A model generated the notes under the pieces. That model was not told the origin of the DNA and ran no database searches. It was given only the letters and a program-made list of their open reading frames with translations. A stretch of 64,000 nt of DNA, taken from contig JAEUHN010000029.1 in NCBI GenBank assembly GCA_016795365.1, forward strand, positions 248,001 through 312,000. Direction: 5' to 3'. The DNA comes from Verrucomicrobiaceae bacterium. Its GTDB lineage: Bacteria; Verrucomicrobiota; Verrucomicrobiia; Verrucomicrobiales; Verrucomicrobiaceae. Position numbers and translations under genes: made by a program. Positions 1 to 64,000 of this stretch are shown piece after piece (the first letter of the stretch is position 1; every line of letters starts with the position of its first letter).

Positions 1-1
1 T

Positions 2-904
2 CTTTCGCACATGGACTTGGTCGTTGGGGACGACATCCCCACAGCGGACGATAGAAAGGCTAAAGCGTTCAGCGGACTGCGCAGCCTCATCGATAATGAA
101 GTGAGCCAAAATGTGAGCAGGGCTTCTGCGCGGCAACTCGCCGCGCACCTTGAAAATGGCACGTTCTACTTTGGCTATCTCGACCCAAAAAAATATCCTG
201 AAAGCTGGGATGCTGATGATAAGGCGGGATTTGAAGAATCGCTTGGTAAAGATATGTGGCGCATCACGGAGCACCTTGTCGCTCAAGCGAACCCACATAA
301 GCTCAAGCCCAGTGTGCCGGAATACAGTTTTGAAAGCCTCGGTCTGGCTGTTCGCGAAGTTAGCGTAGCGTTCCAAGAGAATTGGGAAGCCCGGCTCGGC
401 TATAAGCGCGTCGAATCGATCACCCCGGCGAAGTGGCAGCAAATCAAAGCTATGACACGACGCTATGCGGAGGGGTGGTTTGATGGCTACTGGCTGAGGC
501 CGATAGACACGCTTATAGACCTCACACGAAAAGTCCTGACCCGTTTCTTGGAGGCACCGCTCAGTTGGAATCCACAGGAAAAGAAAATAAGTGATACCGA
601 GAAGACTGCCATCATCAACCGCCTGCAACAGCTCGTAAATGACTCGCTCACAGAGTTGAGTAAGTCGCGTCTGTGGAAGGTTCCGCAGTTGAAGTGGCAG
701 GGCGCATACGAACTCTCTGGAACCGGCAGCACTTTCCCGCGTAAGCAGCGAGTGCGTGAGCTTTTCGTCCATCAGGTGCCCGTGCCGCAATCCATCAGTG
801 ACCGTTGGGCACAAGCATGGGTCGAGGAAATCAAGGCGTTGCTTGTTGATGCCTTGGAAACCTTGAAGGCTGAACATCAGGCGGAGAAGCCGAGCCATGA
901 GTAA
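2..904 (+). CDS. Unrecognised protein, C-terminal part (5' end outside window)
   Basis: The frame is open to the window edge (codons before the first ATG at 11 are sense), so this is probably the C-terminal part of a longer gene; if the ATG at 11 is the start the product is 297 aa. I do not recognise a family. The protein is mostly helical-looking, charged and rich in Trp/Tyr, without signal peptide, membrane segment or obvious catalytic motif. Its stop overlaps the start of the DUF1016 nuclease gene by 8 bases, so the two are very likely co-translated and may work together, for example in a defence or mobile-element setting. Function cannot be assigned from what is visible. Confidence 0.7.
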   Translation, partial: LSHMDLVVGDDIPTADDRKAKAFSGLRSLIDNEVSQNVSRASARQLAAHLENGTFYFGYLDPKKYPESWDADDKAGFEESLGKDMWRITEHLVAQANPHKLKPSVPEYSFESLGLAVREVSVAFQENWEARLGYKRVESITPAKWQQIKAMTRRYAEGWFDGYWLRPIDTLIDLTRKVLTRFLEAPLSWNPQEKKISDTEKTAIINRLQQLVNDSLTELSKSRLWKVPQLKWQGAYELSGTGSTFPRKQRVRELFVHQVPVPQSISDRWAQAWVEEIKALLVDALETLKAEHQAEKPSHE

Positions 905-1973
905 ACACCCGTCCAAAGCTAAGGCCCTCCAGTCCGTGAAGCCCGGCTTCGACGGGTTGCTGCGTGAGCTGCGCACGTTCATCACCGAGAGCCGCAGGCA
1001 GATCGTGCGGGCGGTGGATGTGGCGCAGGTGCGGACGTGCTGGGGCGTGGGGCGGCACATTGTCGAGTTTGAGCAAGGGGGCGCAACGCGGGCCGAGTAT
1101 GGGGCAAAACTGCTGCCGAGGCTGGCGGATGAGCTGACCGAGGATTTTGGGCGCGGTTTTGATGCCTCGAACCTGCACAAAATGAAGCAGTTTTACCTCG
1201 CCTTCCCAATTTTAGACGCACTGCGTCCAGAATTGAGCTGGACGCACTACCGCACGCTTCTCCGGGTCGAAGATCAGGCGGCGCGGGAGTGGTATGTCAC
1301 GGAGACGATCTCGCAAAACTGGAGTTCACGGGCGCTGGAGCGGCAGGTGAGCCGGTTGTATTATGAGCGGCTGCTTTCCAGCAAGGATCGCAAGGCCGTG
1401 CGGGCGGAGGCGGAGGAGAAAATCGCGGAGCTGCCGCCGTCGCCGCGCGAGTTCGTGCGCGACCCGGTGCTGCTCGAATTTCTCGGCCTGCCGGAAACAG
1501 GCAGGCTGCTGGAATCAGACCTGGAGCAGGGCTTGATCGATCACCTGCAAGCCTTCCTGCTGGAGCTGGGGAAGGGTTTCGCATTCGTCGCGCGGCAAAT
1601 GCGCGTGAGCACGGAGACAAAGGACTTCTACATCGACCTCGTCTTCTACAACTACCTGCTGAAATGCTTCGTCATCTTCGATCTCAAGCCGAACGAGCTG
1701 ACCCATGGCGACATCGGTCAGATGGACATGTATGTGCGCATGTTTGACGAGCAGCAACGTGGTCCGGGCGACAATCCCACCGTCGGCATCATCCTCTGCG
1801 CGGCGAAGGACGCATCCATCGCGCGCTACTCGGTTCTGCACGGAAGCGAGCAGCTCTTCGCGACCCGTTACAAGCTCGTGCTGCCCACTGTGGAGGAGCT
1901 GCGGCGGGAATTGATCCGCGAGCAGCGTCTTCTCGAAGAACGCCGCGCCGCAAGCATCGACCCAGCATCATGA
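897..1973 (+). CDS. DUF1016/YhcG-family PD-(D/E)XK nuclease-like protein
   Basis: A 358 aa cytoplasmic protein matching the DUF1016 (YhcG) architecture. The N-terminal half (about 20-170) is helical, with the family-typical WGVGRHIVE and LSWTHYRTLLRVE segments. The C-terminal half (about 180-340) is a PD-(D/E)XK-type fold with the conserved strand FYIDLVFYNYLL, the following FDLKPNELTHGDIGQMDMY segment (Asp...Lys catalytic pattern) and VGIILCAAKD. Family members are predicted nucleases often found beside restriction systems and mobile elements; their substrate is not well established. The start overlaps the upstream unknown gene and the stop overlaps the next gene by 4 bases, although that next gene (DUF4838) is functionally unrelated. 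Length is normal for the family. Confidence 0.88.
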   Translation: MSKHPSKAKALQSVKPGFDGLLRELRTFITESRRQIVRAVDVAQVRTCWGVGRHIVEFEQGGATRAEYGAKLLPRLADELTEDFGRGFDASNLHKMKQFYLAFPILDALRPELSWTHYRTLLRVEDQAAREWYVTETISQNWSSRALERQVSRLYYERLLSSKDRKAVRAEAEEKIAELPPSPREFVRDPVLLEFLGLPETGRLLESDLEQGLIDHLQAFLLELGKGFAFVARQMRVSTETKDFYIDLVFYNYLLKCFVIFDLKPNELTHGDIGQMDMYVRMFDEQQRGPGDNPTVGIILCAAKDASIARYSVLHGSEQLFATRYKLVLPTVEELRRELIREQRLLEERRAASIDPAS

Positions 1974-3949
1974 AATCATGCCTCACCTCCTTCTGCTTCG
2001 CACTCCTGATCTTTGCGACAAATCTTTGTGCTGCTGATCTCGTCCTCGCCTCCAAGGACTCGCCGCCCGTGCCGATCATCGTTTATGCCGATGCGCCACC
2101 GCGCACGCGGGAGGCGGCGCAGGTGCTGGCGGCTTACATCGAGAAGATCAGTGGGAAGAAGCCGTTCGTGTTGCTCGGCGCGTCTTCTCCAGCGCCGGAC
2201 AGCGCGATCTGGGTCGGTGTGCAGCCGGAGGTGAAGGCGTTGTTTCCGAGGGTGGACTTCGATTTTCAGCATCCCGAGGAGATCGTCATCGCGGCGAATG
2301 AAAAGCATGTCGTCATCGCCGGGCGTGATCGCTGGGATGCGGCGCGGCTGGACATCGAAACGCGCGAAGGCGTCATCAAGGGCGTGCAGCAGGAGTATGG
2401 CACCATCAATGCGGTTTACACGTTTCTACAGGACCAGCTCGGCGTGCGCTGGCTGTGGCCGGGCGAACTCGGCGAGGATGTGCCGAAGAATGAGCGCATT
2501 GTCATAAACACGCCGTTTGAGCAGCGCCATCATCCGCAGATGCGGGCACGCGGCACGGTCTTCAATTACGCCGCACTCGGAAACAAGGGCTACGGCAGGT
2601 CGCACGAGTGGACGATGCGCCAGCGGCTGCAGCTTTGTTCGCTCGGCATTGAGGGCGGACACGGCTTTGGCGACTGGTGGGATCGCTATCATGAGAAGCA
2701 TCCTGAAATCTTCGCGCTGCAACCGGACGGCACGCGCAGCGGCTTCCCGAATCCGCACAATGCGAAACTCTGCATGTCGAATCCGAAGGTCTGGGAGCTT
2801 TGGCTCGATGAAGTGGCCGCAGAGCTTCAGCAGGACCCGCATCGCACGGTTTTCAATGCGTCACCGAACGACGGCTGGGCCAGCGGCCACTGCGTGTGCG
2901 ACAAATGCACCGCGTGGGATCATCCCGATGGCGAGCCGCGTGTCTTCAATTGGTTTCACCTGAACAAAGAACGCCCCGCCACCAGCGACCGCGATGTCAC
3001 CTTTGCCAACAAACTCGGTGAACTGCTCAAACAGAAGTATCCCGGCAAAGACTATCGTGTCTTGATGCTCAGCTACGGCCACTCACGGCCTGCACCGGTG
3101 AAGGCGCGCCCGGCCGACAACGTCATCATGACCATCGTGGCGAACTTTTTCGGTCGCACTGGCCTCGTGGATCGCGGTTCGACGCGTGGCGACACTTACC
3201 GGCAGCAATTTGAAGCGTGGTCGAAGATCGTGCCCTCGATGTTCTGGCGGCCAAACACCGGAAGCCCCGCCGGATGGCAGCAAGGTCTGCCGGACCTGCA
3301 CGTCGCGCAAACCATCCGCGATTTCAAAGACGTGGCCGCCGCGAACTGCATCGGCATCTACATCGACGGCGTGTGGGAGCACTGGAGCACCGTCGGGCCG
3401 CTCTACTACATCATGGCCCAGCTCGCGTGGAATCCCGCCGCCGATGCCGATGCGATCCTCGCAGACTACTACACCCGCGCCTTCGGCCCCGCCGCGCCGC
3501 AGGTGCGCGAGTATTTCGAGAGCCTCGAAAAGGAGCGCATGGCCTTCACCGCAAAGAACGGCGAGGCGGGCGTCTTCACCTTCCCACAGCTCTACACCGC
3601 CGATCTGCTGCGCGAATCGCAAGCCCGCCTCGACCGCGCCGCTGCCGCTGTGCCTGCGGATTCGATTTTCGCCCAACGCATCGCCTTCATCCAGGCCGGG
3701 CTCACGCACACGAAGCTCCTGATCGACACCATCGCGCTCATGGACGGCTACTGGAAGAAAAAGGATCCCACCGTCGCCGAACGCGTGAAGCAAAACTGGG
3801 CCGCGCTGGAGAAAAACGCCGCCGCGCATCCCTACTCGATCAACTGGGCTCCCGTGCGCCCCATGTCAAAGCGCACAGCAGGCCTGCATCCCGACAGCCC
3901 GCCGCCGAAGCCAAAAAAGCAGCGCGTGAATGATCTGGATCTGAATTGA
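1970..3949 (+). CDS. Exported DUF4838-domain protein (glycoside-hydrolase-like)
   Basis: A 659 aa protein with an N-terminal signal peptide (about 1-22, hydrophobic core FCFALLIFATNLC, ending CAA). Residues 30-130 resemble the small N-terminal alpha/beta domain seen in front of alpha-glucuronidases and hexosaminidases (segment PRTREAAQVLAAYIEKISGK). Residues 190-430 match DUF4838, a TIM-barrel-like domain: HGFGDWWDRYHEKHPE, the CVCDKC pair in a GHCVCDKCTAWD segment, and a conserved FFGR segment. The fold suggests action on extracellular glycans, but no substrate is known for the domain. The start overlaps the DUF1016 stop by 4 bases, and a secreted esterase follows with about 5 bases spacing, so export and polysaccharide processing are probably coupled for that pair. 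Confidence 0.85.
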   Translation: MKSCLTSFCFALLIFATNLCAADLVLASKDSPPVPIIVYADAPPRTREAAQVLAAYIEKISGKKPFVLLGASSPAPDSAIWVGVQPEVKALFPRVDFDFQHPEEIVIAANEKHVVIAGRDRWDAARLDIETREGVIKGVQQEYGTINAVYTFLQDQLGVRWLWPGELGEDVPKNERIVINTPFEQRHHPQMRARGTVFNYAALGNKGYGRSHEWTMRQRLQLCSLGIEGGHGFGDWWDRYHEKHPEIFALQPDGTRSGFPNPHNAKLCMSNPKVWELWLDEVAAELQQDPHRTVFNASPNDGWASGHCVCDKCTAWDHPDGEPRVFNWFHLNKERPATSDRDVTFANKLGELLKQKYPGKDYRVLMLSYGHSRPAPVKARPADNVIMTIVANFFGRTGLVDRGSTRGDTYRQQFEAWSKIVPSMFWRPNTGSPAGWQQGLPDLHVAQTIRDFKDVAAANCIGIYIDGVWEHWSTVGPLYYIMAQLAWNPAADADAILADYYTRAFGPAAPQVREYFESLEKERMAFTAKNGEAGVFTFPQLYTADLLRESQARLDRAAAAVPADSIFAQRIAFIQAGLTHTKLLIDTIALMDGYWKKKDPTVAERVKQNWAALEKNAAAHPYSINWAPVRPMSKRTAGLHPDSPPPKPKKQRVNDLDLN

Positions 3950-3954
3950 AGCCG

Positions 3955-4794
3955 ATGAAACTCCTCTTCAGCCTTCTCATCGCGCTCTGCGCACCGCTCT
4001 GCGCGGCTGAAAAACCCATCACGCTCTGGCCCGATGGCGCACCCGGAGCACTCGGCACCTCGCCGAAGGACATCCCGACGCTCACGCCGTATCTGCCAGC
4101 GAAGCCGACCGGCGCGGCGATGCTTCTCATTCCCGGCGGCAGCTACAGCGGCATCTATGAAGGGCAGGCGGAACCGTTTGCGCTCTGGCTCAATGAGCAC
4201 GGTTTGACGGTGTTTGTGCTTCGCTACCGCCTCGGCAGCGCGGGCTATCGTTATCCGGCGCAGCTTCAGGATGCGGTGGAGGCGATGTTTCAGATCCGTG
4301 GCAACGCCGAGAAGTGGAAGATCGACCCGAAGCGTATCGGTGTGATGGGTTTCTCCGCTGGCGGGCATTTGGTGTCCACGCTCATCAACCGGCCTGATGA
4401 TGGCATGATCGATGGTCGCGACTACACGACCAGTCCACGCCCCGATCTCGCGATTCTATGTTATCCAGTCATCAGCATGATCACGAAGCCGCACGCCACC
4501 TCACGCAAGATGCTTATCGGCGATGCGCCGGATGACAAACTCGTGCGCCAGACGTCGAGCGAGCTGCAAGTGAAGCCTGGGCTGCCGCCCGTGTTCCTCT
4601 GGCACACGATGGAGGACAAGCTAGTGCCCGTGGAACATGCCCTGCTCTACGCCGCTGCCTTGCATGCCCATGGCGTGCCTCATGAGCTTCATCTCTACCA
4701 GCATGGCGATCACGGCACCGGACTCATCGGCACGGAGCACCCGTGGTTCGCGGATTTGCTGTTCTGGCTGAAGTCGCAGGGGTTTGTAAAGTGA
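3955..4794 (+). CDS. Secreted alpha/beta hydrolase (acyl-carbohydrate esterase type)
   Basis: About 279 aa when started at ATG 3955; a TTG at 3946 would add three residues and overlap the upstream stop. A signal peptide (LLFSLLIALCAPLCAAE) is followed by an alpha/beta hydrolase of the BD-FAE/acetyl-xylan-esterase-like group. The oxyanion segment is LLIPGGSYSG, the nucleophile elbow GFSAGGH, and the last portion carries an Asp (MEDKLVP) and a His (HGDHGTG) suited to a Ser-Asp-His triad. Such enzymes usually remove acyl groups from plant or algal polysaccharide. It lies directly behind the DUF4838 gene and probably shares its transcript. Substrate is inferred, not shown. Confidence 0.85.
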   Translation: MKLLFSLLIALCAPLCAAEKPITLWPDGAPGALGTSPKDIPTLTPYLPAKPTGAAMLLIPGGSYSGIYEGQAEPFALWLNEHGLTVFVLRYRLGSAGYRYPAQLQDAVEAMFQIRGNAEKWKIDPKRIGVMGFSAGGHLVSTLINRPDDGMIDGRDYTTSPRPDLAILCYPVISMITKPHATSRKMLIGDAPDDKLVRQTSSELQVKPGLPPVFLWHTMEDKLVPVEHALLYAAALHAHGVPHELHLYQHGDHGTGLIGTEHPWFADLLFWLKSQGFVK

Positions 4795-4816
4795 TGCGAC
4801 GCTGAAGACCCCGACT

Positions 4817-5690
4817 TCACTTCGACTTGAACGGCAGTGAATCATTCTTCAGATATTGCTTCAGCGCTTCGAACCGAAAAACGATCTCGTCAATCTCATC
4901 GCCGCGGAGCCGCAGTTCGGAGGAGATCAGTTTGCTCGGAGCATTGCGATTCGGCCCGTAGTCGCGGGAAATCATATTCTTGAAGACACCTCGCTTCCTC
5001 CACAGATGAAGCTGGAAGCCGCGCAGGTGGCCGCCGGGAAGATGCTGACCTAGATTGCAGAGGAACATCAGCTTAGCGTGGATGTCGCGCACAGTGTCGG
5101 GATCTTTGTCACTTTGCATGAGATCCCAGACACGCGTGAGAACGTCGGCATAGACGGCAGGCTCGGTGATGGGCCCCTCCGTGCCGAGGTGCGACTCGTA
5201 GAGCCAGCCATGTGCGCCGCGCGCTGAATACACGACGAATCAATGGCTTCGCTGCACATAGCTCACGCGTGCGATGATCGGAGCGGCTTCTTCTTTGATC
5301 TAGCCAAAGTGCGGATACTGCTTCGCTAACTCGATCATGAGCTTCACCGATGGCACGGGACCTTTGTAGGCTGTGCCGCCGGTGGTTTGGAAGATGACGG
5401 GACGTGTCGCGACCTTTGCCAGCTCACGCCAATACTGTCGCATATCGTCTTCGGTGCGGCCCGAGTCCGGCGGACGCGAGATGATAGCGGGGGGAGTTTC
5501 TCGACATATCGCGCATAGACGAGCATCTCCTCCGTATCCTTGCCCTGCACGCCAAGGCACAATGCTGAGGTCTTGAAGCTGCGGGAAGTCTCCGCCAGCA
5601 CCTCCATGCCGCGCAATTTTCATCCATCGTCAAAAGGTCCACGCTGTCGTTTGAGATGGCTCTTCATGGAATCAAACTCTCTACGCCGTC
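4817..5690 (-). pseudogene. Decayed dihydrodipicolinate-synthase-family (DapA-like) gene
   Basis: On the minus strand, pieces of one DapA-family protein appear in order but in changing frames. They are a VLAETSR...KDTEEML piece, then IISRPPDSGRTEDDMRQYW and TTGGTAYKGP...LAKQYPHFG, then IKEEAAPIIARVSYVQ, then SARGAHGWLYESHLGTEGP through to a stop at 4817. An in-frame TAG separates PHFG from IKEEA (near 5298). A TGA follows about 16 codons later (near 5240), and at least one frameshift lies around 5500. The N-terminal part (roughly the first 80-100 residues) is missing or unrecognisable. The Lys in IKEEA is the family's typical region after the Schiff-base core. It is a non-functional remnant of a lyase/aldolase gene, positioned downstream of the katG terminator. 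Confidence 0.85.
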
Positions 5691-5742
5691 GAGGCAGTGA
5701 CTCTTTTTCTGCCTAGCGAAAGCACAGATTCAATACGGGGTC

Positions 5743-5789
5743 CAAAAAAACAAAACCCCGCCCCGGCTTTCGCCGGGACGAGGTTTTGC
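5743..5789 (-). terminator. Rho-independent terminator of katG
   Basis: A strong GC-rich stem (arms reading CAAAACCTCGTCCCGGC and GCCGGGGCGGGGTTTTG on the minus strand, GAAA loop, one mismatch) followed on the minus strand by a T-rich run. It lies 22 bases past the katG stop. A run of about ten G on the plus strand (5790-5799) abuts the stem. Confidence 0.9.
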
Positions 5790-5810
5790 GGGGGGGGGGT
5801 GGGTTTCGGA

Positions 5811-9162
<3,352 letters not shown>

Positions 9163-9221
9163 ATTTGTGGTCGAGAGCTGCGGCGTCACAAAAGGCGATG
9201 CAGCGTTCGTGCCGCTATCGG

Positions 9222-11066
9222 TCACCACTGCGGCACGATGGTCTTCACATACTCGCTCTGCCACGCGTCGATGTCTTCACGAGTGACAGCTGGAGCGATG
9301 GGGTCGTGGATCTGAGTCTTCACACGTCGGATGATGATGCCGTGCGGATCAGGCCTGGCGGCGGCAGAGCGGATGCGAAGGTAGCTGACGCCATTGAGCG
9401 TTCGTGATTGCAATGGGAGGGTTGAGATGAGTTTGTCATCAAGACGTTGTTCACACTCGCCGCGCGCGAGATCCCAACGCAGTGAAAGCGTGTGCCACTC
9501 GTCCGGCTTGGCGTTGTCAGTGGACACGCGCGCATGAAACACGGCGGTGCCTTCGGCGAGGGTGTTCGAGGGATCGAAGAAGCGATCATTGAGGGAAAAG
9601 ATCGCGCCTTGCGACCCTGCGGGAAGTCGGATGCGGGCGGTAAGTTCGCCGCGCCAGCCGTTGGGAAAGTTCCACATGGCAGTGTCGGGCTCGCTGGGAG
9701 CATCGGCGCTGGGGACATGCCGCACGTGGAGGCTGCGCGTGCCTTTTTCACCGGGCGTTTCGATGAGTTCGCAGCCAACGCGACGCGCACGCCACCAACG
9801 CTTTGCGGGACCGATATGCTGATAGGTGGTCCATTGCGCGAGGCCATCGCTGAAGTCGGACTCGGCGCTGGTGGCCGTGATCCAGTCGGGATCGACGAGG
9901 ATCGGATTGCGCCCGCCTTTGCCCTGACCAGCGAGGACGACGATCTGGCCGTCTTCGGTGAAAGCCGCGAGCGGATAGGCCGTGCCGCGATCGCCAGAGG
10001 CGGCGGGGTTGTCGTTGCGGCGATGATCGAGGTAGATCTCGCGAAAGCCCTGCCAAGTGCGGCCATCATCATTCGAGATGGCAATGTGCAGCGCATCGCG
10101 CCCGCCATACACGCCCACGCCTTCGTGCTTGGGCGGCAGTTCGCAGTTGTTCCAGGTCAAAACGAGCCGTCCATCGCGGTGACGGAGCAGATTGGCCGGA
10201 CCGGTCGAGGTGCGGAAGCGTGTTGGAGCGGCTTGGGACCAAGTGGTGCCGTTGTCTTTGGAAATGGACTCGTAAAGACAGCCAGCCTGCGTGCGCATGA
10301 GCATCCAGATGGAGCCATCGCGCCGTTCTTCGAAGCAGGGCTCGCAAGCGCCTTCGTTCGCGCCATTGAAGCCTTCGTAGCAGGGCGAGGTGAGCTTTGA
10401 AGCACTGAGCTGCCAGCTCGCGCCGCCGTCGTCGGAGTATTCGATCACAGTCTCATGGCGACCCGTCGGCGGCACGGCCTTGGCAAAAGGAAGATAGCTG
10501 CCATGCGGCACAAGCAGGCGACCACTCGCGAGGCGTTGATACTCCATCTGCGAGCCATTGTAGCCGCGCCACGTGCGCATTGGTTCCGACACTGCCGTGG
10601 CATTGCCCTGGCGAAACCACACATCCAAATACAGCGGCAGTCCGATGCGAGCCGCGTCCTCTTTGCTGAGCTTTTCCGACTTCACCACGACGCTGCGCAC
10701 CGTGCCATCGGCGGCGAGGAGCGTCTGCGCGTTGTTGAGGATGCCGCTTTCGATAAGTGGTTTCGATTGGGCGATGAAATCGGGCAAGGCAGGCCGAAGC
10801 GTGTGCTTCACGCCTTTTGCATCCGGCAAGCTCAGCGGCTCCGCGCTGGGTGCGTAGGGATTGTAGAAGCAAAACGTGCCGTCCTCGCGTCGCAGGATGG
10901 CATAACCGGAACTTGTGCCGCTCGGAGCGGTGGCATCGTGACCGGCATCTTCGAGAAAAAGCATGCGTGGAGGCTCGGCGGGGCACGCAGCCATCATGGC
11001 AAGGCTGCTGAACACGCTGGAGATCCAAATGGCTCGTGGATGAGAGTGAATTATGGCGGAGCGCAT
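9222..11066 (-). CDS. Exported sialidase-like (BNR/Asp-box) protein with C-terminal sandwich
   Basis: A 614 aa protein with an N-terminal hydrophobic leader (about 8-28, ISSVFSSLAMMAACPA; possibly lipobox-like at the Cys). The first 400 residues form a sialidase-type beta-propeller with three Asp boxes (SDDGGASW, SKDNGTTW, SNDDGRTW) and the segment GRLVLTWNN. From about 420 to 590 a second, beta-sandwich-like region follows (FSDGLAQW, LRWDLARGE), like the concanavalin-type modules attached to exo-sialidases. It probably cleaves or binds sugars outside the cytoplasm. True sialidase activity needs an Arg triad and Tyr/Glu pair that I cannot verify. It stands alone on the minus strand, convergent with oxyR. 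Confidence 0.8.
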   Translation of the reverse strand: MRSAIIHSHPRAIWISSVFSSLAMMAACPAEPPRMLFLEDAGHDATAPSGTSSGYAILRREDGTFCFYNPYAPSAEPLSLPDAKGVKHTLRPALPDFIAQSKPLIESGILNNAQTLLAADGTVRSVVVKSEKLSKEDAARIGLPLYLDVWFRQGNATAVSEPMRTWRGYNGSQMEYQRLASGRLLVPHGSYLPFAKAVPPTGRHETVIEYSDDGGASWQLSASKLTSPCYEGFNGANEGACEPCFEERRDGSIWMLMRTQAGCLYESISKDNGTTWSQAAPTRFRTSTGPANLLRHRDGRLVLTWNNCELPPKHEGVGVYGGRDALHIAISNDDGRTWQGFREIYLDHRRNDNPAASGDRGTAYPLAAFTEDGQIVVLAGQGKGGRNPILVDPDWITATSAESDFSDGLAQWTTYQHIGPAKRWWRARRVGCELIETPGEKGTRSLHVRHVPSADAPSEPDTAMWNFPNGWRGELTARIRLPAGSQGAIFSLNDRFFDPSNTLAEGTAVFHARVSTDNAKPDEWHTLSLRWDLARGECEQRLDDKLISTLPLQSRTLNGVSYLRIRSAAARPDPHGIIIRRVKTQIHDPIAPAVTREDIDAWQSEYVKTIVPQW

Positions 11067-11188
11067 GATTCAAAAACGCCGCAGAAGGTCTAGTCTGTGC
11101 AGCCCCCTCTTTACTTCGCGTCGCCAGCTGTTGCCGAGTTCACATCAAACTCGCTGACTGCAAATGACGTCAAAAAAACGCCAAAGCC

Positions 11189-11228
11189 ATGTAAAGTTTG
11201 CTTTACATCTGGAAAGGATACTTTACAT
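11189..11228. promoter_or_regulatory. Inverted/direct TTTACAT operator cluster
   Basis: ATGTAAAG (11189-11196) and CTTTACAT (11201-11208) form a perfect 8-base inverted repeat around a 4-base centre, and a third CTTTACAT lies at 11221-11228, 12 bases before the start of the membrane-protein gene. The HTH protein encoded by the second gene of this module is the obvious candidate binder, making an autoregulatory loop likely. Confidence 0.65.
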
Positions 11229-11239
11229 ACATCACCGAC

Positions 11240-11611
11240 ATGAAAACGAAAACAAAATACCTGTCTCGAATGGCACTTGGTCTAGCCGGATATGCGCTTG
11301 GGCTTCTTATGCTAAACTTCCTCTATGAAGGTGATTCACCTTACAAATATGGGTTGGTTCTCCTGCCGGTGCTACCGCTGCTTTTCGTTGCCGCAACGAT
11401 CATACGGGCTGTATCGGAAATGGATGAGATGTGGCGCAAGATTATCACGGAAGCCATGGCGTTTTCAGCGATCGCCACGGGGTTCACCTGCTTCAGCTAC
11501 CTGTTCGTGCGTGACATGGGCGCTCCTGAATTTCGGGCGGAATGGGCTTTCACTCTGATGTGGGCCTACTATGGAGTTGGATCAATGCTATCGTTTAGGA
11601 GGTATCGATGA
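11240..11611 (+). CDS. Small integral membrane protein of an HTH module
   Basis: A 123 aa protein started at ATG 11240; an upstream in-frame codon at 11198 lies within the operator repeats and is less likely. About four hydrophobic segments are visible: MALGLAGYALGLLMLNFL, YGLVLLPVLPLLFVAATII, ITEAMAFSAIATGFTCFSY and FTLMWAYYGVGSML. No enzymatic motif is seen. The stop overlaps the start of the HTH gene (ATGA), a common pairing in which a small membrane protein is cotranscribed with a Cro/CI-type regulator. The role is unknown. The AT content is higher than in neighbouring genes, which suggests it arrived as a small cassette. Confidence 0.8.
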   Translation: MKTKTKYLSRMALGLAGYALGLLMLNFLYEGDSPYKYGLVLLPVLPLLFVAATIIRAVSEMDEMWRKIITEAMAFSAIATGFTCFSYLFVRDMGAPEFRAEWAFTLMWAYYGVGSMLSFRRYR

Positions 11612-11805
11612 AGAATCACTTGAAAGAGATGCGCTCCGCTAGGGGGTGGTCGCAGTCAGACATGGCGGAAAAGCTCGAAGTGTCGCGGCAAACAGTGAAC
11701 GCGATTGAGACCGGCAGGTATGACCCAAGCCTTCCTCTGGCTTTCAAACTGGCTCGGCTGTTCAAAGTGTCCATTGAAGACATTTTTGTTGATGAGGTGA
11801 GGTGA
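11608..11805 (+). CDS. Cro/CI-type (XRE) HTH regulator, YozG-like
   Basis: A 65 aa single-domain helix-turn-helix protein (HTH_3) occupying nearly the full length. The motif WSQSDMAEKLEVSRQTVNAIE holds the recognition helix, followed by GRYDPSLPLAFKLARLF and IEDIF. This is the YozG-like minimal repressor class commonly linked to small membrane proteins. Its start overlaps the upstream stop by 4 bases. It probably binds the TTTACAT repeats in front of the two-gene module and represses it. Confidence 0.92.
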   Translation: MKNHLKEMRSARGWSQSDMAEKLEVSRQTVNAIETGRYDPSLPLAFKLARLFKVSIEDIFVDEVR

Positions 11806-11848
11806 AGAAGCCGGTGGCTTATGTTGACAGGGGCCTCGTATAAAAGTC

Positions 11849-11879
11849 CGCCAAAAGGATTCCCTCTTGGCGTTTATTT
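11849..11879 (+). terminator. Probable rho-independent terminator after the HTH gene
   Basis: CGCCAA (11849-11854) pairs with TTGGCG (11867-11872), with additional AGG/CCT pairing inside, followed by TTTATTT. It lies 44 bases past the HTH stop and before the Gfo/Idh gene. Confidence 0.6.
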
Positions 11880-11921
11880 CTGAGTCACCTGGGCTCGTGA
11901 TCTCCCTCATTTTCTTGAACC

Positions 11922-13358
11922 ATGAAAACACCTCAAACTCCAGCTTCCTCTCGTCGTCGTTTCGTCAAACAATCCGTCGCCGCAGGCCTCGGCTTCAGTT
12001 TCCTTCCCGCCTACCTCACCAGCGCACGCGCGGCGGACAATCCGAAGCAGCCGCCAAGCCGCCGCATCAATCTCGGCTGTATCGGTGTGGGCGGACGTGC
12101 GGGCAGTGTCATTCCGGGACTGACGGCGGCAGGCAATGCGTTGCCAGTGGCCTTTGCGGATGTGGATTTTGCGATGGCGAAGGGCATCGAAAAGAACCTC
12201 AAAGCCTTCCCGGATGTGAAGCGCTTCAGCGACTTCCGCGAGATGCTCGACAAGATGGGCAAGGACATCGACGCCGTGAGCGTGGTGACGCCGGATCACA
12301 CGCACTTCGTTGCCGCGATCAGTGCGATGGCGCTCGGCAAGCATGTGTATGTGGAAAAGCCGCTCACGCACACGTTTGAAGAAGCAGAGATCCTCATGCG
12401 TGCCGAAAAGAAGTTCAAGGTGGTCACGCAGATGGGCAACCAAGGCCACACCTCGGCCGGCGCGGAGCAGTTCAAGCAAATGCTCGCCGCAGGCATCGTC
12501 GATGACATCGTGAAGATCGACGCATGGAAGTCGCCTTCGCTGTGGTTCATGAACGCGGAGGAGCGTGCGCTTGTGAAGGGCTATCCAGCGGAGGAGCCGA
12601 AGCCCGAATCGCTGAACTGGGATCTCTGGTGCGGCCCGCAGGAGGTAAAGCCCTTCAGCAAGATGTATCACCCCTTCAACTGGCGCGGCTTCCACCTCTA
12701 CGGCGGCGGCATGTTTGGCGATTGGGGCGCGCACATCATCGACTTCGCGCACGATCATCTGAAGCTCGGCCTGCCCACGCACATCACGCCGCTGGCGCTG
12801 GCCGACTATAATCAGATCAGCTATCCGCTGAGTTCCGACATTCGTTTCGAGTTCCCGGCCCGCGGCGAGAAAATGCCCGTCGTTGAGTTGCACTGGAAAG
12901 CCGGTGGCGACATCAAATTCGACCTCGCGGAGAAATACGGAGACCCAGGCAAGGATGGCAAAGTCCTGATGCCAAACCTCGGCAACGCTGGATCGTTGCT
13001 GCATCGCAAGCAAGGCGACTATGTGGTCCAACGCGGTTCCCATGAGCGCCACTCGCTGGTTTACCCTCGGGCAAAGATGGTAGAGTTGGGCGATGCGTTG
13101 TCGCTACATCCGCCGAAATACAGCCACCAGGAAAGCTTCGTCCAGGCCTGCATGGGCAACGGCACCACCGAATCGCGCTTCAGCGTCTCGGGCGTGCTGA
13201 CACAGGTCCTGAACCTTGGCACCATCGCCGAGTATCTGAACGTCGATCTTCAGTTCGACCCGATGACGAAGCGCTTCATCGGCAACGAGCAGGCCAACGC
13301 ACGTCTCGCTGGCCCCTCTCCACGCGCGGAGTGGGCAGATTGCTACAAGCTGGCTTAG
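11922..13358 (+). CDS. Tat-exported Gfo/Idh/MocA-family oxidoreductase
   Basis: A 478 aa NAD(P)-dependent sugar or sugar-alcohol oxidoreductase. A twin-arginine leader (SRRRFVKQSVAAGLGF, about 10-38) precedes a Rossmann domain with GCIGVGGRAGS (about 52-62). The family signature EKPLTHTFEEAE carries the conserved EKP Lys at about 145, and the C-terminal alpha/beta domain includes DWGAHIIDFAHDHL, where the conserved Asp/His typically catalyse. Such exported members are abundant in Verrucomicrobiota and Planctomycetota and probably act on glycan-derived sugars outside the cytoplasm, with cofactor loaded before Tat export. A methionine-rich or metal site is not visible. Neighbours are other secreted glycan proteins. 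Confidence 0.92.
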   Translation: MKTPQTPASSRRRFVKQSVAAGLGFSFLPAYLTSARAADNPKQPPSRRINLGCIGVGGRAGSVIPGLTAAGNALPVAFADVDFAMAKGIEKNLKAFPDVKRFSDFREMLDKMGKDIDAVSVVTPDHTHFVAAISAMALGKHVYVEKPLTHTFEEAEILMRAEKKFKVVTQMGNQGHTSAGAEQFKQMLAAGIVDDIVKIDAWKSPSLWFMNAEERALVKGYPAEEPKPESLNWDLWCGPQEVKPFSKMYHPFNWRGFHLYGGGMFGDWGAHIIDFAHDHLKLGLPTHITPLALADYNQISYPLSSDIRFEFPARGEKMPVVELHWKAGGDIKFDLAEKYGDPGKDGKVLMPNLGNAGSLLHRKQGDYVVQRGSHERHSLVYPRAKMVELGDALSLHPPKYSHQESFVQACMGNGTTESRFSVSGVLTQVLNLGTIAEYLNVDLQFDPMTKRFIGNEQANARLAGPSPRAEWADCYKLA

Positions 13359-13378
13359 CTTGGTTTCTAGCCGTAGGG

Positions 13379-13440
13379 GAACGCAAAGGGCACAAACAAT
13401 AGAGTCATCTCTCTTTGCGTTCTCTGCACTCTTTTGCGGC
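13379..13440. repeat. Intergenic repeat with CTTTGCGTTC arms
   Basis: GAACGCAAAG (13379-13388) and CTTTGCGTTC (13413-13422) are a perfect 10-base inverted repeat, followed by TCTGCACTCTTTTGCGGCC. A related copy (TTCTGCGTTCTC...GTCTTTGCGGCCC) occurs at about 14725-14757, also immediately before a signal-peptide gene. Such TTTGCG-rich phrases recur between genes in many environmental bacteria; function is unknown. Confidence 0.6.
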
Positions 13441-13450
13441 CTTTCATTCC

Positions 13451-14683
13451 ATGAAGACTCTCTCCATCACCTCCCTGCTGCTCATTTGCGCCGCGCTCGC
13501 GCCTGCGCAAAACATCGAGCAAGCGTGGGATGTGGTGTGGTCGCGCTTTTACCTGCCAAAGGTGCAGACCTTTGGCGATTACCTCAGCAGCTACGAGAAG
13601 GGCCAAGAGCAGTCGCATCTGCCGACGGCAGACGAGGCGAAGCGGCAGTATCCGAATCCCTGCGGCTACAGCACAGGCATGGAGGACGGCGCGATTCTCG
13701 GCGGCGCGATGCTGAGCGTGTTGTGTGATCGATTTGAAGTGACTCGTGACGAAGCTTTGCGTGAGAAAGCCGCGAACGTGTTCAGAGGCTTGAAGCTATG
13801 CGCCACGGTGCATGGCGTGCGCGGCTTCGTAGCGCGCAATGTGTGTCCCGAGGACGCGACCGGCGTTTTCATCAACTCCTCGCGCGATCAGGTTACGCAC
13901 TTCGTGCATGGCTTGTGGCTCTACCATCACAGTGCACTCGCCGATGACGCTACGAAGCAGCAGATCCGCACGCTGCTCGCGGATGTGGCCGAGCGCATGA
14001 TCGCTTGTGTCACGCCGGTGAACGATTTCGACTTTTGCCGCGCCGATGGCACGCGCTGTCCGCTGGGCATCTGTCGAATGTGGAATGTGCAGCCACACGA
14101 GGCGGCGCGCTTGCCGATGATCTACGCTGCCGCATGGGACGTGACGAAGGACGAACGGTATCGTGCGCAGTGGCGCAGGTATGCAGCGGACGCGATTGCA
14201 CAGTCCGCCGAACCCGGTCCCAACAAGCCCGCCTACGCGCTGCTCCAGATGCAATGTTCGCTGGAGCTTCTGCATGAACTGGAGCCGGACACTGAGCTGA
14301 AGACGAAGATTCATGCGTGCATGATCAAGGTGCGCGACCTGGCGGCGAAGCGATTCGCCAACGTGCGGCAGCAGCTCGCGAAGAAGACACCCGAACAGAT
14401 GGCAATGCTCGGCCCTGACTGGCGCAAGGTAAAGGAATGGAAAGACCAGAAGGGCTACGCAAATCCGCAGTGGGGGCCGTTCCGCGAGATCTGGAGCCTC
14501 ACGCGTGAGGCTGGCGAGTCTGCGTTGATTTTGCTGATGGTGGAGCCCGGTTTGATCTCGGAGACGCAACGCCAAGAGCTCGCTGAGATGTTCCGCAGTT
14601 TCGATTACACGCACAATGCGAGTTGCGGCCTCATCTACCATCTCGCCGCCCATTGGAAGGCAAAGCGGGATCGAGTGTTTTAG
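13451..14683 (+). CDS. Exported protein, possible alpha/alpha-toroid glycan enzyme
   Basis: A 410 aa protein started at ATG 13451, which gives a clean signal peptide (ITSLLLICAALAPAQ). I cannot name a family with certainty. The body is helical, with repeats of aromatic/charged segments (DQVTHFVHGLWLYHHSAL, WRRYAADAIAQSAE, LLHELEPDTELK), consistent with an (alpha/alpha) toroid as in secreted glycan lyases and unsaturated-uronide hydrolases. Several Cys (CRADGTRCPLGICRMW) could form disulfides. It sits between the Gfo/Idh oxidoreductase and the beta-helix protein, all plus strand and all exported, so a shared polysaccharide task is likely. Confidence 0.7.
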   Translation: MKTLSITSLLLICAALAPAQNIEQAWDVVWSRFYLPKVQTFGDYLSSYEKGQEQSHLPTADEAKRQYPNPCGYSTGMEDGAILGGAMLSVLCDRFEVTRDEALREKAANVFRGLKLCATVHGVRGFVARNVCPEDATGVFINSSRDQVTHFVHGLWLYHHSALADDATKQQIRTLLADVAERMIACVTPVNDFDFCRADGTRCPLGICRMWNVQPHEAARLPMIYAAAWDVTKDERYRAQWRRYAADAIAQSAEPGPNKPAYALLQMQCSLELLHELEPDTELKTKIHACMIKVRDLAAKRFANVRQQLAKKTPEQMAMLGPDWRKVKEWKDQKGYANPQWGPFREIWSLTREAGESALILLMVEPGLISETQRQELAEMFRSFDYTHNASCGLIYHLAAHWKAKRDRVF

Positions 14684-14766
14684 CTGTCACGAAACGCATG
14701 GATTCCAAAAGAAAGGCTTCATGCCCTTCTGCGTTCTCAGCGAGTCTTTGCGGCCCATCAAACTTC

Positions 14767-16260
14767 ATGAACCGGCGTCATCAGCTTCATTCTTCTTTGT
14801 CTCACTCAGTCCGAGCCTTGCTTTTGATCGCGCTTGGGTTGCTCTTCGCCGTTGCTCGCGCCCAGACGCCATCGAAAGGAGGTGAGCGCTTTGTCGCAGC
14901 TCCTGGACCCGATGTATTTGCTGACTCGATTCTACAGGAAGCGATTGATGAGCAAGCGGCAAGAGGCGGCGGCGTGGTGGTGCTGGGTGCAGGGGATTTC
15001 AAGCTGTCGCGAAAGGCGGGCGACGAGACGGTGGTGATCAAGAGCGGCATCACGCTGCGCGGCCAGGGATTCGCGACGCACCTTTACCTCGATCCGAAGA
15101 CACCACCGAATCCGCTGCGCTACTTCCCAATCCGTATTGGCACGAGCAAGGTCCCAGCGAGCAACGTGGTGATCGAGCACCTGCGCTACACGGGTCACGA
15201 CAAGGCCATCGGTGGAGGATCGATCATGGGTCTCAACGCGCGGCTCGATGAACCGGAGTCGATGCTGCTCTCGTGCGACAACGTCACGATTCAGCACTGC
15301 TGGATTTATGATGCGAAACAAGCCGCGGGCTGCACCAAACCAGGGTCGGCGATGTATGAAGCGAAGACTGTGATCAGTCCGGAAGAAGCGGCTGCTGCGA
15401 GCAAGAAAGGCCTCCGGGGCAAGTCTTACCAAGATGCCGATCGGCTCGCCGCGCAGTTCAAGAACTGGCAGGTGTGCCACAACTTCATCGACACCTGCGG
15501 CAACAAGGCAGTCGAACTCGCGGAGTGCAACGGGGGCCTGATCGCCGACAACTACATGACCAATGTCGTCGATGGTCCGCAGGTGATCTTTGGCAGTCGC
15601 AACGTGCAGATTCGCGACAACGAAGTGTATTTCACCAGGACCGGCATCAACATCACGGAAGGCTCCAACCACATCCGGGTGAGCGGCAATCACGTCGAGC
15701 CCGTGGCGACGATCCATCCGGCGGAGGCCAATGCATGCCTGTTCTTCCGCACCGAGCCGCAGCCGCTTGTCACGACCATCTCGCATGTGGTGGTGACGGG
15801 AAACGTGTTCCGCGACCAGACGACGAAGCAGAAGGGCACGGTGAAGTTCACCACGCGCCCGGAGTCACTCGGCTGCACCTATGAGGCGATCACGATGACG
15901 GGCAATGTCTTCGATGGCGACGTGCTCTTCCTTGACCGTCGATCACCCGGAAAGACGAAGATTCAGGATGTGGTGTTCGCCGACAACATTTGCGAGGGCG
16001 ATGTGATCTCCGAATCGTCGGTGAAGATAATGTCGCGCAACATAATGGTGCGTGGCAATCAGTTGCGAAAGGCAGGCGACTACGAGTTGCAGGCGAGCGG
16101 ATGGATCTGGTCGGGCAATTCGCACGCGCATGGTTCGCTTACCATCGCCGCTGGCACGGAAGGGAATGTCGTCCACGACAACGTGACAACGACGGAGATC
16201 GCTTATCACGGCGTGAAGAGTTCGCTCGCGAACAATGTGGTTCGTCCGGATAGCCGATAG
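14767..16260 (+). CDS. Exported right-handed parallel beta-helix protein
   Basis: A 497 aa protein. Start ATG 14767 is followed within about 15 residues by a signal peptide (VRALLLIALGLLFAVARAQ). The mature part shows the ladder of short strands of pectate-lyase-like beta-helices: VVVLGAGDFKLS, GITLRGQGF, VVIEHLRYTG, VTIQHCWIYD, GGLIADNYMTNV, VQIRDNEVYF, IRVSGNHVEP, VVVTGNVF and IMVRGNQLRK. The opening FADSILQEAIDEQAARGGG resembles pectate-lyase superfamily N-termini. It is probably a polysaccharide lyase, hydrolase or glycan-binding protein outside the cytoplasm; catalytic residues cannot be assigned. An in-frame extension back to 14623 covers the previous gene's 3' end and is rejected. Confidence 0.82.
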   Translation: MNRRHQLHSSLSHSVRALLLIALGLLFAVARAQTPSKGGERFVAAPGPDVFADSILQEAIDEQAARGGGVVVLGAGDFKLSRKAGDETVVIKSGITLRGQGFATHLYLDPKTPPNPLRYFPIRIGTSKVPASNVVIEHLRYTGHDKAIGGGSIMGLNARLDEPESMLLSCDNVTIQHCWIYDAKQAAGCTKPGSAMYEAKTVISPEEAAAASKKGLRGKSYQDADRLAAQFKNWQVCHNFIDTCGNKAVELAECNGGLIADNYMTNVVDGPQVIFGSRNVQIRDNEVYFTRTGINITEGSNHIRVSGNHVEPVATIHPAEANACLFFRTEPQPLVTTISHVVVTGNVFRDQTTKQKGTVKFTTRPESLGCTYEAITMTGNVFDGDVLFLDRRSPGKTKIQDVVFADNICEGDVISESSVKIMSRNIMVRGNQLRKAGDYELQASGWIWSGNSHAHGSLTIAAGTEGNVVHDNVTTTEIAYHGVKSSLANNVVRPDSR

Positions 16261-16288
16261 CTTTTTTGCGACTTTTCTTCCCGCTCCA

Positions 16289-17800
16289 GTGAACCGAAAC
16301 TTTTCACACCGCATCACCTTCCAGTCCACGCTGGTGCTTTTCAGTATCATGTTGGTAAGCGTCGGGATGCTTCGCGGTGAGTCGCCTGCGATTGTGTTGC
16401 GCGATCTGCCGTTGCTTTTCGCAGATGACAGTGGAGTGGCGTCGAGTTCGGGCGTGAAGCGCACAGTGCATCCGGCTCGCACGCGTTCGCAGGCGGTGCT
16501 CGAAGGCGACGTGCCGCAGGAAGGCAGTCGCGTGTATCTGCACGGTTCGGTGCATTACGACGAGGCGACCGGGCTGCTGCGCATGTGGTATGCGGGCCAT
16601 CCCGATCTGCCAGACGGCAAGAAGGCGAAGGTCGAAGGCTTCCGCAGTGGCAAAGGCAACTTCGTGCTCTATGCGACATCGAAGGATGGCCTGGAGTGGG
16701 AACGTCCGACGCTTGGCTTGCACGAGTTTCAAGGCTCGAAGGAGAACAACATCATCTACGACTTCCACAGCCCAAGCGTGCTCGTGGATGCGCTCGATCC
16801 CGATCCTGCGCGGCGCTACAAGATGCTCGGCTCGTTGCGTGGCGCTTACTACTCGGCGACTTCGGCTGATGGTTTGCATTGGTCGGGACCGAAGGAGCCG
16901 ATCGTGAATTCATCTGACAACATCACGCTTACACGCGATCCGACGAGCGGCGATTACCTCGCGTTTCTGCGTCCGAAGCAGGCCATGATCCGCGGCTATC
17001 CACGTCGTGTCGTGGCGCTCTCGCGCAGCCGGGATTTCGTCAAATGGAGCAAGCCTGAAGTGGTCTTCGCGCCGGATGAACAGGATGACACATGGGCAAC
17101 CGAGCCCGGGCAGCGCACCGAGGTGAACAACATGTCTGTCTTCCCGCACGCTGCGGGGTTCCTCAGCTTCCCGACGATCTTCCGTGTAACCGCTGCGGAT
17201 CGTCCTGCATCTCAACTGAGCCCAGGACAAAGCGCCACCGATGGCACGCTTGACGTGCAGCTCATCACCAGCGCCGACGGTCGCCATTGGCAGCGGACAG
17301 AGAAACGCGAGCCGATCATCGCGCGTGGCGCGCCGGGAAGTTTCGACGCAGGATCGATCTTCAGCGTGGGCAGCACGATGGTGCATGTGCGTGACGAGAC
17401 GTGGGTCTATTACACCGGCCTCTCCACATCGCACGGTGCGCCGATGCCTCCGAAGCGAATCGCCATTGGCCGGGCGGAGTGGCGACGGCACGGCTTCGTT
17501 TCGCTTGATGCAGGCGAGGAGACCGGAAGGGTTGAGACGAAGCCTTTGCGACTCGTTGCGCCACGGCTGGTCATCAATGCCGATGCGAGCGGCGGTGAAG
17601 CGCGCGTCGCACTGCGCGAGGCCGATGGACGGGAGATTGCTGGCTTCTCCATCCAGGAATGCACTGCTTTGCACGCGGATGATCTGCGCTGGACTCCAAC
17701 GTGGAAGAACCACGCGTCGCTACCGATCGATCGTCCGATACGCGTGCTCATCGAACTCAAAAGCGCACGACTATTTAGCCTTTCCTCGTTACAACAGTGA
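16289..17800 (+). CDS. Exported five-bladed-propeller glycosidase-like protein
   Basis: About 503 aa from a GTG start at 16289, selected because it begins directly before a leader (STLVLFSIMLVSVGMLRGE); an ATG at 16235 lies inside the previous gene. Repeated blade motifs YATSKDGLEWERP, SADGLHWSGPK, SRSRDFVKWSKPE and TSADGRHWQRTEK, plus MWYAG and WVYYTGLS, resemble the GH32/GH43/GH130-like propeller seen in many PVC-group secreted proteins. The last 90 residues (APRLVINADASGGEARVAL) form a beta-sandwich. A hydrolytic or binding role on glycans is inferred; no acid/base pair can be named. Confidence 0.72.
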   Translation: MNRNFSHRITFQSTLVLFSIMLVSVGMLRGESPAIVLRDLPLLFADDSGVASSSGVKRTVHPARTRSQAVLEGDVPQEGSRVYLHGSVHYDEATGLLRMWYAGHPDLPDGKKAKVEGFRSGKGNFVLYATSKDGLEWERPTLGLHEFQGSKENNIIYDFHSPSVLVDALDPDPARRYKMLGSLRGAYYSATSADGLHWSGPKEPIVNSSDNITLTRDPTSGDYLAFLRPKQAMIRGYPRRVVALSRSRDFVKWSKPEVVFAPDEQDDTWATEPGQRTEVNNMSVFPHAAGFLSFPTIFRVTAADRPASQLSPGQSATDGTLDVQLITSADGRHWQRTEKREPIIARGAPGSFDAGSIFSVGSTMVHVRDETWVYYTGLSTSHGAPMPPKRIAIGRAEWRRHGFVSLDAGEETGRVETKPLRLVAPRLVINADASGGEARVALREADGREIAGFSIQECTALHADDLRWTPTWKNHASLPIDRPIRVLIELKSARLFSLSSLQQ

Positions 17801-17845
17801 CCTCCTCGCGTGCAAGCATCGCTTCTCTACAATCTTGAATCCATC

Positions 17846-19120
17846 ATGAACCGTCGATCCTTTCTTCATCAATCCACTGCTGCGCTCGCAGCCAGCGGCC
17901 TTTCTTCACGTGCATTTGCCAATGGCAAGCCCAAGACCATCGTGCTGCAATCCGCGTGGGCGACGCATAACATCGGAGACATCGGGCACACGCCGGGCAC
18001 GCTCCGAGTGCTCGAGGAGCATTTGCCGGAGGTGAAGGTGATCCTTTGGGCGATGAATCTCGACGAGCGCGTAACAGCGATGTTGCGGACGCGTTTTCCG
18101 AAGGTGGAGATTCTGCAAGGGAGTCTCACAGGCAAGAAGGAGCGCGATGAGAGGCTGCGCGAAGCCATTCGCGGCTCGGACCTTTTCATTCGCAACTCAG
18201 GCATGGGACAGGACACCAGCTTCATGCAGTTCTGTCAGACGGTCGGCAAACCGTATGGCTTGTTCGGTCAGTCGTATTTCCCGGACATGGTCGAGGGCAA
18301 GGGCGCGGAGGAGCGCAAAGCCTTCCTGAACAACGCGGCCTTCATCTACACGCGCGAGACGAAGACGCTAAGCATCCTCAAGAATGCAGGCGTGAAGACA
18401 CCAGTGCTGGAGTTTGGGCCCGATGGGTGCCTCGGCATTGACGTGCGCGACGATGAACGCGGGCTCGCGACGATGAAGAAGCTAGGGCTCGAGGAGAAAA
18501 AGTTCATCACCATCCAACTGCGCACGCATACACCGTCGCATCCCGGTGTGGACGACAAGCGCCCGCAAAAGCTGAACCCGCTGCATCCCACGCCGGAGAT
18601 GATCGCCGATGACGAGCGTCGTGCGGCGAAGTATCGCGAGCTGATCACGCGGTGGGTGAAGAAGACAGGACACAAGGTGCTCATCGCGCCTGAAGTGAAG
18701 AAGGAGATGGAGCACAACAAACGCTTCATCTACGACCCACTGCCGGCGGAGATTCAAAAGCACGTGGTGAATCTCGATGAGTTCTGGTGCGCTGACGAAG
18801 CCGCGTCTGTCTTCGCCCGTGCGCACACGATCGTGTGTCATGAACCTCACTCACCGATCATCGCGCTCGCGAACGGCACGCCGATCATCCACACGTTTTC
18901 CGAGTTCCATTCGCCGAAGTGCTGGATGTTCAAGGACATCGGCCTTCCCGAGTGGCTGCTGGAGTTCGACACCACCTCGATTGATCTGTGGTCCGACACC
19001 CTCTTCGCCATCGATGCCGACTACGCCGGCGCACAAGCGAAGGTGAAGAAGGCGATGGCCTACGTGCACGAGTGCTTTGGCAAATCGATGCAGCGGGTAA
19101 AGCATGTGATCGGTGAATGA
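17846..19120 (+). CDS. Polysaccharide pyruvyl transferase family protein with Tat-like leader
   Basis: A 424 aa protein whose body matches polysaccharide pyruvyl transferases: IGDIGHTPGTLRVLEEHLPE near the N-terminus, GSDLFIRNSGMGQ, TRETKTLSILKNAG, a FITIQLRTHTPSH strand in the second Rossmann-like domain, and ARAHTIVCHEPHSPIIALANGTP near the end. The family transfers pyruvate ketals from phosphoenolpyruvate to sugars, normally in the cytoplasm. Here the start ATG 17846 gives RRSFLHQSTAALAASG, a twin-arginine leader, so the protein may be exported and could have changed function. Flanking genes are exported carbohydrate proteins. Confidence 0.8.
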   Translation: MNRRSFLHQSTAALAASGLSSRAFANGKPKTIVLQSAWATHNIGDIGHTPGTLRVLEEHLPEVKVILWAMNLDERVTAMLRTRFPKVEILQGSLTGKKERDERLREAIRGSDLFIRNSGMGQDTSFMQFCQTVGKPYGLFGQSYFPDMVEGKGAEERKAFLNNAAFIYTRETKTLSILKNAGVKTPVLEFGPDGCLGIDVRDDERGLATMKKLGLEEKKFITIQLRTHTPSHPGVDDKRPQKLNPLHPTPEMIADDERRAAKYRELITRWVKKTGHKVLIAPEVKKEMEHNKRFIYDPLPAEIQKHVVNLDEFWCADEAASVFARAHTIVCHEPHSPIIALANGTPIIHTFSEFHSPKCWMFKDIGLPEWLLEFDTTSIDLWSDTLFAIDADYAGAQAKVKKAMAYVHECFGKSMQRVKHVIGE

Positions 19121-19171
19121 TTGCCAAGTAGGCTGCAATAATGCGGCATCCCCTCAGTTCTCCTTCGGCAC

Positions 19172-20323
19172 ATGCGCATATTGCCTCGCCTCACACTCAT
19201 TCTCTCGATCAACTCCGTCGTATTCGCCCAACAAGCTCCGAAGCTCGACACGGGCGATACGAATGCCAAGTGGGCTACTGTATCGACGTTGAGACCAGCT
19301 TCGGCTGCGAACCTCACCGTTTACAAGGAACCCGGACGCTACGGTGGTTGGCCAGCGAATCAGGGGCTATGGCAGTGGGGTGATGAGCTCGTCGTGGGGT
19401 TCACGGCGACTTACTACAAGGAGACGACCACCGATCATCGCATCGACCGAACAAAGCCGAGCCATCGTGTGCAGGCTCGAAGTCTCGACGGCGGCAAGAC
19501 GTGGAAGGTCGAGGCGAATCAGCCTTACTCCGATCGGAAGAACGAGCCCGAGGCAGTTCCATTGAACGAACCACTCGACTTCACTGCTCCGGATTTCGTA
19601 ATGATGTTTCGCTTCAAGGGGCTGCACCTCGGCCCGTCGTGGTTCTACACGACGCATGATCGCTGCAAGACCTGGCGGGGACCGTTCAAGTTCGATGTCG
19701 AGGGTGTGGACGGCATCTCCACGCGCACCGACTTGATCCCGCTCGGGCCACGTGATTGCCTCATGTTTGGCAGTTGCGGCAAGAAGTCGGACAATAAAGA
19801 AGGCCGAGTCTTTTGTGCGCGCACCACCGATGGCGGGCTGACGTGGAAGTTGCAGGGCTTCATCGGCGAGGAGCCGCCGAAGGGTGGTTTCGCCATCATG
19901 CCCAGCAGCGTGCGATCGGCAGGCGGGGCGCTGCTTACCACGCTTCGCAAAGGCAAGCCAGACTACACCATCGAACTCTGGCGCAGCGATGACATTGGGA
20001 AGACTTGGTCAAAGATTAGCGATGTGACCGGCAACATCGGTGGCAATCCTCCGGCGACTGTGTTGCTGCCCGATGGTCGCCTCTGCGTGACCTACGGTTA
20101 TCGCAAAAAGCCCTTTGGCATCCGCGCACGCCTTAGCAGCGACGAAGGCAAGACGTGGACGCCCGAGATCATCCTCCGCGATGACGGCTTCGATGGCGAT
20201 CTGGGCTATCCACGCACGCTCATTCGGCCTGATGGTCGCGCGCTCACCGTTTACTACTTCAATGGCCCGCAAGGCTCCGACCGCTGCATTGAGGCCACGC
20301 TTTGGACTCCGCCTGCGAAGTAG
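19172..20323 (+). CDS. Exported sialidase-like protein
   Basis: A 383 aa single-propeller protein with a signal peptide (LPRLTLILSINSVVFAQQ). Five Asp boxes are visible: SLDGGKTW, THDRCKTW (degenerate), TTDGGLTW, SDDIGKTW and SSDEGKTW. An early Arg-containing RYGGWPANQG segment and late GYPRTLIRPDGRA match exo-alpha-sialidase-like proteins of Planctomycetota and Verrucomicrobiota. It probably works on glycans outside the cytoplasm. It is plus strand and close behind the pyruvyltransferase-like gene (51 bases) and ahead of a secreted esterase, so the three may form one transcription unit. Confidence 0.85.
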   Translation: MRILPRLTLILSINSVVFAQQAPKLDTGDTNAKWATVSTLRPASAANLTVYKEPGRYGGWPANQGLWQWGDELVVGFTATYYKETTTDHRIDRTKPSHRVQARSLDGGKTWKVEANQPYSDRKNEPEAVPLNEPLDFTAPDFVMMFRFKGLHLGPSWFYTTHDRCKTWRGPFKFDVEGVDGISTRTDLIPLGPRDCLMFGSCGKKSDNKEGRVFCARTTDGGLTWKLQGFIGEEPPKGGFAIMPSSVRSAGGALLTTLRKGKPDYTIELWRSDDIGKTWSKISDVTGNIGGNPPATVLLPDGRLCVTYGYRKKPFGIRARLSSDEGKTWTPEIILRDDGFDGDLGYPRTLIRPDGRALTVYYFNGPQGSDRCIEATLWTPPAK

Positions 20324-20398
20324 CTTCGATTGGCGATCAGATCTGAGTTGTTCATGATCTACTCGTCTTCTCACGCCAACCTCAATCAAGGATTCACC

Positions 20399-21373
20399 AT
20401 GAAGCCTCTTATCCTTCTCATCGCTCTCTTCACCGCCGTTGCTTTCGCCGAACCTGCGAAGCCAGCACCGAGGTCCTTCGAATTGCCTGCGGGCATCAAG
20501 ATGGAGAAAGACATCGCTTACATCGAAGGTGGCGATGAGGCGCAGAAGCTCGACATCTACGTGCCTGAGGCACCAAGTGACAAACCGTTGCCGCTCATCG
20601 TGCATATTCACGGCGGCGGCTGGATCGGTGGCAGCAAGTTCCCGTGTCCGGTCGCAGGTATGGTGCTGAAGGGCTACGCGGTGGCGAGTGTGGAGTATCG
20701 CTTCAGCCAGAAGGCGAAGTTCCCCGCACAGATCCAGGACTGCCAGGCCGCGATCCGTTGGCTGCGCGCACATGCAAAGCAATACAACTTCGACACCGAG
20801 CATGTGGGTGTCGTCGGTGGTTCCGCGGGCGGACATCTCTCCGCGCTTGTCGGCACCTCGGGTGGGAAGAAGGTCTTCGCGCCCATTGGCGGTCATGAGG
20901 AGCAGTCCGACAAGGTGCAGGCCGTGTGCGACATCTTCGGTCCCGCCGATTTCAGCACCGTGGTGAAACAGGCGGCGGAGGACAAGAACGTGAAGAACAT
21001 CTTCGAGTTTAACACGCCCAAGGACCCATACTCATCGCTCATCGGCACCAAGCTCGACGACAAACCCAAAGCCGATGCCGTGAGCCCCGTGCACTACGTT
21101 AGCCAAGACAACCCACCCTTCCTCATCCTGCACGGCACGCATGACACGCTTGTGCCTTATGCGCAAAGTGTGCAGCTAGAAGCAGCGCTGAAAGCCCAGG
21201 GCGTGCCCGTCTGGCTCCAAACCCTGCCCGGCTCTGGCCATGGTGGACCCGCCTTTGGCAGGCCATCCGTGATTCAGCTGACCCAGAACTTTTTCGACAA
21301 GTATCTCAAAGGCACGGACGTGGCGATCCAACTCGTGCCGGAGTCGGAAGTGTCTGTGACTGACTCCAAGTGA
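20399..21373 (+). CDS. Secreted alpha/beta hydrolase, esterase/lipase HSL-like
   Basis: A 324 aa protein. Start ATG 20399 follows an AAGGA ribosome-binding site 7 bases upstream and gives a signal peptide (LILLIALFTAVAFAE). The HSL-type oxyanion motif HGGGW, the nucleophile elbow GGSAGGH, and a C-terminal HGTHDTLVP (Asp) with GSGHGGP (His) complete the Ser-Asp-His triad. Such proteins are usually carbohydrate esterases of exported glycan-degradation loci. The C-terminal tail after the last helix is about 30 residues and low in structure. Convergent with the next sialidase gene. Confidence 0.9.
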   Translation: MKPLILLIALFTAVAFAEPAKPAPRSFELPAGIKMEKDIAYIEGGDEAQKLDIYVPEAPSDKPLPLIVHIHGGGWIGGSKFPCPVAGMVLKGYAVASVEYRFSQKAKFPAQIQDCQAAIRWLRAHAKQYNFDTEHVGVVGGSAGGHLSALVGTSGGKKVFAPIGGHEEQSDKVQAVCDIFGPADFSTVVKQAAEDKNVKNIFEFNTPKDPYSSLIGTKLDDKPKADAVSPVHYVSQDNPPFLILHGTHDTLVPYAQSVQLEAALKAQGVPVWLQTLPGSGHGGPAFGRPSVIQLTQNFFDKYLKGTDVAIQLVPESEVSVTDSK

Positions 21374-21420
21374 CGCGCTTTCCCGATGCAGCACGGACGT
21401 CCATCACGAACCGGCCTCGC

Positions 21421-22482
21421 TCATGGCTGCGGTGCGTCCCAGATGGCCACGCCCATGTGATAGCGAGCATGATACTCGGAACTGCCAGAATACCAGGCGG
21501 TGACGAGCTTGCCATCGGCGCGCTGCACGGTGCTAGGGTAACCGCAGTCGCCAGTCTTCGTGTAAGCGATGCGAATGGGTTCGCCCCAAGTTTTACCCTC
21601 GTCGCTGCTGAACTTCGCAAGCACGCCGAGTTGATCGCCCGTCTTGATGCGACTGCCATACGCGAGGATGAGGCGACCATCCTTGAGTCTGGCAAGGTGA
21701 CCGTTGATCTCATTCTTTTGGGTCACACGATTCGGTGCACTCCAGGTAACTCCGTCGTCGTCTGAAGCGAACAAATCCATGGCCGTCTCACGCGCGGCCG
21801 CGAGCCAGTGTTTACCACCGAGGTGCAGAAGGGTTGTCTCGTTGCTCGTCGGTCCGATGACGCTGACGCGTTGCCACGTCTTGCCATCATCATCGCTGCG
21901 GAAATGCCAGGAGCGATAACCCTTGGTCTTGGTGCTTTTGGTGGGATCGGTGAACTCGCCGCCGTAGCACGAAACATGCAACGAGCCATCGTCGCCAATC
22001 TTGATGTCGCCGAATGGGATGTAGTGGCTCCAGCCAGCGTCGGGAGCGGGGAATTCTTTGATTTGCGCCCATGTCCGTCCTCCGTCGCCGCTGCGACAAA
22101 CCCACGTGCTCAGGATGTCATCGCGGAAGGCTGGCTGCTTCGGACGCTGCGATTGCTTCACATCGTTCCAGCCCGAGCACAGCACCAACAAGTCGCCATT
22201 CTTCGCCAAACCTGCAGCCACATTCATGCGGTTCGTGTGTGGATCGTTCGGAGCAGGGATGCCGCGCTTCTCCCAAAACTGACCATCCTTGCTATTCCAG
22301 CACTCGGCCGCTCCTGCCATCTGCCCGTGGCTCGGCTGCCCAAAGATGGTCGTGTTGATGCTTCCGTCGGGCATCAGTGTCAGATTCGGCCAGGCGCAAA
22401 CATTGTCGATGGCGACGAAGCGCTGAAAGTTTTGAGCGCAGAGTAGAGAGGTGAGAGCGAGGAGGACGAGTATGCTTTTCAT
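21421..22482 (-). CDS. Exported sialidase-like protein
   Basis: A 353 aa propeller protein. The start at 22482 puts a signal peptide at the N-terminus (SILVLLALTSLLCAQ); an in-frame ATG 33 bases further upstream adds a basic stretch and is less likely. Four Asp boxes are seen (SGDGGRTW, SDDDGKTW, SDDDGVTW, SSDEGKTW), with late GDCGYPSTVQRADGKLVTAWY, matching exo-sialidase-like families. It lies on the opposite strand from its neighbours, convergent with the esterase gene. Role on extracellular glycans is inferred. Confidence 0.85.
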   Translation of the reverse strand: MKSILVLLALTSLLCAQNFQRFVAIDNVCAWPNLTLMPDGSINTTIFGQPSHGQMAGAAECWNSKDGQFWEKRGIPAPNDPHTNRMNVAAGLAKNGDLLVLCSGWNDVKQSQRPKQPAFRDDILSTWVCRSGDGGRTWAQIKEFPAPDAGWSHYIPFGDIKIGDDGSLHVSCYGGEFTDPTKSTKTKGYRSWHFRSDDDGKTWQRVSVIGPTSNETTLLHLGGKHWLAAARETAMDLFASDDDGVTWSAPNRVTQKNEINGHLARLKDGRLILAYGSRIKTGDQLGVLAKFSSDEGKTWGEPIRIAYTKTGDCGYPSTVQRADGKLVTAWYSGSSEYHARYHMGVAIWDAPQP

Positions 22483-22923
22483 CGCTGGAACTACGTGTCG
22501 TCGTCTGGTTTTCACGCGCAGAACACCGTCGCTTTCTTCACATCGAGAAACCTACCGATGTCACGCCTTTTGTATCCCCTTCATCGTAGCGTCGTTCTTC
22601 CGCTCCTTGGATCCATTCGACCGATTCGTAGCCGAGGGTCGAGGAGCTCTCCACTCCAGGGTCAAACCGCCGCACCTGGAAGGTGCCATGGATGTCGTGC
22701 TTGTAGTCAGTCGTGCGATCTAGCCGCACACCTCGGCGAATCTACACTGCGGAGAGTGAACGACTTCCGCCGCCTGCAAACCAGGACGAGGTAGACTAGA
22801 AGCAGGCAGAGGCAGCTATTGACCTTGAGACCATCCACTTGAGGGAGTGCCCATTGCGGTGGCCCGCCACCCATTTGGAGATTTGTCGTCGAATCCGGGC
22901 TGATTCTGCGTTCTCCATGCTGC
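22483..22923. other. Non-coding stretch with no supported gene
   Basis: About 440 bases between divergent genes. Short open frames exist on both strands but have no ribosome-binding site, no family resemblance and codon choice unlike the neighbours. It must contain the promoters of both flanking genes; I could not pick out convincing -35/-10 elements or a terminator. Confidence 0.5.
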
Positions 22924-25113
22924 ATGATGCGTCTTTTCACCCTCATCGTTTTCCTCTTCACCACCGCCGCCTTCGCCGACGACTGGGGTGCCTACCAAAT
23001 CGTGCCCGTCAGTGCGCCTGACTTTGTTCTGGAAGTCGTCGGCAAGTCGAAGGAGGGCGACGTTGTCTCGATCAATAAGCCAAGTGGCGCAGCAACCCAG
23101 AAGTGGATCATCCAGCCGCGGGGCGATGGCTTTGCGTGGCTGATGCCGGTGTCCCAGCCCGGTCTCGCTCTCACCGTGGATGGTGCGGGCACGAAGAACG
23201 GCACGAAGGTTGTCATTGCGAAGGACAACAAGTCCGACGCGCAGCTCTGGGCGCTCACGAAGCAGGATAACGGCAGCTACGCGATCACGCCGAAGCATGT
23301 CGAGGGCATGGGGCTTGATCACTTCGGTGGCAAAAAGGAAGTCGGCGCGAAGGTCGATCTTTGGCAGCACAAACAAGGTGACCAGCATTTGCAGTGGTTC
23401 ATCCGTCCGCTCGCGGGCAGCGGCATCGCGGAAGCGAAGAAGGACGATTTGCCGAAATACACGCCGCCCGTGATTGATCCGAAAGACATCAAAGAAGGCC
23501 GTATCGAGACGTTTCAATTCACGACGAGCAAGATATTCCCGGGCACGATGCGCGAGGTCATCGTCTTCATCCCAGCGCAATACGACGCAAGCAAACCGGC
23601 CTGCGTTTACGTGAAGACCGATGGCTACAATCCACGCGAAAAGGCGAATCTCGAACTCGCCATTGCGACCAAGGAAATGCCCGTGACAGTGGGCGTCTTC
23701 GTGAAGCCAGGCGAAGTGCCCGCGCCGATGAAAGGCACGGCAGGCCGACGCAATCGCGACTTCGAATACGACGGCATCAGCGACAACAACGTGCGCTTCT
23801 TTGATGAGGAAGTGCTGCCCTTCGTCGCCAAGCAGTATCAGCTCAATCTCAGCACCGATGGCAACGATCGTTGCATCGTAGGCGGCAGCAGCGGTGGCAT
23901 CGCTGCGTTCACCGCCGCGTGGCACAAGCCCGAGGCCTTCAGCCGCGTTTATGCGGCGAGCGGCAGTTGGGTGGCGTTTCGCGGCGGGCACGAGTTTCCC
24001 ACGATGGTGCGGAAGTTCGAGGCGCGGCCCATCCGCTCCTACCTCACCACCGCCACGCACGACATGGAGAACTGCGCGGGCGACTGGTTCCTGCTCGATC
24101 AGGAGATGGACAAGGCACTGAGGTTCTCCGGCTACGATTACCAGTTCCGCATCATCGATGGCCGTCACGTCGCGGGCTACGGCGAGAACTGGCAGGAAGC
24201 GATGGCCTTCCTTTGGAAAGACTGGCCCGCGAAGGTGAAGACCGGCCCCAGCGCCCCGCGTGCGCAGGAGATCATCATCCCTGGCGAGGACTGGAAACTC
24301 GTCGCTGAAGGCTTCAAGAGCACTCGCGGTCCCTCGACAAATGCGAACGGCGAAATCTTCTTCGCCGACACCTCCGCCGACAAAATCCACCGCATCGGCC
24401 TCGATGATCAAATCAGCGTTTTCGCCGAAAAAACCGGTAACGCGCACTGCGTCAGCGTTGGAGCCGATGGATCGCTTTACACCATCTCCGAGAAGTCCGG
24501 CCAACTCCTCCGCTACGACGCCAGCGGCAAGTCGAGTGTCGTTTTGGAGGGCCTCACCGGCCACAGCATCCTCGCGCATCCGAACGGCACTCTCTACGTC
24601 ACCGACAACGACGACAAGAAGCCCAACAACGGCGGCAGCGTGTGGCTCATCCGCGATGGCAAAAAGACGCAGGTGGACAAAGGCATCAAGTTTGCCACCG
24701 GCCTGGCCGTCCGCCCCGATCAATGGCTTCTCAGCGTCGCTGAAGGCCACTCGAAGTGGGCCTTCAGTTATGAAATCGCGGACGATGGCTCGCTCATTAA
24801 CAAGGAGCGCTTCTTCCACCTCCACGTCCAGGATTGGGATGACGACGCCGGTGCCGAAAGCATCTGCTACTCGCAGGAAGGCCGTCAATTCATCGCCACG
24901 AAAAGCGGTATCCAAATCAGCGCCGATGACGGCCCCACCCAAGTCATCCTCACCGTCCCCGACCGCGGCCGCGTCACCGGCGTCGCCATCGGCGGCAAAG
25001 ACAAGGACACGCTCTACGCCTTCTGTATGAACAAGATCTGGAAACGGAAGATTCAGCAGCACGCACTCGGTGCGTGGTCGCCGTGGACGAAGGTGGTGCC
25101 GAACAAGCTGTAG
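22924..25113 (+). CDS. Exported RICIN + esterase + SMP-30/gluconolactonase fusion
   Basis: A 729 aa protein with three modules after a signal peptide (LIVFLFTTAAFAD). Residues 20-165 are a ricin-type beta-trefoil sugar-binding domain (repeats TQKWIIQPRGDG, AQLWALTKQDNG, HLQWFIRPL). Residues 180-440 are an enterochelin/feruloyl-esterase-like alpha/beta hydrolase with VIVFIPAQYD, the elbow GGSSGG and a late DGRHVAGYGENWQEA His. Residues 450-729 are an SMP-30/gluconolactonase-type propeller (FKSTRGPSTNANGEIFFAD, GHSILAHPNGTLYVTD, FATGLAVRPD). It could bind a glycan, remove an ester and open a lactone in one molecule. Substrate unknown. Confidence 0.88.
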   Translation: MMRLFTLIVFLFTTAAFADDWGAYQIVPVSAPDFVLEVVGKSKEGDVVSINKPSGAATQKWIIQPRGDGFAWLMPVSQPGLALTVDGAGTKNGTKVVIAKDNKSDAQLWALTKQDNGSYAITPKHVEGMGLDHFGGKKEVGAKVDLWQHKQGDQHLQWFIRPLAGSGIAEAKKDDLPKYTPPVIDPKDIKEGRIETFQFTTSKIFPGTMREVIVFIPAQYDASKPACVYVKTDGYNPREKANLELAIATKEMPVTVGVFVKPGEVPAPMKGTAGRRNRDFEYDGISDNNVRFFDEEVLPFVAKQYQLNLSTDGNDRCIVGGSSGGIAAFTAAWHKPEAFSRVYAASGSWVAFRGGHEFPTMVRKFEARPIRSYLTTATHDMENCAGDWFLLDQEMDKALRFSGYDYQFRIIDGRHVAGYGENWQEAMAFLWKDWPAKVKTGPSAPRAQEIIIPGEDWKLVAEGFKSTRGPSTNANGEIFFADTSADKIHRIGLDDQISVFAEKTGNAHCVSVGADGSLYTISEKSGQLLRYDASGKSSVVLEGLTGHSILAHPNGTLYVTDNDDKKPNNGGSVWLIRDGKKTQVDKGIKFATGLAVRPDQWLLSVAEGHSKWAFSYEIADDGSLINKERFFHLHVQDWDDDAGAESICYSQEGRQFIATKSGIQISADDGPTQVILTVPDRGRVTGVAIGGKDKDTLYAFCMNKIWKRKIQQHALGAWSPWTKVVPNKL

Positions 25114-25519
25114 CTTTGATTGATAATCGAAGCCTCTCAGCCATCGCGCATCCGTTGATGACGTGCCTCCAACGCACGCTCAAAGCTCACCAGCTCACAC
25201 AGCAGCGCATTGTAGCGGCTGTGGGCTTCATTGCCGTGTTCACGGCCCAGCAAGGCAGAGGTCTTCAGTGCGCGTATCGGTGCACTGGCGATTGATCCAG
25301 AGCAGCCGGACACGGTTTCTGCGGGCATCAGCAGGTCGCGATCGCTGGGACATGGATGACACGGGAGCCGATCAACACGACCGCGCTCAAATGCACGGAG
25401 GTTGCCTCGATCACGCACGACTCGCACGCCTCAAACCGCCTCGCCGTCAGCACATTGGAGAACGGGATGTTTGTTTGGGAAGAGTGATGAAGCGAGGCCG
25501 ATGCGTTAAGACTCAAATC
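25114..25519. other. Low-coding stretch, possible decayed gene
   Basis: About 400 bases without a convincing gene. On the minus strand two adjacent frames read protein-like segments (VIEATSVHLSAVVLIGSRVI in one and YNALLCELVSFERALEARHQ in another), which could be remnants of one frameshifted gene. I cannot assign a family, so this is only a possibility. Confidence 0.3.
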
Positions 25520-26305
25520 ATGAACACACGATTGATCCTGTCGCTGCTTTGCCTCGTCGTTTGGAACTCGCTGCCCGCCACGGCCCAAGACGCTTTTCCC
25601 CGCAAAGCGGAGAAGTTTGAGATCAATGGTGGCATCGCTGTTCTCTACGCCGCTCCGAGTCCTGCGGAAGGGAAACCTTGGGTTTGGTATGCGCCGACGC
25701 TTAAAGGCGGCGTCTCGCTGGCAGGTCGGAAGATGTATTTTAATGCCTTCATGAAGACGGGCATCAGTCTCGCAGGATTTGATTTGGGCGAGGTGCGCGG
25801 ATCGCCAGCGAGTTCGGCGAAGTTCACCGAATTCTATGATGCCATGGTGAAACGCGGCTTTTCGCCCAAGCCGATCCTGCTCGGGCAATCGCGCGGCGGA
25901 ATGATGACGCTCGCGTGGGCATTTCGAAATCCTAACAAGATCAAGGCATGGGTCGGCATCTATCCTGTGTGCAACCTCGCGAGCTGGCCGCTGAAGAACA
26001 GCAGGGCGCAGACGCTCGCTGACTTCGCGATGCCCGAGGCCGATCTGGTGGCGAACCTGAAGGAGTTCAATCCCATCGACAACCTGCAGGGCCTGCTCGC
26101 CAACCACGTTCCCATGTTCGCCGTGCACGGCGGCAGTGATGTGGTGGTGCCTTACGACTTGAACACGAAACTGCTCAAGGAGCGCTACGAAGCTGGCGGT
26201 GGATCAATCAGCGTGAAGATCATTCCTGGCGAAGGTCACAAGGAAACGCCATCCTTCTTCGAGTGCCAGGAGTTGGTCGATTTCGTTCTGAAACAGACGA
26301 GGTGA
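25520..26305 (+). CDS. Exported alpha/beta hydrolase
   Basis: A 261 aa protein with signal peptide (LILSLLCLVVWNSLPATAQ) from ATG 25520. The nucleophile elbow is GQSRGGMM, with an Asp in HGGSDVVVPY and a His in GEGHKETP completing a triad; FEINGGIAVLYAAP begins the mature domain. It is a small secreted esterase or peptidase-like hydrolase of unknown substrate. An in-frame open stretch back to 25163 lacks any domain and is not included. Confidence 0.85.
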   Translation: MNTRLILSLLCLVVWNSLPATAQDAFPRKAEKFEINGGIAVLYAAPSPAEGKPWVWYAPTLKGGVSLAGRKMYFNAFMKTGISLAGFDLGEVRGSPASSAKFTEFYDAMVKRGFSPKPILLGQSRGGMMTLAWAFRNPNKIKAWVGIYPVCNLASWPLKNSRAQTLADFAMPEADLVANLKEFNPIDNLQGLLANHVPMFAVHGGSDVVVPYDLNTKLLKERYEAGGGSISVKIIPGEGHKETPSFFECQELVDFVLKQTR

Positions 26306-26451
26306 TCATAGTGGATTTCGTCCCGGAAGAAGGGCACGGGACGATGGTATTCCAGCAATGCCGGGCATGATTGAGCTGAACTCGCGCCTACGACCAAAGT
26401 CTGATACCGGAGTGTTTGACCTGCCACGGTGTGTCCCGTTTGGTAGGCCTC

Positions 26452-27081
26452 ATGCTCCGCCCCATCGCAGTCTCGCTCACTCGCCTTATCACGGGCGTGA
26501 ATGCCACGTGGGTAAACTGCGAGCCGCGAGCGGACCGGTTGCGCGTTTATTTTGCCAATCATGGCAGTCATCTCGATTTCGCGACGCTGTGGGCTTCACT
26601 GCCTTCTGCTGCGCGTGATCGAACGCGACCTGTCGCCGCCCGGGATTACTGGGGAAGAACAAGACTCACACGGGCGACCATCGAAGCGTTCAATGGATTG
26701 CTCATCGCTCGTGAGGGCATCACGAGACGCGACAATCCGATAGAACAGATGGCCGAAGCGATGCGTGCGGGACATTCGCTGATCTTGTTTCCCGAAGGCA
26801 CGCGATCGCGCGATGGCGCGATGGGCGAGTTCAAGTCGGGCTTGTATCATCTCGCTTCGAAGGTGCCTGAGGCGGAGCTGGTGCCGGTGTATTTGCAGAA
26901 CCTCAACCGCGTCCTGCCGAAGGGACATCTGCTGCCGATTCCCCTGATCAGCACGGTGGTCTTCGGGCCACCGATGCAGCTCACGGACGGCGAGTCGAAG
27001 CAGACGTTCCTTCAGCGTGCGAAGCAGGCGGTTGTGAATCTCATACCTCATCCAACTTCATCACCGACTCGCCACTCATGA
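26452..27081 (+). CDS. PlsC-type 1-acylglycerol-3-phosphate acyltransferase
   Basis: A 209 aa acyltransferase (221 if started at 26416). The HX4D catalytic motif is NHGSHLDF and the glycerol-phosphate-binding motif is FPEGTRSRDG. One N-terminal hydrophobic segment (LMLRPIAVSLTRLI) probably associates it with the inner membrane. The family acylates lysophosphatidic acid to phosphatidic acid. It is the first gene of a five-gene operon in which all junctions overlap or nearly so; the next gene starts 4 bases before its stop. Phosphatidic acid made here would be the direct substrate of the CdsA-like enzyme encoded next. Confidence 0.88.
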   Translation: MLRPIAVSLTRLITGVNATWVNCEPRADRLRVYFANHGSHLDFATLWASLPSAARDRTRPVAARDYWGRTRLTRATIEAFNGLLIAREGITRRDNPIEQMAEAMRAGHSLILFPEGTRSRDGAMGEFKSGLYHLASKVPEAELVPVYLQNLNRVLPKGHLLPIPLISTVVFGPPMQLTDGESKQTFLQRAKQAVVNLIPHPTSSPTRHS

Positions 27082-28028
27082 ACTGGTCCTCCCCTGTCAC
27101 CCATCATGTGCTCATCGTCGTGTTCGGCGTGTTGAGCATTGCCAGTCTCATTGGCTTCATCTTGTCCAGACGTGCGACGTCGGAGGAAGGCAAAACCACC
27201 GTCGCTAACTTGAACGCACGCACCAACAGCTGGTGGGTGATGGTGATCGTGATCTTCACCGCGCTATCGCTGGGCAACATGGGGGCCACCTTGATCTTTG
27301 CGCTCGTATCGTTTCTCGCGCTGCGCGAATTCCTCACAGTGACGCCGACTCGCGGCGCGGATCACGCTGCGCTGTTTGTCTCGTTCTTCATCGTGCTGCC
27401 TTACCAATACTGGCTCGTTCACACGCAGTGGTATGGGATGTTCGTCATCATGATCCCGGTCTATGCTTTCGTGCTCATCCCCATGCTGGCGACGCTCGGT
27501 GGCGATGTGACCGACTTCCTGGAGCGCAACGCGCGCACTCAATGGGGTCTCATGGTCTGCGTGTATTTCATCAGTCACATCCCCATGCTGATGAGTCTCA
27601 AGGTGGAGCCACTGCGGATGGGACCGGCGGGACCGGTGCTGTTCTTGATCGCCGTCACGCAGGGCTCGGATGTGTTTCAATACGTGTGGGGCAAGCTCTG
27701 CGGCAAGCGTCCCATCGTGCCGAAGCTCAGTCCGAAGAAGACGGTGGAAGGCTTTGTCGGCGGCGTGCTAACCGCAGCGGCGATGGGCGCAGGCATGTTC
27801 CGGCTCACGCCGTTCAATCCGTGGCAGGCCGGGGTGGTCGCGCTGCTGCTGTGCATCACGGGATTCTTTGGCGGACTGGTGATGTCCGCCATCAAACGCG
27901 CGCGCGGCATCAAGGACTGGGGCACACTCATCGAAGGTCACGGCGGCATGATGGACCGCATCGACTCGCTCTGCTTCTCCGCGCCCGTGTATTTCCATGT
28001 GCTCCGCTATTTCTTCGCGAGGGACTAA
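27078..28028 (+). CDS. ynbB: YnbB-like CDP-diacylglycerol synthase
   Basis: A 316 aa polytopic membrane protein with at least seven hydrophobic segments. The C-terminal CdsA signature is SAIKRARGIKD followed by GHGGMMDRIDS (about residues 272-300), with the KKTVEGFVGG segment also conserved. The Pro usually found before GHGG is replaced by Glu (LIEGHGG). The enzyme condenses phosphatidic acid with CTP to give CDP-diacylglycerol in the inner membrane. Size, hydrophobic layout and operon partners match E. coli YnbB, a CdsA paralogue, rather than the housekeeping cdsA. The start overlaps the acyltransferase stop by 4 bases. Confidence 0.9.
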   Translation: MNWSSPVTHHVLIVVFGVLSIASLIGFILSRRATSEEGKTTVANLNARTNSWWVMVIVIFTALSLGNMGATLIFALVSFLALREFLTVTPTRGADHAALFVSFFIVLPYQYWLVHTQWYGMFVIMIPVYAFVLIPMLATLGGDVTDFLERNARTQWGLMVCVYFISHIPMLMSLKVEPLRMGPAGPVLFLIAVTQGSDVFQYVWGKLCGKRPIVPKLSPKKTVEGFVGGVLTAAAMGAGMFRLTPFNPWQAGVVALLLCITGFFGGLVMSAIKRARGIKDWGTLIEGHGGMMDRIDSLCFSAPVYFHVLRYFFARD

Positions 28029-28041
28029 CCTGCTCACTACC

Positions 28042-28695
28042 ATGCCAAACGAACCCACTGCCCGCCGTCCGTTGAAGTCCCGAGGCACTGCCTGGGCGCA
28101 ATACTTCTCACGCGCCATGCTCGGCATCGGATTGAAACCCAACACCGTCTCTCTGCTGAGCCTCGTTTGTGCGGCCATCGGTGGTGCGTCCGCGTGGCAG
28201 GCATCGCTGCCAGGAACATCACTTTGGTTCTGGTTACTAGCAGCGACGGGCATTCAGCTCCGGCTGTTCTGCAATCTGATGGATGGCATGCTCGCGGTGG
28301 AAGGCGGGCTCAAGTCACCGACCGGTGAGTTGTTCAATGAAATTCCGGATCGTATCGCGGACGCGCTGATCCTTGTGCCGCTGGGTTATGCGACGCACAC
28401 CGATCTGGGCATCGCGCTGGGCTGGAGTGCAGCAGTCGGCGCGGTGTTCACAGCTTACATTCGCGCGGTCGGTGCCAGCCTGCTGCACAAGCACGACTTC
28501 TGCGGCCCAATGGCCAAGCCGCATCGCATGGCTGCCGCGACACTCGGATGTCTGGGCACGCTTGTGCTGCGTTGGCAGCATGTCGATGTGCCACTGATCC
28601 TCTGGACCATCGCTGTCATCAATATGGGTATCGTGATTACCAGTTGGCGGCGGATCGCCCATCTCGCGACAGCTCTGCGTCATCCTCAGTCATGA
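28042..28695 (+). CDS. ynbA: YnbA-like CDP-alcohol phosphatidyltransferase
   Basis: A 217 aa membrane protein of the CDP-alcohol phosphatidyltransferase family, which moves a phosphatidyl group from CDP-diacylglycerol to an alcohol headgroup. The family motif D-x2-DG-x2-AR-x8-G-x3-D-x3-D aligns at 78-103 but is altered: Asn78, Asp81-Gly82, Ala85-Val86, Gly95, Asn99, Asp103. So two metal-binding Asp are Asn and the Arg is Val. From memory E. coli YnbA also has Asn at the first and third positions but keeps AR, so Val86 is the local oddity. Start ATG 28042 is 13 bases after ynbB. Confidence 0.87.
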   Translation: MPNEPTARRPLKSRGTAWAQYFSRAMLGIGLKPNTVSLLSLVCAAIGGASAWQASLPGTSLWFWLLAATGIQLRLFCNLMDGMLAVEGGLKSPTGELFNEIPDRIADALILVPLGYATHTDLGIALGWSAAVGAVFTAYIRAVGASLLHKHDFCGPMAKPHRMAAATLGCLGTLVLRWQHVDVPLILWTIAVINMGIVITSWRRIAHLATALRHPQS

Positions 28696-30428
28696 ACTCA
28701 CAACGCCTCCAATTCACCACCGACGACGGCCTGTCGTTGCACTACAAAACCTGGAACGTCGAAGGTGCCAAGCGTGCAGTCGTGCTGCTCCATCGCGGTC
28801 ACGAACACGCCGACCGCTGGGACACCGTGGTGCCTTCTCTCACCATGCCAGGCACCGCCATCTATGCCTGGGAAGCACGTGGCCACGGCCAGTCACCGGG
28901 TCGTCGCGGTCACGCGGCAGGCTTCATGGAGTATGTGCGCGATCTCGACACCTTCTTCCATCATCTGCAAACAGCGCATGGCCTCGTGCCCGAGCAAACC
29001 GTGGTCATCGCGCACAGTGTCGGCGCGGTGATCGCCGCCACGTGGGTTCACGATTTCGCACCACGCATCGCCGGACTCGTGCTCGCCACGCCCGCGCTGG
29101 AGGTAAACCTCATCGTGCCCGGCGCGCTCACCAGCATCCGCGCGCTGCAACTTCTGAAGTCCGACGCCACCATCAAAAGCTACGTCCGTGGCTCCTGGCT
29201 CACGCGCGACCACAGTGCAGCGGCGATCTATGACGCCGACACCTCGATCTCGAAGGACATCTCCGCGAAGATCCTCACGGAACTCTTCGACACTGGCAAG
29301 CGAGTCGTCAGCGATGCCGAAGTCATGGATCGCCCGTTGCTTCTCTTCTCCGCCGGTGCGGACAAGGTGGTGAAGCGTCGCGCCATCGACGCGCTCTACG
29401 ACAACTACGGCAGCGACCAGAAAGTGCATCTCACGCTCAAAGGCGCGCGCCACGCGATTTTCCACGATCTCTGCCGCAACGAAGTATGCGGAGCGATCAA
29501 GCGGTTTGCCGAACGTTGCTTCGCCAGCCCCACGCCACCGCGACTCGAGGCTGATCTCAGTCATCCAGCGACCACCGCCGAGTTCAACGAATTAAAGAAG
29601 CCGCTGCCATCGCCTTCGCTCAAAGGGCTTTCGTTCATCATGCAACGCGCGAGCCTTGGATCGCTTGGAAAGTTGAGCAAAGGCATCCGCATTGGCCATG
29701 CCACCGGCTTCGACTCCGGCGAGTCGCTAGACTACGTCTATGAAAACAAGGCGCGCGGCGATCTGCTCCTCGGCAAGGTCATCGACTACTTCTATCTCAA
29801 CGCTATCGGCTGGCGCGGCATCCGTCAGCGTCGCGCGTGCATGAATCAGGCGCTGCGTTTCGCGCTGCAACAGGTCCGCTCGTCAAACTTGCCGTTGCAA
29901 CTCATGGACGTGGCGGGCGGTGCGGGCCGCTACTTGCTCGACGTGCTCGGCGATGCGGAGTGCGGCCAGGACTTGCGCGTGCTTTGCCGGGACTGGAGTG
30001 AGTCCGCGCTTGCCACCGGTCGTGCCACCGCCCAGCAGATGGGTTTGACGGACCGCATCGAGCACGTGCGCGGTGATGCCTTTGATGAAAACTTGCTCGC
30101 CTCTGTGCAGCCGAAACCCAGCATCGCCGTCGTCTCCGGTTTGTATGAACTCTTCCCCGAGAACGACAAACTCCATCGTTCCCTGCGCGGCATCTTCAGC
30201 GCTGTGAATCCTGGTGGCTGGATCATTTACACCGGCCAGCCCTGGCATCCGCAGGTGGAAATGATCGCGCGCACACTGACGAATCGTGACGGGCAATACT
30301 GGATCATGCGGCGGCGGCCCCAGGGTGAAATGGATGCACTGGTCGAGGCCTCTGGCTTCAAGAAGCAGAAGCAGTGGATCGATGACTTCGGCATCTTCAC
30401 AGTGAGCATCGCACGCAAGCCCGCATGA
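28692..30428 (+). CDS. ynbC: YnbC-like alpha/beta hydrolase + SAM methyltransferase
   Basis: A 578 aa two-domain protein. Residues 1-270 are a monoacylglycerol-lipase-like alpha/beta hydrolase: LLHRGHEHADRW (oxyanion), AWEARGHGQSPG, nucleophile Ser109 in AHSVG, SAGADKVV (Asp) and KGARHAIFHD (His). Residues 330-578 are a class I methyltransferase with the SAM loop LMDVAGGAGR at 404-413, a GDAFDEN acidic motif and late NPGGWIIYTGQPWHPQ. This matches E. coli YnbC in length (585 aa) and domain order. It probably modifies a lipid or headgroup intermediate, for example by deacylation and methylation; that is inference. ATGA overlap with ynbA. Confidence 0.92.
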   Translation: MNSQRLQFTTDDGLSLHYKTWNVEGAKRAVVLLHRGHEHADRWDTVVPSLTMPGTAIYAWEARGHGQSPGRRGHAAGFMEYVRDLDTFFHHLQTAHGLVPEQTVVIAHSVGAVIAATWVHDFAPRIAGLVLATPALEVNLIVPGALTSIRALQLLKSDATIKSYVRGSWLTRDHSAAAIYDADTSISKDISAKILTELFDTGKRVVSDAEVMDRPLLLFSAGADKVVKRRAIDALYDNYGSDQKVHLTLKGARHAIFHDLCRNEVCGAIKRFAERCFASPTPPRLEADLSHPATTAEFNELKKPLPSPSLKGLSFIMQRASLGSLGKLSKGIRIGHATGFDSGESLDYVYENKARGDLLLGKVIDYFYLNAIGWRGIRQRRACMNQALRFALQQVRSSNLPLQLMDVAGGAGRYLLDVLGDAECGQDLRVLCRDWSESALATGRATAQQMGLTDRIEHVRGDAFDENLLASVQPKPSIAVVSGLYELFPENDKLHRSLRGIFSAVNPGGWIIYTGQPWHPQVEMIARTLTNRDGQYWIMRRRPQGEMDALVEASGFKKQKQWIDDFGIFTVSIARKPA

Positions 30429-31681
30429 ACCGCACCCCACGCGAGCCCGGCCTTTTTTGGCCAGCTGTGTTGCGACTCGCGCTCGCAGGCGCGGTTTTCA
30501 TCGGCGTCTATGGCGCGTGCAACCAGCTCACGGCACTGCGCGAGCCGGTGCCCACCCTGATGCTGCCATGGGAGATTCACATGCCGTTCGTGAAGGAGTT
30601 CGTAGTGCCGTATTGGACGCTCGACGTCTTTTTCTGTGGCGCATTCTTTCTGTGCGCCAGCCGCGCGCAGCTCAACCTGCTGACGAAGCGCCTCATCGCT
30701 GTCACGCTCGTGAGCGGTCTGTTCTACTTGCTCTTCCCGCTGAAGCTCGGATTCCCTCGTCCAATGCCTGAGGGCTGGACCGCGCCGTGGTTCAAGGCGC
30801 TCTACTTCAATGACCTGCCCTACAACCTCGCTCCGTCGCTGCACATCAGTCTGCGCTCCCTCGTGTGGGTATTCTACGGGGCGGTGCTCACAGGTTGGAC
30901 ACGCCGGGTAGTGAAGGTTTGGTTCATGCTTATCGGTGCCTCGACCTTGCTCGTCTGGCAGCATCACCTCGTCGATGTTGCGAGCGGCTTCGTGATGGGT
31001 TGGGCCATCGCGGCCTTGATCCCCGACCCCCAGCAAGCCCACACGGTCAATCCGTCGCGCAAACTCGCACTTCGCTACGGCACCGGCGCACTGGTGTGTG
31101 GACTGCTCTGCTTTGTGTCCGTGCTCTTCGTGTGGCCCGCAGTGGCATGCGGCATCCTTGCGCTCGCCTATGCGACGGGACACTCGCGTTTGCTAGGCAA
31201 AGAGAATGGCACGCTCTCGCCGTCCGCCGAGTGGTGCCTGCTGCCGGTGTTGCTAGTCACCGCGCTTGTTCAACGGCAGTGGCTCCAACGTCAGCCCGGC
31301 TGGCGTGAGGTGACCGATGGCGTCTTTTTTGGCCGCAAAGTCACCAGCGCCGAAGCCAGCGAGCTGACGAAAGACGGCAGCCTCGCCGTGCTCGATCTTA
31401 CCGCTGAGTCAAATGCGCCTGTCGCCTTCCGCGAGCACGCGCACTACTACAACCTCCCGCTGCTCGACCTCGTGCCACTCAAGCCCGAGCACATAACTAC
31501 CGCGATTCAGATCATCCGCGAGCAGCGTGCCGCCGGACGTCGTGTGTATTTGCACTGCCAGCTAGGCTTGCAACGATCTGCGTTGATCGCTGCGCACTGG
31601 CTATGGCATGAGGGCAAGGTCACAGCCCTTGAAGAAGCCGTCGAACAGGTGCGATCGATCGAGCCGACTGTGGTCATCTGA
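30425..31681 (+). CDS. ynbD: YnbD-like PAP2 + dual-specificity phosphatase
   Basis: A 418 aa membrane protein. The first 300 residues are polytopic with a PAP2-like phosphatase signature (APSLHIS and HHLVDVASG, the two His motifs). The soluble C-terminal third is a dual-specificity/PTP domain with the P-loop HCQLGLQRSA, catalytic Cys378 and Arg384. PAP2 enzymes dephosphorylate lipid phosphates; the PTP-like domain resembles those that remove headgroup phosphates (compare PTPMT1 acting on PGP). It could therefore release the final neutral or singly charged lipid of this operon. Overlaps ynbC by 4 bases and is the last gene of the operon; matches E. coli YnbD architecture. Confidence 0.92.
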   Translation: MNRTPREPGLFWPAVLRLALAGAVFIGVYGACNQLTALREPVPTLMLPWEIHMPFVKEFVVPYWTLDVFFCGAFFLCASRAQLNLLTKRLIAVTLVSGLFYLLFPLKLGFPRPMPEGWTAPWFKALYFNDLPYNLAPSLHISLRSLVWVFYGAVLTGWTRRVVKVWFMLIGASTLLVWQHHLVDVASGFVMGWAIAALIPDPQQAHTVNPSRKLALRYGTGALVCGLLCFVSVLFVWPAVACGILALAYATGHSRLLGKENGTLSPSAEWCLLPVLLVTALVQRQWLQRQPGWREVTDGVFFGRKVTSAEASELTKDGSLAVLDLTAESNAPVAFREHAHYYNLPLLDLVPLKPEHITTAIQIIREQRAAGRRVYLHCQLGLQRSALIAAHWLWHEGKVTALEEAVEQVRSIEPTVVI

Positions 31682-31714
31682 TATCCTCTGTTTGGGTGCA
31701 CCAGGCGTCCCGTG

Positions 31715-32203
31715 TCAGAGCAACGAGCCCTCGTGTGCAAGCAACCAGCGCTTCCTCTCCACACCACCCGCAAAGCCAGTGAGCGCTCCATCGCTGCCGA
31801 TAACGCGATGGCATGGGACGATTATCGAGATGGGATTGCGACCAATCGCGGCGCCGACAGCGCGCACCGCTTTGGGACTTCCGGCCGATTGAGCGATCGA
31901 AGCATAAGTGCGCGTCTGACCTGGCGGGATACCACGCAGCACTTTCCAAATACGTTGCTGAAACTCAGTGCCGTTGACGACATCAACCTCGGGCAGATTT
32001 TTGGAGTTCTCTCCTGCGAAGTAGCTCTCGAGCCAGGATCGTGCGGCATCGAAGTGTTTGCCATCATCCCGCCGCCACGACGGCCTGCTTGCTGGCCAAT
32101 ACTTGTGGTCTTCGAAGTAGAGCCCGCATATCCCTATGCTGGTAGCCGTCAGCGTGAGGTCACCAATTGGGGAAGGGACGGTGGTGAAGTAGATGGTGTT
32201 CAT
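31715..32203 (-). CDS. ogt: Methylated-DNA-protein cysteine methyltransferase (Ogt type)
   Basis: A 162 aa suicide DNA-repair protein that transfers the methyl group of O6-methylguanine to its own Cys. The active site PCHRVIG places the acceptor at Cys131; the DNA-binding helix and Arg finger lie in [20 protein letters not shown], and [16 protein letters not shown] closes the domain. The N-terminal ribonuclease-H-like half is short but present ([15 protein letters not shown]). Start ATG 32203 is preferred; a TTG 12 bases upstream would also be in frame. It is convergent with ynbD. No Ada-type regulatory domain is attached. Confidence 0.95.
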
Positions 32204-32335
32204 GGCTTTGAGCAACTATGGAGCCGACAAGGTCGAGGTTCGCTATCGAATTGCTGCCCGATGCCGAATTCACTTTAGCGCACCGCAAACTGGAATCGCT
32301 CGATTCATCGTGCAACGGGCTGGCATCCACCATGA

Positions 32336-32926
32336 GTGCCCTCCATTCCTTCCTCGACCAACGCGAGTGATCTGTTCGACGAGAAGATGGGCACGTATTG
32401 CCTTGAACTGGAGCAGGTCACCTTCACGGTGGCGGAGTTTGCACAACTGATGGAAGGCTGGCGCAACCGCTATCCGATCATCAGCATTGAGGACCCGATG
32501 GCGGACACCGACTGGACTGGCTGGCAAATGGTGCATGAGAAGCTGGGCCAACGCATTCAGCTCATCGGTGACGATCTCTTTACGACGAACATCAGGCGCA
32601 TCGAGAGAGGCATTGCCAACGCTATGCTCATCAAGCTCAACCAAATCGGCACGGTCACTGAGACGCTCAATGCGATCCGCCTGACTCAGGAAGCCGGGTG
32701 GCTACCTGTCGTCTCTGCTCGCTCAGGCGAGACCGAGGACACGTTCATCTCACATCTCGCCGTAGCGACGAACGCAGGGCAGCTCAAGGTTGACTCCTTC
32801 TCCCGCAGCGAACGCATGGCGAAGTGGAACGAGGTGATCCGCATCGAACGCCACCTTGGCGCAAATGCTCGCTTGATCGGTGCGGATCTCTTTCGTCGGA
32901 TCATCCCGGCCCCTGCAAGGACATAG
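32336..32926 (+). pseudogene. Enolase C-terminal fragment
   Basis: About 190 residues corresponding to the C-terminal half of enolase: LFDEKMGTY, YPIISIEDPMADTDW, QLIGDDLFTTN, AMLIKLNQIGTVTETL, VVSARSGETEDTFISHLAVATNAGQ, SRSERMAKWNE. The N-terminal capping domain and first barrel strands (about 240 residues) are absent and not found upstream. The barrel lacks its first metal Asp, and the conserved His of SHRSGE is Ala, so a working enolase is not expected. High conservation of the remainder suggests either recent truncation or a retained scaffold. The housekeeping gene must lie elsewhere. Confidence 0.85.
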
Positions 32927-33049
32927 TGATTTGCCTCTGCGAGCCATGAAGTGCTGATCGAGAGTTAGCGAAGGGCCAGCTTCGGAGTGAAGACTGAACC
33001 GTCGATGCGATAGAGGGCCACCAATAAGCGCGTCATACATGTCCCCGCT

Positions 33050-35020
33050 TTGAAACTCAAAAAACTGCCTTCTTCACTTTCTCTCCATCGCGTCATGGTG
33101 ACGTGTGTGTTGAGCTTCGCCCTCGACGACGTCTCGTTAGTTTCTCTCTCTGCGGCAGAGTCAGGATCTAAGGCGAAACCACCCATCAAGGCCGACAAGA
33201 AGTCGGAGGCGAACCCAAGCACCAAACCACTGCCAAAGCCTTCGCAACCCGACGATCCGCAAACCACCGCCAAGAAAGCCTTCAAGCAGGATGTGGAAAA
33301 ATTTGCAGCCAAATACTGCTTCGAGTGCCATGGCAACCGGCGCTCGAAAGCTGGGCTCAATCTTGAGATCGCCATACGCAAGCCCGGTGATCCAGGCTTT
33401 TCACGCAAGTGGATGGAGTGCATCGCGAATGTGCAGGCGCATGACATGCCGCCGGATGATGCGGATCAGCCCTCGGACGACGAGCGGCAGCGCTTTCTAA
33501 ATGCGCTGGCGCAAATCAAATACCTCGCGGCTCGCGATCCGGGGCCGTTTGTGATTCGTCGGCTCACAAAGGTCGAGTATGGGAACACGCTGCACGACAT
33601 CCTCGGCGTCGATGCCGCGATAGCGAAGGAATTGCCGGATGAAGTGTCGGGTGAGGGCTATCTCAACTCGCTCTCGCCCATGCAGACCGAGCAGTATCTC
33701 GGCATCGCGAATGCGGCTTTACAGAAGATGCCAGTCGAGGCTCAAAAACGGCTGTTTGGAGCCAAGGAGGCGGATGTGCGAGATGTGGCGCAAAAACTCG
33801 CCCGCATCGCTTATCGCCGTCCGCCGACGGAGGCCGAACTTGATGTGCTCGTGAAGGTTTTCGATCTCGGCAAGGCCAACAAACTCGATCGCACTGCGGC
33901 GCTCAGATTGATGCTGAAGGCGGTGCTTGTCTCGCCACAGTTCCTTTTCATCACGCCGTCCAAAGACGCGCCGACCGGCGAGAAGATCGTGCCGCTGGAT
34001 GATTACCAGCTCGCCAGCCGCCTCTCTTATCTCCTTTGGGCCAGGATGCCGGATGAGGAGCTCTCAAAGCTCGCCGATGAAGGCAAGCTGCATGAGCCCG
34101 AGGTGCTCAAAGCCCAAACGAAGCGACTGTTGGCCGACAAACGCTCGCGGGCGCTGTTTGATGGCTTTGGAGCGCAGTGGCTCGGCACGGCGGAGTTGAA
34201 GGATAAGACCTTCGATGCGCTAAAATTCCCCCAAATGACGCCGGAACTGCGCACGGCGATGTATGACGAGGCGCGACTGTTCTTTGAAAGCATCGTGCGC
34301 GAGAACCGCAGCGTCGTCAGCTTCGTGAATAGCGACTACACCTTCCTCAACGGCACGCTCGCGAAGATCTACGGCCTCGAAAAGCAGATCACGGGCGATG
34401 CGATGCAGAAGGTAAAGCTCAGCGACGCGAACCGCGGCGGCATCCTCGGAATGCCCGGCGTGCTCGCGACCACATCCTTCGCCACACGCACCAGCGCCGT
34501 GAAACGCGGCGTATGGGTGCTGGAGCAGGTGCTCGGTCAGCGCGTGCCACCTGCGCCGCCAAATGTGCCTGCCCTGGAAAAGCAGGATCAGAAGAAGGTG
34601 GCCAATCTCACGCTGCGCCAGCGCACGGAACTGCATCGCACGAACCCCGTGTGCGCCAACTGCCACAAGATCCTCGACCCTATCGGCTTCGGTTTGGAAA
34701 ACTTCGATGCCATCGGCCGCTGGCGCGACAAGGACGAGTCCGGTGGCCCCATCGACGCCGTCGGCGAACTCCCCGGTGGCAAACGTTTCTCGTCCCCCAA
34801 AGAACTCAAAGCCCTCATCGCCGCCCGCGAGACCGATTTGACCCGCAACCTCACCGAGAAGCTTCTCGCCTACGCCCTCTGCCGCCAGCTCGATGGCTAC
34901 GACCACATCATCGTGGACCAGATGCTCCATACCATCGCCAACGACGGCTACAAAATGCAGACGCTCATCAGCGAGATCGTGACGAGCTATCCTTTCTTGA
35001 ATCGACGCGTGGTGGAGTAG
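33050..35020 (+). CDS. DUF1592/DUF1587/DUF1588/DUF1585 cytochrome-like protein
   Basis: A 656 aa protein with the modular order typical of planctomycete-type secreted proteins. A CFECHG heme motif is followed by DUF1587 ([19 protein letters not shown], about 165-185), DUF1595, DUF1592 ([21 protein letters not shown]), DUF1588 ([16 protein letters not shown], with a second CANCH heme-like motif) and DUF1585 at the C-terminus ([13 protein letters not shown]...[11 protein letters not shown]). A weak leader precedes a Pro/Lys-rich linker. The TTG at 33050 is the likely start; ATG 33095 is an alternative. The family is thought to be exported and redox-active but is uncharacterised. Normally paired with a DUF1552 gene; here that gene is 6.9 kb downstream. 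Confidence 0.9.
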
Positions 35021-35094
35021 CTTTGCCTTTGACTCGTGCGCACACAAATCACCTGATCGGTGGCGTTGAGTTCGTGCCCTCCATTTCGTTTCTC

Positions 35095-37695
35095 ATGCTT
35101 TCACTCCCGCTTCCGAACTATTCACGTCGTTACTCATCTCTTCTGCTTGCTGCTGTGTTTGCGTTGGGAAGCGATTCGAAGGCTGAAACAAACTGGGAGC
35201 AGACAGGCTGGGGCGGAGGCGGGTTCTTCTACGCGGCAGCGCATCATCCGACACGCGATGGCGTGATCTACATGGGCGGTGATGTGAACGGCGCTTACAA
35301 GACGGAGGACAGCGGCAAACACTGGCGCATCATCAACAATGGCATCGCCTCGTATGCGGTGTATGCGCTGGCGGTGAGTGCGAGCGAGCCAGAGGTTGTG
35401 TATGCGGCCACGGAGGCCGGACTCTCGAAGAGTGTGGACGGGGGCGAGCACTGGCGCACGCTGCCGCACACGGGGAAGAAGGAACTGCGCATCACAGGCG
35501 AGCGAAAGCTTGCCATCCGCTGCATAGCTGTTGATCCCCGCGATGGACGCGTTGTCTATGCCGCCAGTCCCAGCGGCAAGATCTACAAGAGCACCGATGG
35601 TGGTGAGACGTGGGCGGTGTCGTATGAGAAGGCGGCGGCCAAGGAGGCGGATGGCACGCTGCGCATTCAGTATGGCAAGGTGACGGGCGACTACTTCGGA
35701 GACTTCGCACTGCCTGTGGTTGCACCTAAAGAGGCGAGTGCGATTCAAGGCATCGGCTTCACCATGAAAGGCGAGGGTGTCGTGCCGAAGGATTGTTTCC
35801 TGATCATCAAGACAGCTGCGGGAGTGGCTTTCCGCAGTCGAAACTTGAACGAGACATTCAAGCAGATGGAGTTGCGCGACGTGGTGCTGCGAGCGGAGGA
35901 GTTCACGCCTGACGCGGACTATTTGAAGAAGCATCCTGAGGCGGTGGGCGCAACCTTTGGCGACAAAGACTGGGCACAGATAGCACGGCTGGATTTCTCC
36001 TGCTCGGGTGCACTGCCGATGGAAACCTATGTAGCCAGGTTCTCGCGCTTCTTTTTCTCGATGAAGGATGGCAAGGAGGAGTTGATCCGCGACTTCAAGT
36101 CAGATGCGACAATGCAAACCTTCGGCAGCATCCATGTCGGAACTCCGCAAGCGGGACCCGCGCATAGCGTGACCGTTGCGAGCACGAACTCGTCACTCGT
36201 CGTCGCTGCGACGGATGATGCAGGCCTGATCTTGAGTCGTGATGCCGGCAAGACGTGGAAGCGCCTGAACACACCTGCAAAGGCCGCGCACGCTACCTTT
36301 GATCCTGGCAACACCGACGTGATGTATGGTGCATTTTTCAAGAATGGTCTGATGAAGTCCACCGACGGCGGCAAGCGATGGACGAAGATTTCCAAAGGCA
36401 TTCTCAACAACAGCGAGATGCTGGAGGTGGCGGTGAGTCCTTCGAATCCGAACGACGTGTATGCCATTGGTGCTGTGGACTGGAACGGCTCGTTTTACGT
36501 TTCGCATGACGCAGGAGAGTCGTGGGAGCGCGAGAACAAGCTGCGCACTGACAAGAAGACCAATCCCACGCTCGATGGCTTCAACGGCGGCACCGCTAGC
36601 CTCAGCGCTCCGCGCAATCTCTCGATCAATCCGCGCAACCCGAAGCAGATCTTCATCGCGGCAAACTGGCGTCCCTGCATCAGCGAAGACGGCGGCCAGA
36701 CTTGGACCGAGCGCTCAGCGGGCGCGGACATCTCCTGTGTCACCGACATCCGTTTCAGCAAGGGCAAGACCTGCGTCACCGTCATGGATGAAGGCACGCT
36801 GATGTCCGAGGACAACGGCGCGAGTTGGCAGCAACTCTGGCCCACGAAGCACACGCCGGGGCTCAGCGGGCATGAGTGGCGTGTCGCGATCAATGAAGTC
36901 AATGGCACCACACGCATTCTCAGCACCGTGACGCCTTGGTATAAAACGCCGACCTGCGTGGTGCGCAGCGATGACGAAGGCAAGACGTTTCAACCTATCA
37001 CCACCGGCCTGCCAGATTACACGATCCGGCCCAACACCATGTGGGGCCAGGGCCATCCGCGCGCGCTTGCCGTCGATCCCACAAACCCGCAGATCGTCTA
37101 TCTCGGCATTGATGGTGATGCTGCGGCGGGCAAGAGCGGCGGCGGCATCTTCAAATCGGAAGACGGTGGCACATCGTGGTCGCAGCTCGCCCATCAGCCC
37201 GCGAGCCGTCGCATGTTCTACGGGCTCATCATTGATCCCACAAATCCGAAGCGCCTTTTCTGGGGAGGCTGCGGCGTCAACGGTGGCGTGCATCGCAGTG
37301 ACGACGGCGGAGCCACCTGGCAGCACGTTTTCAAAGACGACACCTTCATCTGGAATCTCCACGCGACCGCCGACGGCACCATCTACTGTGGCGCGGCTCA
37401 GCTCTGGCGCAGCACCGATCACGGCCAAACCTGGACCCAAATCACGCACCTCACCGAGAAGCGCTCCATCGTCGGCATCGAAACCCATCCAAGCGATCCA
37501 AAGACGATGTGGATCTCCGCCGTCACCTGGAGCACCGAGCCCGAAGGCGAAATCTACAAGACCACCGACGGCGGCGCGACCTGGCAAGACATCACCGCCA
37601 ACATCCCCTATGTGAAACCCCTCGTGCTCCGCTTCAATCCCGACAGCCAAGAGCTGTGGGCTGGTGGTGTGGGGCTTTACAAGGTGAAGCAGTGA
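35095..37695 (+). CDS. Exported multi-Asp-box propeller (GH74/sortilin-like)
   Basis: An 866 aa protein started at ATG 35095, giving a leader (RRYSSLLLAAVFALGSDSKAE). About 13 Asp-box-like repeats run through the protein (TEDSGKHW, SVDGGEHW, STDGGETW, SRDAGKTW, STDGGKRW, SHDAGESW, SEDGGQTW, SEDNGASW, SDDEGKTF, SEDGGTSW, SDDGGATW, STDHGQTW, TTDGGATW), each with VYAATxxGLxKS-type turns. This is the tandem-propeller architecture of GH74 xyloglucanases and sortilin-like proteins. An insert of about 130 residues (200-335) interrupts the repeat series. Catalytic Asp pair cannot be fixed by eye. Role: binding or cleaving extracellular polysaccharide. An in-frame extension to 34513 overlaps the DUF1592 gene and is rejected. 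Confidence 0.85.
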   Translation: MLSLPLPNYSRRYSSLLLAAVFALGSDSKAETNWEQTGWGGGGFFYAAAHHPTRDGVIYMGGDVNGAYKTEDSGKHWRIINNGIASYAVYALAVSASEPEVVYAATEAGLSKSVDGGEHWRTLPHTGKKELRITGERKLAIRCIAVDPRDGRVVYAASPSGKIYKSTDGGETWAVSYEKAAAKEADGTLRIQYGKVTGDYFGDFALPVVAPKEASAIQGIGFTMKGEGVVPKDCFLIIKTAAGVAFRSRNLNETFKQMELRDVVLRAEEFTPDADYLKKHPEAVGATFGDKDWAQIARLDFSCSGALPMETYVARFSRFFFSMKDGKEELIRDFKSDATMQTFGSIHVGTPQAGPAHSVTVASTNSSLVVAATDDAGLILSRDAGKTWKRLNTPAKAAHATFDPGNTDVMYGAFFKNGLMKSTDGGKRWTKISKGILNNSEMLEVAVSPSNPNDVYAIGAVDWNGSFYVSHDAGESWERENKLRTDKKTNPTLDGFNGGTASLSAPRNLSINPRNPKQIFIAANWRPCISEDGGQTWTERSAGADISCVTDIRFSKGKTCVTVMDEGTLMSEDNGASWQQLWPTKHTPGLSGHEWRVAINEVNGTTRILSTVTPWYKTPTCVVRSDDEGKTFQPITTGLPDYTIRPNTMWGQGHPRALAVDPTNPQIVYLGIDGDAAAGKSGGGIFKSEDGGTSWSQLAHQPASRRMFYGLIIDPTNPKRLFWGGCGVNGGVHRSDDGGATWQHVFKDDTFIWNLHATADGTIYCGAAQLWRSTDHGQTWTQITHLTEKRSIVGIETHPSDPKTMWISAVTWSTEPEGEIYKTTDGGATWQDITANIPYVKPLVLRFNPDSQELWAGGVGLYKVKQ

Positions 37696-37711
37696 TTGGG
37701 CAGCGGATGCC

Positions 37712-37887
37712 ATCGTCACTGGCTATCCGTTCATGAATCACCGCTTCCATGATCGCTCGACGGCTACGACCATATCATTGCGGACCAGATGTTGGAAAGC
37801 ATCGCGAAGGACGGCTACAAATTGCAGACGCTCATCAGCGAGATCGTGACGAGTTATCCCTTGCTGAACCGGCGCGTGGTGGAGTGA
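37712..37887 (+). pseudogene. Two tandem fragments of DUF1592-gene 3' ends
   Basis: Bases 37712-37747 translate to IVTGYPFMNHRF and 37756-37887 to [20 protein letters not shown] through LISEIVTSY to LLNRRVVE and a stop. The latter matches the last 44 codons of the intact DUF1592 gene (ending 35020) with only a few substitutions; the former resembles the same terminal motif from a different paralogue. Nothing upstream encodes the rest, so these are leftovers of recombination or deletion involving DUF1592-type genes. Confidence 0.85.
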
Positions 37888-37894
37888 GGCTAAT

Positions 37895-37918
37895 TTGTGC
37901 AAAATAATTATTGCGCAA
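37895..37918. promoter_or_regulatory. AT-rich dyad before the first NTPase gene
   Basis: TTGTGCAA (37895-37902) and TTGCGCAA (37911-37918) form an inverted repeat (one mismatch) around the palindrome AATAATTATT, in an AT-rich pocket within GC-rich DNA, 28 bases before the start codon. It fits a repressor operator overlapping a promoter. Confidence 0.5.
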
Positions 37919-37946
37919 CAAATCCATTGCTTGATCATGAGCGGCC

Positions 37947-39161
37947 ATGCCCCACCCTTCCAGACTCAAGATCGGTGCCCCAGCCACGGGCGATCATTTC
38001 TTCTCACGAACGTCTCTCCGTAACCGCCTGATCAAGGCCTTGAGCCGTGATCACATCGCCTTTCTCGGTCCTCGTCGCACAGGCAAGACTTCCATTCTCC
38101 GCGACTTGGAAAAGCACCCACCGGCTGGCACCTCGGCCCTCTACCTCGATCTTCAAGGGCTCCGCAGTGTCCCGGCATGGCTGTCGCTCATGCTGAGGGA
38201 AACAAAGAAGCTGCTCCAAACCCCGCCCGACAAACTCGCGTGGCTCAAAATGGCAGGCAAAGGCACCGCCTCCGTGATCAAACGAATCGAGCAGATCAGC
38301 CTCACCGGCATCAAGCTCACCCCAGGCCAGCCCGCTGTGGACCTCTGGGAGCCTATCGCCGATGAGTTCCTCACCCTGCTCCGTGAGCACGAGCTACCCA
38401 TCGTCTTCATGCTCGACGAGTTCCCGTGGTTCCTCGGTCATGTCGCCACCAATCACAGCCCTGCCGAGCTCGATGCCACGCTGAATTGGTTCCGCAAGGT
38501 GCGCCAGGAACTCGCCGACGGCCCCACACGCTTTCTCGTCACCGGCTCCATCGGTTTGACCGGCTTGCTCCGCCGCCTCGGCCTTTCACCTGCTGCAAAC
38601 GACTTCGACAGCATCGACATTGAGCCGCTACAGGACAAAGAAGCGCTGCAATTCCTCGAAGAGCGTGCCGAGGGCGAAGGCATCGCGCTCAGCCTCGCCG
38701 CACGTCGCCACATCTTGGAGCGCCTCGGCGTCGGCTGGCCTCTGTTGCTCGCCACTTTTCTCTCCGAAGTGCAGGACCACGGCTTCCCCAAAAGCCCCAC
38801 GGTCAAAGACATCGACTACCTCTACGAAGAGCGCATGGTTCGAGGCAGTCGGAACAAATACTGCCAGGAGATGTTCACGCGGCTCACGAAACCCGAGATG
38901 TTCAGCCCCAGCGAGCGCCGACTCGCTCTTGAAATCCTCCGCGATCTCTGCCGCTCCTCAAAGGCCTTCGGCCAGGACGATTTTGACCTCCTGCATGCCC
39001 GCCTCGTCCCCGATCCCGCACATCGCAGCCTGCTCGCCACGGAACTCGACTACGTCCTCGAGACGCTCCGCCACGATGGGTATCTCGTCCGGCAGCGCGA
39101 CGGCCTGCACACCTTCGCCTCTCACATCCTGCGGGATTTCTGGCGTCACCGCACTGCATAA
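37947..39161 (+). CDS. P-loop NTPase of the AAA/STAND class
   Basis: A 404 aa cytoplasmic protein. Walker A is GPRRTGKTS (41-49), Walker B VFMLDEFPW (Asp157-Glu158), sensor-like FLVTGSIGL near 200, then EPLQDKEALQFLEE and a helical lid. The C-terminal 100 residues (LALEILRDLCRSSKAFGQDDFD...LETLRHDGYLVRQRDGLHTFAS) look like a winged helix, as in archaeal-type AAA/STAND ATPases. Members are often of unknown function and sit in mobile or defence contexts. The next gene encodes a second, different P-loop ATPase with winged helix and repeats, 58 bases downstream, suggesting a functional pair. Confidence 0.87.
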   Translation: MPHPSRLKIGAPATGDHFFSRTSLRNRLIKALSRDHIAFLGPRRTGKTSILRDLEKHPPAGTSALYLDLQGLRSVPAWLSLMLRETKKLLQTPPDKLAWLKMAGKGTASVIKRIEQISLTGIKLTPGQPAVDLWEPIADEFLTLLREHELPIVFMLDEFPWFLGHVATNHSPAELDATLNWFRKVRQELADGPTRFLVTGSIGLTGLLRRLGLSPAANDFDSIDIEPLQDKEALQFLEERAEGEGIALSLAARRHILERLGVGWPLLLATFLSEVQDHGFPKSPTVKDIDYLYEERMVRGSRNKYCQEMFTRLTKPEMFSPSERRLALEILRDLCRSSKAFGQDDFDLLHARLVPDPAHRSLLATELDYVLETLRHDGYLVRQRDGLHTFASHILRDFWRHRTA

Positions 39162-39219
39162 TCGGGCCATTCCTAGCCCGAGAACTTCCACACGGGGCAG
39201 GAATGCCCCATTTACTCCA

Positions 39220-41820
39220 ATGCCCGCAGACACCGCCCCGCCCTTCGCCCTCTACAATCCCGCGCTGCTCCCGCCGGACGTGCTCCTCTCCGAGTTCACC
39301 GCGCGCCGACCGTTGCTTGCACGCCTGCTCGGCATCATCCGCGCCAATGACCCCGGCGAGCCACCGCAGCACGTCCTCTGCGTCGGCCCACGCGGCATGG
39401 GAAAGACCACGCTGCTCTGCGCCATCGCCGCCAGCATCAAGCTCCACGAGCCCGAACTCGCGAAGCACTGGCAGCCCGTCATCTTTGACGAAGAAAGCCG
39501 CCGCATCGGCGACCTCGCCGACTTCTGGCTCGAGTGCATCCGCCAGTGGGAGTCCGAGACCGAGCCCACGCTCACCCGCAGCCATCGCATTGATGCCCTC
39601 CTCGCCAAGCCCGGCCCCGACATCGAGGACAAGGCCCGCGAAGTCTTCCTCTCCCTCGTCAATGCCAGCGGCAAACGCGCCCTCCTGCTCATCGACAACC
39701 TCAACGACATCTTCATCGCCGTGAACGATGCTGAGTCCCTCATGCGCCTGCGCTCCTTCCTCATGAGCGATCCGCGCGTCATGATCATCGGAGCCGCCAC
39801 CCGCTGGTTCAGCGATGTCACCGGCCTCGACAAACCCTTCTTCGAATTCTTCCGCCCCTTCGACCTCCACGCCCTCAGCCTGGAGGAAATGCGCGAATGC
39901 CTCGCCGGAGTCGCCACCGCGCGCGGCGACCAGCGCGTGCTCGACACCCTCCGTGATCGCCCCGGCAGCATCGAAGTCCTCCACATCCTGACCGGCGGGA
40001 ATCCCCGCCTCATCCGCACCTTCTACCGCCTGCTCAACGAAGGCATGAACGGCGAACTCCGCCTCCAGCTCGAGCGCCTCATCGACGACTACACGCCCTA
40101 TCACAAAGCAATAATAGATGCCCTCCCCGGCCAGCAACAGCGCGTCATCGACGCCATCGCCCTCGAGTGGAACCCCACCGACGTCGGCACCGTCGCCCGC
40201 ACCACCCGCCTCCCCAGCAACCAAGTCAGCGCCCAGATCAAAGCCCTCATCAAAGCCGGCCTCATCAGCGAAGCAGCCAACATGGGCCACAGCAAAAAGA
40301 AGGCCTACCTGCTCACGGACCGCTTCTCGAACATTCACTACCTCATGCGGCATGGACGAACGGGGAAGCTGAAGATGCATTGGTTTGTCATGATGCTGCG
40401 AAGCTTATTTGGGGACAAAGAGTTTGCGGAGGTCGCAGCGAGAGCTGTGAGGCTAACTGCGGGGACTGGATCTAACAATGAAGGCGACTCTCTACTACTC
40501 GCGCAAAACGTGATTGAACACGCAGGCACGGAGACCGCACGACGAGAGTTTATGGACCGAATCGCGGGGTCGCCGGAATTTGATAGCGAGATCGATGTCG
40601 AGTTTGCCGAGAAAATCTGTCGCCAAGCTATCGCCGCTAACCCAACTGATGCATACGCTCACCACAAGTTTGGGCGACTATTGGACATCCATCTGAAGCG
40701 ATTCGCTGAAGCAGAAGCCGCCTACCGAAAAGCCATTGAACTCGACCCCGGTATGGCGTCGGCTTGGAACAACCTTAGCATACTGCTGGTCGATGAGTTC
40801 GGTCGCTACTCCGAAGCCGAATCCTTCTGCCGCAAGGCAATCGAGCTTGATCCAACCAGTCATTCCCGCTGGAACCGGCTGGGCATTTTGCTTTCAAACC
40901 ACTTGGGGCGATTCGCAGAAGCAGAAGCCGCCTACCGAAAAGCCATTGAACTTAGCCCTGATGAGTTTTGGCCTTGGTTTAATCTAGGATCGGTTCTGGC
41001 AAAGCGACAAAGAACAAGCAACGAGGCTGAGAGTTGTTATCGGAGAGCCATTGAAATTGCTCCAGAGAAATGGGAGCCGTGGAATGGTCTTGGGTTGCTG
41101 CTAAAGGACTACAAGTTTGACGACAAAGGAGCTGAGGAGGCATACCGAATGGCAATCGAACTAGCTCCAACTGAGTCTGCGGGTTGGAATAATCTGGGCG
41201 TTCTTTACAACGAGCGCATCGGCGACCAAAAAGTAGCGGAAGCAGCTTACAGGACAGCCATCGATTTGAAGCCCACGGACCCAAAAGCTTGGCTGAATCT
41301 TGGGAACGTTTTAACCTTAAACCTAGGGCGCCACGACGAAGCCGAAGCTGCATATCGCAAAGCAATGGAGGTAGATTCGAACTACGGACGGGCTCATTCG
41401 TGCTTGGCCATGATGTGGACAAATTTACGTCGCCAGAAAGCAGAAGCACGGCGCGAGGCCAGCGCAGGGTTCCGAAAGTCACCCGCTGAAGGCTTTTGCA
41501 GACAATGGTTTATCATCCTCTGCTTCGCCCACCCCGAAAGCCTGTGCTCAGCTCTCCCCGAAGTCAGCCACTGGTGCACCCAACACCTGGACGATCATAG
41601 CGTGCTGAGCTTCATGGTCGATGCCTGGATCGCCTACGCCAAGGTGACCAGCGCAAGCGAAGCCCGTGAGCTGCTCGATGCGCAGCCCGACGAAGTGAAA
41701 CTCGCCTTCGAGACCGTGCGCGATGCCTTCCTCGCCCACGACGACAAGGACCACCTCCACCGCCTCGCCCCCGAACGCCGCGCCCCGGTGCTCAAACTCC
41801 TCGAACGCCTGCGCAACTAG
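39220..41820 (+). CDS. STAND-like NTPase with winged helix and TPR array
   Basis: An 866 aa protein started at ATG 39220 (an in-frame extension to 38620 lies in the previous gene). Walker A is GPRGMGKTT (56-64), Walker B ALLLIDNLND (Asp159), with GGNPRLIRTFYRLL before a winged helix at about 305-380 (QRVIDAIALEW, LPSNQVSAQIKALIKAGLI). From about 470 to 730 there are seven or more TPR-like repeats (AEAAYRKAIELDP, WNNLGVL). This NTPase-wHTH-repeat layout is that of STAND signalling or sensor ATPases. GC content drops through the TPR-coding part and rises again in the last 100 codons, suggesting a swapped sensor segment. Confidence 0.87.
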   Translation: MPADTAPPFALYNPALLPPDVLLSEFTARRPLLARLLGIIRANDPGEPPQHVLCVGPRGMGKTTLLCAIAASIKLHEPELAKHWQPVIFDEESRRIGDLADFWLECIRQWESETEPTLTRSHRIDALLAKPGPDIEDKAREVFLSLVNASGKRALLLIDNLNDIFIAVNDAESLMRLRSFLMSDPRVMIIGAATRWFSDVTGLDKPFFEFFRPFDLHALSLEEMRECLAGVATARGDQRVLDTLRDRPGSIEVLHILTGGNPRLIRTFYRLLNEGMNGELRLQLERLIDDYTPYHKAIIDALPGQQQRVIDAIALEWNPTDVGTVARTTRLPSNQVSAQIKALIKAGLISEAANMGHSKKKAYLLTDRFSNIHYLMRHGRTGKLKMHWFVMMLRSLFGDKEFAEVAARAVRLTAGTGSNNEGDSLLLAQNVIEHAGTETARREFMDRIAGSPEFDSEIDVEFAEKICRQAIAANPTDAYAHHKFGRLLDIHLKRFAEAEAAYRKAIELDPGMASAWNNLSILLVDEFGRYSEAESFCRKAIELDPTSHSRWNRLGILLSNHLGRFAEAEAAYRKAIELSPDEFWPWFNLGSVLAKRQRTSNEAESCYRRAIEIAPEKWEPWNGLGLLLKDYKFDDKGAEEAYRMAIELAPTESAGWNNLGVLYNERIGDQKVAEAAYRTAIDLKPTDPKAWLNLGNVLTLNLGRHDEAEAAYRKAMEVDSNYGRAHSCLAMMWTNLRRQKAEARREASAGFRKSPAEGFCRQWFIILCFAHPESLCSALPEVSHWCTQHLDDHSVLSFMVDAWIAYAKVTSASEARELLDAQPDEVKLAFETVRDAFLAHDDKDHLHRLAPERRAPVLKLLERLRN
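40698..40952 (+). repeat. Near-identical 45-base TPR DNA repeat pair
   Basis: Bases 40698-40742 and 40908-40952 are the same except for one position, encoding RFAEAEAAYRKAIEL twice, exactly 210 bases (70 codons) apart inside the TPR array. Such identity between neighbouring repeats indicates recent duplication or gene conversion. Confidence 0.8.
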
Positions 41821-41907
41821 CCGCCGAACCAATCATCAACGACCGATTGAAGATGCCTCCTCGTGCGTATTTATCCGACAACACTGATTCCACATTAGCC
41901 TTCCCCC

Positions 41908-43290
41908 ATGCCCGCCAATCCCCTCCTCAATCGCCGCGCCTGCCTCCGAGGCCTTGGAGCCTCTCTTGGTTTGCCTTTGCTCGAAACCATGGGCTGGGCG
42001 GAGGCCGCGAAAGGCAAGACGAGCTTCAAGCCGCCGGTGCGGCTCGGATTCATGTATATGCCGCATGGCGTGATCATGGACCAGTTCTGGCCGAAGTCGC
42101 CGGAGAGCTTCCTGAAGTCGCCGCCGCCGGCGCTGGAGGCTTTGCGGCCGATTTTGAATCAGTGCCTCATGGTGAAAGGCATCTCGGGCGTGCCCATCAC
42201 GCCGTTTGGCAGTGCACCGCATGCGCTGGAGCTTTCGACGTGGCTAACGGCCTCGCTGCCGAACGCGGCGAAGCGCAATCAGATCCACATCGCCATTTCT
42301 GCGGACCAGATCATGGCGAATTATGTGGGTGGACTCACCGCGTTGCCGTCGCTGGAACTGGCGACGATGCCGCAGACGCACAAGGAGAACCAGGAAGGGC
42401 TCAACGAGGGCTACTACTCGCACTGCAGCTTCCGCTCGCCCACGCAGGCGATGCCTGCGGAGATCAATCCACGTAGTGTGCTGAACCGTTTGTTTGGCAA
42501 AACCGACCAAAGCGGTAAAACGGCCGCCACCGACCCGCTCGACCGCCAGATGCTCGACCTCGTCATCGGCGGCGCGAAGGACCTGCGACGCAAATTGCCG
42601 CACGGCGACCAGCAGAAGCTCGATGAATACCTCGACAGCGTGCGCTCCGTCGAGCGCCGCATCGCCGCCATCGAGTATCGGCAGAAAGAGGCCGCGCTGG
42701 AGAAAGCCGGCGTCAGCAGCAGCGGGCGCAAAGCCAGCGACTCACCGCCCATCGAAGTGAAAATCCCCGAAGGCGACAAGCGCAGCGAATACATGCAGGT
42801 CATGTGCGATCTCACCGTGCTCGCCTTCCAAACGGACACCACGCGCGTCAGCACCTACATCGGCTCCACGCCGAATGGCGTCTCGTATCCCGAACTCGGC
42901 TTCAGCGACACGCACCACGGCCCCACGCATCACAACAACGAGGCCGAAAAGGTCCGTAAAGTCGCCGCCATCACGAAGTTCAACATCGACCAGTTCGCCT
43001 ACATGGTGAAGAAGATGGCAGCCTTACGCGAAGGCGACGGCACGTTGCTCGACAACTGCATCATGATGTGGGGCAGTGGCCTCGAAGACGGAAACAAGCA
43101 CACTCGCGAAAACCTCCCCTTCATCATCGCTGGCAAAGGCGGCGGCTCGATCAATACCGGCCGCTTCATCGACACCGTAAAAGGCAATCAAGGTGATCTG
43201 CTCACTACGCTGCTCGCGTGTTCCGGCGTGCCCCTCGATCGCCCTATCGGCATCGCGACGAAGGAGATCAAGGAGATGATGAGAGTGTGA
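41908..43290 (+). CDS. DUF1552 protein with Tat-type leader
   Basis: A 460 aa protein matching DUF1552 ([119 protein letters not shown]). The N-terminus [16 protein letters not shown] is a twin-arginine leader. The family resembles DUF1501/sulfatase-like folds and is exported; function is unknown. Usually encoded directly after a DUF1592 gene; here separated from it by the Asp-box protein and the NTPase pair. Conserved His pairs (THHGPTHH) could bind metal. Confidence 0.92.
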
Positions 43291-43294
43291 CAAA

Positions 43295-43381
43295 GGAGCG
43301 CGGACACTCTTGTCCGCTTTTCCAAAGAATAGCGGCGAAGCCGCGACATTGATCGATTGCGGACAGGAGTGTCCGCGCTCC
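43295..43381. repeat. Inverted repeat element with GCGGACA arms
   Basis: GGAGCGCGGACACTCTTGTC on one side (from 43295) and a near-complementary arm ending GAGTGTCCGCGCTCC at 43381 enclose about 40 bases, themselves containing GCGGCGAAGCCGC. This 87-base element sits between convergent genes, where it could act as a bidirectional terminator; its form is that of dispersed intergenic repeats (MITE/REP-like). Confidence 0.75.
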
Positions 43382-43399
43382 CTTCGCGTTCCTTCAGAG

Positions 43400-44863
43400 T
43401 CACTCCTTCGCCGCCGGACGAAAACGCTCGGCCACACGCTCCACACGGCCGCGTGGTCCCTCCTTAGCTTCGAAGCTCGACGTCTTTGCATTCCATCCCG
43501 TCTTCTGAGGATAGGGCTGCAACGGCATCTCCCACCCGGCTTTGCCGTTTACGACATGGCGACCGGTGAGAGCTTCGGGAGCCTTGCCATCCTCTCGCCA
43601 TGCACGCACGGCATCGAGCAGATTCGGCGCTTGATTCACGCCGGGGCCGCCGCCGTGGGCCATGCCGGGCACGAGGTAGAGGCGGAAGAACGAACGCACT
43701 CTCTCTAAGCCGCCGAAGTGCTCCTCGACGCGTTCGTAGTAGTCGATGGTGGCCTGTGGTGGCACGACGGAGTCGGCAGCACCGGTCGTGGCGATGAGTT
43801 TGCCGCCGCGTTTCTCGAAGGCGCTGAGATCGGCATTTTCCGCGTTCAGATAGGGAGCGAGTTCGGCTGTGTAAGTATCGAGATCGGCACCAAAGTTCAT
43901 GTCCTCCAGCTTCCTGTCTTTGCCGAAGACCCAATTGAACAGATACAGGTGTCCATGCGCTGCCGACAGTGATGCGCCGAGCGGAATGCCATTGAAGATC
44001 CGCTCGCCCGTCACGGCATGACGCGGGCCATCGAAGAGCTTTCGCAAGGCGGCGGCATGATCGTCGGTGAGCGATGCGTCCTTCTTCCGCGCGAGCGCGA
44101 TCACGGCTTCGATGTCTTGCATCGTGCAGCGAGGGTCTGAAACAAACTTGCCCGTCGCGAGCGGGATCTCACGCGGAGCCATGAATTCATTCGCGGCCGC
44201 GATCACGTTGGCTTCCTGCTCTGGTGTGAAGGGACACTTCTTCAAGATTTGGTCGTTCCACAAAAAGTAAGCATGCAACGGCGTGCGACAGTGCGCGGGC
44301 ACCGCGGCCGTGATGCCGTCGTAGTCCTCGGGATAGCGTTGTGCTTCCTGAAGCGCCTGTTGGCCGCCGGTCGAGCCGCCGCTGAAATAGGAAAACTCGG
44401 GTCCTTTGCCGTAATGCGCCTTCACGAGCTGCTTGCCGACCACCGTCATGAGATGCGTGGCACGATAGCCGAAGTCTTTCCACACTTCGCGATTGCAGAT
44501 GCCGGAGTCCGCATTTGGCGCGGTGCCCATGTCGGTCGTCGCCACGGCATAGCCCGCCGCACTGGAGGCTGCGAGACTGCCTGAATTGATCTTTCCCGCT
44601 GCTCCACCATTGCCGAGGCCGAGAAAGCGACCGTTCCACTTTTCCGCGTCTGGCAGCCACACTTCGACATTAATATTTGAGCCCTTCGCGGGTTGCAGCA
44701 GGAGTTTCACCACCGTGCGCGTGCCTGAGGCGTCGCGTTGCACATCGACTTGGGCAGCATGCTCGATCTTCAGCGCGCGGAGTTTGTCCAGTGGGGCTTC
44801 GGCGAACGTCAACGTGTGGCCGAAGATGACGGACACGCAAAGCAGAGCAGGAATGGGATTCAT
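43400..44863 (-). CDS. Exported tannase/feruloyl-esterase family protein
   Basis: A 487 aa protein with signal peptide (IPALLCVSVIFGHTLTFAE). Tannase-family features include FLGLGNGGAAG, YAVATTDMG, nucleophile elbow GGSTGGQQAL, the paired Cys (CRTPLHAYFLWNDQILKKC; CNREVW), a late GAADSVVPP (Asp) and LVPGMAHGGG (His). These enzymes hydrolyse gallate or ferulate esters of plant polyphenols and hemicelluloses outside the cytoplasm. Length is close to the family norm (about 500-550). It is convergent with the DUF1552 gene, with an inverted repeat element between. Confidence 0.93.
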   Translation of the reverse strand: MNPIPALLCVSVIFGHTLTFAEAPLDKLRALKIEHAAQVDVQRDASGTRTVVKLLLQPAKGSNINVEVWLPDAEKWNGRFLGLGNGGAAGKINSGSLAASSAAGYAVATTDMGTAPNADSGICNREVWKDFGYRATHLMTVVGKQLVKAHYGKGPEFSYFSGGSTGGQQALQEAQRYPEDYDGITAAVPAHCRTPLHAYFLWNDQILKKCPFTPEQEANVIAAANEFMAPREIPLATGKFVSDPRCTMQDIEAVIALARKKDASLTDDHAAALRKLFDGPRHAVTGERIFNGIPLGASLSAAHGHLYLFNWVFGKDRKLEDMNFGADLDTYTAELAPYLNAENADLSAFEKRGGKLIATTGAADSVVPPQATIDYYERVEEHFGGLERVRSFFRLYLVPGMAHGGGPGVNQAPNLLDAVRAWREDGKAPEALTGRHVVNGKAGWEMPLQPYPQKTGWNAKTSSFEAKEGPRGRVERVAERFRPAAKE

Positions 44864-45007
44864 GAGAGAGGCGAAGATGAAGTAGGGATCGAAGTGTCAG
44901 TGAGTGACCGAATTAACGGATCGTCATCCGCCTTCATCACAACCGCAGTCGCGAAAAGAGCAAGATCAGCGGCGGCGCGGCGACGCGAGACGCGTTTGTT
45001 TTTTTGT

Positions 45008-45409
45008 ATGAAATCGCGTCGGATGCTTTGCCTTGCAGCGGTCGTCACTTGCAGCGTGAGGGCTGAGGATCAGTCGGCGAATCGCTTCGATACGGACCGC
45101 TTTTTTCACCTGCAAATCGAGCCCATCCTGGAGAAGCGATGCTTCGAGTGTCACTCGCACCAGCACAAAACCAAAGGCGGGCTGGCGCTCGACTCCAAGC
45201 CCGGCTGGGAGATGGGCGGCGAGAGCGGAGCTGCGGTAAAGCCCGGCGACCTCAAGAACAGTCCGCTCGTGCAAGCCATCCGGCATTTAGATGAAGACAC
45301 AGCGATGCCGCCAGACGAAAAATTGCCCGCTGTGGAGATCGCGCTGCTGGAGACTTGGGTGATGCTCGGCGCGCCTGATCCGCGTGCATCACCGGGCAAG
45401 GCCAAATAG
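45008..45409 (+). CDS. Small exported planctomycete-type cytochrome-domain protein
   Basis: A 133 aa protein with leader (RRMLCLAAVVTCSVRAE) and a single PSCyt1-like domain: HLQIEPILEKRCFECHSH, KGGLALDSKPGWEMGGESG, AIRHLDEDTAMPPDEKLP, ALLETWVMLGAPDPR. CFECH is a CxxCH covalent heme site. In this phylum the domain usually begins large proteins that continue with DUF1549 and DUF1553; here the frame stops shortly after the domain and no continuation follows, so it is either a genuine free-standing cytochrome or a 3'-truncated gene. Confidence 0.83.
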   Translation: MKSRRMLCLAAVVTCSVRAEDQSANRFDTDRFFHLQIEPILEKRCFECHSHQHKTKGGLALDSKPGWEMGGESGAAVKPGDLKNSPLVQAIRHLDEDTAMPPDEKLPAVEIALLETWVMLGAPDPRASPGKAK

Positions 45410-45553
45410 GCGACGCGTGCTCGTCACGTCCCACGTCGCATGGGGTCAGCGATGATGATTCCGCAGATCGGTGGTCTGGGGAATGAACGAGGAAGTTTCG
45501 TCTGCTTTGCAGCGTCATTAACTGGAACTTCGCCAATCCTCATCCGTCCTCCC

Positions 45554-46390
45554 ATGCTTCGTCTTCTTCTGGCTCTGACATTCATCAGCTCGCTCCTCTC
45601 CGCACAAACCGTTGTCAACGTGTGGCCTGAAGGCAAGATGCCAGGGCAGGGAGCCAAGGAGCCGGAAAGCGAGGTGAAGCGCAAAGACGGCTTCCAGCGC
45701 ATCACGAATGTCAGCACGCCGACGCTCACTTTGTTCCAAGCCAAGCGCACCGACGGCTCTGCTGCGCCAGCCATCATCGTTTGCCCCGGCGGCGGTTACA
45801 GCTACTGCGTCGTGGACAAGGAAGGCTCTGAGATCGCCGCATGGTTGAACAAGAACGGATTCAGCGCGCTGGTGCTGAAGTATCGCACGCCCAACAACCG
45901 CGAAGGCGCGATGCAGGATGTGCAGCGCGCGCTCAGCCTTGTGCGTGCAAATGCCGCAGAGTGGAAGATCGATTCGAAGCGTCTTGGCGTGATCGGCTTC
46001 TCGGCCGGAGGCAACTTGGCGGCCAAGGCGAGCGCACCGGTCGAAGCACGCAGCTACGCTGCCATCGATGCGATCGACCAGCAGAGCTGCCGACCGGACT
46101 TCGCAATCCTGGTTTATCCAGCTTACCTCGACGACAAGAAAGGTGGTGTCGCACCCGACTTGAATCTCAAAGCCAGCATCCCGCCCACGCTCATCGTTCA
46201 CAGCGACGACGACAAAACGCATGTCGTGGGCAGCAAGATCTACCACGAGGCCCTCAACGCCGCGAAGATCGCGCATGAGTTCAAGCTCTACCCCACCGGC
46301 GGCCACGGCTACGGCTTGCACTGCGAGCGCGACGCGAAGGTGTGGCCTGAGGACGCGCTGAAGTGGCTGAGCGGAATCGGTGTGAAGTAG
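45554..46390 (+). CDS. Secreted alpha/beta hydrolase (BD-FAE-like esterase)
   Basis: A 278 aa protein. Start ATG 45554 yields a signal peptide (LLLALTFISSLLSAQ). The mature part begins VVNVWPEGKMPGQG, has oxyanion motif IIVCPGGGYSY, elbow GFSAGGN, a late Asp (HSDDDKTHVV) and His (GGHGYGL). It is related in layout to the secreted hydrolase at 3955. Likely an acetyl- or feruloyl-type carbohydrate esterase outside the cytoplasm. Upstream in-frame codons to 45440 are non-domain and have no start signal. Convergent with the methyltransferase. Confidence 0.9.
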   Translation: MLRLLLALTFISSLLSAQTVVNVWPEGKMPGQGAKEPESEVKRKDGFQRITNVSTPTLTLFQAKRTDGSAAPAIIVCPGGGYSYCVVDKEGSEIAAWLNKNGFSALVLKYRTPNNREGAMQDVQRALSLVRANAAEWKIDSKRLGVIGFSAGGNLAAKASAPVEARSYAAIDAIDQQSCRPDFAILVYPAYLDDKKGGVAPDLNLKASIPPTLIVHSDDDKTHVVGSKIYHEALNAAKIAHEFKLYPTGGHGYGLHCERDAKVWPEDALKWLSGIGVK

Positions 46391-46395
46391 TGCGA

Positions 46396-47400
46396 CTACT
46401 TGATGCCGATCACCATGGAGTCAGGTCCGACGAGATGCTCGACGCGGCAGTCCTTGAAGCCCACTTGCTGCATCCAGCCGATGCAATCCGCGCCGGTGTA
46501 GTCGAAGCCGCCGGGCGTTTCGATGAGCATGTTCAGACTCATGAGGAGGCCGAAGGCGTTCTGCTTTCGCTCATCGTCGATGATCGAATCATAGACCACC
46601 ACCGCGCCTCCTTCGGGCAGCGCAGCGTAGGCTTTGCGCAGCAGCATGAGCTTCGTCTCGAAATCCCAGTCGTGGAGGATGTGGCCAAAGAGCAGCACAT
46701 CAGCCTTCGGCAGTTCATCAGTGAAGAAGCTGCCGCCCGCGAAGCTCACTCGATTCGCGAGACCATTCGTGGCGATGTATTCTTCAAAGATGGGCCCCAC
46801 CTCCGGCAGGTCGAAGCCAATGCCTTGAAGATGGGGTTGAGCGAGTGCGATCTGAGTCACGAGATCACCCTGCGCGGTGCCGATGTCGGCGCAGGACTTG
46901 TAGTTCGCCCACGGGAACTGATTTGCGATGGTGACGTTCGCACCACGACTCACGCCCGACATCGCACGCAGGAACTCACGCAGTTTCGCAGGATCGGCGT
47001 AGAGCGCTTTGAACGGATCGTGTCCGCCCTTCGATTCATTCTGTGATTCGCCCGTGCGCACAGCGGTCGTCAGTTCGCCCCAGAAGCGATACAGCCGATG
47101 ATTCGCCATCTCCAGGATGCCACCGATGTAGGAGGGCTTTGCCTTGTCGAGGAAGAGATCAGTCTCCGGCGTGTTGCGGTAGATGCCATTGTCGCGTTGC
47201 AGGAAGCCGAGCGCGACCAGCGCATCGAGAAAGTCACGCGCAGCACGTGGATGCAAGCCCATGCGACCCTGCACGCTCTCAAGGTCGCCGGGATGCTTCG
47301 CGAGATCCGTGAAGAGTTCGATTTCGACAGCCGTGAGCAGCGCCTTCGAGCCCCAAAAGGCCATGCCGGTTTGCAGAATTCGTTCAGGTGTGAGGTTCAT
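46396..47400 (-). CDS. O-methyltransferase of the acetylserotonin/caffeate class
   Basis: A 334 aa two-domain enzyme. The N-terminal winged-helix dimerisation region ([37 protein letters not shown]) is followed by the SAM-binding Rossmann fold: [17 protein letters not shown] (glycine loop), [28 protein letters not shown] (His as the usual catalytic base) and [17 protein letters not shown]. Such enzymes methylate small-molecule hydroxyls in secondary metabolism. No biosynthetic partners are adjacent. Stop is 6 bases past the convergent esterase stop. Confidence 0.92.
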
Positions 47401-47505
47401 GCGTCCTGATCATGTCGAAGGATCAGAGGCGATGCAAGAATAGCCTCGCACGGCTGCGTCATGCCCTCCGCAGATGATTCAGAGCAACATCCATGAACGC
47501 ATCGC

Positions 47506-48075
47506 TCACTCAGGAAAGTCACCTGGCGTGAGGCGCTTCACATCCTTGTTCAGCGGATGCTGATCCTTGCGGCCATGCACGTAGCAGGCGCACCACTCGG
47601 CGAGCCGACGGCCCAGGATGCGGCAGGACTCCTGCACCTCCGGCTCGCGCGGAGCCTTCGCCGCCACGGCTCCGTAGTGCAGCGTCATCTTGCGTCCGCC
47701 GTAGTCGGTGACGCCGAAGACGAGGAAGCCAAAGTTCATGAGCACCGTGATCAATGACTGGCACGCCATCTCCATGCCACCGCCCCACCCTCCCGCGCTG
47801 CTGAAGGCGCAGGCGATCTTGCCATCGACCTCCAGCCACTTGTCGAACATCACCTCATCCCAGAAGCGTTTCATCTTCCACGAAAGGATGCCCATGTTCG
47901 TCGGGCTGCCGACGGCAAGGCCATCGCACCATACCACATCATCAGCCGTCGCCTCATCCACGTGCCGCACGCGCACCTCGGTATCGCTGACTTGGTGGGC
48001 ACCTTCGGCCACGAGAGCTGCCATTTGGGCGACGTTGCCGGACTTGGAATCAAAGAGGACGAGGATCTTGTTCAT
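47506..48075 (-). CDS. Flavodoxin-like NAD(P)H-dependent FMN protein
   Basis: A 189 aa protein from ATG 48075. FMN-binding loops are ILVLFDSKSGNVAQMA (phosphate loop), DGLAVGSPTNMGILSWKMKRFWDE and SSAGGWGGGMEMACQSL, characteristic of WrbA/flavodoxin-family NAD(P)H:quinone reductases. It probably carries out two-electron reduction of quinones or serves as an electron carrier in the cytoplasm. A 6-codon longer start exists at 48093. It is divergent from the deacetylase-like gene at 48186. Confidence 0.9.
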   Translation of the reverse strand: MNKILVLFDSKSGNVAQMAALVAEGAHQVSDTEVRVRHVDEATADDVVWCDGLAVGSPTNMGILSWKMKRFWDEVMFDKWLEVDGKIACAFSSAGGWGGGMEMACQSLITVLMNFGFLVFGVTDYGGRKMTLHYGAVAAKAPREPEVQESCRILGRRLAEWCACYVHGRKDQHPLNKDVKRLTPGDFPE

Positions 48076-48185
48076 GCGGCCGCCATGATGCACGAGACCC
48101 TCCGGGATGCACGCACGATGGACAAGCCGGTCTCAAATCCTGCCGCAGAGGTTGACTTCGTCCGCCAATCTCGTGGAATGCGGAC

Positions 48186-48950
48186 ATGATTCGTCTAGCC
48201 CTTCTCCTCTGTCTGATCGTCTGCACTGCCACTGCGAATGCCCAGCAAGTCATTTTGCTCAAACTCGACGATGTGATCGCACGTCGAGTGGGCACGAAGC
48301 CAGTTTCCGATCGCTGGCTGAAGGTGCATGACTACCTCAAGGAGCAGAACATCAAAGGCTCGTTCGGCATCATCACCGAGTCACTGGAGAAGGACAACAC
48401 GCTCTATTTCAACTGGCTCAAAGAGGTGCAGGCGGCGGGTTTGATTGAGTTCTGGATGCACGGCTACCACATGAAAACGGCGAGCGAGCCGGGCGAGTTC
48501 GAGCACGGCACCGCCGAACAGCAGCGTGCGATTTTGGCCAAGGGCGAGAGGCTGGCGAAGGAGAAGCTGGGCTTCACTTTGCCTGCTTTTGGTCCGCATT
48601 GGAGCGGCACCACCGATGCGACGGATGAAGCGATGGAGCAGGTGCCCGAGGTGACGATCTGGCTGTATGGCCCGGAGAAGCCGAAGTTCTACTCGCGCCT
48701 CAGCATTCCACGAGTGATGGCGCTGGAGAACCCAACCTTTGTGCCCGACGCGGAGAAGTTCAAAACCTTCTACGAAGCGAAGGCAGCGAAACGCGAGGTG
48801 CTCGTGCTGCAAGGTCATCCCGATCAGTGGGACGACAAGCGCTGGGATGGCTTCACGAAGATCATCGAGTTCCTCAAGTCGAAGAACGTCGTGTTCATGA
48901 CGCCGAGCGAGTATCTGGCCAAGGTGCGGGCACATTCACCTGTGAAATGA
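48186..48950 (+). CDS. Exported polysaccharide-deacetylase-like protein
   Basis: A 254 aa protein with signal peptide (LALLLCLIVCTATANAQ). The start of a NodB-like barrel reads ILLKLDDV with Asp-Asp, then GIITESLEKDN, FWMHGYHM (two His placed for metal), and a late LVLQGHPDQW. These fit a divergent polysaccharide deacetylase (NodB/DUF2334-like). It would remove acetyl groups from an extracellular glycan. The catalytic Asp/His motifs appear retained; substrate unknown. A secreted hydrolase gene follows closely and probably shares its message. Confidence 0.82.
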   Translation: MIRLALLLCLIVCTATANAQQVILLKLDDVIARRVGTKPVSDRWLKVHDYLKEQNIKGSFGIITESLEKDNTLYFNWLKEVQAAGLIEFWMHGYHMKTASEPGEFEHGTAEQQRAILAKGERLAKEKLGFTLPAFGPHWSGTTDATDEAMEQVPEVTIWLYGPEKPKFYSRLSIPRVMALENPTFVPDAEKFKTFYEAKAAKREVLVLQGHPDQWDDKRWDGFTKIIEFLKSKNVVFMTPSEYLAKVRAHSPVK

Positions 48951-48994
48951 AGCGACCACTTCCGCTGACAGGAGTTTCAAAAGCCTCGACAGCC

Positions 48995-49972
48995 ATGAAG
49001 TCCCTCGTCTTTGCCGTTTTCGCCTGTTTCGCCGCCACAGCGGTCTTTGCCTATGACCCGCTGAAGTTACGCGAGGCCACCGCAGGTGCTCCGCTCGATT
49101 TCACCGTTCAGGACGCGAACCGTGACCGCGCCTTGCCGATCCGCGTGTATCTGCCCGTGGTGACAAACGCCGCACCTGTCGTGCTCTTCAGTCACGGGCT
49201 CGGCGGGTCGTGCCAGAACAATCCGTATCTCGGCAAGCACTGGTCAGCTCGCGGCTATGTGGTGGTCTTTGTGCAACATCCAGGCAGTGATGAATCGGTG
49301 TGGCGCGGACAGCGGCCCGCCCAGATCGCAATAGCGATGAAGCAAGCGGCGAGTGCGCAGAACTTCATGCTGCGTGCGGCTGACATTCCCGCCGTCCTCG
49401 ATCAACTCGAGCGATGGAATGCTCAAAGCGATCACGCCTTGCATCATCGTCTTGATCTCTCGCGAGTGGGCATGTCCGGGCATTCCTTTGGCGCAGTGAC
49501 CACGCAGGCAGTGAGCGGGCAGTCCATGCTCGGCAGTGCTCGACTCACCGATGCACGCATCAAGGCCGCGATCATGATGAGCCCCAGCGTGCCCGCAGCG
49601 GGCAGCGCGGAGCGTGCGTTTGGCAGCGTGACGCTCCCGTGGCTGCTGATGACTGGCACCAACGATGTTGCACGCATCGGCGGCATGACCATCGGCGGCG
49701 ATCTCGCCTCGCGTCTCGGCGTCTATCCCGCCCTGCCAGCCGGTGACAAGTATGAACTCGTCCTCAATGACGCTGAGCACGGGGCCTTCGGCGAGCGCGC
49801 CCTGCCCGGCGAAGGTCGCCAGCAGAACCCGAACCACCACCGTGTCATCCTCGCCCTCAGCACCGCCTTCTGGGATGCCTTTCTGAAAAGCGATGCCGAA
49901 GCCAAAGCATGGCTGAACGGCGCAGGTCCACGTAGCGTGATGGAGAAGGAAGACCGGTGGCAGCACAAGTAG
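48995..49972 (+). CDS. Exported alpha/beta hydrolase (PAF-AH/dienelactone-like)
   Basis: A 325 aa protein. The ATG 48995 gives a signal peptide (LVFAVFACFAATAVFA); an in-frame ATG at 48947 overlaps the previous stop by 4 bases and is an alternative that would place 16 residues before the leader. Motifs: VVLFSHGLGGS (oxyanion), elbow GHSFGA, TGTNDVA and DAEHGAFGE (Asp and His). Resembles platelet-activating-factor acetylhydrolase-type lipases/esterases. Located behind the deacetylase gene, probably in one unit. Confidence 0.88.
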   Translation: MKSLVFAVFACFAATAVFAYDPLKLREATAGAPLDFTVQDANRDRALPIRVYLPVVTNAAPVVLFSHGLGGSCQNNPYLGKHWSARGYVVVFVQHPGSDESVWRGQRPAQIAIAMKQAASAQNFMLRAADIPAVLDQLERWNAQSDHALHHRLDLSRVGMSGHSFGAVTTQAVSGQSMLGSARLTDARIKAAIMMSPSVPAAGSAERAFGSVTLPWLLMTGTNDVARIGGMTIGGDLASRLGVYPALPAGDKYELVLNDAEHGAFGERALPGEGRQQNPNHHRVILALSTAFWDAFLKSDAEAKAWLNGAGPRSVMEKEDRWQHK

Positions 49973-50037
49973 TCTCGACGTCTTGCCGGGCAGCGACGCA
50001 AAGCGATAACGACTAGAGGCGCGCTAGAACCAATGAA

Positions 50038-51075
50038 ATGGTGATCCCGCTCGACGCCGCAGGCATTCGGGCCATTGATCAGCCACCAAACTTTGTGCCT
50101 TTGAATCCATCACCTCCTATCGACCTCGTGCGCCGCGCCCAGTTCCACTGGACTGCGGAGCGGTTGGAACGTCTCACCGCAGGCAAGCGACTGCCGCTGA
50201 ATCCGGTGACGCACTGCTCCTTCCTGCATGTGGTGGGACTGATGAACGACGACAGCTCGGTCACGTCCGGGCAGGTGAAGAAGTATCTACAGATCAATCA
50301 CATGATCAGCCTGATCGCGCCGCCATTTCGAGCGCTCGCGAAGGCGATGCCGGGCAAGACCTTGACGCTGCTGGATGCCGGCTGCGGCAATTCCTACCTC
50401 TCGCTAGCGTTTGCGTTCCTGGCTCGTGAAGCGATGCAGAATCCGAGCACCCAAATCCGGGACTGGCAGGGCGCACAGTTCGCACTGCAAGTGATCGGCA
50501 TCGACACCAACGCGCAGGTCATCGAGCAATCGAAGGCGCGCGCTGCGGCGCTGGGACTCAGCGATGTGATGTCGTTTCAGTGCTGCTCGCTTGCGGACGC
50601 GGTGCTGCCCGAGCGCCTTCATGCGGTGATGGCGCTGCATGCTTGCGACACCGCGACCGATGACGCGCTTGCGCTGGGCATTCGCCGACAGGCCGACATG
50701 CTGGCGGTCGCGCCGTGCTGCCAAGCGGAGCTGGCGCAGTTCTTCAAGACGCTGCCACCGCAGTCGAATCACGATCTCGGCGTCATCTTCAGCTCGCCAA
50801 ACTTGCGCCGTGATGCGGCAGCGACATTCACCGACGCGCTGCGACTCGCGATGATGCGCGCGCTGGGCTACGAGACCACGGCGACCGAGTTCATTCCCTC
50901 CACGCACACGCCAAAGAACCGGCTCATCCTCGGCGAGCGACGCGGTCGTTTCAGCAAGCCGGGACTCGATGAGTATCTGCGTCTGCGCGCCGCGATTGGT
51001 TCGCCCAAGCTGGCACTGGAACGCGCGCTGCAGGACCTGATGCGCGAGCGCTTCCCGAATGCGGAGCTGCCGTAA
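50038..51075 (+). CDS. SAM methyltransferase of the METTL25/GSTCD-like class
   Basis: A 345 aa protein. The SAM loop LLDAGCGNSYLSLAFAF is at about 105-120, GIDTNAQVIEQSK follows as the second strand, then ALHACDTATDDALAL and the motif APCCQAEL. The HACDTATDDAL plus CC combination is seen in a small group that includes eukaryotic GSTCD/METTL25 and some bacterial proteins, thought to act on RNA or protein; substrate unknown. The N-terminal 90 residues are helical (VRRAQFHWTAERLERLTAG, QVKKYLQINHMISLI). Cytoplasmic; apparently monocistronic. Confidence 0.87.
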   Translation: MVIPLDAAGIRAIDQPPNFVPLNPSPPIDLVRRAQFHWTAERLERLTAGKRLPLNPVTHCSFLHVVGLMNDDSSVTSGQVKKYLQINHMISLIAPPFRALAKAMPGKTLTLLDAGCGNSYLSLAFAFLAREAMQNPSTQIRDWQGAQFALQVIGIDTNAQVIEQSKARAAALGLSDVMSFQCCSLADAVLPERLHAVMALHACDTATDDALALGIRRQADMLAVAPCCQAELAQFFKTLPPQSNHDLGVIFSSPNLRRDAAATFTDALRLAMMRALGYETTATEFIPSTHTPKNRLILGERRGRFSKPGLDEYLRLRAAIGSPKLALERALQDLMRERFPNAELP

Positions 51076-51123
51076 CTCGTTCGCGATCACGATAGCTCAC
51101 GAAGCTCCCAGCGTTCTCCCTTC

Positions 51124-53148
51124 ATGAAGCCCCTCCTCGCTCTCCTTCTATCGGCATCGTTTGTTTCAGCCGATCCCATCACCAACTCAATCGGCATGAA
51201 ACTGGTGCCGATTTCGCCCGGCAGCTTCACGATGGGGCAGGACGGACCAGCGGCGGATTACAACGTGAAGAAGCACGCAGCGAAGTTTGATGACGCGGAC
51301 TGGGATGAGAAGCCGGCGCATCGAGTGACGATCACGCAGCTGTTTGCCATGAGCGCGACGGAGGTCACGCAGGGACAGTTCCGGTTGTTCAAGCCGAAGC
51401 ACAACGGTGGTCGCGGTGCTGATGATGACGCGGTGAACAATGTGACGTGGGATCAAGCGGTGGCATTCTGCGAATGGCTGTCGCAGAAGGAAGGCAAGAC
51501 CTATCGACTGCCGACCGAAGCGGAATGGGAGTATGCCTGCCGCGCGGGCACCACGACACTGTTTCACACGGGCGACACGTTGCCCGACGGCTTTCATTCG
51601 TGGCCGACCGACGTTGGCTTGCGCGATCGCTTCTTCCCTGACGATGCCTTGCCGCCGGAGTATAAACCGAAGAGCACGAAGCTCTCGCTGAGAGTCGCGC
51701 AGTCGCCCGCGAATGCGTGGGGTCTCTTCGACATGCATGGCAACGTCTCCGAGTGGTGCGCGGACTGGTATGGGCCGTATGAGGCTGGCGAGCAAAGCGA
51801 TCCGATGGGCCGCGTGGATGGTGACTTCCGCGTGATTCGCGGCGGCAGTCATTCGGTGCAGACACGACTGCTGCGCTCAGCGAATCGCACGGCGTGGCTG
51901 CAAGACACCGCGAGCGAGAAGACCGGCTTCCGTGTGGTGCTGGGCGAGTGGCCGAAGGGCAAGCCGTTGCCCGCAGCGGCATTGCCATTGAATGCGCAGA
52001 ACGTCTCGCAGACGGCTGCAAAAATCGAACTTGCGCCACAAGCCGCGCCCTTCTTCGACGGGCCGAAGCCGTTCGTGATCATCCCTCCGAATTCGTTTGG
52101 TCCATGCTTCTCCGGCCACAATCACAGCCCCGCGATCACGGAGTGCCCGAACGGTGATTTGCTCGCGGTGTGGTATTCGACTGTCGATGAAGCGGGCACC
52201 GAATTGAACAACCTCGCGAGCCGTCTGCGTCTCGGCGCGAAGGCATGGGACCCCGCCTCGCTCTTCTGGGATGGTGCGGATATCAATGACCACGCGCCGA
52301 AGCTCTGGTGGGATGGCGACAAGACGATTTACCACTTCGCTCGCGGCCAGAATGAAGACATTGTGCGCACCAGCACGGACAACGGTGTGACCTGGGGCAA
52401 GGCGAAGACCTTCCAGCCGATGAGCGAAATCGGCAATCAGATCCTCCGCACCAAGGACGGCACGATCCTGATGACGCAAGACGCCACGATCACCAGCCTC
52501 ACGAAGAGCACCGATGGCGGCAAGACATGGACTTCAGCGATGATCGAAGACAAGAAGCTCGCGCATCGCAACGGCAGCGCCGCGCGGCACGCTGGCATCC
52601 ACGCGCCGATCGTTGAGTTGAACGACGGACGTTTGATGAGTTTCGGACGGCTCAACTCCGAGTCCGAACAGAAGGCTTTCAACTTCAAGACGCCCGCCAG
52701 CTTCTCGAGCGATGGTGGCAAGACATGGACACACCAGCCCACCGAGTTCCCGGCAATCAGCAGCGTGCAGCGCCAGGTGCTGATGCGTTTGCACGAGGGT
52801 GCGCTGCTGTTCTGCTCCTTCACCGATCTGTCGGCGAACGCGCGCCATCCGAAGGGCCTCACGTTCAAGAGCAAGACCGGCGAGTTCAACGGCGCGGGCT
52901 TGTTCGCTGCGGTGTCCTTCGATGATGGCAAGACGTGGCCACACAAACGTCTCGTTACGCCCGGCGGCAAGGAACGCACCGTGAATGGCATCGACCGCAA
53001 CATGTTCAAGCTCAGTGCCACCAGCGCTGAGCACAACGGCTACCTCGCCGCCACGCAAACTCGTGATGGTCGCATCCAGCTCATCACGAGCCGCAATCAC
53101 TACGTCTTCAATTTGGCGTGGCTGAAGGACTTGCCTGAGCAGCCGTGA
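51124..53148 (+). CDS. Exported FGE-sulfatase (SUMF1-like) + sialidase fusion
   Basis: A 674 aa protein with signal peptide (LLALLLSASFVSAD). Residues 20-280 match the formylglycine-generating-enzyme/SUMF1 fold: NSIGMKLVPISPGSFTMGQ, ATEVTQGQFRLF, NVTWDQAVAFCEWLSQKEGK, YRLPTEAEWEYACRAGT, AWGLFDMHGNVSEWCADWYG, RVIRGGSH. Residues 310-674 form a sialidase-like propeller with four Asp boxes (STDNGVTW, STDGGKTW, SSDGGKTW, SFDDGKTW). The FGE copper-binding Cys pair of true sulfatase activators is not evident, so the first part may be a binding or ergothioneine-synthase-like domain instead. The combined layout is unusual. Confidence 0.9.
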   Translation: MKPLLALLLSASFVSADPITNSIGMKLVPISPGSFTMGQDGPAADYNVKKHAAKFDDADWDEKPAHRVTITQLFAMSATEVTQGQFRLFKPKHNGGRGADDDAVNNVTWDQAVAFCEWLSQKEGKTYRLPTEAEWEYACRAGTTTLFHTGDTLPDGFHSWPTDVGLRDRFFPDDALPPEYKPKSTKLSLRVAQSPANAWGLFDMHGNVSEWCADWYGPYEAGEQSDPMGRVDGDFRVIRGGSHSVQTRLLRSANRTAWLQDTASEKTGFRVVLGEWPKGKPLPAAALPLNAQNVSQTAAKIELAPQAAPFFDGPKPFVIIPPNSFGPCFSGHNHSPAITECPNGDLLAVWYSTVDEAGTELNNLASRLRLGAKAWDPASLFWDGADINDHAPKLWWDGDKTIYHFARGQNEDIVRTSTDNGVTWGKAKTFQPMSEIGNQILRTKDGTILMTQDATITSLTKSTDGGKTWTSAMIEDKKLAHRNGSAARHAGIHAPIVELNDGRLMSFGRLNSESEQKAFNFKTPASFSSDGGKTWTHQPTEFPAISSVQRQVLMRLHEGALLFCSFTDLSANARHPKGLTFKSKTGEFNGAGLFAAVSFDDGKTWPHKRLVTPGGKERTVNGIDRNMFKLSATSAEHNGYLAATQTRDGRIQLITSRNHYVFNLAWLKDLPEQP

Positions 53149-53215
53149 CGGCGCGATTTCAGGAGCTGATCGATCCCTCCACCGATTCATTCATCCACCA
53201 ACCCACAAGCCGACC

Positions 53216-53659
53216 ATGAAAACCTTGATCTCCTCGCTAATCTTCATCTTCTGCATTCAGGCCCATGCGGAAGACAATGCCCTTTTGGCTGCCGTCAAAG
53301 CCGCCGACGAGTCCCGCGTCGTAGCCATGCAATCCGCCGACCGTGACAAGTTGACGGCGATCTTCTCCGACGAGCTTCGTTACGCGCACTCGACCGGCGT
53401 TGTCGATACCAAGACATCCTTCATCGACGTGATCACGAGTGGGAAGACCAAATACGTAGGCTATGACTACGAAGAACAAAACTTCACCTTCCCCGCGCCC
53501 GGCATTGCATTGATGAGCGGTCGTGCCCACGTGAAGGCAGAGACCGCCACGGGCACGATGGACAGCGTGCTGAGCTTCCTCGCCGTCTGGCGCGAAGAGA
53601 AGGGTCAGTGGAGGTTCCTTGCCTGGCAATCGTGCAAACTCCCGCCCGCAACCAAGTAA
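53216..53659 (+). CDS. Exported SnoaL/DUF4440-like (NTF2-fold) protein
   Basis: A 147 aa protein with signal peptide (ISSLIFIFCIQAHAE). The single domain has the NTF2-like pattern: LAAVKAADESRVVAMQSADRDKLTAIFSDELRYAHSTG, FIDVITSG, YEEQNFTFPAPGIALMSGRAHVK and late FLAVWREEKGQWRFLAWQ. Such DUF4440 proteins often serve as small-molecule binding or accessory proteins outside the cytoplasm. It is followed 10 bases later by an FG-GAP protein. Confidence 0.85.
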   Translation: MKTLISSLIFIFCIQAHAEDNALLAAVKAADESRVVAMQSADRDKLTAIFSDELRYAHSTGVVDTKTSFIDVITSGKTKYVGYDYEEQNFTFPAPGIALMSGRAHVKAETATGTMDSVLSFLAVWREEKGQWRFLAWQSCKLPPATK

Positions 53660-53669
53660 GTCGTGAAGC

Positions 53670-55586
53670 ATGAAGGTTTCTTCGATTCTCAGCCTGCTGG
53701 TGCTCGGGGCTTCGGTCTGCGCCGTTGAACCTCACCTCCCCACAGGCACCAAGGCGATTCCTTCCGCTGCAGAAAAAGGACGCGGGCCGCTTGCCTTGGT
53801 GAACCTCAATCACCATGTGCTGGGCCATGCGCGAGTGTTTGGAGGCAAGCAGCCCGACTTGTTCGTCGCGGGCTACGGTGGACCACAGGCAGTGCATCTG
53901 TTTCGCTGGGTGGACACGGCGGAGAACGGTGCACCCGTGTTCGCACAGCCGGTGGAAGTGAAATGCGCGTTCAAGGAACAAGGGGCTGTGTTTCAACTCG
54001 ACGACGGAAGCATCATCGGTCTGTGGCTCAGCAAGGACGAACTCGTCACGATGGCGTTTGATCGGAAGACCATGGAGTTCCGTGAAACCAAGCGGGAGAA
54101 GCTTCCGAAAGCGATCAAGTCACCTTCCAGTCTCGGCGTGCTGGTCAATGGCAATGACTACGATCTGGCCTTTGAGATGTCCAATGGAGGCAAGGGTCCT
54201 GAAGGACATCCGTGGTCAGAGGAGTGGCGGCCCTTCAATTCATCGGGCATTACCAATGGCGAGCTTCGTTATCGTTACCTCATGGGATGGACGGCGGGTG
54301 GCGATGTGAAGCAGCTCACGGAAACGAAGAAGGAAGTTTTCTTCTCAATGCACAGCATCACGGGCATCCATCTGGGTTCCGGGCATGAGCGGGACCTCAT
54401 CACGGGCTCGCGGCAGGGCAATCTGGTGTTCTATCGCAACAAGGCAGCGAGCGGCTTCGACCTCGAAACGAAGCGACTCGTCGCGGGCGAGGATGGGAAT
54501 GCGCTGCGGCATCCGAGCATCAATCCGAGTGTGTCGGCTTATCCTGGTGGTCTGATTGCGTGTGGCGAGGGATCGCTATATTTTTATCGCTTCACGGGCA
54601 AGTGGGCGCAGACAGGAGCGCCGGTGTTTGCGGAGCCAGTTTCCGTTTTGCAGGAGAACGCGGACCTCTATGCTGGCACGCTGCCCTCGCCGACAACGGT
54701 GGACTGGAATGGCGATGGCGTGCTCGACATCCTCGCAGGCAACTCCGAGGGCTTTGTGCTCTTCTTTGAAAACATCGGTAGCAACGACAAGCCGAAGTTC
54801 CTGCCTGCAACGCGTGTGCAGGCGGGCGGTCGCGAGATTCAGGTGCAGGCCGGTTACGCGGGCAGCTTGCAGGGACTTCAGGAGGCGCGGTGGGGTTACG
54901 TGTCACCGAATGCCATCGACTGGAATGAAGATGGCTTGCTTGATCTGATCACGGGCGACATCACAGGCAACTACCTCATTTATCTCAATCGCGGCACCAA
55001 GACGGAACCCACGCTCGATGCGGCACGTCCGCTTTACTGTGATGGCATCGACCTGCACGGGATGTGGCGTTGTCGCCCTGCGGCAGCAAAGCTCGATGGC
55101 CGCATGGCGCTGGTGATCGTGGATGGCGACGATCACTTTCACCTCTACTGGCGCATCGACGACTACAACCTTGAAGACGGCGGCAAACTGAAGCTGGAAG
55201 ATGGCAAACTCATCGGAGCCAGCGGCGGCATTGGAGGCATGAGCGGCCGGTGCAAGCTGGACCTCTTCGATTGGAATCGAGACGGGCATCTTGATTTTGT
55301 CATCGGCACTGGTCGAGTGAATGCGATCCCTGATCGCGAGACTGGCCTGCCCATGCCAACGATCGGCAAGAAGACCCTGGGAACGCCGCTGCTGATGCTC
55401 AACAAGGGCAACAACACCTTCGCTCGGCCGGTTCCGTTTCGGGACAGCGAGGGGAAAGTCATTCAACCAGGCGGTGCCCACGAAACCGGAGCGGTGGGAA
55501 CGATGCTCGGTGGCGATGGGCCGAACCTCTTGATTTGCAATGAAGCTGGGCGGTTGTTCTTGCTGCCTGGCAAGTCCTTGCACTGA
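53670..55586 (+). CDS. Exported FG-GAP/VCBS-repeat protein
   Basis: A 638 aa protein with signal peptide (ILSLLVLGASVCAVE). Several FG-GAP/VCBS-type repeats carry calcium-binding DxNxDG turns: DWNGDGVLDILAG, DWNEDGLLDLITGD, DWNRDGHLDFVIG, with a degenerate VDGDDHFHLYW. They form a beta-propeller usually used for binding or structural display of extracellular glycans or proteins. No catalytic motif was found. Co-directional with and close to the SnoaL-like gene and upstream of the KDPG aldolase (51 bases). Confidence 0.87.
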   Translation: MKVSSILSLLVLGASVCAVEPHLPTGTKAIPSAAEKGRGPLALVNLNHHVLGHARVFGGKQPDLFVAGYGGPQAVHLFRWVDTAENGAPVFAQPVEVKCAFKEQGAVFQLDDGSIIGLWLSKDELVTMAFDRKTMEFRETKREKLPKAIKSPSSLGVLVNGNDYDLAFEMSNGGKGPEGHPWSEEWRPFNSSGITNGELRYRYLMGWTAGGDVKQLTETKKEVFFSMHSITGIHLGSGHERDLITGSRQGNLVFYRNKAASGFDLETKRLVAGEDGNALRHPSINPSVSAYPGGLIACGEGSLYFYRFTGKWAQTGAPVFAEPVSVLQENADLYAGTLPSPTTVDWNGDGVLDILAGNSEGFVLFFENIGSNDKPKFLPATRVQAGGREIQVQAGYAGSLQGLQEARWGYVSPNAIDWNEDGLLDLITGDITGNYLIYLNRGTKTEPTLDAARPLYCDGIDLHGMWRCRPAAAKLDGRMALVIVDGDDHFHLYWRIDDYNLEDGGKLKLEDGKLIGASGGIGGMSGRCKLDLFDWNRDGHLDFVIGTGRVNAIPDRETGLPMPTIGKKTLGTPLLMLNKGNNTFARPVPFRDSEGKVIQPGGAHETGAVGTMLGGDGPNLLICNEAGRLFLLPGKSLH

Positions 55587-55636
55587 CTCGCCTGCGCGGT
55601 CTTGCCCGGCTTCGCTTGCTCGCTACATCGTCGGGC

Positions 55637-56305
55637 ATGAGCCAGCCCTTTCCATCCGACCTCGCCCAACGCATCCGCACCACGGGAGTGATTGCCGTCT
55701 TGATGATTGATGACGCGGAGGATGCGGTGCCGGTGGCGCGTGCGTTGCTCGAAGGCGGCGTGGACTGCATGGAACTCACCCTGCGCACACCTGCAGCCAT
55801 GGAGGCACTGCGCCGGATTCGTGCTGAAGTGCCAGCGATGACGGCAGGCGTGGGCACGATCCTCACACCCTCACAAGCACAGGAAGTGAAGGCTGCGGGT
55901 GCGTCGTTCGGTGTGTCGCCCGGGATCAACCCACGCGTGTTGAGCGCAGCTGTGAGCATCGAGCTGCCGTTCGCTCCGGGTGTGTGCACGCCGAGTGACA
56001 TCGAGGTGGCGCTTGAGCATGGCTGCACCTTGTTGAAGTTTTTCCCCTGTGAGCCCAGCGGCGGTCTCAATTATTTGAAGAGCATTGCGGCACCTTATGC
56101 TCACCTGGGCGTGAAGTTTGTGCCGCTCGGTGGCATCGACGCCAGCAATGCCGCTCGTTACATCCGCGAGCCGCTCGTTCATGCGATTGGCGGGTCGTGG
56201 CTCGCTCCGCGTGACGTGATCGCACGCAAGGACTGGGCGACGATCACATCGAATGCATGCAAAGCGGTGAGGATCATCGCGGAGGCGCGAGGAGGGCAGC
56301 CATGA
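55637..56305 (+). CDS. eda: KDPG aldolase (2-keto-3-deoxy-6-phosphogluconate aldolase)
   Basis: A 222 aa class I aldolase that splits KDPG into pyruvate and glyceraldehyde-3-phosphate. Catalytic Glu46 is in MELTLRTP, substrate-binding Arg50 follows, and the Schiff-base Lys134 lies in TLLKFFPCEPSGG. The remaining conserved segments VGTILTPSQ, FGVSPGINPRVL, FAPGVCTPSD and FVPLGGIDASN are all present. Start ATG 55637 is 7 codons inside the longest frame. First gene of a coupled operon with KDG kinase and an exported protein, typical of uronate or 2-keto-3-deoxygluconate catabolism. Confidence 0.96.
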   Translation: MSQPFPSDLAQRIRTTGVIAVLMIDDAEDAVPVARALLEGGVDCMELTLRTPAAMEALRRIRAEVPAMTAGVGTILTPSQAQEVKAAGASFGVSPGINPRVLSAAVSIELPFAPGVCTPSDIEVALEHGCTLLKFFPCEPSGGLNYLKSIAAPYAHLGVKFVPLGGIDASNAARYIREPLVHAIGGSWLAPRDVIARKDWATITSNACKAVRIIAEARGGQP

Positions 56306-57354
56306 GTCGCGTTGTCACGTTCGGCGAGATCATGGCGCGACTGGCTCCGCCGGGTTTCCAGCGTTTTCAGCAGGCCATGCCCGGCAGTGTGAACGTGACA
56401 TTTGCGGGAGCCGAGGCATCAATTGCAGCCTCGATTGCCTTCATGGGCGGCGATGCGGCCTTCGTCACCGCCCTGCCTGATCATGCGATCGCCGATGCCT
56501 GTGTGGCCAACCTCCGAGCGATGGGGGTGGAGACCCGACACATTGTGCGGACCACCGATGGCAGGCTCGGCCTCTACTTCTACGAGGCAGGTGCAAACCA
56601 GCGTCCCGCACAGGTGATCTATGATCGCGACGGCGCATCCGTGGCCATCGCGAGTGCGGATGTTTATGACTGGAATGCGATCTTCGAAGGTGCGGATTGG
56701 TTCGTGATCTCAGGCATCACGCCCGCCATCTCGCGCAACGCCGCCGAAGTCACCGCGCACGCGATTCACGAGGCTTCGACGCGTGGCGTGAAGGTGGCGT
56801 GCGATATGAATTTCCGCAGCAAGCTCTGGCGATGGGAGCCAGGGCTCTCTGCCCGTGAGCTGGCCACTCGCACTATGCGTGGGCTGATGCCGATGGTGGA
56901 TATGTTCATTGGTGGCGTGGAGGATGCGGTGCAGATGCTTGGGATCGAAAGTCGCGAAGATGCCTCTTTGACCGATGTGGCCCGGCAGATCACCCAGCAC
57001 TTCCCTCGTGTGTCCCGAGTGGCGATGACGGTGCGGCAGGGAATCTCGGCCTCTCGCAACACCTTCAGAGGCGTGCTCTACGATGCCAAGGCTGACACGT
57101 TGTTTTCAGCACCAAACGAAGGCACTTATGACATCGTCAACATCGTGGACCGTCTGGGTGCTGGCGATGCCTTCACGGCGGGCCTCATCTTCGCACTGAT
57201 GGATGAGGAACTGCGCGAGCCGTCCACAGCGGTCGCTTTCGCCACCGCTGCAGGGTGTCTGGCGCATTCGATTGAGGGCGACTTCAACTTCAGCACCCGG
57301 GCCGAGATCAAGGCTTTGATGGCAGGTGATGCCTCAGGGAGGGTGCGTCGATGA
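56302..57354 (+). CDS. kdgK: 2-keto-3-deoxygluconate kinase (PfkB family)
   Basis: A 350 aa PfkB-family sugar kinase that phosphorylates KDG to KDPG, the substrate of the aldolase encoded just upstream. N-terminal VVTFGEIMARLAPPG, GGDAAFVTALPDHAIAD, LGLYFYEAGANQRPAQVIYDR (substrate lid), CDMNFRSKLWRWE, and the C-terminal PfkB signature LGAGDAFTAGLIFAL with the catalytic Asp in GAGD. Overlaps the aldolase stop by 4 bases and the next start by 4 bases, so all three are translated together. Cytoplasmic. Confidence 0.95.
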   Translation: MSRVVTFGEIMARLAPPGFQRFQQAMPGSVNVTFAGAEASIAASIAFMGGDAAFVTALPDHAIADACVANLRAMGVETRHIVRTTDGRLGLYFYEAGANQRPAQVIYDRDGASVAIASADVYDWNAIFEGADWFVISGITPAISRNAAEVTAHAIHEASTRGVKVACDMNFRSKLWRWEPGLSARELATRTMRGLMPMVDMFIGGVEDAVQMLGIESREDASLTDVARQITQHFPRVSRVAMTVRQGISASRNTFRGVLYDAKADTLFSAPNEGTYDIVNIVDRLGAGDAFTAGLIFALMDEELREPSTAVAFATAAGCLAHSIEGDFNFSTRAEIKALMAGDASGRVRR

Positions 57355-58676
57355 TGCGGCGTTTTTTCATCATGGTGCTCGCGAGCGCTGCGGCGAGTTC
57401 GAACGCGGTCGAACCTCGGATGAGCTACCTTGAGAATGAGGAGATCAAGGTGGGCGTGGACCTCAATCTCGGCGGTGCGATCACATGGTTGTCTGCCAAA
57501 AATGGCGAGAATCGAGTCAACAACTTCGACTTCGGACGCCAGATCCAGCTTTCCTATTTCTCAGGACCCGTGCCTTTTGAGTTCGGAGGACAAAAACCTG
57601 CCGAGCACTGGAAGCACATTGGCTGGAATCCGATTCAGGCAGGCGATGACTTTCATCATGGTTCGCAAACTACGGAGCACCGCAATGACGGACGCGAAAT
57701 CTATGTGAAGTGCATTCCCTTGCAGTGGCCGCTGAACCACGTGCCTGGGGAATGCACCCTGGAGTCGTGGCTGAATATCGAAGGCTCGGTGGTGAAAGCG
57801 CGGGCACGGCTGGTCAACCAGCGATCAGACAAAACCCAGTATCCCGCGCGACTCCAGGAACTGCCAGCTCTGTATGCGAATGGATCGTTTCATCGGGTGA
57901 TGAGCTACACGGGTGATCGCCCGTTCACGAACGCCGCAGCGCAGACCATGTCGAAGTCCACCACCAAGCATCCGTGGACCTTCTGGCTGGGCACGGAGCA
58001 GTGGTCGGCTTTGCTCGACGATCAGGGTCAAGGCATCGGCCTCGTCACCCCTGGACGCATCTGGTTCACTGGTGGGTTCGCAGGCAAACCGGGCAAGAAC
58101 GACACCCACGCGACGGACACCGGTTACCTCGCCGGACAGGCACTCGAGATTCTCGATCACAACATCGTTCACGAGTTCCAATACGAGTTGGTGGTGGGTT
58201 CGCTGGATCAGATCCGAGCCCGTGCGAAGACTCATGCTCCCAGCACCTTGCCCGCATGGGAGTTTACCAAGGATCGCCAGGGCTGGCACTATCGTGATCT
58301 GCAAGATCGCGGCTGGCCGATCAAGGGCATGTTGGATCTGCTGCCACACGGACCTGATCCCCAATTGCTCAGCCCGCTCCAGCTTTGGCGTGCTGAAGAT
58401 TCTTCGGTGCTCATCATCGAAGCCGCCTTTCAAACGGGCGAACGTCAGGCCACGCTCTACTGGCGAAAGCTGGATTCACCAGCGCCAGGACCTGAAGATC
58501 ACACCATCTTCCCGGTGCAGAGCGATGGCGAATTCCATCGCTACGTGGTGAAGCTGTCCGAGTGCCCGAGTTATCGAGGCTCCATCGTGCAGCTACGCCT
58601 TGATCCCGTATCCAAAGGAAAGGCGGACGACTTCGTGCGTGTGAAGTCCATCCGCCTTGCCAAAGAGTCGCCGTAA
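57351..58676 (+). CDS. Exported protein of the KDG operon, galactose-mutarotase-like
   Basis: A 441 aa protein with leader (FFIMVLASAAASSNAVE). The body is beta-rich (VDLNLGGAITWLSAKNG, VVKARARLVNQ, FHRVMSYTGDRPF, LDHNIVHEFQYELVVGSL), consistent with a galactose-mutarotase-like or polysaccharide-lyase sandwich. The C-terminal 150 residues look like a carbohydrate-binding jelly roll (FHRYVVKLSECPSYRGSIVQLRLDP). No family name is certain. The 4-base overlap with kdgK strongly implies its glycan substrate feeds the KDG/KDPG pathway. Confidence 0.75.
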   Translation: MMRRFFIMVLASAAASSNAVEPRMSYLENEEIKVGVDLNLGGAITWLSAKNGENRVNNFDFGRQIQLSYFSGPVPFEFGGQKPAEHWKHIGWNPIQAGDDFHHGSQTTEHRNDGREIYVKCIPLQWPLNHVPGECTLESWLNIEGSVVKARARLVNQRSDKTQYPARLQELPALYANGSFHRVMSYTGDRPFTNAAAQTMSKSTTKHPWTFWLGTEQWSALLDDQGQGIGLVTPGRIWFTGGFAGKPGKNDTHATDTGYLAGQALEILDHNIVHEFQYELVVGSLDQIRARAKTHAPSTLPAWEFTKDRQGWHYRDLQDRGWPIKGMLDLLPHGPDPQLLSPLQLWRAEDSSVLIIEAAFQTGERQATLYWRKLDSPAPGPEDHTIFPVQSDGEFHRYVVKLSECPSYRGSIVQLRLDPVSKGKADDFVRVKSIRLAKESP

Positions 58677-58679
58677 CGG

Positions 58680-59666
58680 TTATCGCGACCAGCGACGCAT
58701 GAGACCGCTCATCGCGAGCGGCTGATCAGCGGTGCCGAGCGCGGCGGTCTTCTTGGGTTGTGGCTTGGGATCAAGATTCTGCGCCAATTGCTCCTCAGTC
58801 ACCATGCTCTCCACACCACCTGCTGGCACTTCCACCTTGGCCACCCAGACCAGGGCATTGAGCACAGCCTTGCGCACATCGTTGTTGCCCCAGTTCTTGT
58901 GGAAGTGACCGCCAGTGAAGCCAAAGCCACGACCACCATCGGGACGCTCCACCGCCCACATCGTGGTTTCAGGCGAGCCCTTCTCAGCCTGGATGTGTGG
59001 ATACGGACCTTTGGGATAAACATACGGACCATCGCGAGTCGCATCTGGAGGTGTGCCCACGAGGATAGGAGTGAAGGTCATGCCACCATCGGCACCCGGC
59101 TTGTCGCCATGGCCGAAGGCTGCGCGGAAACGCATGTGGATATACCACTCGTCATTGGTGGTGAAGGCCTTCACGCCACTGGCGATCGGATGCGCGGGGA
59201 AGGATTCATACTTCGCATCCCAGATTGGATTGCAGGAGTAGGCGTTCTCGTAATGGCCGCCGATCCAGTCTTGGAACTCCTTGCCGCCGAGGTCAGCCAC
59301 GACTTCCACACCATAGTGCATGCAGCCAAAGCCCACGCCCTTGGCCATGAGCGCCTTGAGCGTCTCCAGATGATTGCCCTGCACGGCGGGATGGCCTTTG
59401 CCCCCGTCGGCATAGATCACCACGGCGTCGGCATCCGCGAAGGTGGCTTCATCCTTCACCCAGCCCATCTCGTGGCGATCCACGACGAGGTTGGGCACGC
59501 TCTTCAAGCACTGCTCAAGAAGCATGGTGCCCGCACGGAACTCATGCATGCCCGGCGGGTGCGAGGGCTTGCCAGCGATGAAGACCAGCTTGTGCTTGCC
59601 ATCGGGCGTGAGCGCCGAAGCCGCCGTGGCAAGGGAGAGAGCGAGGAGTGTGAGTCGGGTGATCAT
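58680..59666 (-). CDS. Exported ThuA-like domain protein
   Basis: A 328 aa protein with leader (LTLLALSLATAASALT). The ThuA-like flavodoxin/glutamine-amidotransferase-like fold is seen in LVFIAGKPSHPPGMHEF, ADADAVVIYADGGKGH, MAKGVGFGCMHYGVE and GGRGFGFTGGHFHKNW. ThuA domains occur in trehalose utilisation and many secreted PVC-group proteins; function is not established. It is convergent with the operon gene at 57351 (3-base gap) and divergent from a second ThuA protein at 59773. Confidence 0.9.
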   Translation of the reverse strand: MITRLTLLALSLATAASALTPDGKHKLVFIAGKPSHPPGMHEFRAGTMLLEQCLKSVPNLVVDRHEMGWVKDEATFADADAVVIYADGGKGHPAVQGNHLETLKALMAKGVGFGCMHYGVEVVADLGGKEFQDWIGGHYENAYSCNPIWDAKYESFPAHPIASGVKAFTTNDEWYIHMRFRAAFGHGDKPGADGGMTFTPILVGTPPDATRDGPYVYPKGPYPHIQAEKGSPETTMWAVERPDGGRGFGFTGGHFHKNWGNNDVRKAVLNALVWVAKVEVPAGGVESMVTEEQLAQNLDPKPQPKKTAALGTADQPLAMSGLMRRWSR

Positions 59667-59772
59667 AGTGGATGGGAACGCGCGCCAGCATGGCCATCAC
59701 ACAGCGTGGACTCAAGATCGAAAGTTGCTGCTTGGAAGCCCCAGGCGAAGCCGTTATAACCGGCCACCATTT

Positions 59773-60813
59773 ATGATGAAAACACTCGCCGCATTACTCG
59801 CTCTTAGCGCTGCCTCCACAGCGCTTGCCGACAACTACGTCACCTACGAACCCCAGGAAGGCCCGGGCAAAGGCAAGCACATCGTGCTGCTCGCTGGCGA
59901 TGAGGAGTATCGCTCGGAGGAGGCGATGCCGATGCTGGGCAAGCTGCTCAGCCAGCGGCATGGCTTCAAGTGCACGGTGCTCTTCTCCGTGGACGACGAT
60001 GGCACGATCAATCCCAACAATGGCGGTAGCCTCAGCCATCCCGAAAGCCTCGATTCCGCCGATGCGATCATCATGCTGATCCGGTTCCGCCATTGGAGCA
60101 ATGAAGCCATGAAGCACTTCCGGAACGCTGTGAATCGCGGCGTGCCCATCATCGCCCTGCGCACAGCGACCCACGCCTTCAGTCTGCCCAAGGACAGCCC
60201 GGACATCGACTGGACCTGGAATAACAAGGAAGGCGGCTTCGGTCGCATCATCCTGGGTGAAACGTGGGTGAGCCACTGGGGCAAGCATCGCGCCGAAGCC
60301 ACCAAGGGCATCATCGAAGCCAGCGCGGCCAGCCATCCTGTCCTGCGCGGTGTCGCTGACGTCTTCGGCACCACGGACGTTTATGAGGCACATCCTCCGG
60401 CTGACGCCACGATCCTGATGCGCGGCCAGGTCTTGAAGGGAATGACCCCCGACTCCGGTGCCGCCGACTACAAGAAGAAGAACAAGGCCGGAGCCGAACA
60501 AGGTGTGAACGATCCCATGATGCCGATCGTGTGGACCCGTGAAGCCAAGACAGCCAATGGCGGCACGAACAAGGTGCTGTGCTCCACCATTGGGGCGGCC
60601 AGCGACCTCACCAGTGAAGACCTGCGTCGCGTGCTCGTGAACGGCGTATATTGGGGCCTAGGTCTCGAAGTGCCCGCCAAGGCTGACGTGACTCCGGTGG
60701 GTGAGTTCAAGCCCACGATGTATGGCACCAAGGACTCCACCGACCTCAGCGATCCGTATGGCTTCCGTGGTTTCAAGAAGGGCGTGAAGCCCAGTGATCA
60801 CGCGCTGAAATAA
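59773..60813 (+). CDS. Exported ThuA-like domain protein
   Basis: A 346 aa protein; ATG 59773 gives the leader (LAALLALSAASTALAD). ThuA-like elements: HIVLLAGDEEYRSEEAMPML, FSVDDDGTINPNN, ADAIIMLIRFRHWSNEAMKHF, GVPIIALRTATHAF and late LRRVLVNGVYWGLGLE. It is homologous in layout to the neighbour at 58680, on the opposite strand, with about 106 bases between the starts that should contain both promoters. Followed by a strong terminator. Confidence 0.9.
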   Translation: MMKTLAALLALSAASTALADNYVTYEPQEGPGKGKHIVLLAGDEEYRSEEAMPMLGKLLSQRHGFKCTVLFSVDDDGTINPNNGGSLSHPESLDSADAIIMLIRFRHWSNEAMKHFRNAVNRGVPIIALRTATHAFSLPKDSPDIDWTWNNKEGGFGRIILGETWVSHWGKHRAEATKGIIEASAASHPVLRGVADVFGTTDVYEAHPPADATILMRGQVLKGMTPDSGAADYKKKNKAGAEQGVNDPMMPIVWTREAKTANGGTNKVLCSTIGAASDLTSEDLRRVLVNGVYWGLGLEVPAKADVTPVGEFKPTMYGTKDSTDLSDPYGFRGFKKGVKPSDHALK

Positions 60814-60843
60814 ACTTCAGCCAGACCGATCTATGCTTGCGAG

Positions 60844-60872
60844 GAGGGAGCCTGACACGGCTCCCTCTTTTC
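60844..60872 (+). terminator. Rho-independent terminator after ThuA-like gene
   Basis: GAGGGAGCC (60844-60852) pairs perfectly with GGCTCCCTC (60859-60867) across a 6-base loop, then TTTTC. It ends the plus-strand gene finishing at 60813 and touches the hemB stop at 60871. Confidence 0.9.
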
Positions 60873-61872
60873 ATTTGGCCCGGTAACGTTTCGCGAAGTC
60901 CTTCGCGAAATAGGTGAGGATCATGTCCGCACCGGCACGGCGAATGCCGATCAGGGACTCGTCCACCACCTTCGCCTCATCAAGCCAGCCCGCTGCGGAC
61001 GCTGACTTGATCATCAGATACTCGCCGCTCACCTGGTAGGCAGCGATGGGCAGCGTGGTGTGAGAACGGATCTGATGAATGATGTCGAGGTAAGGACCTG
61101 CGGGCTTCACCATAAGAATGTCGGCACCTTCCGATTCATCCAGCTCTGCCTCACGAAGCGCCTCACGCGCATTCGCCGGGTCCATCTGGTAAGTCTTTTT
61201 GTCGCCAGACTTCGGTGCGGAATCGAGCGCTCCACGGAAGGGACCATAGAAGGCACTGGCATACTTGGCGGTGTAGCTCATGATCGAGACGTCGGTGAAC
61301 GACTCTCCATCGAGTGCCTCGCGAATCGCTGCCACGCGTCCATCCATCATGTCACTTGGCGCCACGATGTCAGCGCCAGCACGCGCATGGCAGAGCGCCT
61401 GCTGGCAGAGCACGTCCACCGTCTTGTCATTCAAGATGCGCCCATCTGCGGCTACGAGGCCATCATGCCCATCGCTGTTGTAAGGATCGAGCGCCACATC
61501 GGTGATGACCACCAGCGAAGGATGCGCGGCTTTCAGCGCCTTGATGGCACGCGGCACCAGCCCATCAGCGTTGTAGCATTCCTCAGCACCCGGCGTTTTG
61601 AGTTCATCCGGGATGCGCGGGAAGAGCACCACCGCCGGAACGCCGAGGGCATGGGCTTCACCCGCTTCCTTCACCAGATCATCGACGCACCAGCGCTGGC
61701 AGCCAGGCATCGAGCTGATGGCTTCGTTGCGATTGCCTTCCTGAAGGAAGAGCGGGTAAATCAGATGACCAGGGTTGAGATCGGTCTCACGGACCAAGTC
61801 GCGAATGGCGGCGGACTTGCGATTGCGACGCGGACGGATGGGCATGTCGATGAGCATGGCGTTTGATGGCAC
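60871..61872 (-). CDS. hemB: Porphobilinogen synthase (delta-aminolevulinate dehydratase)
   Basis: A 333 aa enzyme that joins two delta-aminolevulinate molecules in heme biosynthesis. The two active-site lysines are in SYTAKYASAFYGPFR and ILMVKPAGPYLD. The metal loop reads DVALDPYNSDGHDG, with Asp instead of the zinc-binding Cys, so this is the magnesium-type enzyme as in Pseudomonas. Also present: DIVAPSDMMDGRV and GCQRWCVDDLV. An ATG 15 bases downstream of the chosen start is an alternative. Cytoplasmic, apparently alone. Confidence 0.97.
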   Translation of the reverse strand: MPSNAMLIDMPIRPRRNRKSAAIRDLVRETDLNPGHLIYPLFLQEGNRNEAISSMPGCQRWCVDDLVKEAGEAHALGVPAVVLFPRIPDELKTPGAEECYNADGLVPRAIKALKAAHPSLVVITDVALDPYNSDGHDGLVAADGRILNDKTVDVLCQQALCHARAGADIVAPSDMMDGRVAAIREALDGESFTDVSIMSYTAKYASAFYGPFRGALDSAPKSGDKKTYQMDPANAREALREAELDESEGADILMVKPAGPYLDIIHQIRSHTTLPIAAYQVSGEYLMIKSASAAGWLDEAKVVDESLIGIRRAGADMILTYFAKDFAKRYRAK

Positions 61873-61911
61873 AAGCTCGCGCAGCCCGCAAAGTCAAAGC
61901 CGTGCCCGTGC

Positions 61912-62823
61912 TCATGTGAACGAATGCGGTGCCCAGATGAGATCTTCGACCGCGATCTCATCATACTTGTCTCCCGGCAGCACATCGCCCGTGCGGTAGT
62001 TCATCGCATCGTATTTGCGCAGAGCGGTATCACGTTTCAATCCCACAAGCTGATGCGCATCCACGATGCGACGGAAGACACAAGGCAGGTTCAGCTTGCC
62101 CTTCTGCTGGGCTGGAGGTTCGGGATCTGACCAATGCTTCGGCGCGGCATAGCTGGAGGTGTAAGTCAGCGGCTTGTGGCTGTAGTTCTTCCAGACACCG
62201 AGGCCCGCAGCCTTCGCCGTTTTCGCTGCATCAAGAAACGATGGAATCAAGTCCCCAGCAGACTCAAAGAGGAACGGGAAGGCAAGACCACGTTTGATAA
62301 GGTCGAGCGAAACGAAGTCCCTCTTTTCACCGAACGGTGTGCTGCAATACACATAGCCGAGCGCCCGTCCGTAGTGATCCGTCACCTCACGATCGAGTAG
62401 CACGAGCGCATGGCCGGCCGCCTGCAAGGTGTTGACCAAGTGATCGGTCGCTGGCTTCCAGAGCGGCTGGGAGCGATCTTCGCCACCGAGCTTCGGATCG
62501 AGCGCATAACTCGTCACCTTGCCCTTCTCCTTCATCTTGAATGCCTGGGAGTGATAGTGTTCCTCCGGCGCATCCAGGCCCTCCAGGCGCACCGTCACGT
62601 AGTTCCGTCCCAAGCTCGATTTCACCTCCAGCACACGAGGCCTGATCGCCCCCGTCACCCACACGAAGAACATGCCTTCCTTAGGCTGCATCACCTGATT
62701 GTTGACCAGCAGCAGCGGATCAAAGAGGTGAATCGTATCGCCGTCTGGCTTCAGCGTCTTACTCTTCGAGTAGTCCACCACACCGAGCAAGTGCGGGATC
62801 TGGTAGCTGGCGATCGCGGGCAT
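61912..62823 (-). CDS. SNase-like (thermonuclease) domain protein
   Basis: A 303 aa protein (ATG 62823; ATG 62853 adds ten residues). A staphylococcal-nuclease-type OB-fold domain occupies about 50-210: VTVRLEGLDAPE, PLWKPATDHLVN, VLLDREVTDHYGRALGYVYC and FVSLDLIKRGLAFPF. The usual Arg/Glu positions are partly present (RLEGLDAPEEHYH). No clear leader is seen, so it may be cytoplasmic. The last 90 residues (LPCVFRRIVDAHQLVG...PGDKYDEIAVEDLIW) are an extra C-terminal module I cannot name. Role in nucleic-acid cleavage is inferred from the fold. Divergent from the McrB-like gene. Confidence 0.85.
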   Translation of the reverse strand: MPAIASYQIPHLLGVVDYSKSKTLKPDGDTIHLFDPLLLVNNQVMQPKEGMFFVWVTGAIRPRVLEVKSSLGRNYVTVRLEGLDAPEEHYHSQAFKMKEKGKVTSYALDPKLGGEDRSQPLWKPATDHLVNTLQAAGHALVLLDREVTDHYGRALGYVYCSTPFGEKRDFVSLDLIKRGLAFPFLFESAGDLIPSFLDAAKTAKAAGLGVWKNYSHKPLTYTSSYAAPKHWSDPEPPAQQKGKLNLPCVFRRIVDAHQLVGLKRDTALRKYDAMNYRTGDVLPGDKYDEIAVEDLIWAPHSFT

Positions 62824-62984
62824 GGCAGGAGCATCAAGTTCGGTGCATTGCATCAGGTTAGGGACCGCAGAGCGAGAAAAAAATCTGTGCCCTCCTGGGG
62901 GCAGTCGTTTCACACAAACTGGACGAAGCCCCGCCCGGCCCGGGCTTGCCCGTTCGCCCAAGCCCTGCCACATACTTCGTTCGC

Positions 62985-64000
62985 ATGCCCGTTAAGCCCA
63001 TCGTCGATTTCGCCAAAACGTTCAACCGCACCCAACTTCAACCGCTGCTGCTGGATGCGGAGCAGCAACGGGTGGCCTTCGTTGCTCGCTTCCCGAGGGA
63101 GCGGTTCCGGGAGCTTTCACTCGAGGACTACATCGGTCCTGAGGGTCTCTGCGAGTGGTTGGACACCCGCACGCCTCTCCTCGGGGAGGTAGCAGAAAAC
63201 CGCCCGGCCAACCCCGAGGGCATTCAGGCCCTCAAAGGAACTGGGTTGTGGAAACGCGAAGGAAGCAGCCTCGACACCGCCCAAAAGGAGTGGCCTCCGC
63301 TCCGCGAGGCGCTGGCGAGGAGTCTGGACCTCGCCGCGGCTGGAAAGTGGCTGGACGCGGGCAATGAAAACAACCCGCTCAACTCCGTCCCCGCCACCCG
63401 GCGTAACAAGTTGCTGCATCTCTACTTCCCAGGCGAACTGCTGCCGATCTACAAAAGCCCGGCGATCAAGCAAGCCCTCGACGCGCTGGGCCTGGAGGCA
63501 CGCGAGAGTGCTTGGAGCCCCTTGCGAAATCGCGACCTGCTTCACCACCTTCAAGCGATGCCTGAACTGCAAGGCTGGAGCCCACTGGAACTTGGCGAAT
63601 TACTCACGGGCTGGCTTGATGACACTGGCTCCAAGAAAGTCACCAACATGGAGTTGATCATCCGCGCCATGCTCCACCTCCGCGATCGCGGGCAAGACTG
63701 GGTGGCCCCCGAAGTCGCAGATGCAGAGGTCCGGCAGTTCTCCGGGCGAAGCATCGGGGACATCGCCACGGAGATGGATGACATGAGGACGGACGAAAAC
63801 CGCACACACACACGAAAGCCCAACAAGTCGCCCAAGTGGCGTGTTCTCGAGCGCCATCCACAGGACAAGCTCTACCGCTTGGTGGACGACAAGCTCCCGC
63901 CCCTTTCACAACAACCTGCCTCAGTCAATACCGTGATCCCTGCAACACCTGTCACCAACGCTCTGAACTGCATCCTCTACGGTCCACCCGGCACCGGCAA
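62985..64000 (+). CDS. McrB-type AAA restriction subunit, N-terminal part (3' end outside window)
   Basis: The frame from ATG 62985 runs without a stop to the window end (338 codons). The N-terminal region is a helical domain, ending in a Pro/Gln-rich linker. The last visible residues, NCILYGPPGTGK, are the Walker A of McrB-family AAA GTPases/ATPases, where Asn-Cys/Val-Ile-Leu-Tyr-Gly-Pro-Pro-Gly-Thr-Gly-Lys is typical. In McrBC-type systems the protein pairs with an McrC nuclease to cut modified DNA. The DNA-recognition domain here (1-320) is not an obvious known type: it includes RNKLLHLYFPGELLPIY, a segment also seen in DUF3578-like or related McrB N-termini. The partner should lie just downstream of the window. 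Confidence 0.82.
   Translation, partial: MPVKPIVDFAKTFNRTQLQPLLLDAEQQRVAFVARFPRERFRELSLEDYIGPEGLCEWLDTRTPLLGEVAENRPANPEGIQALKGTGLWKREGSSLDTAQKEWPPLREALARSLDLAAAGKWLDAGNENNPLNSVPATRRNKLLHLYFPGELLPIYKSPAIKQALDALGLEARESAWSPLRNRDLLHHLQAMPELQGWSPLELGELLTGWLDDTGSKKVTNMELIIRAMLHLRDRGQDWVAPEVADAEVRQFSGRSIGDIATEMDDMRTDENRTHTRKPNKSPKWRVLERHPQDKLYRLVDDKLPPLSQQPASVNTVIPATPVTNALNCILYGPPGTG

Follow-up and report, generated by a model that had tools for sequence, protein, structure and literature searches.

What might five adjoining lipid-enzyme genes of a Prosthecobacter-like bacterium make, when the E. coli operon that they resemble, ynbA-D, has itself no established product? The genes lie tightly packed on the + strand at 26452-31681 of the window (the whole stretch of DNA analyzed, 64,000 nucleotides). 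The first-pass annotation had placed a five-gene lipid operon here, and all of its ORFs are present, in the order plsC-ynbB-ynbA-ynbC-ynbD. The tight packing that it described is borne out by 4-bp ATGA overlaps at three of the gene junctions and a 13-bp gap at the other, if ynbA starts at 28042. A sigma-70 promoter scan of the locus returned no match and every match of a terminator scan was intragenic, both scans being uninformative for this phylum.

The gene set in the window and in E. coli

The first gene, plsC (26452..27081), encodes a lysophospholipid acyltransferase (Pfam PF01553, Acyltransferase; E 7.8e-19) of 209 aa from the ATG at 26452, with a TTG at 26416 as an alternative in-frame start. 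The protein contains NHx4D and FPEGTR, and NHx4D together with FPEG is found in 72 of 72 PlsC relatives (FPEGTR in 70, FPEGSR in 2). The adjoining ynbB (27078..28028) encodes a predicted second, non-housekeeping CDP-diacylglycerol synthase. It combines a CTP_transf_1 domain (PF01148; E 6e-66) with the CdsA signature, which is present in 73/76 YnbB relatives, and the only further PF01148 gene of the host genome lies on contig C55. A YnbB-type protein beyond the housekeeping CdsA occurs in all 29 genomes with YnbA. The third gene, ynbA (28042..28695, or from 27997), encodes a CDP-alcohol phosphotransferase of a family with a non-canonical N-motif, here of the type that we label 'W'. The last two genes encode fusions, of a monoacylglycerol-lipase-like hydrolase to a SAM methyltransferase in ynbC (28692..30428) and of a PAP2-superfamily membrane domain to a dual-specificity phosphatase in ynbD (30425..31681).

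BLASTP against E. coli K-12 identifies homologues of YnbA (24% over 136 aa, E 8e-8), YnbB (40% identity), YnbC (42% over the full length of 574 aa) and YnbD (33% identity). Together with the Pfam domains, these matches confirm the gene families and both fusions named in the first-pass annotation. E. coli K-12 ynbABCD (b1408-b1411) is likewise a tight operon of the same four families with the same two fusions. However, its order is ynbA-ynbB-ynbC-ynbD without plsC, a content and order that the window does not share, and its YnbA belongs to another lineage, with Val for the Arg after D4. The proposed match to E. coli ynbA-D hence stands for families and fusions and fails for gene order and YnbA lineage. 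In Pseudomonas/Xanthomonas-type sets (ynbA-ynbC-ynbD-plsC-ynbB), all five families lie within about 5-7 kb and PlsC and YnbB are ~50% identical to those of the window, but the order differs and an E-type YnbA lies beside ynbC. Both YnbA types are present in some Xanthomonadaceae; 'W' (the window's) and 'E' are working labels for types that do not form two clean clades. Among the papers searched, none treats the ynb operon as a lipid pathway and only single-gene data for YnbB and YnbD were found; none assigns a function to E. coli ynbA-D, in line with the earlier statement that its product lipid is not established.

PlsC membership and two separable modules

The occurrence of the gene set across genomes was surveyed in 63 loci from other genomes with enough flanking sequence. 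All five families lie together in 55 of these loci, in several phyla, and clustering is thus beyond chance. PlsC regularly belongs to the set and K-12 is the exception: PlsC is present in 57/63 loci and is carried by an E. coli plasmid copy of the set, while the K-12 chromosome lacks it. The description of PlsC as an addition in front of the E. coli set is accordingly rejected.

The set consists of two separable modules, the YnbA-PlsC-YnbB triad and the YnbC-YnbD pair. Many genomes carry the triad by itself; in some genomes YnbC-YnbD lies far from the triad, and in others the triad occurs without YnbC-YnbD. The view of the locus as one five-gene unit is in this respect incomplete. YnbA is present in 11/11 Verrucomicrobiota genomes with full-length YnbC (Fisher 1e-12, which ignores relatedness). 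On a Pseudanabaena plasmid, a Methyltransf_20 gene without the hydrolase adjoins the ynbA-plsC-ynbB triad. YnbC relatives number at least 563 in one scan of species genomes, and none were found among viral contigs. In loci L032-L034, a large gene whose product has an AMP-ligase domain neighbors ynbC-ynbD. One locus includes an MGDG-synthase-like enzyme, and sugar enzymes are no regular part of the loci.

Active sites of YnbA, YnbC and YnbD

The ynbA product has no Pfam match at E<=0.001 and matches the NCBIfam archaetidylinositol-phosphate synthase at 3e-17, under the model's own cut-off. An alignment profile of YnbA matches solved PIP synthases (E 1e-16). The AlphaFold model (pLDDT 90) contains the six-transmembrane-helix CDP-alcohol phosphotransferase fold and reaches Z 18-21 to PIPS/DIPPS structures, compared with 12.6-15.1 to CPT, PGS, and PSS. 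The identity of ynbA is based on the NCBIfam match, the profile match and the predicted fold taken together.

The canonical motif of CDP-alcohol phosphotransferases is D1xxD2G1xxAR...G2xxxD3xxxD4. Direct reading of the window's YnbA (28273..28350) gives NxxDGxxAV...GxxxNExxD instead, with the residues N78-xx-D81-G-xx-A-V ... G95-xxx-N99-E-xx-D103. Almost all of ~120 YnbA sequences have Asn in place of D1 and D3, which belong to the four metal-binding aspartates, and the motif Arg is Val in the window. Hence, phosphotransfer activity of YnbA cannot be assumed. In the same ~120 sequences, conservation is near-total at D2 and D4, at the equivalent of D97, at the Asn/Glu that are new to the motif and at three basic residues.

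In M. tuberculosis, R155 and R195 of MtPgsA1 hold inositol phosphate, and R94 has been described as conserved in inositol-phosphate users (PMC6506517). Equivalents of R155 and R195 are kept across the ~120 YnbA sequences. In the window, R162, R204, and R104 correspond to R155, R195, and R94, and K159 is also present; E. coli-type YnbA, of a different lineage, has no R94 equivalent. YnbA shares the fold, the phosphate-binding Arg pair, D2 and D4 with M. tuberculosis PgsA1, R. salmoninarum RsPIPS, and A. fulgidus AF2299/DIPPS, but differs from them by Asn at D1/D3, an extra Glu/Asp after D3 and a new Arg four residues ahead of D1. It also differs in its host genome, in which no inositol-phosphate synthase was detected: PF01658 was found neither in this genome (97% complete) nor in 10/11 other relatives searched.

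YnbC consists of a Hydrolase_4 domain (28767..29468; PF12146, E 1e-54) and a Methyltransf_20 domain (29496..30419; PF12147, E 6e-114). Its alpha/beta hydrolase carries the Ser-Asp-His triad of the monoacylglycerol lipase family (S109, D224, and H254), which is invariant among relatives, as is the methyltransferase motif. The hydrolase domain matches monoglyceride lipases in the PDB at 2e-29. Domain and triad are common to monoacylglycerol lipases (M. tuberculosis, human MGL), whereas fusion to Methyltransf_20 sets YnbC apart. For the latter domain, no solved relative is close enough to suggest a substrate.

In YnbD, the PAP2 core (30692..31021; PF01569, E 1e-6) contains [KR]x4RP, APSLH, and SxLxxxQHHxxD, and PAP2_3 matches 11/17 family members. 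These motifs are not of PgpB type (Kx6RP, PSGH, SRx5Hx3D), as YnbD has [KR]x4RP, PSLH, and S-x-L-x4-HHxxD, but the catalytic His/His/Asp of PAP2 is retained. In the AlphaFold model (pLDDT 86), the structures nearest to residues 3-205 are IPC synthase, SMSr, and Aur1, at Z 13.6-13.8 over 190-202 residues, values that helical bundles can reach by their arrangement. No sequence-level relation of the membrane domain to these headgroup transferases was detected; the His-His-Asp motif is shared, while YnbD has a C-terminal dual-specificity phosphatase in addition. PgpB-type phosphatases are absent from the VIA list for YnbD, an absence that proves nothing. The dual-specificity phosphatase domain (31325..31672; DSPc, PF00782, E 3e-10) carries HCQLGLQRS, a Cx5R(S/T) signature, and pattern searches find Cx5R[ST] in 86/87 YnbD relatives, two of these probably spurious. 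Relatives of this domain are Tk-PTP, ShufPTP, and PTPMT1, the last of which is a PGP phosphatase. YnbD shares the fold and Cx5R with PTPMT1, but E. coli YnbD fails to complement PGP phosphatase loss (PMC7413402).

A candidate lipid pathway and its alternatives

We consider the chances about even that the five genes form a dedicated phospholipid pathway apart from housekeeping lipid synthesis, which would convert CDP-diacylglycerol to a phosphatidyl-polyol-phosphate and then process it. The reactions, their order and the product are those that we propose from families and active sites. PlsC would acylate lysophosphatidate to phosphatidate, and YnbB would convert this to CDP-diacylglycerol reserved for the pathway. 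YnbA, PIP-synthase-like with a rewired metal site, might form phosphatidyl-X-phosphate by transfer of phosphatidyl to some phosphorylated alcohol that is not de novo inositol phosphate. Up to this point, the route from lysophosphatidate to phosphatidyl-X is plausible and agrees with that of the first-pass annotation. YnbC and YnbD would act on the YnbA product. The phosphatase domain of YnbD may remove the terminal phosphate; its PAP2 domain may also remove phosphate or move the headgroup to another lipid with release of diacylglycerol, as in SMS/IPC synthase. The YnbC methyltransferase could methylate either the headgroup or the product, and the fused hydrolase could trim an acyl chain or degrade the released glyceride.

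A private substrate is consistent with the inability of E. coli YnbB to complement cdsA (PMC6362211) and with the finding that E. coli YnbD supplies no phosphatase activity for PGP or for C55-PP (PMC7413402). Further points in favor are the clustering, the occurrence of YnbC only with YnbA, the extra YnbB, the triad standing alone, the PIPS-like fold and arginines of YnbA, the PTPMT1-related phosphatase, the monoacylglycerol-lipase-like hydrolase and the lone methyltransferase with the triad. Points against are the altered YnbA motif, the separation of YnbC-YnbD and triad in some genomes, the match of YnbD to SMS/IPCS at the level of a helical bundle, and the different product, the glycolipid MPIase, that is raised by overexpression of E. 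coli YnbB (PMC6362211).

Remodeling or damage repair of membrane phospholipids is an unlikely alternative, in which YnbC would deacylate, PlsC reacylate, and YnbB/YnbA route phosphatidate and diacylglycerol back to PG or other ordinary phospholipids. It would explain a monoacylglycerol-lipase-like hydrolase together with an acyltransferase and gains from the AMP-ligase-domain gene beside ynbC-ynbD in three loci. It conflicts with the E. coli data on YnbD as PGP phosphatase (PMC7413402) and on YnbB, which gives no CDP-DAG for bulk lipid (PMC6362211); moreover, a methyltransferase kept without the hydrolase does not fit, and YnbA resembles PIP synthase more closely than PGP synthase. We regard as rather unlikely an MPIase-like or other sugar-pyrophosphate-diacylglycerol, for which YnbB and/or YnbA would pass the phosphatidyl of CDP-DAG to a sugar-1-phosphate. 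The rise of MPIase on YnbB overproduction in E. coli speaks for it, and the authors of that study proposed GlcNAc-PP-DAG synthesis by CdsA/YnbB, but ynbB deletion did not significantly change the MPIase level (PMC6362211). The phosphate-binding arginines agree with such an acceptor, and its nucleophile, a phosphate, needs no general base, with which the loss of two metal-binding aspartates would be consistent; yet D4, the base in MtPgsA1, is retained, and sugar enzymes are not regular in the loci.

Two further alternatives turn on YnbA itself. That it is catalytically dead or regulatory, with the product coming from YnbB (CDP-DAG) and the YnbC-YnbD pair alone, would suit the family-wide replacement of two signature aspartates, but the near-invariant residues around them argue for a working site and YnbC never occurs without YnbA in the phylum sample; we consider this decidedly unlikely. 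Very improbable, finally, is a true phosphatidylinositol-phosphate synthase leading to phosphatidylinositol or an inositol-phosphate sphingolipid-like product. R104, R162, R204, and K159 and the proximity of the YnbD membrane domain to IPC synthase speak for it; Asn at D1 and D3 speaks against it, and phosphatidylinositol as product is weakened because PF01658 is missing.

Returning to the dedicated pathway, E. coli ynbA-D is among the lipid-enzyme operons still uncharacterized in the best-studied bacterium. PlsC membership, the separability of triad and pair, and the fixed non-canonical site of YnbA turn this operon into a testable pathway. Two questions follow: the identity of the phosphorylated alcohol that YnbA accepts, and whether Asn in place of D1 and D3 is compatible with activity of a CDP-alcohol phosphotransferase. 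A more specific reading is tentative and on balance doubtful: YnbA-type proteins may form a distinct class of CDP-alcohol phosphotransferases with a rewired metal site for a non-inositol polyol phosphate, YnbD, as a phosphatase fused to an SMS/IPC-synthase-like transferase, may pass the headgroup on to another lipid, and methylation by YnbC may follow. If true, this would imply an undescribed class of methylated lipids in bacteria, E. coli among them, of five or more phyla.

Composition of the set and membership of PlsC

Five consecutive forward-strand genes, plsC (26452-27081; Pfam Acyltransferase), ynbB (27078-28028; CTP_transf_1), ynbA (28042-28695; CDP-alcohol phosphotransferase-type by PIP synthase profile match and predicted fold), ynbC (28692-30428; Hydrolase_4 and Methyltransf_20) and ynbD (30425-31681; PAP2 and DSPc), overlap by ATGA at three junctions and lie 13 bp apart at the fourth. 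An alpha/beta hydrolase gene lies upstream and a reverse-strand O6-methylguanine-DNA methyltransferase gene downstream. Hence, the set ends against non-member genes on both sides. Nearby, 19172-20323 and 21421-22515 each encode a secreted protein that contains BNR/sialidase-like SxDxGxTW repeats and bears no relation to the operon. The 6.7-Mb genome (G000) contains one further CdsA-family gene, three PF01066 genes outside the operon and five PF01553 acyltransferase genes besides plsC; thus, the operon copies are additional to housekeeping enzymes. The closest relatives at the locus belong to Prosthecobacter, Brevifollis and further Verrucomicrobiota (YnbC identity 82-92%).

The kinship with E. 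coli ynbA-D claimed in the first-pass annotation is borne out by homology of all four proteins to those of K-12 (YnbA 24%, YnbB 40%, YnbC 42%, YnbD 33% identity), although K-12 has the order ynbA-ynbB-ynbC-ynbD and lacks plsC. Species genomes were scanned with an alignment of YnbC, which yielded 563 relatives; the best 80 of these were retained. At 63 loci with sufficient flank, YnbC has YnbA (62), YnbD (61), YnbB (58) and PlsC (57) nearby, and 55 carry all five families. The order ynbA-ynbC-ynbD-plsC-ynbB is most frequent (45 loci), besides 11 other arrangements or partial sets. A Fusobacterium record shows ynbC-ynbA-ynbB. A Burkholderia plasmid carries all five genes, and E. coli plasmid pFHI_NMBU_11_02 (L181, 4815-8943) has the order ynbA-ynbB-plsC-ynbC, in which plsC separates ynbB from ynbC, and retains only a remnant of ynbD; its ynbA is absent from the gene table, the homology being divided between two frames. 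PlsC is a member of the set: the earlier view of a PlsC added in front inverts the usual case, since PlsC is usual at these loci and present on E. coli, Burkholderia and cyanobacterial plasmids. The gene set in the window is complete, and it is one already known and widespread rather than a novel type of operon. In Gamma- and Betaproteobacteria, a protein of ~150-160 residues without a Pfam match is encoded directly 3' of ynbD (L052, 12174-12656; L183, 10158-10607), a possible sixth member.

Two modules

Among 289 Verrucomicrobiota genomes, 11 encode full-length YnbC and 29 YnbA-type proteins (31 at E<=1e-12, including two weak hits). YnbA occurs in all 11 YnbC genomes (Fisher 1e-12, a value that ignores relatedness of the genomes), and all 29 YnbA genomes encode a YnbB-type protein besides CdsA. 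Many genomes of the sample have ynbA-plsC-ynbB, in variable order, without YnbC. In G066 and G258, the ynbC-ynbD pair is distant from this triad, and in G188, G191 and G200 every part is scattered. In this sample, YnbC always occurs with YnbA while the triad often occurs without YnbC, so the triad provides something for YnbC-YnbD and its product has a separate use too. On the cyanobacterial plasmid ABRG53d of Pseudanabaena (L180, 3727-6882), ynbA-ynbB-plsC is followed by a stand-alone Methyltransf_20 protein, with neither hydrolase nor ynbD and with adjoining nitrogen-fixation genes. This points to methylation rather than hydrolysis as the nearer partner of the triad. At three loci (L166, 9754-10341; L161, 4226-4765; L171, 5789-6133), stand-alone triads or ynbA adjoin genes for small membrane proteins that are VTT-domain-like, EamA-like or lack a Pfam match; these are candidate flippases or scramblases.

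Fold and active site of YnbA

A Pfam search with the window YnbA gave no match at E<=0.001, and its NCBIfam matches, to archaetidylinositol-phosphate synthase, are all sub-threshold. A profile built from 31 relatives recovers solved PIP synthases at 1e-16. The AlphaFold model (pLDDT 90) resembles PIPS, AF2299 and DIPPS (Z 18-21) more closely than choline phosphotransferase, PGP synthase and PS synthase (Z 12.6-15.1).

In canonical CDP-alcohol phosphotransferases, the four aspartates of the motif D1xxD2G1xxAR...G2xxxD3xxxD4 bind a pair of metals (PMC6506517). In an alignment of 122 YnbA sequences, in which certain genomes are sampled twice, Asn occupies D1 in 119 and D3 in 117. D2 and D4 are retained, Glu or Asp directly follows D3, and an Arg stands four residues N-terminal to D1. 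All four aspartates are intact in the PgsA- and PssA-like proteins of G000. The clearest outlier, L155, groups with M. tuberculosis PgsA1 and probably lies outside the family. In MtPgsA1, R155 and R195 bind inositol phosphate, and R94 is conserved among inositol-phosphate users (PMC6506517). The R155 and R195 equivalents are kept in the YnbA family, and the R152 position is Lys. The R94 equivalent is Arg in window-type and Val, Ile or Leu in E. coli-type YnbA, working labels that do not form two clean clades; most window-type proteins have Val, Leu or Ile in place of the motif Arg that follows A75. The retained phosphate pocket supports a phosphorylated acceptor, whereas the metal site is altered. 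As no inositol-phosphate synthase was detected in G000 or in 10 of 11 relatives searched, de novo inositol phosphate is probably not this acceptor. Three Lysobacter and Xanthomonas clusters (L102, L074, L110) each contain two YnbA-type genes, the E. coli-type adjoining ynbC and the window-type plsC-ynbB; the second gene of Xanthomonas prunicola carries a degenerate motif.

YnbC, YnbD and the proposed pathway

The dual-specificity phosphatase (DSP) domain of YnbD matches Tk-PTP, ShufPTP and PTPMT1 and has an intact Cx5R site. In its membrane domain, the two His and the Asp of PAP2 are retained, but PSLH and [KR]x4RP replace PSGH and Kx6RP. The closest structures to this domain are IPC synthase, SMSr and Aur1, with Z 13.6-13.8 across 190-202 residues; among helical membrane bundles such a likeness is suggestive but does not amount to proof, and no sequence-level match was found. 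SMSr is described as also capable of releasing diacylglycerol from glycerophospholipids (PMC7988496). At L026 (5613-6881), an MGDG-synthase-like glycosyltransferase gene lies directly 3' of ynbC-ynbD, compatible with diacylglycerol release by YnbD. In YnbC, the monoglyceride-lipase-like hydrolase domain has an invariant Ser-Asp-His, and the methyltransferase domain has no informative relative among solved structures. At L028 (5704-7475), ynbC-plsC-ynbB-ynbA is directly preceded by genes for a stand-alone phosphatase of the DSP type and, next to ynbC, a Sulfotransfer_3 protein; this set possibly makes a sulfated variant of the lipid.

E. coli YnbB does not complement cdsA, and its overproduction raises MPIase (PMC6362211); E. 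coli YnbD supplies neither PGP nor C55-PP phosphatase activity (PMC7413402). The failures of YnbB and YnbD fit a private substrate. The analysis shows the gene families, their active-site residues, linkage and co-occurrence, and a predicted fold; we infer each reaction, the product and how the late steps are ordered. Most likely, PlsC would form PA, YnbB CDP-DAG and YnbA a phosphatidyl-X-phosphate, which the DSP domain of YnbD would convert to phosphatidyl-X; the YnbD membrane domain may act in dephosphorylation or headgroup transfer, and YnbC would contribute methylation and acyl hydrolysis. What makes the set interesting is that YnbA has a fixed, non-canonical active site and that the architecture is modular.

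Follow-up and report, generated by a model that had tools for sequence, protein, structure and literature searches.

The occurrence of two adjacent genes for P-loop NTPases, inserted between genes of other families, in a 64,000-nucleotide stretch of Verrucomicrobiaceae DNA (hereafter the window) raises the question of what such a pair does, particularly as no effector domain is recognised in either product. The initial annotation had described two co-directional genes 58 bases apart, and their coordinates, strand and spacing were confirmed. P1 (37947-39161, forward strand) encodes a protein of 404 amino acids and P2 (39220-41820, forward strand) one of 866; the P2 frame is also open from an upstream TTG (38620-41820).

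The genes surrounding the pair in the window encode DUF1592, BNR, DUF1552 and tannase proteins (Pfam), and are ordered as DUF1592 (ending at 35020), the BNR gene, a DUF1592 tail remnant, the P1-P2 pair and DUF1552. This remnant (37755-37888, forward strand), which derives from the 3' end of a gene of DUF1592 type, reads to EIVTSYPLLNRRVVE and a stop and lies directly 5' of the cassette; 131 bp of it (37755-37885) were 86% identical to positions 34888-35018, and it marks a disturbed insertion site. The rearrangement suspected between DUF1592 and DUF1552 is real, as DUF1552 starts straight after the end of DUF1592 in genomes G010, G016 and G009 (loci L153-L155). The two genes are approximately 780 bp apart in G025 (L156), whilst G001, of the same genus, carries a different ORF (Maf-like by our reading) and no DUF1592 on the 5' side of DUF1552, and so provides no empty site. 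No tRNA or tmRNA insertion site was found within the window; such genes were present in 8 of 47 loci, and only that of L074 was closer to a pair than about 500 bp.

P1 was matched in Pfam by AAA_14 and AAA_22 only, both below threshold, and P1, as sole query against the sequences of solved structures, gave nothing useful. Its proposed architecture of a P-loop NTPase followed by a winged helix was nonetheless borne out by an AlphaFold2 model (mean pLDDT 88), in which residues 5-404 could be superposed along almost their full extent on two archaeal STAND ATPases of the MNS/COG1672 type, 2qen (Z 24.4) and 2fna (Z 22.9; profile similarity 1.1e-9). The next matches were plant NLRs and CED-4 (Z 17-20), and the fold was also near to ORC (Z 14-19) and TnsC (Z 14-15). 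The model thereby presents the STAND arrangement of nucleotide-binding, helical and winged-helix domains as found in NLRs and CED-4, without recognised sensor repeats or effector domain. The Walker A motif GPRRTGKT spans residues 41-48 (38067-38090, forward strand) and the Walker B DE residues 157-158; across 32 sequences D157 and E158 were invariant, and R43, R44, G46, K47 and T48 were conserved in at least 90%. Whilst the fold is common to P1 and the archaeal ATPases, P1 is set apart by its place next to a TPR-bearing partner in a near-fixed two-gene operon.

The assignment of P2 as a P-loop NTPase with a winged helix and a TPR array was likewise upheld, by Pfam matches to AAA_16 (36.3 bits, cut-off 32.6), NACHT (27.0, cut-off 26.7) and many TPR models, and by a predicted structure in which the NTPase is followed by the winged helix, again in STAND order. 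Residues 1-385 (39220-40374, forward strand) form a STAND/ORC-Cdc6-like NTPase and winged helix with the motif HxLxxGxRGxGKT and invariant residues E91, N160 and R178; this fold was assigned solely from Pfam, profile and secondary-structure evidence, because structural searches with the P2 model returned lists taken up by TPR proteins. The matches displayed in a sequence search of solved structures were similarly TPR proteins or TPR-bearing constructs. The winged helix itself (residues 304-367; 40129-40320, forward strand), a candidate operator reader, had profile matches in the PDB to MarR/ArsR proteins, and MarR_2 matched 15 of 31 P2 family members (best 6.3e-9). It is followed by a TPR superhelix (residues 386-760; 40375-41499, forward strand), whose repeats are of the superstructure-forming kind found in STAND sensors, and by a C-terminal cap (residues 761-866; 41500-41820, forward strand) ending in HLHRLAPERRAPVLKLLERLRN. 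L097, one relative of P2, has two further domains, a second NACHT and an FGE-sulfatase.

The ORC-CDC6-like model (PF24389) matched 15 of the 31 P2 family members at E <=0.01, and the window P2 had no match at E 0.001. Together with the proximity of P1 to ORC and TnsC, and the paired boxes upstream of the operon, this could indicate DNA machinery, the two AAA+ proteins serving at these boxes as initiators or as factors that target transposition. We regard this as very unlikely, since the nearest folds are STAND ATPases and NLRs, no recurring helicase, transposase or replicon genes lie alongside, and hypervariable TPRs would have no evident role in it.

P1, or its remains, adjoined P2 in 71 of 73 non-redundant loci. 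The P1 homologue was directly 5' of that of P2 in nearly every locus. This was so in all 35 loci of the phylum, where the 34 gaps measured ranged from -8 to +41 bp, and in 36 of the 38 non-redundant named loci, a count that takes in fragments and frameshifted copies. Over 61 pairs, distances in the P1 tree correlated with those in the tree of the P2 NTPase (r=0.919), the highest value among 999 permutations being 0.18. P1-P2 is thus a conserved two-gene module, and its description as a sensor-type pair is supported by the STAND folds, the near-strict pairing and the TPR sensor. P2 copies without P1 were found in L132, L139 and L145, the last on an Agrobacterium plasmid, and P1 was broken or split beside an open P2 in L068, L100, L115, L130, L131 and L135, with an IS5 in L141; some of these broken copies may be assembly errors.

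The module is spread patchily over phyla and plasmids. P1 was present in 19 of 96 relatives, and among 387 genomes of the phylum the NTPase part of P2 was found in 14. The housekeeping distribution named in the initial annotation as refuting its proposal was not seen, and tree relationships crossed phyla, with a sister sequence from Pirellula and with Akkermansia placed beside Vicinamibacteria. The cassette moves horizontally as a unit: that common to the window and G009 has 79% nucleotide identity between unrelated flanks, and its P1 (87%) and P2 residues 1-405 (94%) exceed RpoB (84.7%) in identity. In this comparison (blastn of the window against L065) the block of homology was 37891-40952 and the flanks had no match. 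The module was not found in the viral contigs or phage records searched.

The sensor of P2 is exchanged or diversified. Between the window and G009, residues 801-850 were 98% identical and the TPRs 44-68%. Sixteen pairs had P1 identity of at least 80%, and in 15 of them the P2 middle was less conserved than the NTPase; these pairs are non-independent, and four show a small drop only. The sensor showed a fall in GC3 at 30 of 32 loci; in the window copy the value was 0.87 ahead of the sensor, 0.54 within it and 0.80 beyond it. No DNA tandem repeats were present in the window copy, whilst G009 has 10.4 copies of a 105-bp unit. The G047 and G014 copies (L098/L099) have NTPases 99% identical and sensors 55% identical, with dS along P2 leaping from 0.03-0.11 to 1.70, though this jump could also arise if the NTPase part had been recently transferred or converted, instead of the sensor being replaced. 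Such hypervariability would suit a role in recognising kin or, as fungal NLRs do, in allorecognition, rather than in antiviral defence, with the TPRs reading non-self of related bacteria; PMC10907252 suggests this role for other STAND sensors of multicellular bacteria. The presence of the module on plasmids within defence clusters makes this account quite improbable. The DGR-diversified sensors of that article (PMC10907252) resemble the P2 family as STAND receptors with a fast-changing C-terminal sensor, but P2 diversity looks like repeat turnover and recombination.

An upstream control region (37891-37946, forward strand) is carried with the cassette, homology to G009 starting at 37891. The AT-rich dyad reported there is real and conserved in G009, and constitutes a two-box operator-like element, TTGTGCAA-N8-TTGCGCAA (37895-37918, forward strand), with box starts 16 bp apart; as a plain palindrome it was no better than shuffles (8 of 30 as good). 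The exact pattern TTGYRCAA-N8-TTGYRCAA occurred once in the 6.7-Mb genome. Clade-specific two-box elements with boxes 15-16 bp apart preceded P1 elsewhere. A strong palindrome was present at 32 of 59 loci, compared with 33 of 300 control regions; the duplicates or near-duplicates L107, L120, L091, L094, L141 and L142 were left out of the operator counts, and L140 was set aside as a fragment. No second copy of the two-box site was found in 14 of 16 genomes, which suggests that the module is autoregulated. A poorly discriminating test of the P2 recognition helix against operator class ranked N334 19th of 407, and a promoter and terminator scan was uninformative (one promoter-like site, 0.9 expected).

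These boxes, the MarR/ArsR-like winged helix and, by our reading of the sequences, the location of ATACA-class boxes just 5' of a TTGACA-like hexamer would also be expected of a STAND transcription regulator such as MalT or AfsR, where the P2 TPRs would sense a host signal, P2 would control genes through DNA binding, and P1 would be an accessory NTPase, the pair then serving signalling and not defence. P2 shares with these transcription factors a STAND NTPase, a TPR sensor and a candidate DNA-binding winged helix, but among the Pfam matches listed (E 0.001) it has no C-terminal LuxR-type helix-turn-helix as in MalT/SWACOS proteins, and its candidate sites lie almost only at its own promoter. 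The site is confined to the module in 14 of 16 genomes, so that these boxes serve no regulon in them; a patchy, phylum-crossing spread and a separately changing sensor are also unlike a host regulator, and we consider this reading unlikely. Two close genes with a private operator-like site and plasmid carriage might otherwise denote a toxin-antitoxin-like module persisting by addiction, one NTPase being harmful and the other restraining it with the operator. This is decidedly doubtful, as no toxin fold was recognised, the sizes and TPR sensor are atypical, and P2 remains open in several loci with broken or split P1, possible assembly errors among them.

Plasmid copies adjoin Qat, Pycsar, AbiE, Avs4-like and CARF/PRTase genes, so the suggested defence association is clear on plasmids; it is only modest around chromosomal copies, whose neighbours exceeded controls in defence genes by a small margin. 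The PADLOC counts of neighbours versus same-contig controls (39 families/112 proteins, 19/121 and 44/124) are treated as weak because locus numbers differ and families were listed instead of loci. No recurrent third gene was found among 519 neighbours of 71 loci; the commonest families recurred in 3-6 of the 71, one five-locus cluster being P1 itself, and no conserved third gene emerged as effector. The phylum neighbour scan omitted L091, L094, L097, L099 and proteins above ~1040 aa. The earlier remark that no effector domain is recognised holds.

PADLOC matched the pair to no system, and our literature search found no description of the module. Avs membership was rejected, with no Avs model for P1 or P2 (PADLOC up to E=1) and no fused effector: the NTPase begins about 20-30 residues from the N-terminus in both, and Pfam gave no other domain there. 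The module resembles Avs/AVAST and bNACHT systems in its STAND NTPase, TPR-type sensor, patchiness and plasmid defence-island setting, and differs in lacking the N-terminal effector and in having a second NTPase partner and a private operator-like site. Nor was any McrB likeness found: neither protein had a McrB/McrC-type match in Pfam or PADLOC, and the partner is a second STAND NTPase. A match to mad8 of MADS was dismissed, being only 23 bits over the P-loop (P2 residues 49-130) with no mad genes adjoining.

We favour, at a probability of roughly 0.55, a self-contained, horizontally moving and autoregulated NLR-like surveillance module that is probably antiphage; of the defence or signalling pair first proposed, the sensor-type, non-housekeeping pair stands, with defence a candidate role. 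P2 would be the receptor: its TPR superhelix would bind a protein ligand that varies and that most probably comes from a phage or another invader, and its STAND NTPase would then switch state. P1, of the same NBD-HD-WHD fold without a sensor, would be an almost obligatory partner NTPase, probably forming one complex with P2 in the manner of sensor and helper NLRs. Expression may be controlled through the private two-box operator before P1, probably read as repressor or activator by the MarR-like winged helix of P2, and the P1-P2 assembly itself, or else a protein whose gene lies elsewhere, would produce the output. A more specific version, which we advance tentatively as possible, is a new class of bacterial immunity by NLR pairs, free of any classical effector domain, with P2 as both exchangeable-TPR receptor and DNA-binding autoregulator and the P1-P2 assembly making the response; here the operator sequence would have diversified by clade at a fixed box spacing of 15-16 bp, implying that the module takes its entire regulatory circuit along when it passes from one phylum to another.

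Sensor/helper NLR pairs include NAIP-NLRC4 and the NRC network. These likewise comprise one variable-sensor protein and a partner without a sensor, both STAND-type switches; P1 differs in having no known effector domain, and the likeness is one of working principle, not membership. If the surveillance reading is true, the module would be a simple bacterial counterpart of such pairs in several phyla, and raises the question of how an outcome is reached by an NLR-like pair that lacks an effector domain. In both L098/L099 and the Moraxella plasmid pair L142/L143, nearly the same NTPases carry different sensors, so that the target of each sensor can be asked directly.

The two genes lie in the same direction and 58 bp apart, as the initial annotation had described them, with P1 (37947-39161, forward strand) encoding a protein of 404 aa and P2 (39220-41820, forward strand) one of 866 aa. 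Pfam searches of P2 gave AAA_16 and NACHT above the cut-off together with a TPR array, and the predicted model (pLDDT 87, pTM 0.56) comprised an NTPase, a winged helix, a TPR superhelix (the sensor) and a helical C-terminal cap, bearing out the TPR array attributed to the second protein. AAA matches in P1 were sub-threshold only. The structure-based comparison that had been proposed was conducted for P1, the model of which (pLDDT 88) aligned over almost its full length with two archaeal ATPases, 2qen (Z 24.4, rmsd 5.1 over 334 residues) and 2fna (Z 22.9), followed by plant NLR resistosomes and CED-4 (Z 17-20). A P1 profile built from 32 sequences recovered 2fna at 1.1e-9. Judged by this fold and profile similarity, P1 resembles a bare STAND switch. 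COG1672 and MNS are family names of such archaeal ATPases; MalT and NAIP-NLRC4 served as comparison systems.

The window's own genome carries one P1 copy, and P1 homologues were retrieved from 19 of 96 genomes (relatives searched, own genome included), whilst the NTPase part of P2 was present in 14 of 387 genomes sampled from the phylum (E 1e-12 or better). A P1 homologue was located upstream of P2 in all 35 phylum loci extracted, though split in L068 and cut by the contig end in L096, and with five of the 35 identified by their position upstream of P2, not through tblastn; gaps, measured in 34 of these loci, ranged from -8 to +41 bp. Scanning GTDB genomes yielded a further 41 loci, from the Verrucomicrobiota, Planctomycetota, Myxococcota, Acidobacteriota, Pseudomonadota and others. 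Once a fragment (L140) and two duplicates were removed, P1 or recognisable parts of it adjoined P2 in 36 of 38 loci (exceptions L132 and L139), but eight of these 36 matches, mainly split, cut or partial ones, depended on a six-frame profile search for their detection or completion. Distances in the P1 and P2 trees were correlated (r=0.919, 61 pairs; at most 0.18 in 999 permutations). The conserved co-occurrence suggested as a check was therefore found, and P1 and P2 form a two-gene module. Among the papers listed in the literature searches, none had a listing that describes this pair; PMC12839542, PMC10907252, PMC13092281 and PMC7159879 deal with STAND and ternary conflict systems that are related to it but distinct.

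There were several variants of the arrangement. Genomes G047 and G095 each harboured three different P1-P2 pairs, and P1 was split or shortened in L068, L100, L115, L130, L131 and L135. A Segatella copri plasmid (L146:7986-10033) encoded a P1 relative and, after it, a sensorless ATP-binding protein of 298 aa, adjoined by a WYL regulator, possibly a minimal form of the pair.

DNA similarity between the window and G009, a genome of a different genus, extended from 37891 to 41794, inside P2, with unmatched flanks, and its 5' limit lay no more than three bases from the stop codon of a DUF1592 remnant. Identity was 87% for P1, 94% for P2 residues 1-405 and 84.7% for RpoB. In a quick 78-row tree, the next sister was Pirellula (Planctomycetota), and an Akkermansia copy was placed beside one from Vicinamibacteria. 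The nine phylum labels, assigned from record titles for named loci, needed 14 changes, relative to a possible minimum of 8 and to 30 in shuffles; the family is therefore clustered by phylum yet crosses phyla repeatedly. The P1-P2 cassette moves between genomes.

A rearranged insertion site between DUF1592 and DUF1552 genes had also been proposed. DUF1592 directly precedes DUF1552 in G010, G016 and G009, hence the site in the window has indeed been opened. The 3' end of the DUF1592 gene occurs in the full copy (34888-35018), as a 131 bp remnant (37755-37888) and as a shorter fragment (37712-37745, recognised from a weak blastn match and visual inspection), a pattern that would fit several insertion or recombination events at this gene end. 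In G001, the genus's other genome, DUF1552 is preceded by a Maf-like ORF (by eye; L152) without DUF1592, and thus the two are not always kept together.

The middle of P2 was less conserved than the first 400 residues in 15 of 16 locus pairs with P1 at least 80% identical, these pairs being overlapping and not independent; L141/L143 was the exception, and the drop was only small in L090/L091/L094 and L125/L127. Conservation stepped down near residue 440. Between L098 and L099, the same locus in two genera, nucleotide identity was 81-89% upstream, rose to 96-99% over P1 and the greater part of the P2 NTPase, fell to 67-73% within the sensor and was 79-87% downstream, with dS of 0.03 for P1, 0.11 for P2 residues 1-400 and 1.70 for the sensor. 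The Moraxella plasmid copies L142 and L143 were similar (dS 0.08 and 0.25, sensor saturated). Since dN/dS was below 1 wherever computable, the sensor difference reflects recombination or a history long separate, and positive selection is not proven by it. GC3 was lower in the sensor than in the NTPase in 30 of 32 loci (means 0.54 vs 0.72; in the window's P2, 0.87 NTPase, 0.54 sensor and 0.80 cap). TPR number also varies: G009 has a 105-bp array of 10.4 copies, and no tandem array of this type was detectable in the window copy. By these comparisons, the sensor changes separately from the rest of the module.

Among ten proteins or C-termini scanned, the C-termini of L098, L099, L142 and L143 had no Pfam match, and a P2 relative in L097 had a second NACHT and an FGE-sulfatase domain, a fold serving DGR systems as a hypermutated antigen sensor. 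This relative (L097:3820-9066, G398) is 1748 aa long, and neighbours of 1050-1063 aa resemble nucleotide cyclases by eye.

The AT-rich dyad reported ahead of the pair was confirmed upstream of P1 as TTGTGCAA-N8-TTGCGCAA (37895-37918), conserved in G009. A palindrome was counted when at most 1 of 30 shuffles matched it; one preceded P1 in 32 of 59 loci, and among regions preceding the other genes of these loci the count was 33 of 300 (odds ratio 9.6, p 2e-12, with non-independence among related loci); the window's own dyad was not among the 32 in this shuffle test. A motif-free count of inverted exact 8-mers within 40 bp gave 34/61 upstream of P1 vs 37/279 controls, and 14 vs 4 at distance 16. 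Box types vary by clade (TTGCGCAA, TTGCCAA, CGTACG, TTCATATGAA, ATACA and CAACA), spaced, where two were found, mostly by 16 bp (15 for TTGCCAA). All 16 genomes searched, a set selected for boxes already seen in them, had the two-box pattern upstream of P1 or a P1 remnant, and 14 had no further exact site elsewhere in the genome; the extra sites, two overlapping in G465 and one in G467, were not beside P1 or P2. The TTCATATGAA pair occurred once each in G014 and G047 and was absent from five genomes, the module having a single such box in G039 and other boxes in the other four. The element thus appears to be private to the module and operator-like.

The TTGCGCAA type accompanies the module in Verrucomicrobiota, Planctomycetota, Acidobacteriota and Pseudomonadota, suggesting that the module itself encodes the reader. 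A P2 helix has the sequence SNxVS or SNxIS in most TTGCGCAA-class members, and SSHAS in the majority of the TTGCCAA class; because a column test did not single out this helix, P2 is only a candidate for this reader. Most likely, P2 acts as the receiver and P1 as its partner, and the operator sets the dose. A second TTGCGCAA box pair in G467, away from P1-P2 (L193, C147:7082-7105), lies near a Vsr-type-endonuclease-like ORF (by eye) and may be the operator of another module.

The plasmid neighbours, of Qat, Pycsar, AbiE and Avs4-like types, fit the proposal of a defence pair, with the chromosomal excess suggestive only. P2 matches were found in six plasmid records, five with neighbours described. 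In NZ_CP024445, QatC/QatD-type genes adjoin, as does a cluster of CARF, PRTase-CE, ORC-CDC6-like and N6-methylase genes; a cluster of the same names occurs in NZ_CP024184, and AP031474 has a PD-Lambda-4/Avs4-like gene. A Sphingobium plasmid had Pycsar and AbiE neighbours, and no P1 was visible where the record begins; an Agrobacterium plasmid had cyclase and ThiF genes beside P2 without P1. Near chromosomal copies, PADLOC families (threshold 1e-15), including AbiE, AriA, HEC-01 and PD-Lambda-2, numbered 39 among 112 neighbours in the phylum loci and 44 among 124 in the named loci, vs 19 among 121 same-contig control proteins. No homologue was found in viral contigs or phage records, and 6 of 71 loci was the most in which any third gene recurred. 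In NZ_CP024184, an IS5 transposase gene interrupts P1, whilst P2 stays open (L141:7933-9969). In Moraxella osloensis plasmid pSKB0120-2 (L142:7122-10868), the gene directly 3' of P2 matched PD-Lambda-4_A (5.6e-127), with an N-terminus matching Avs4, and the second gene after P2 encoded an NPHP3_N-type STAND domain.
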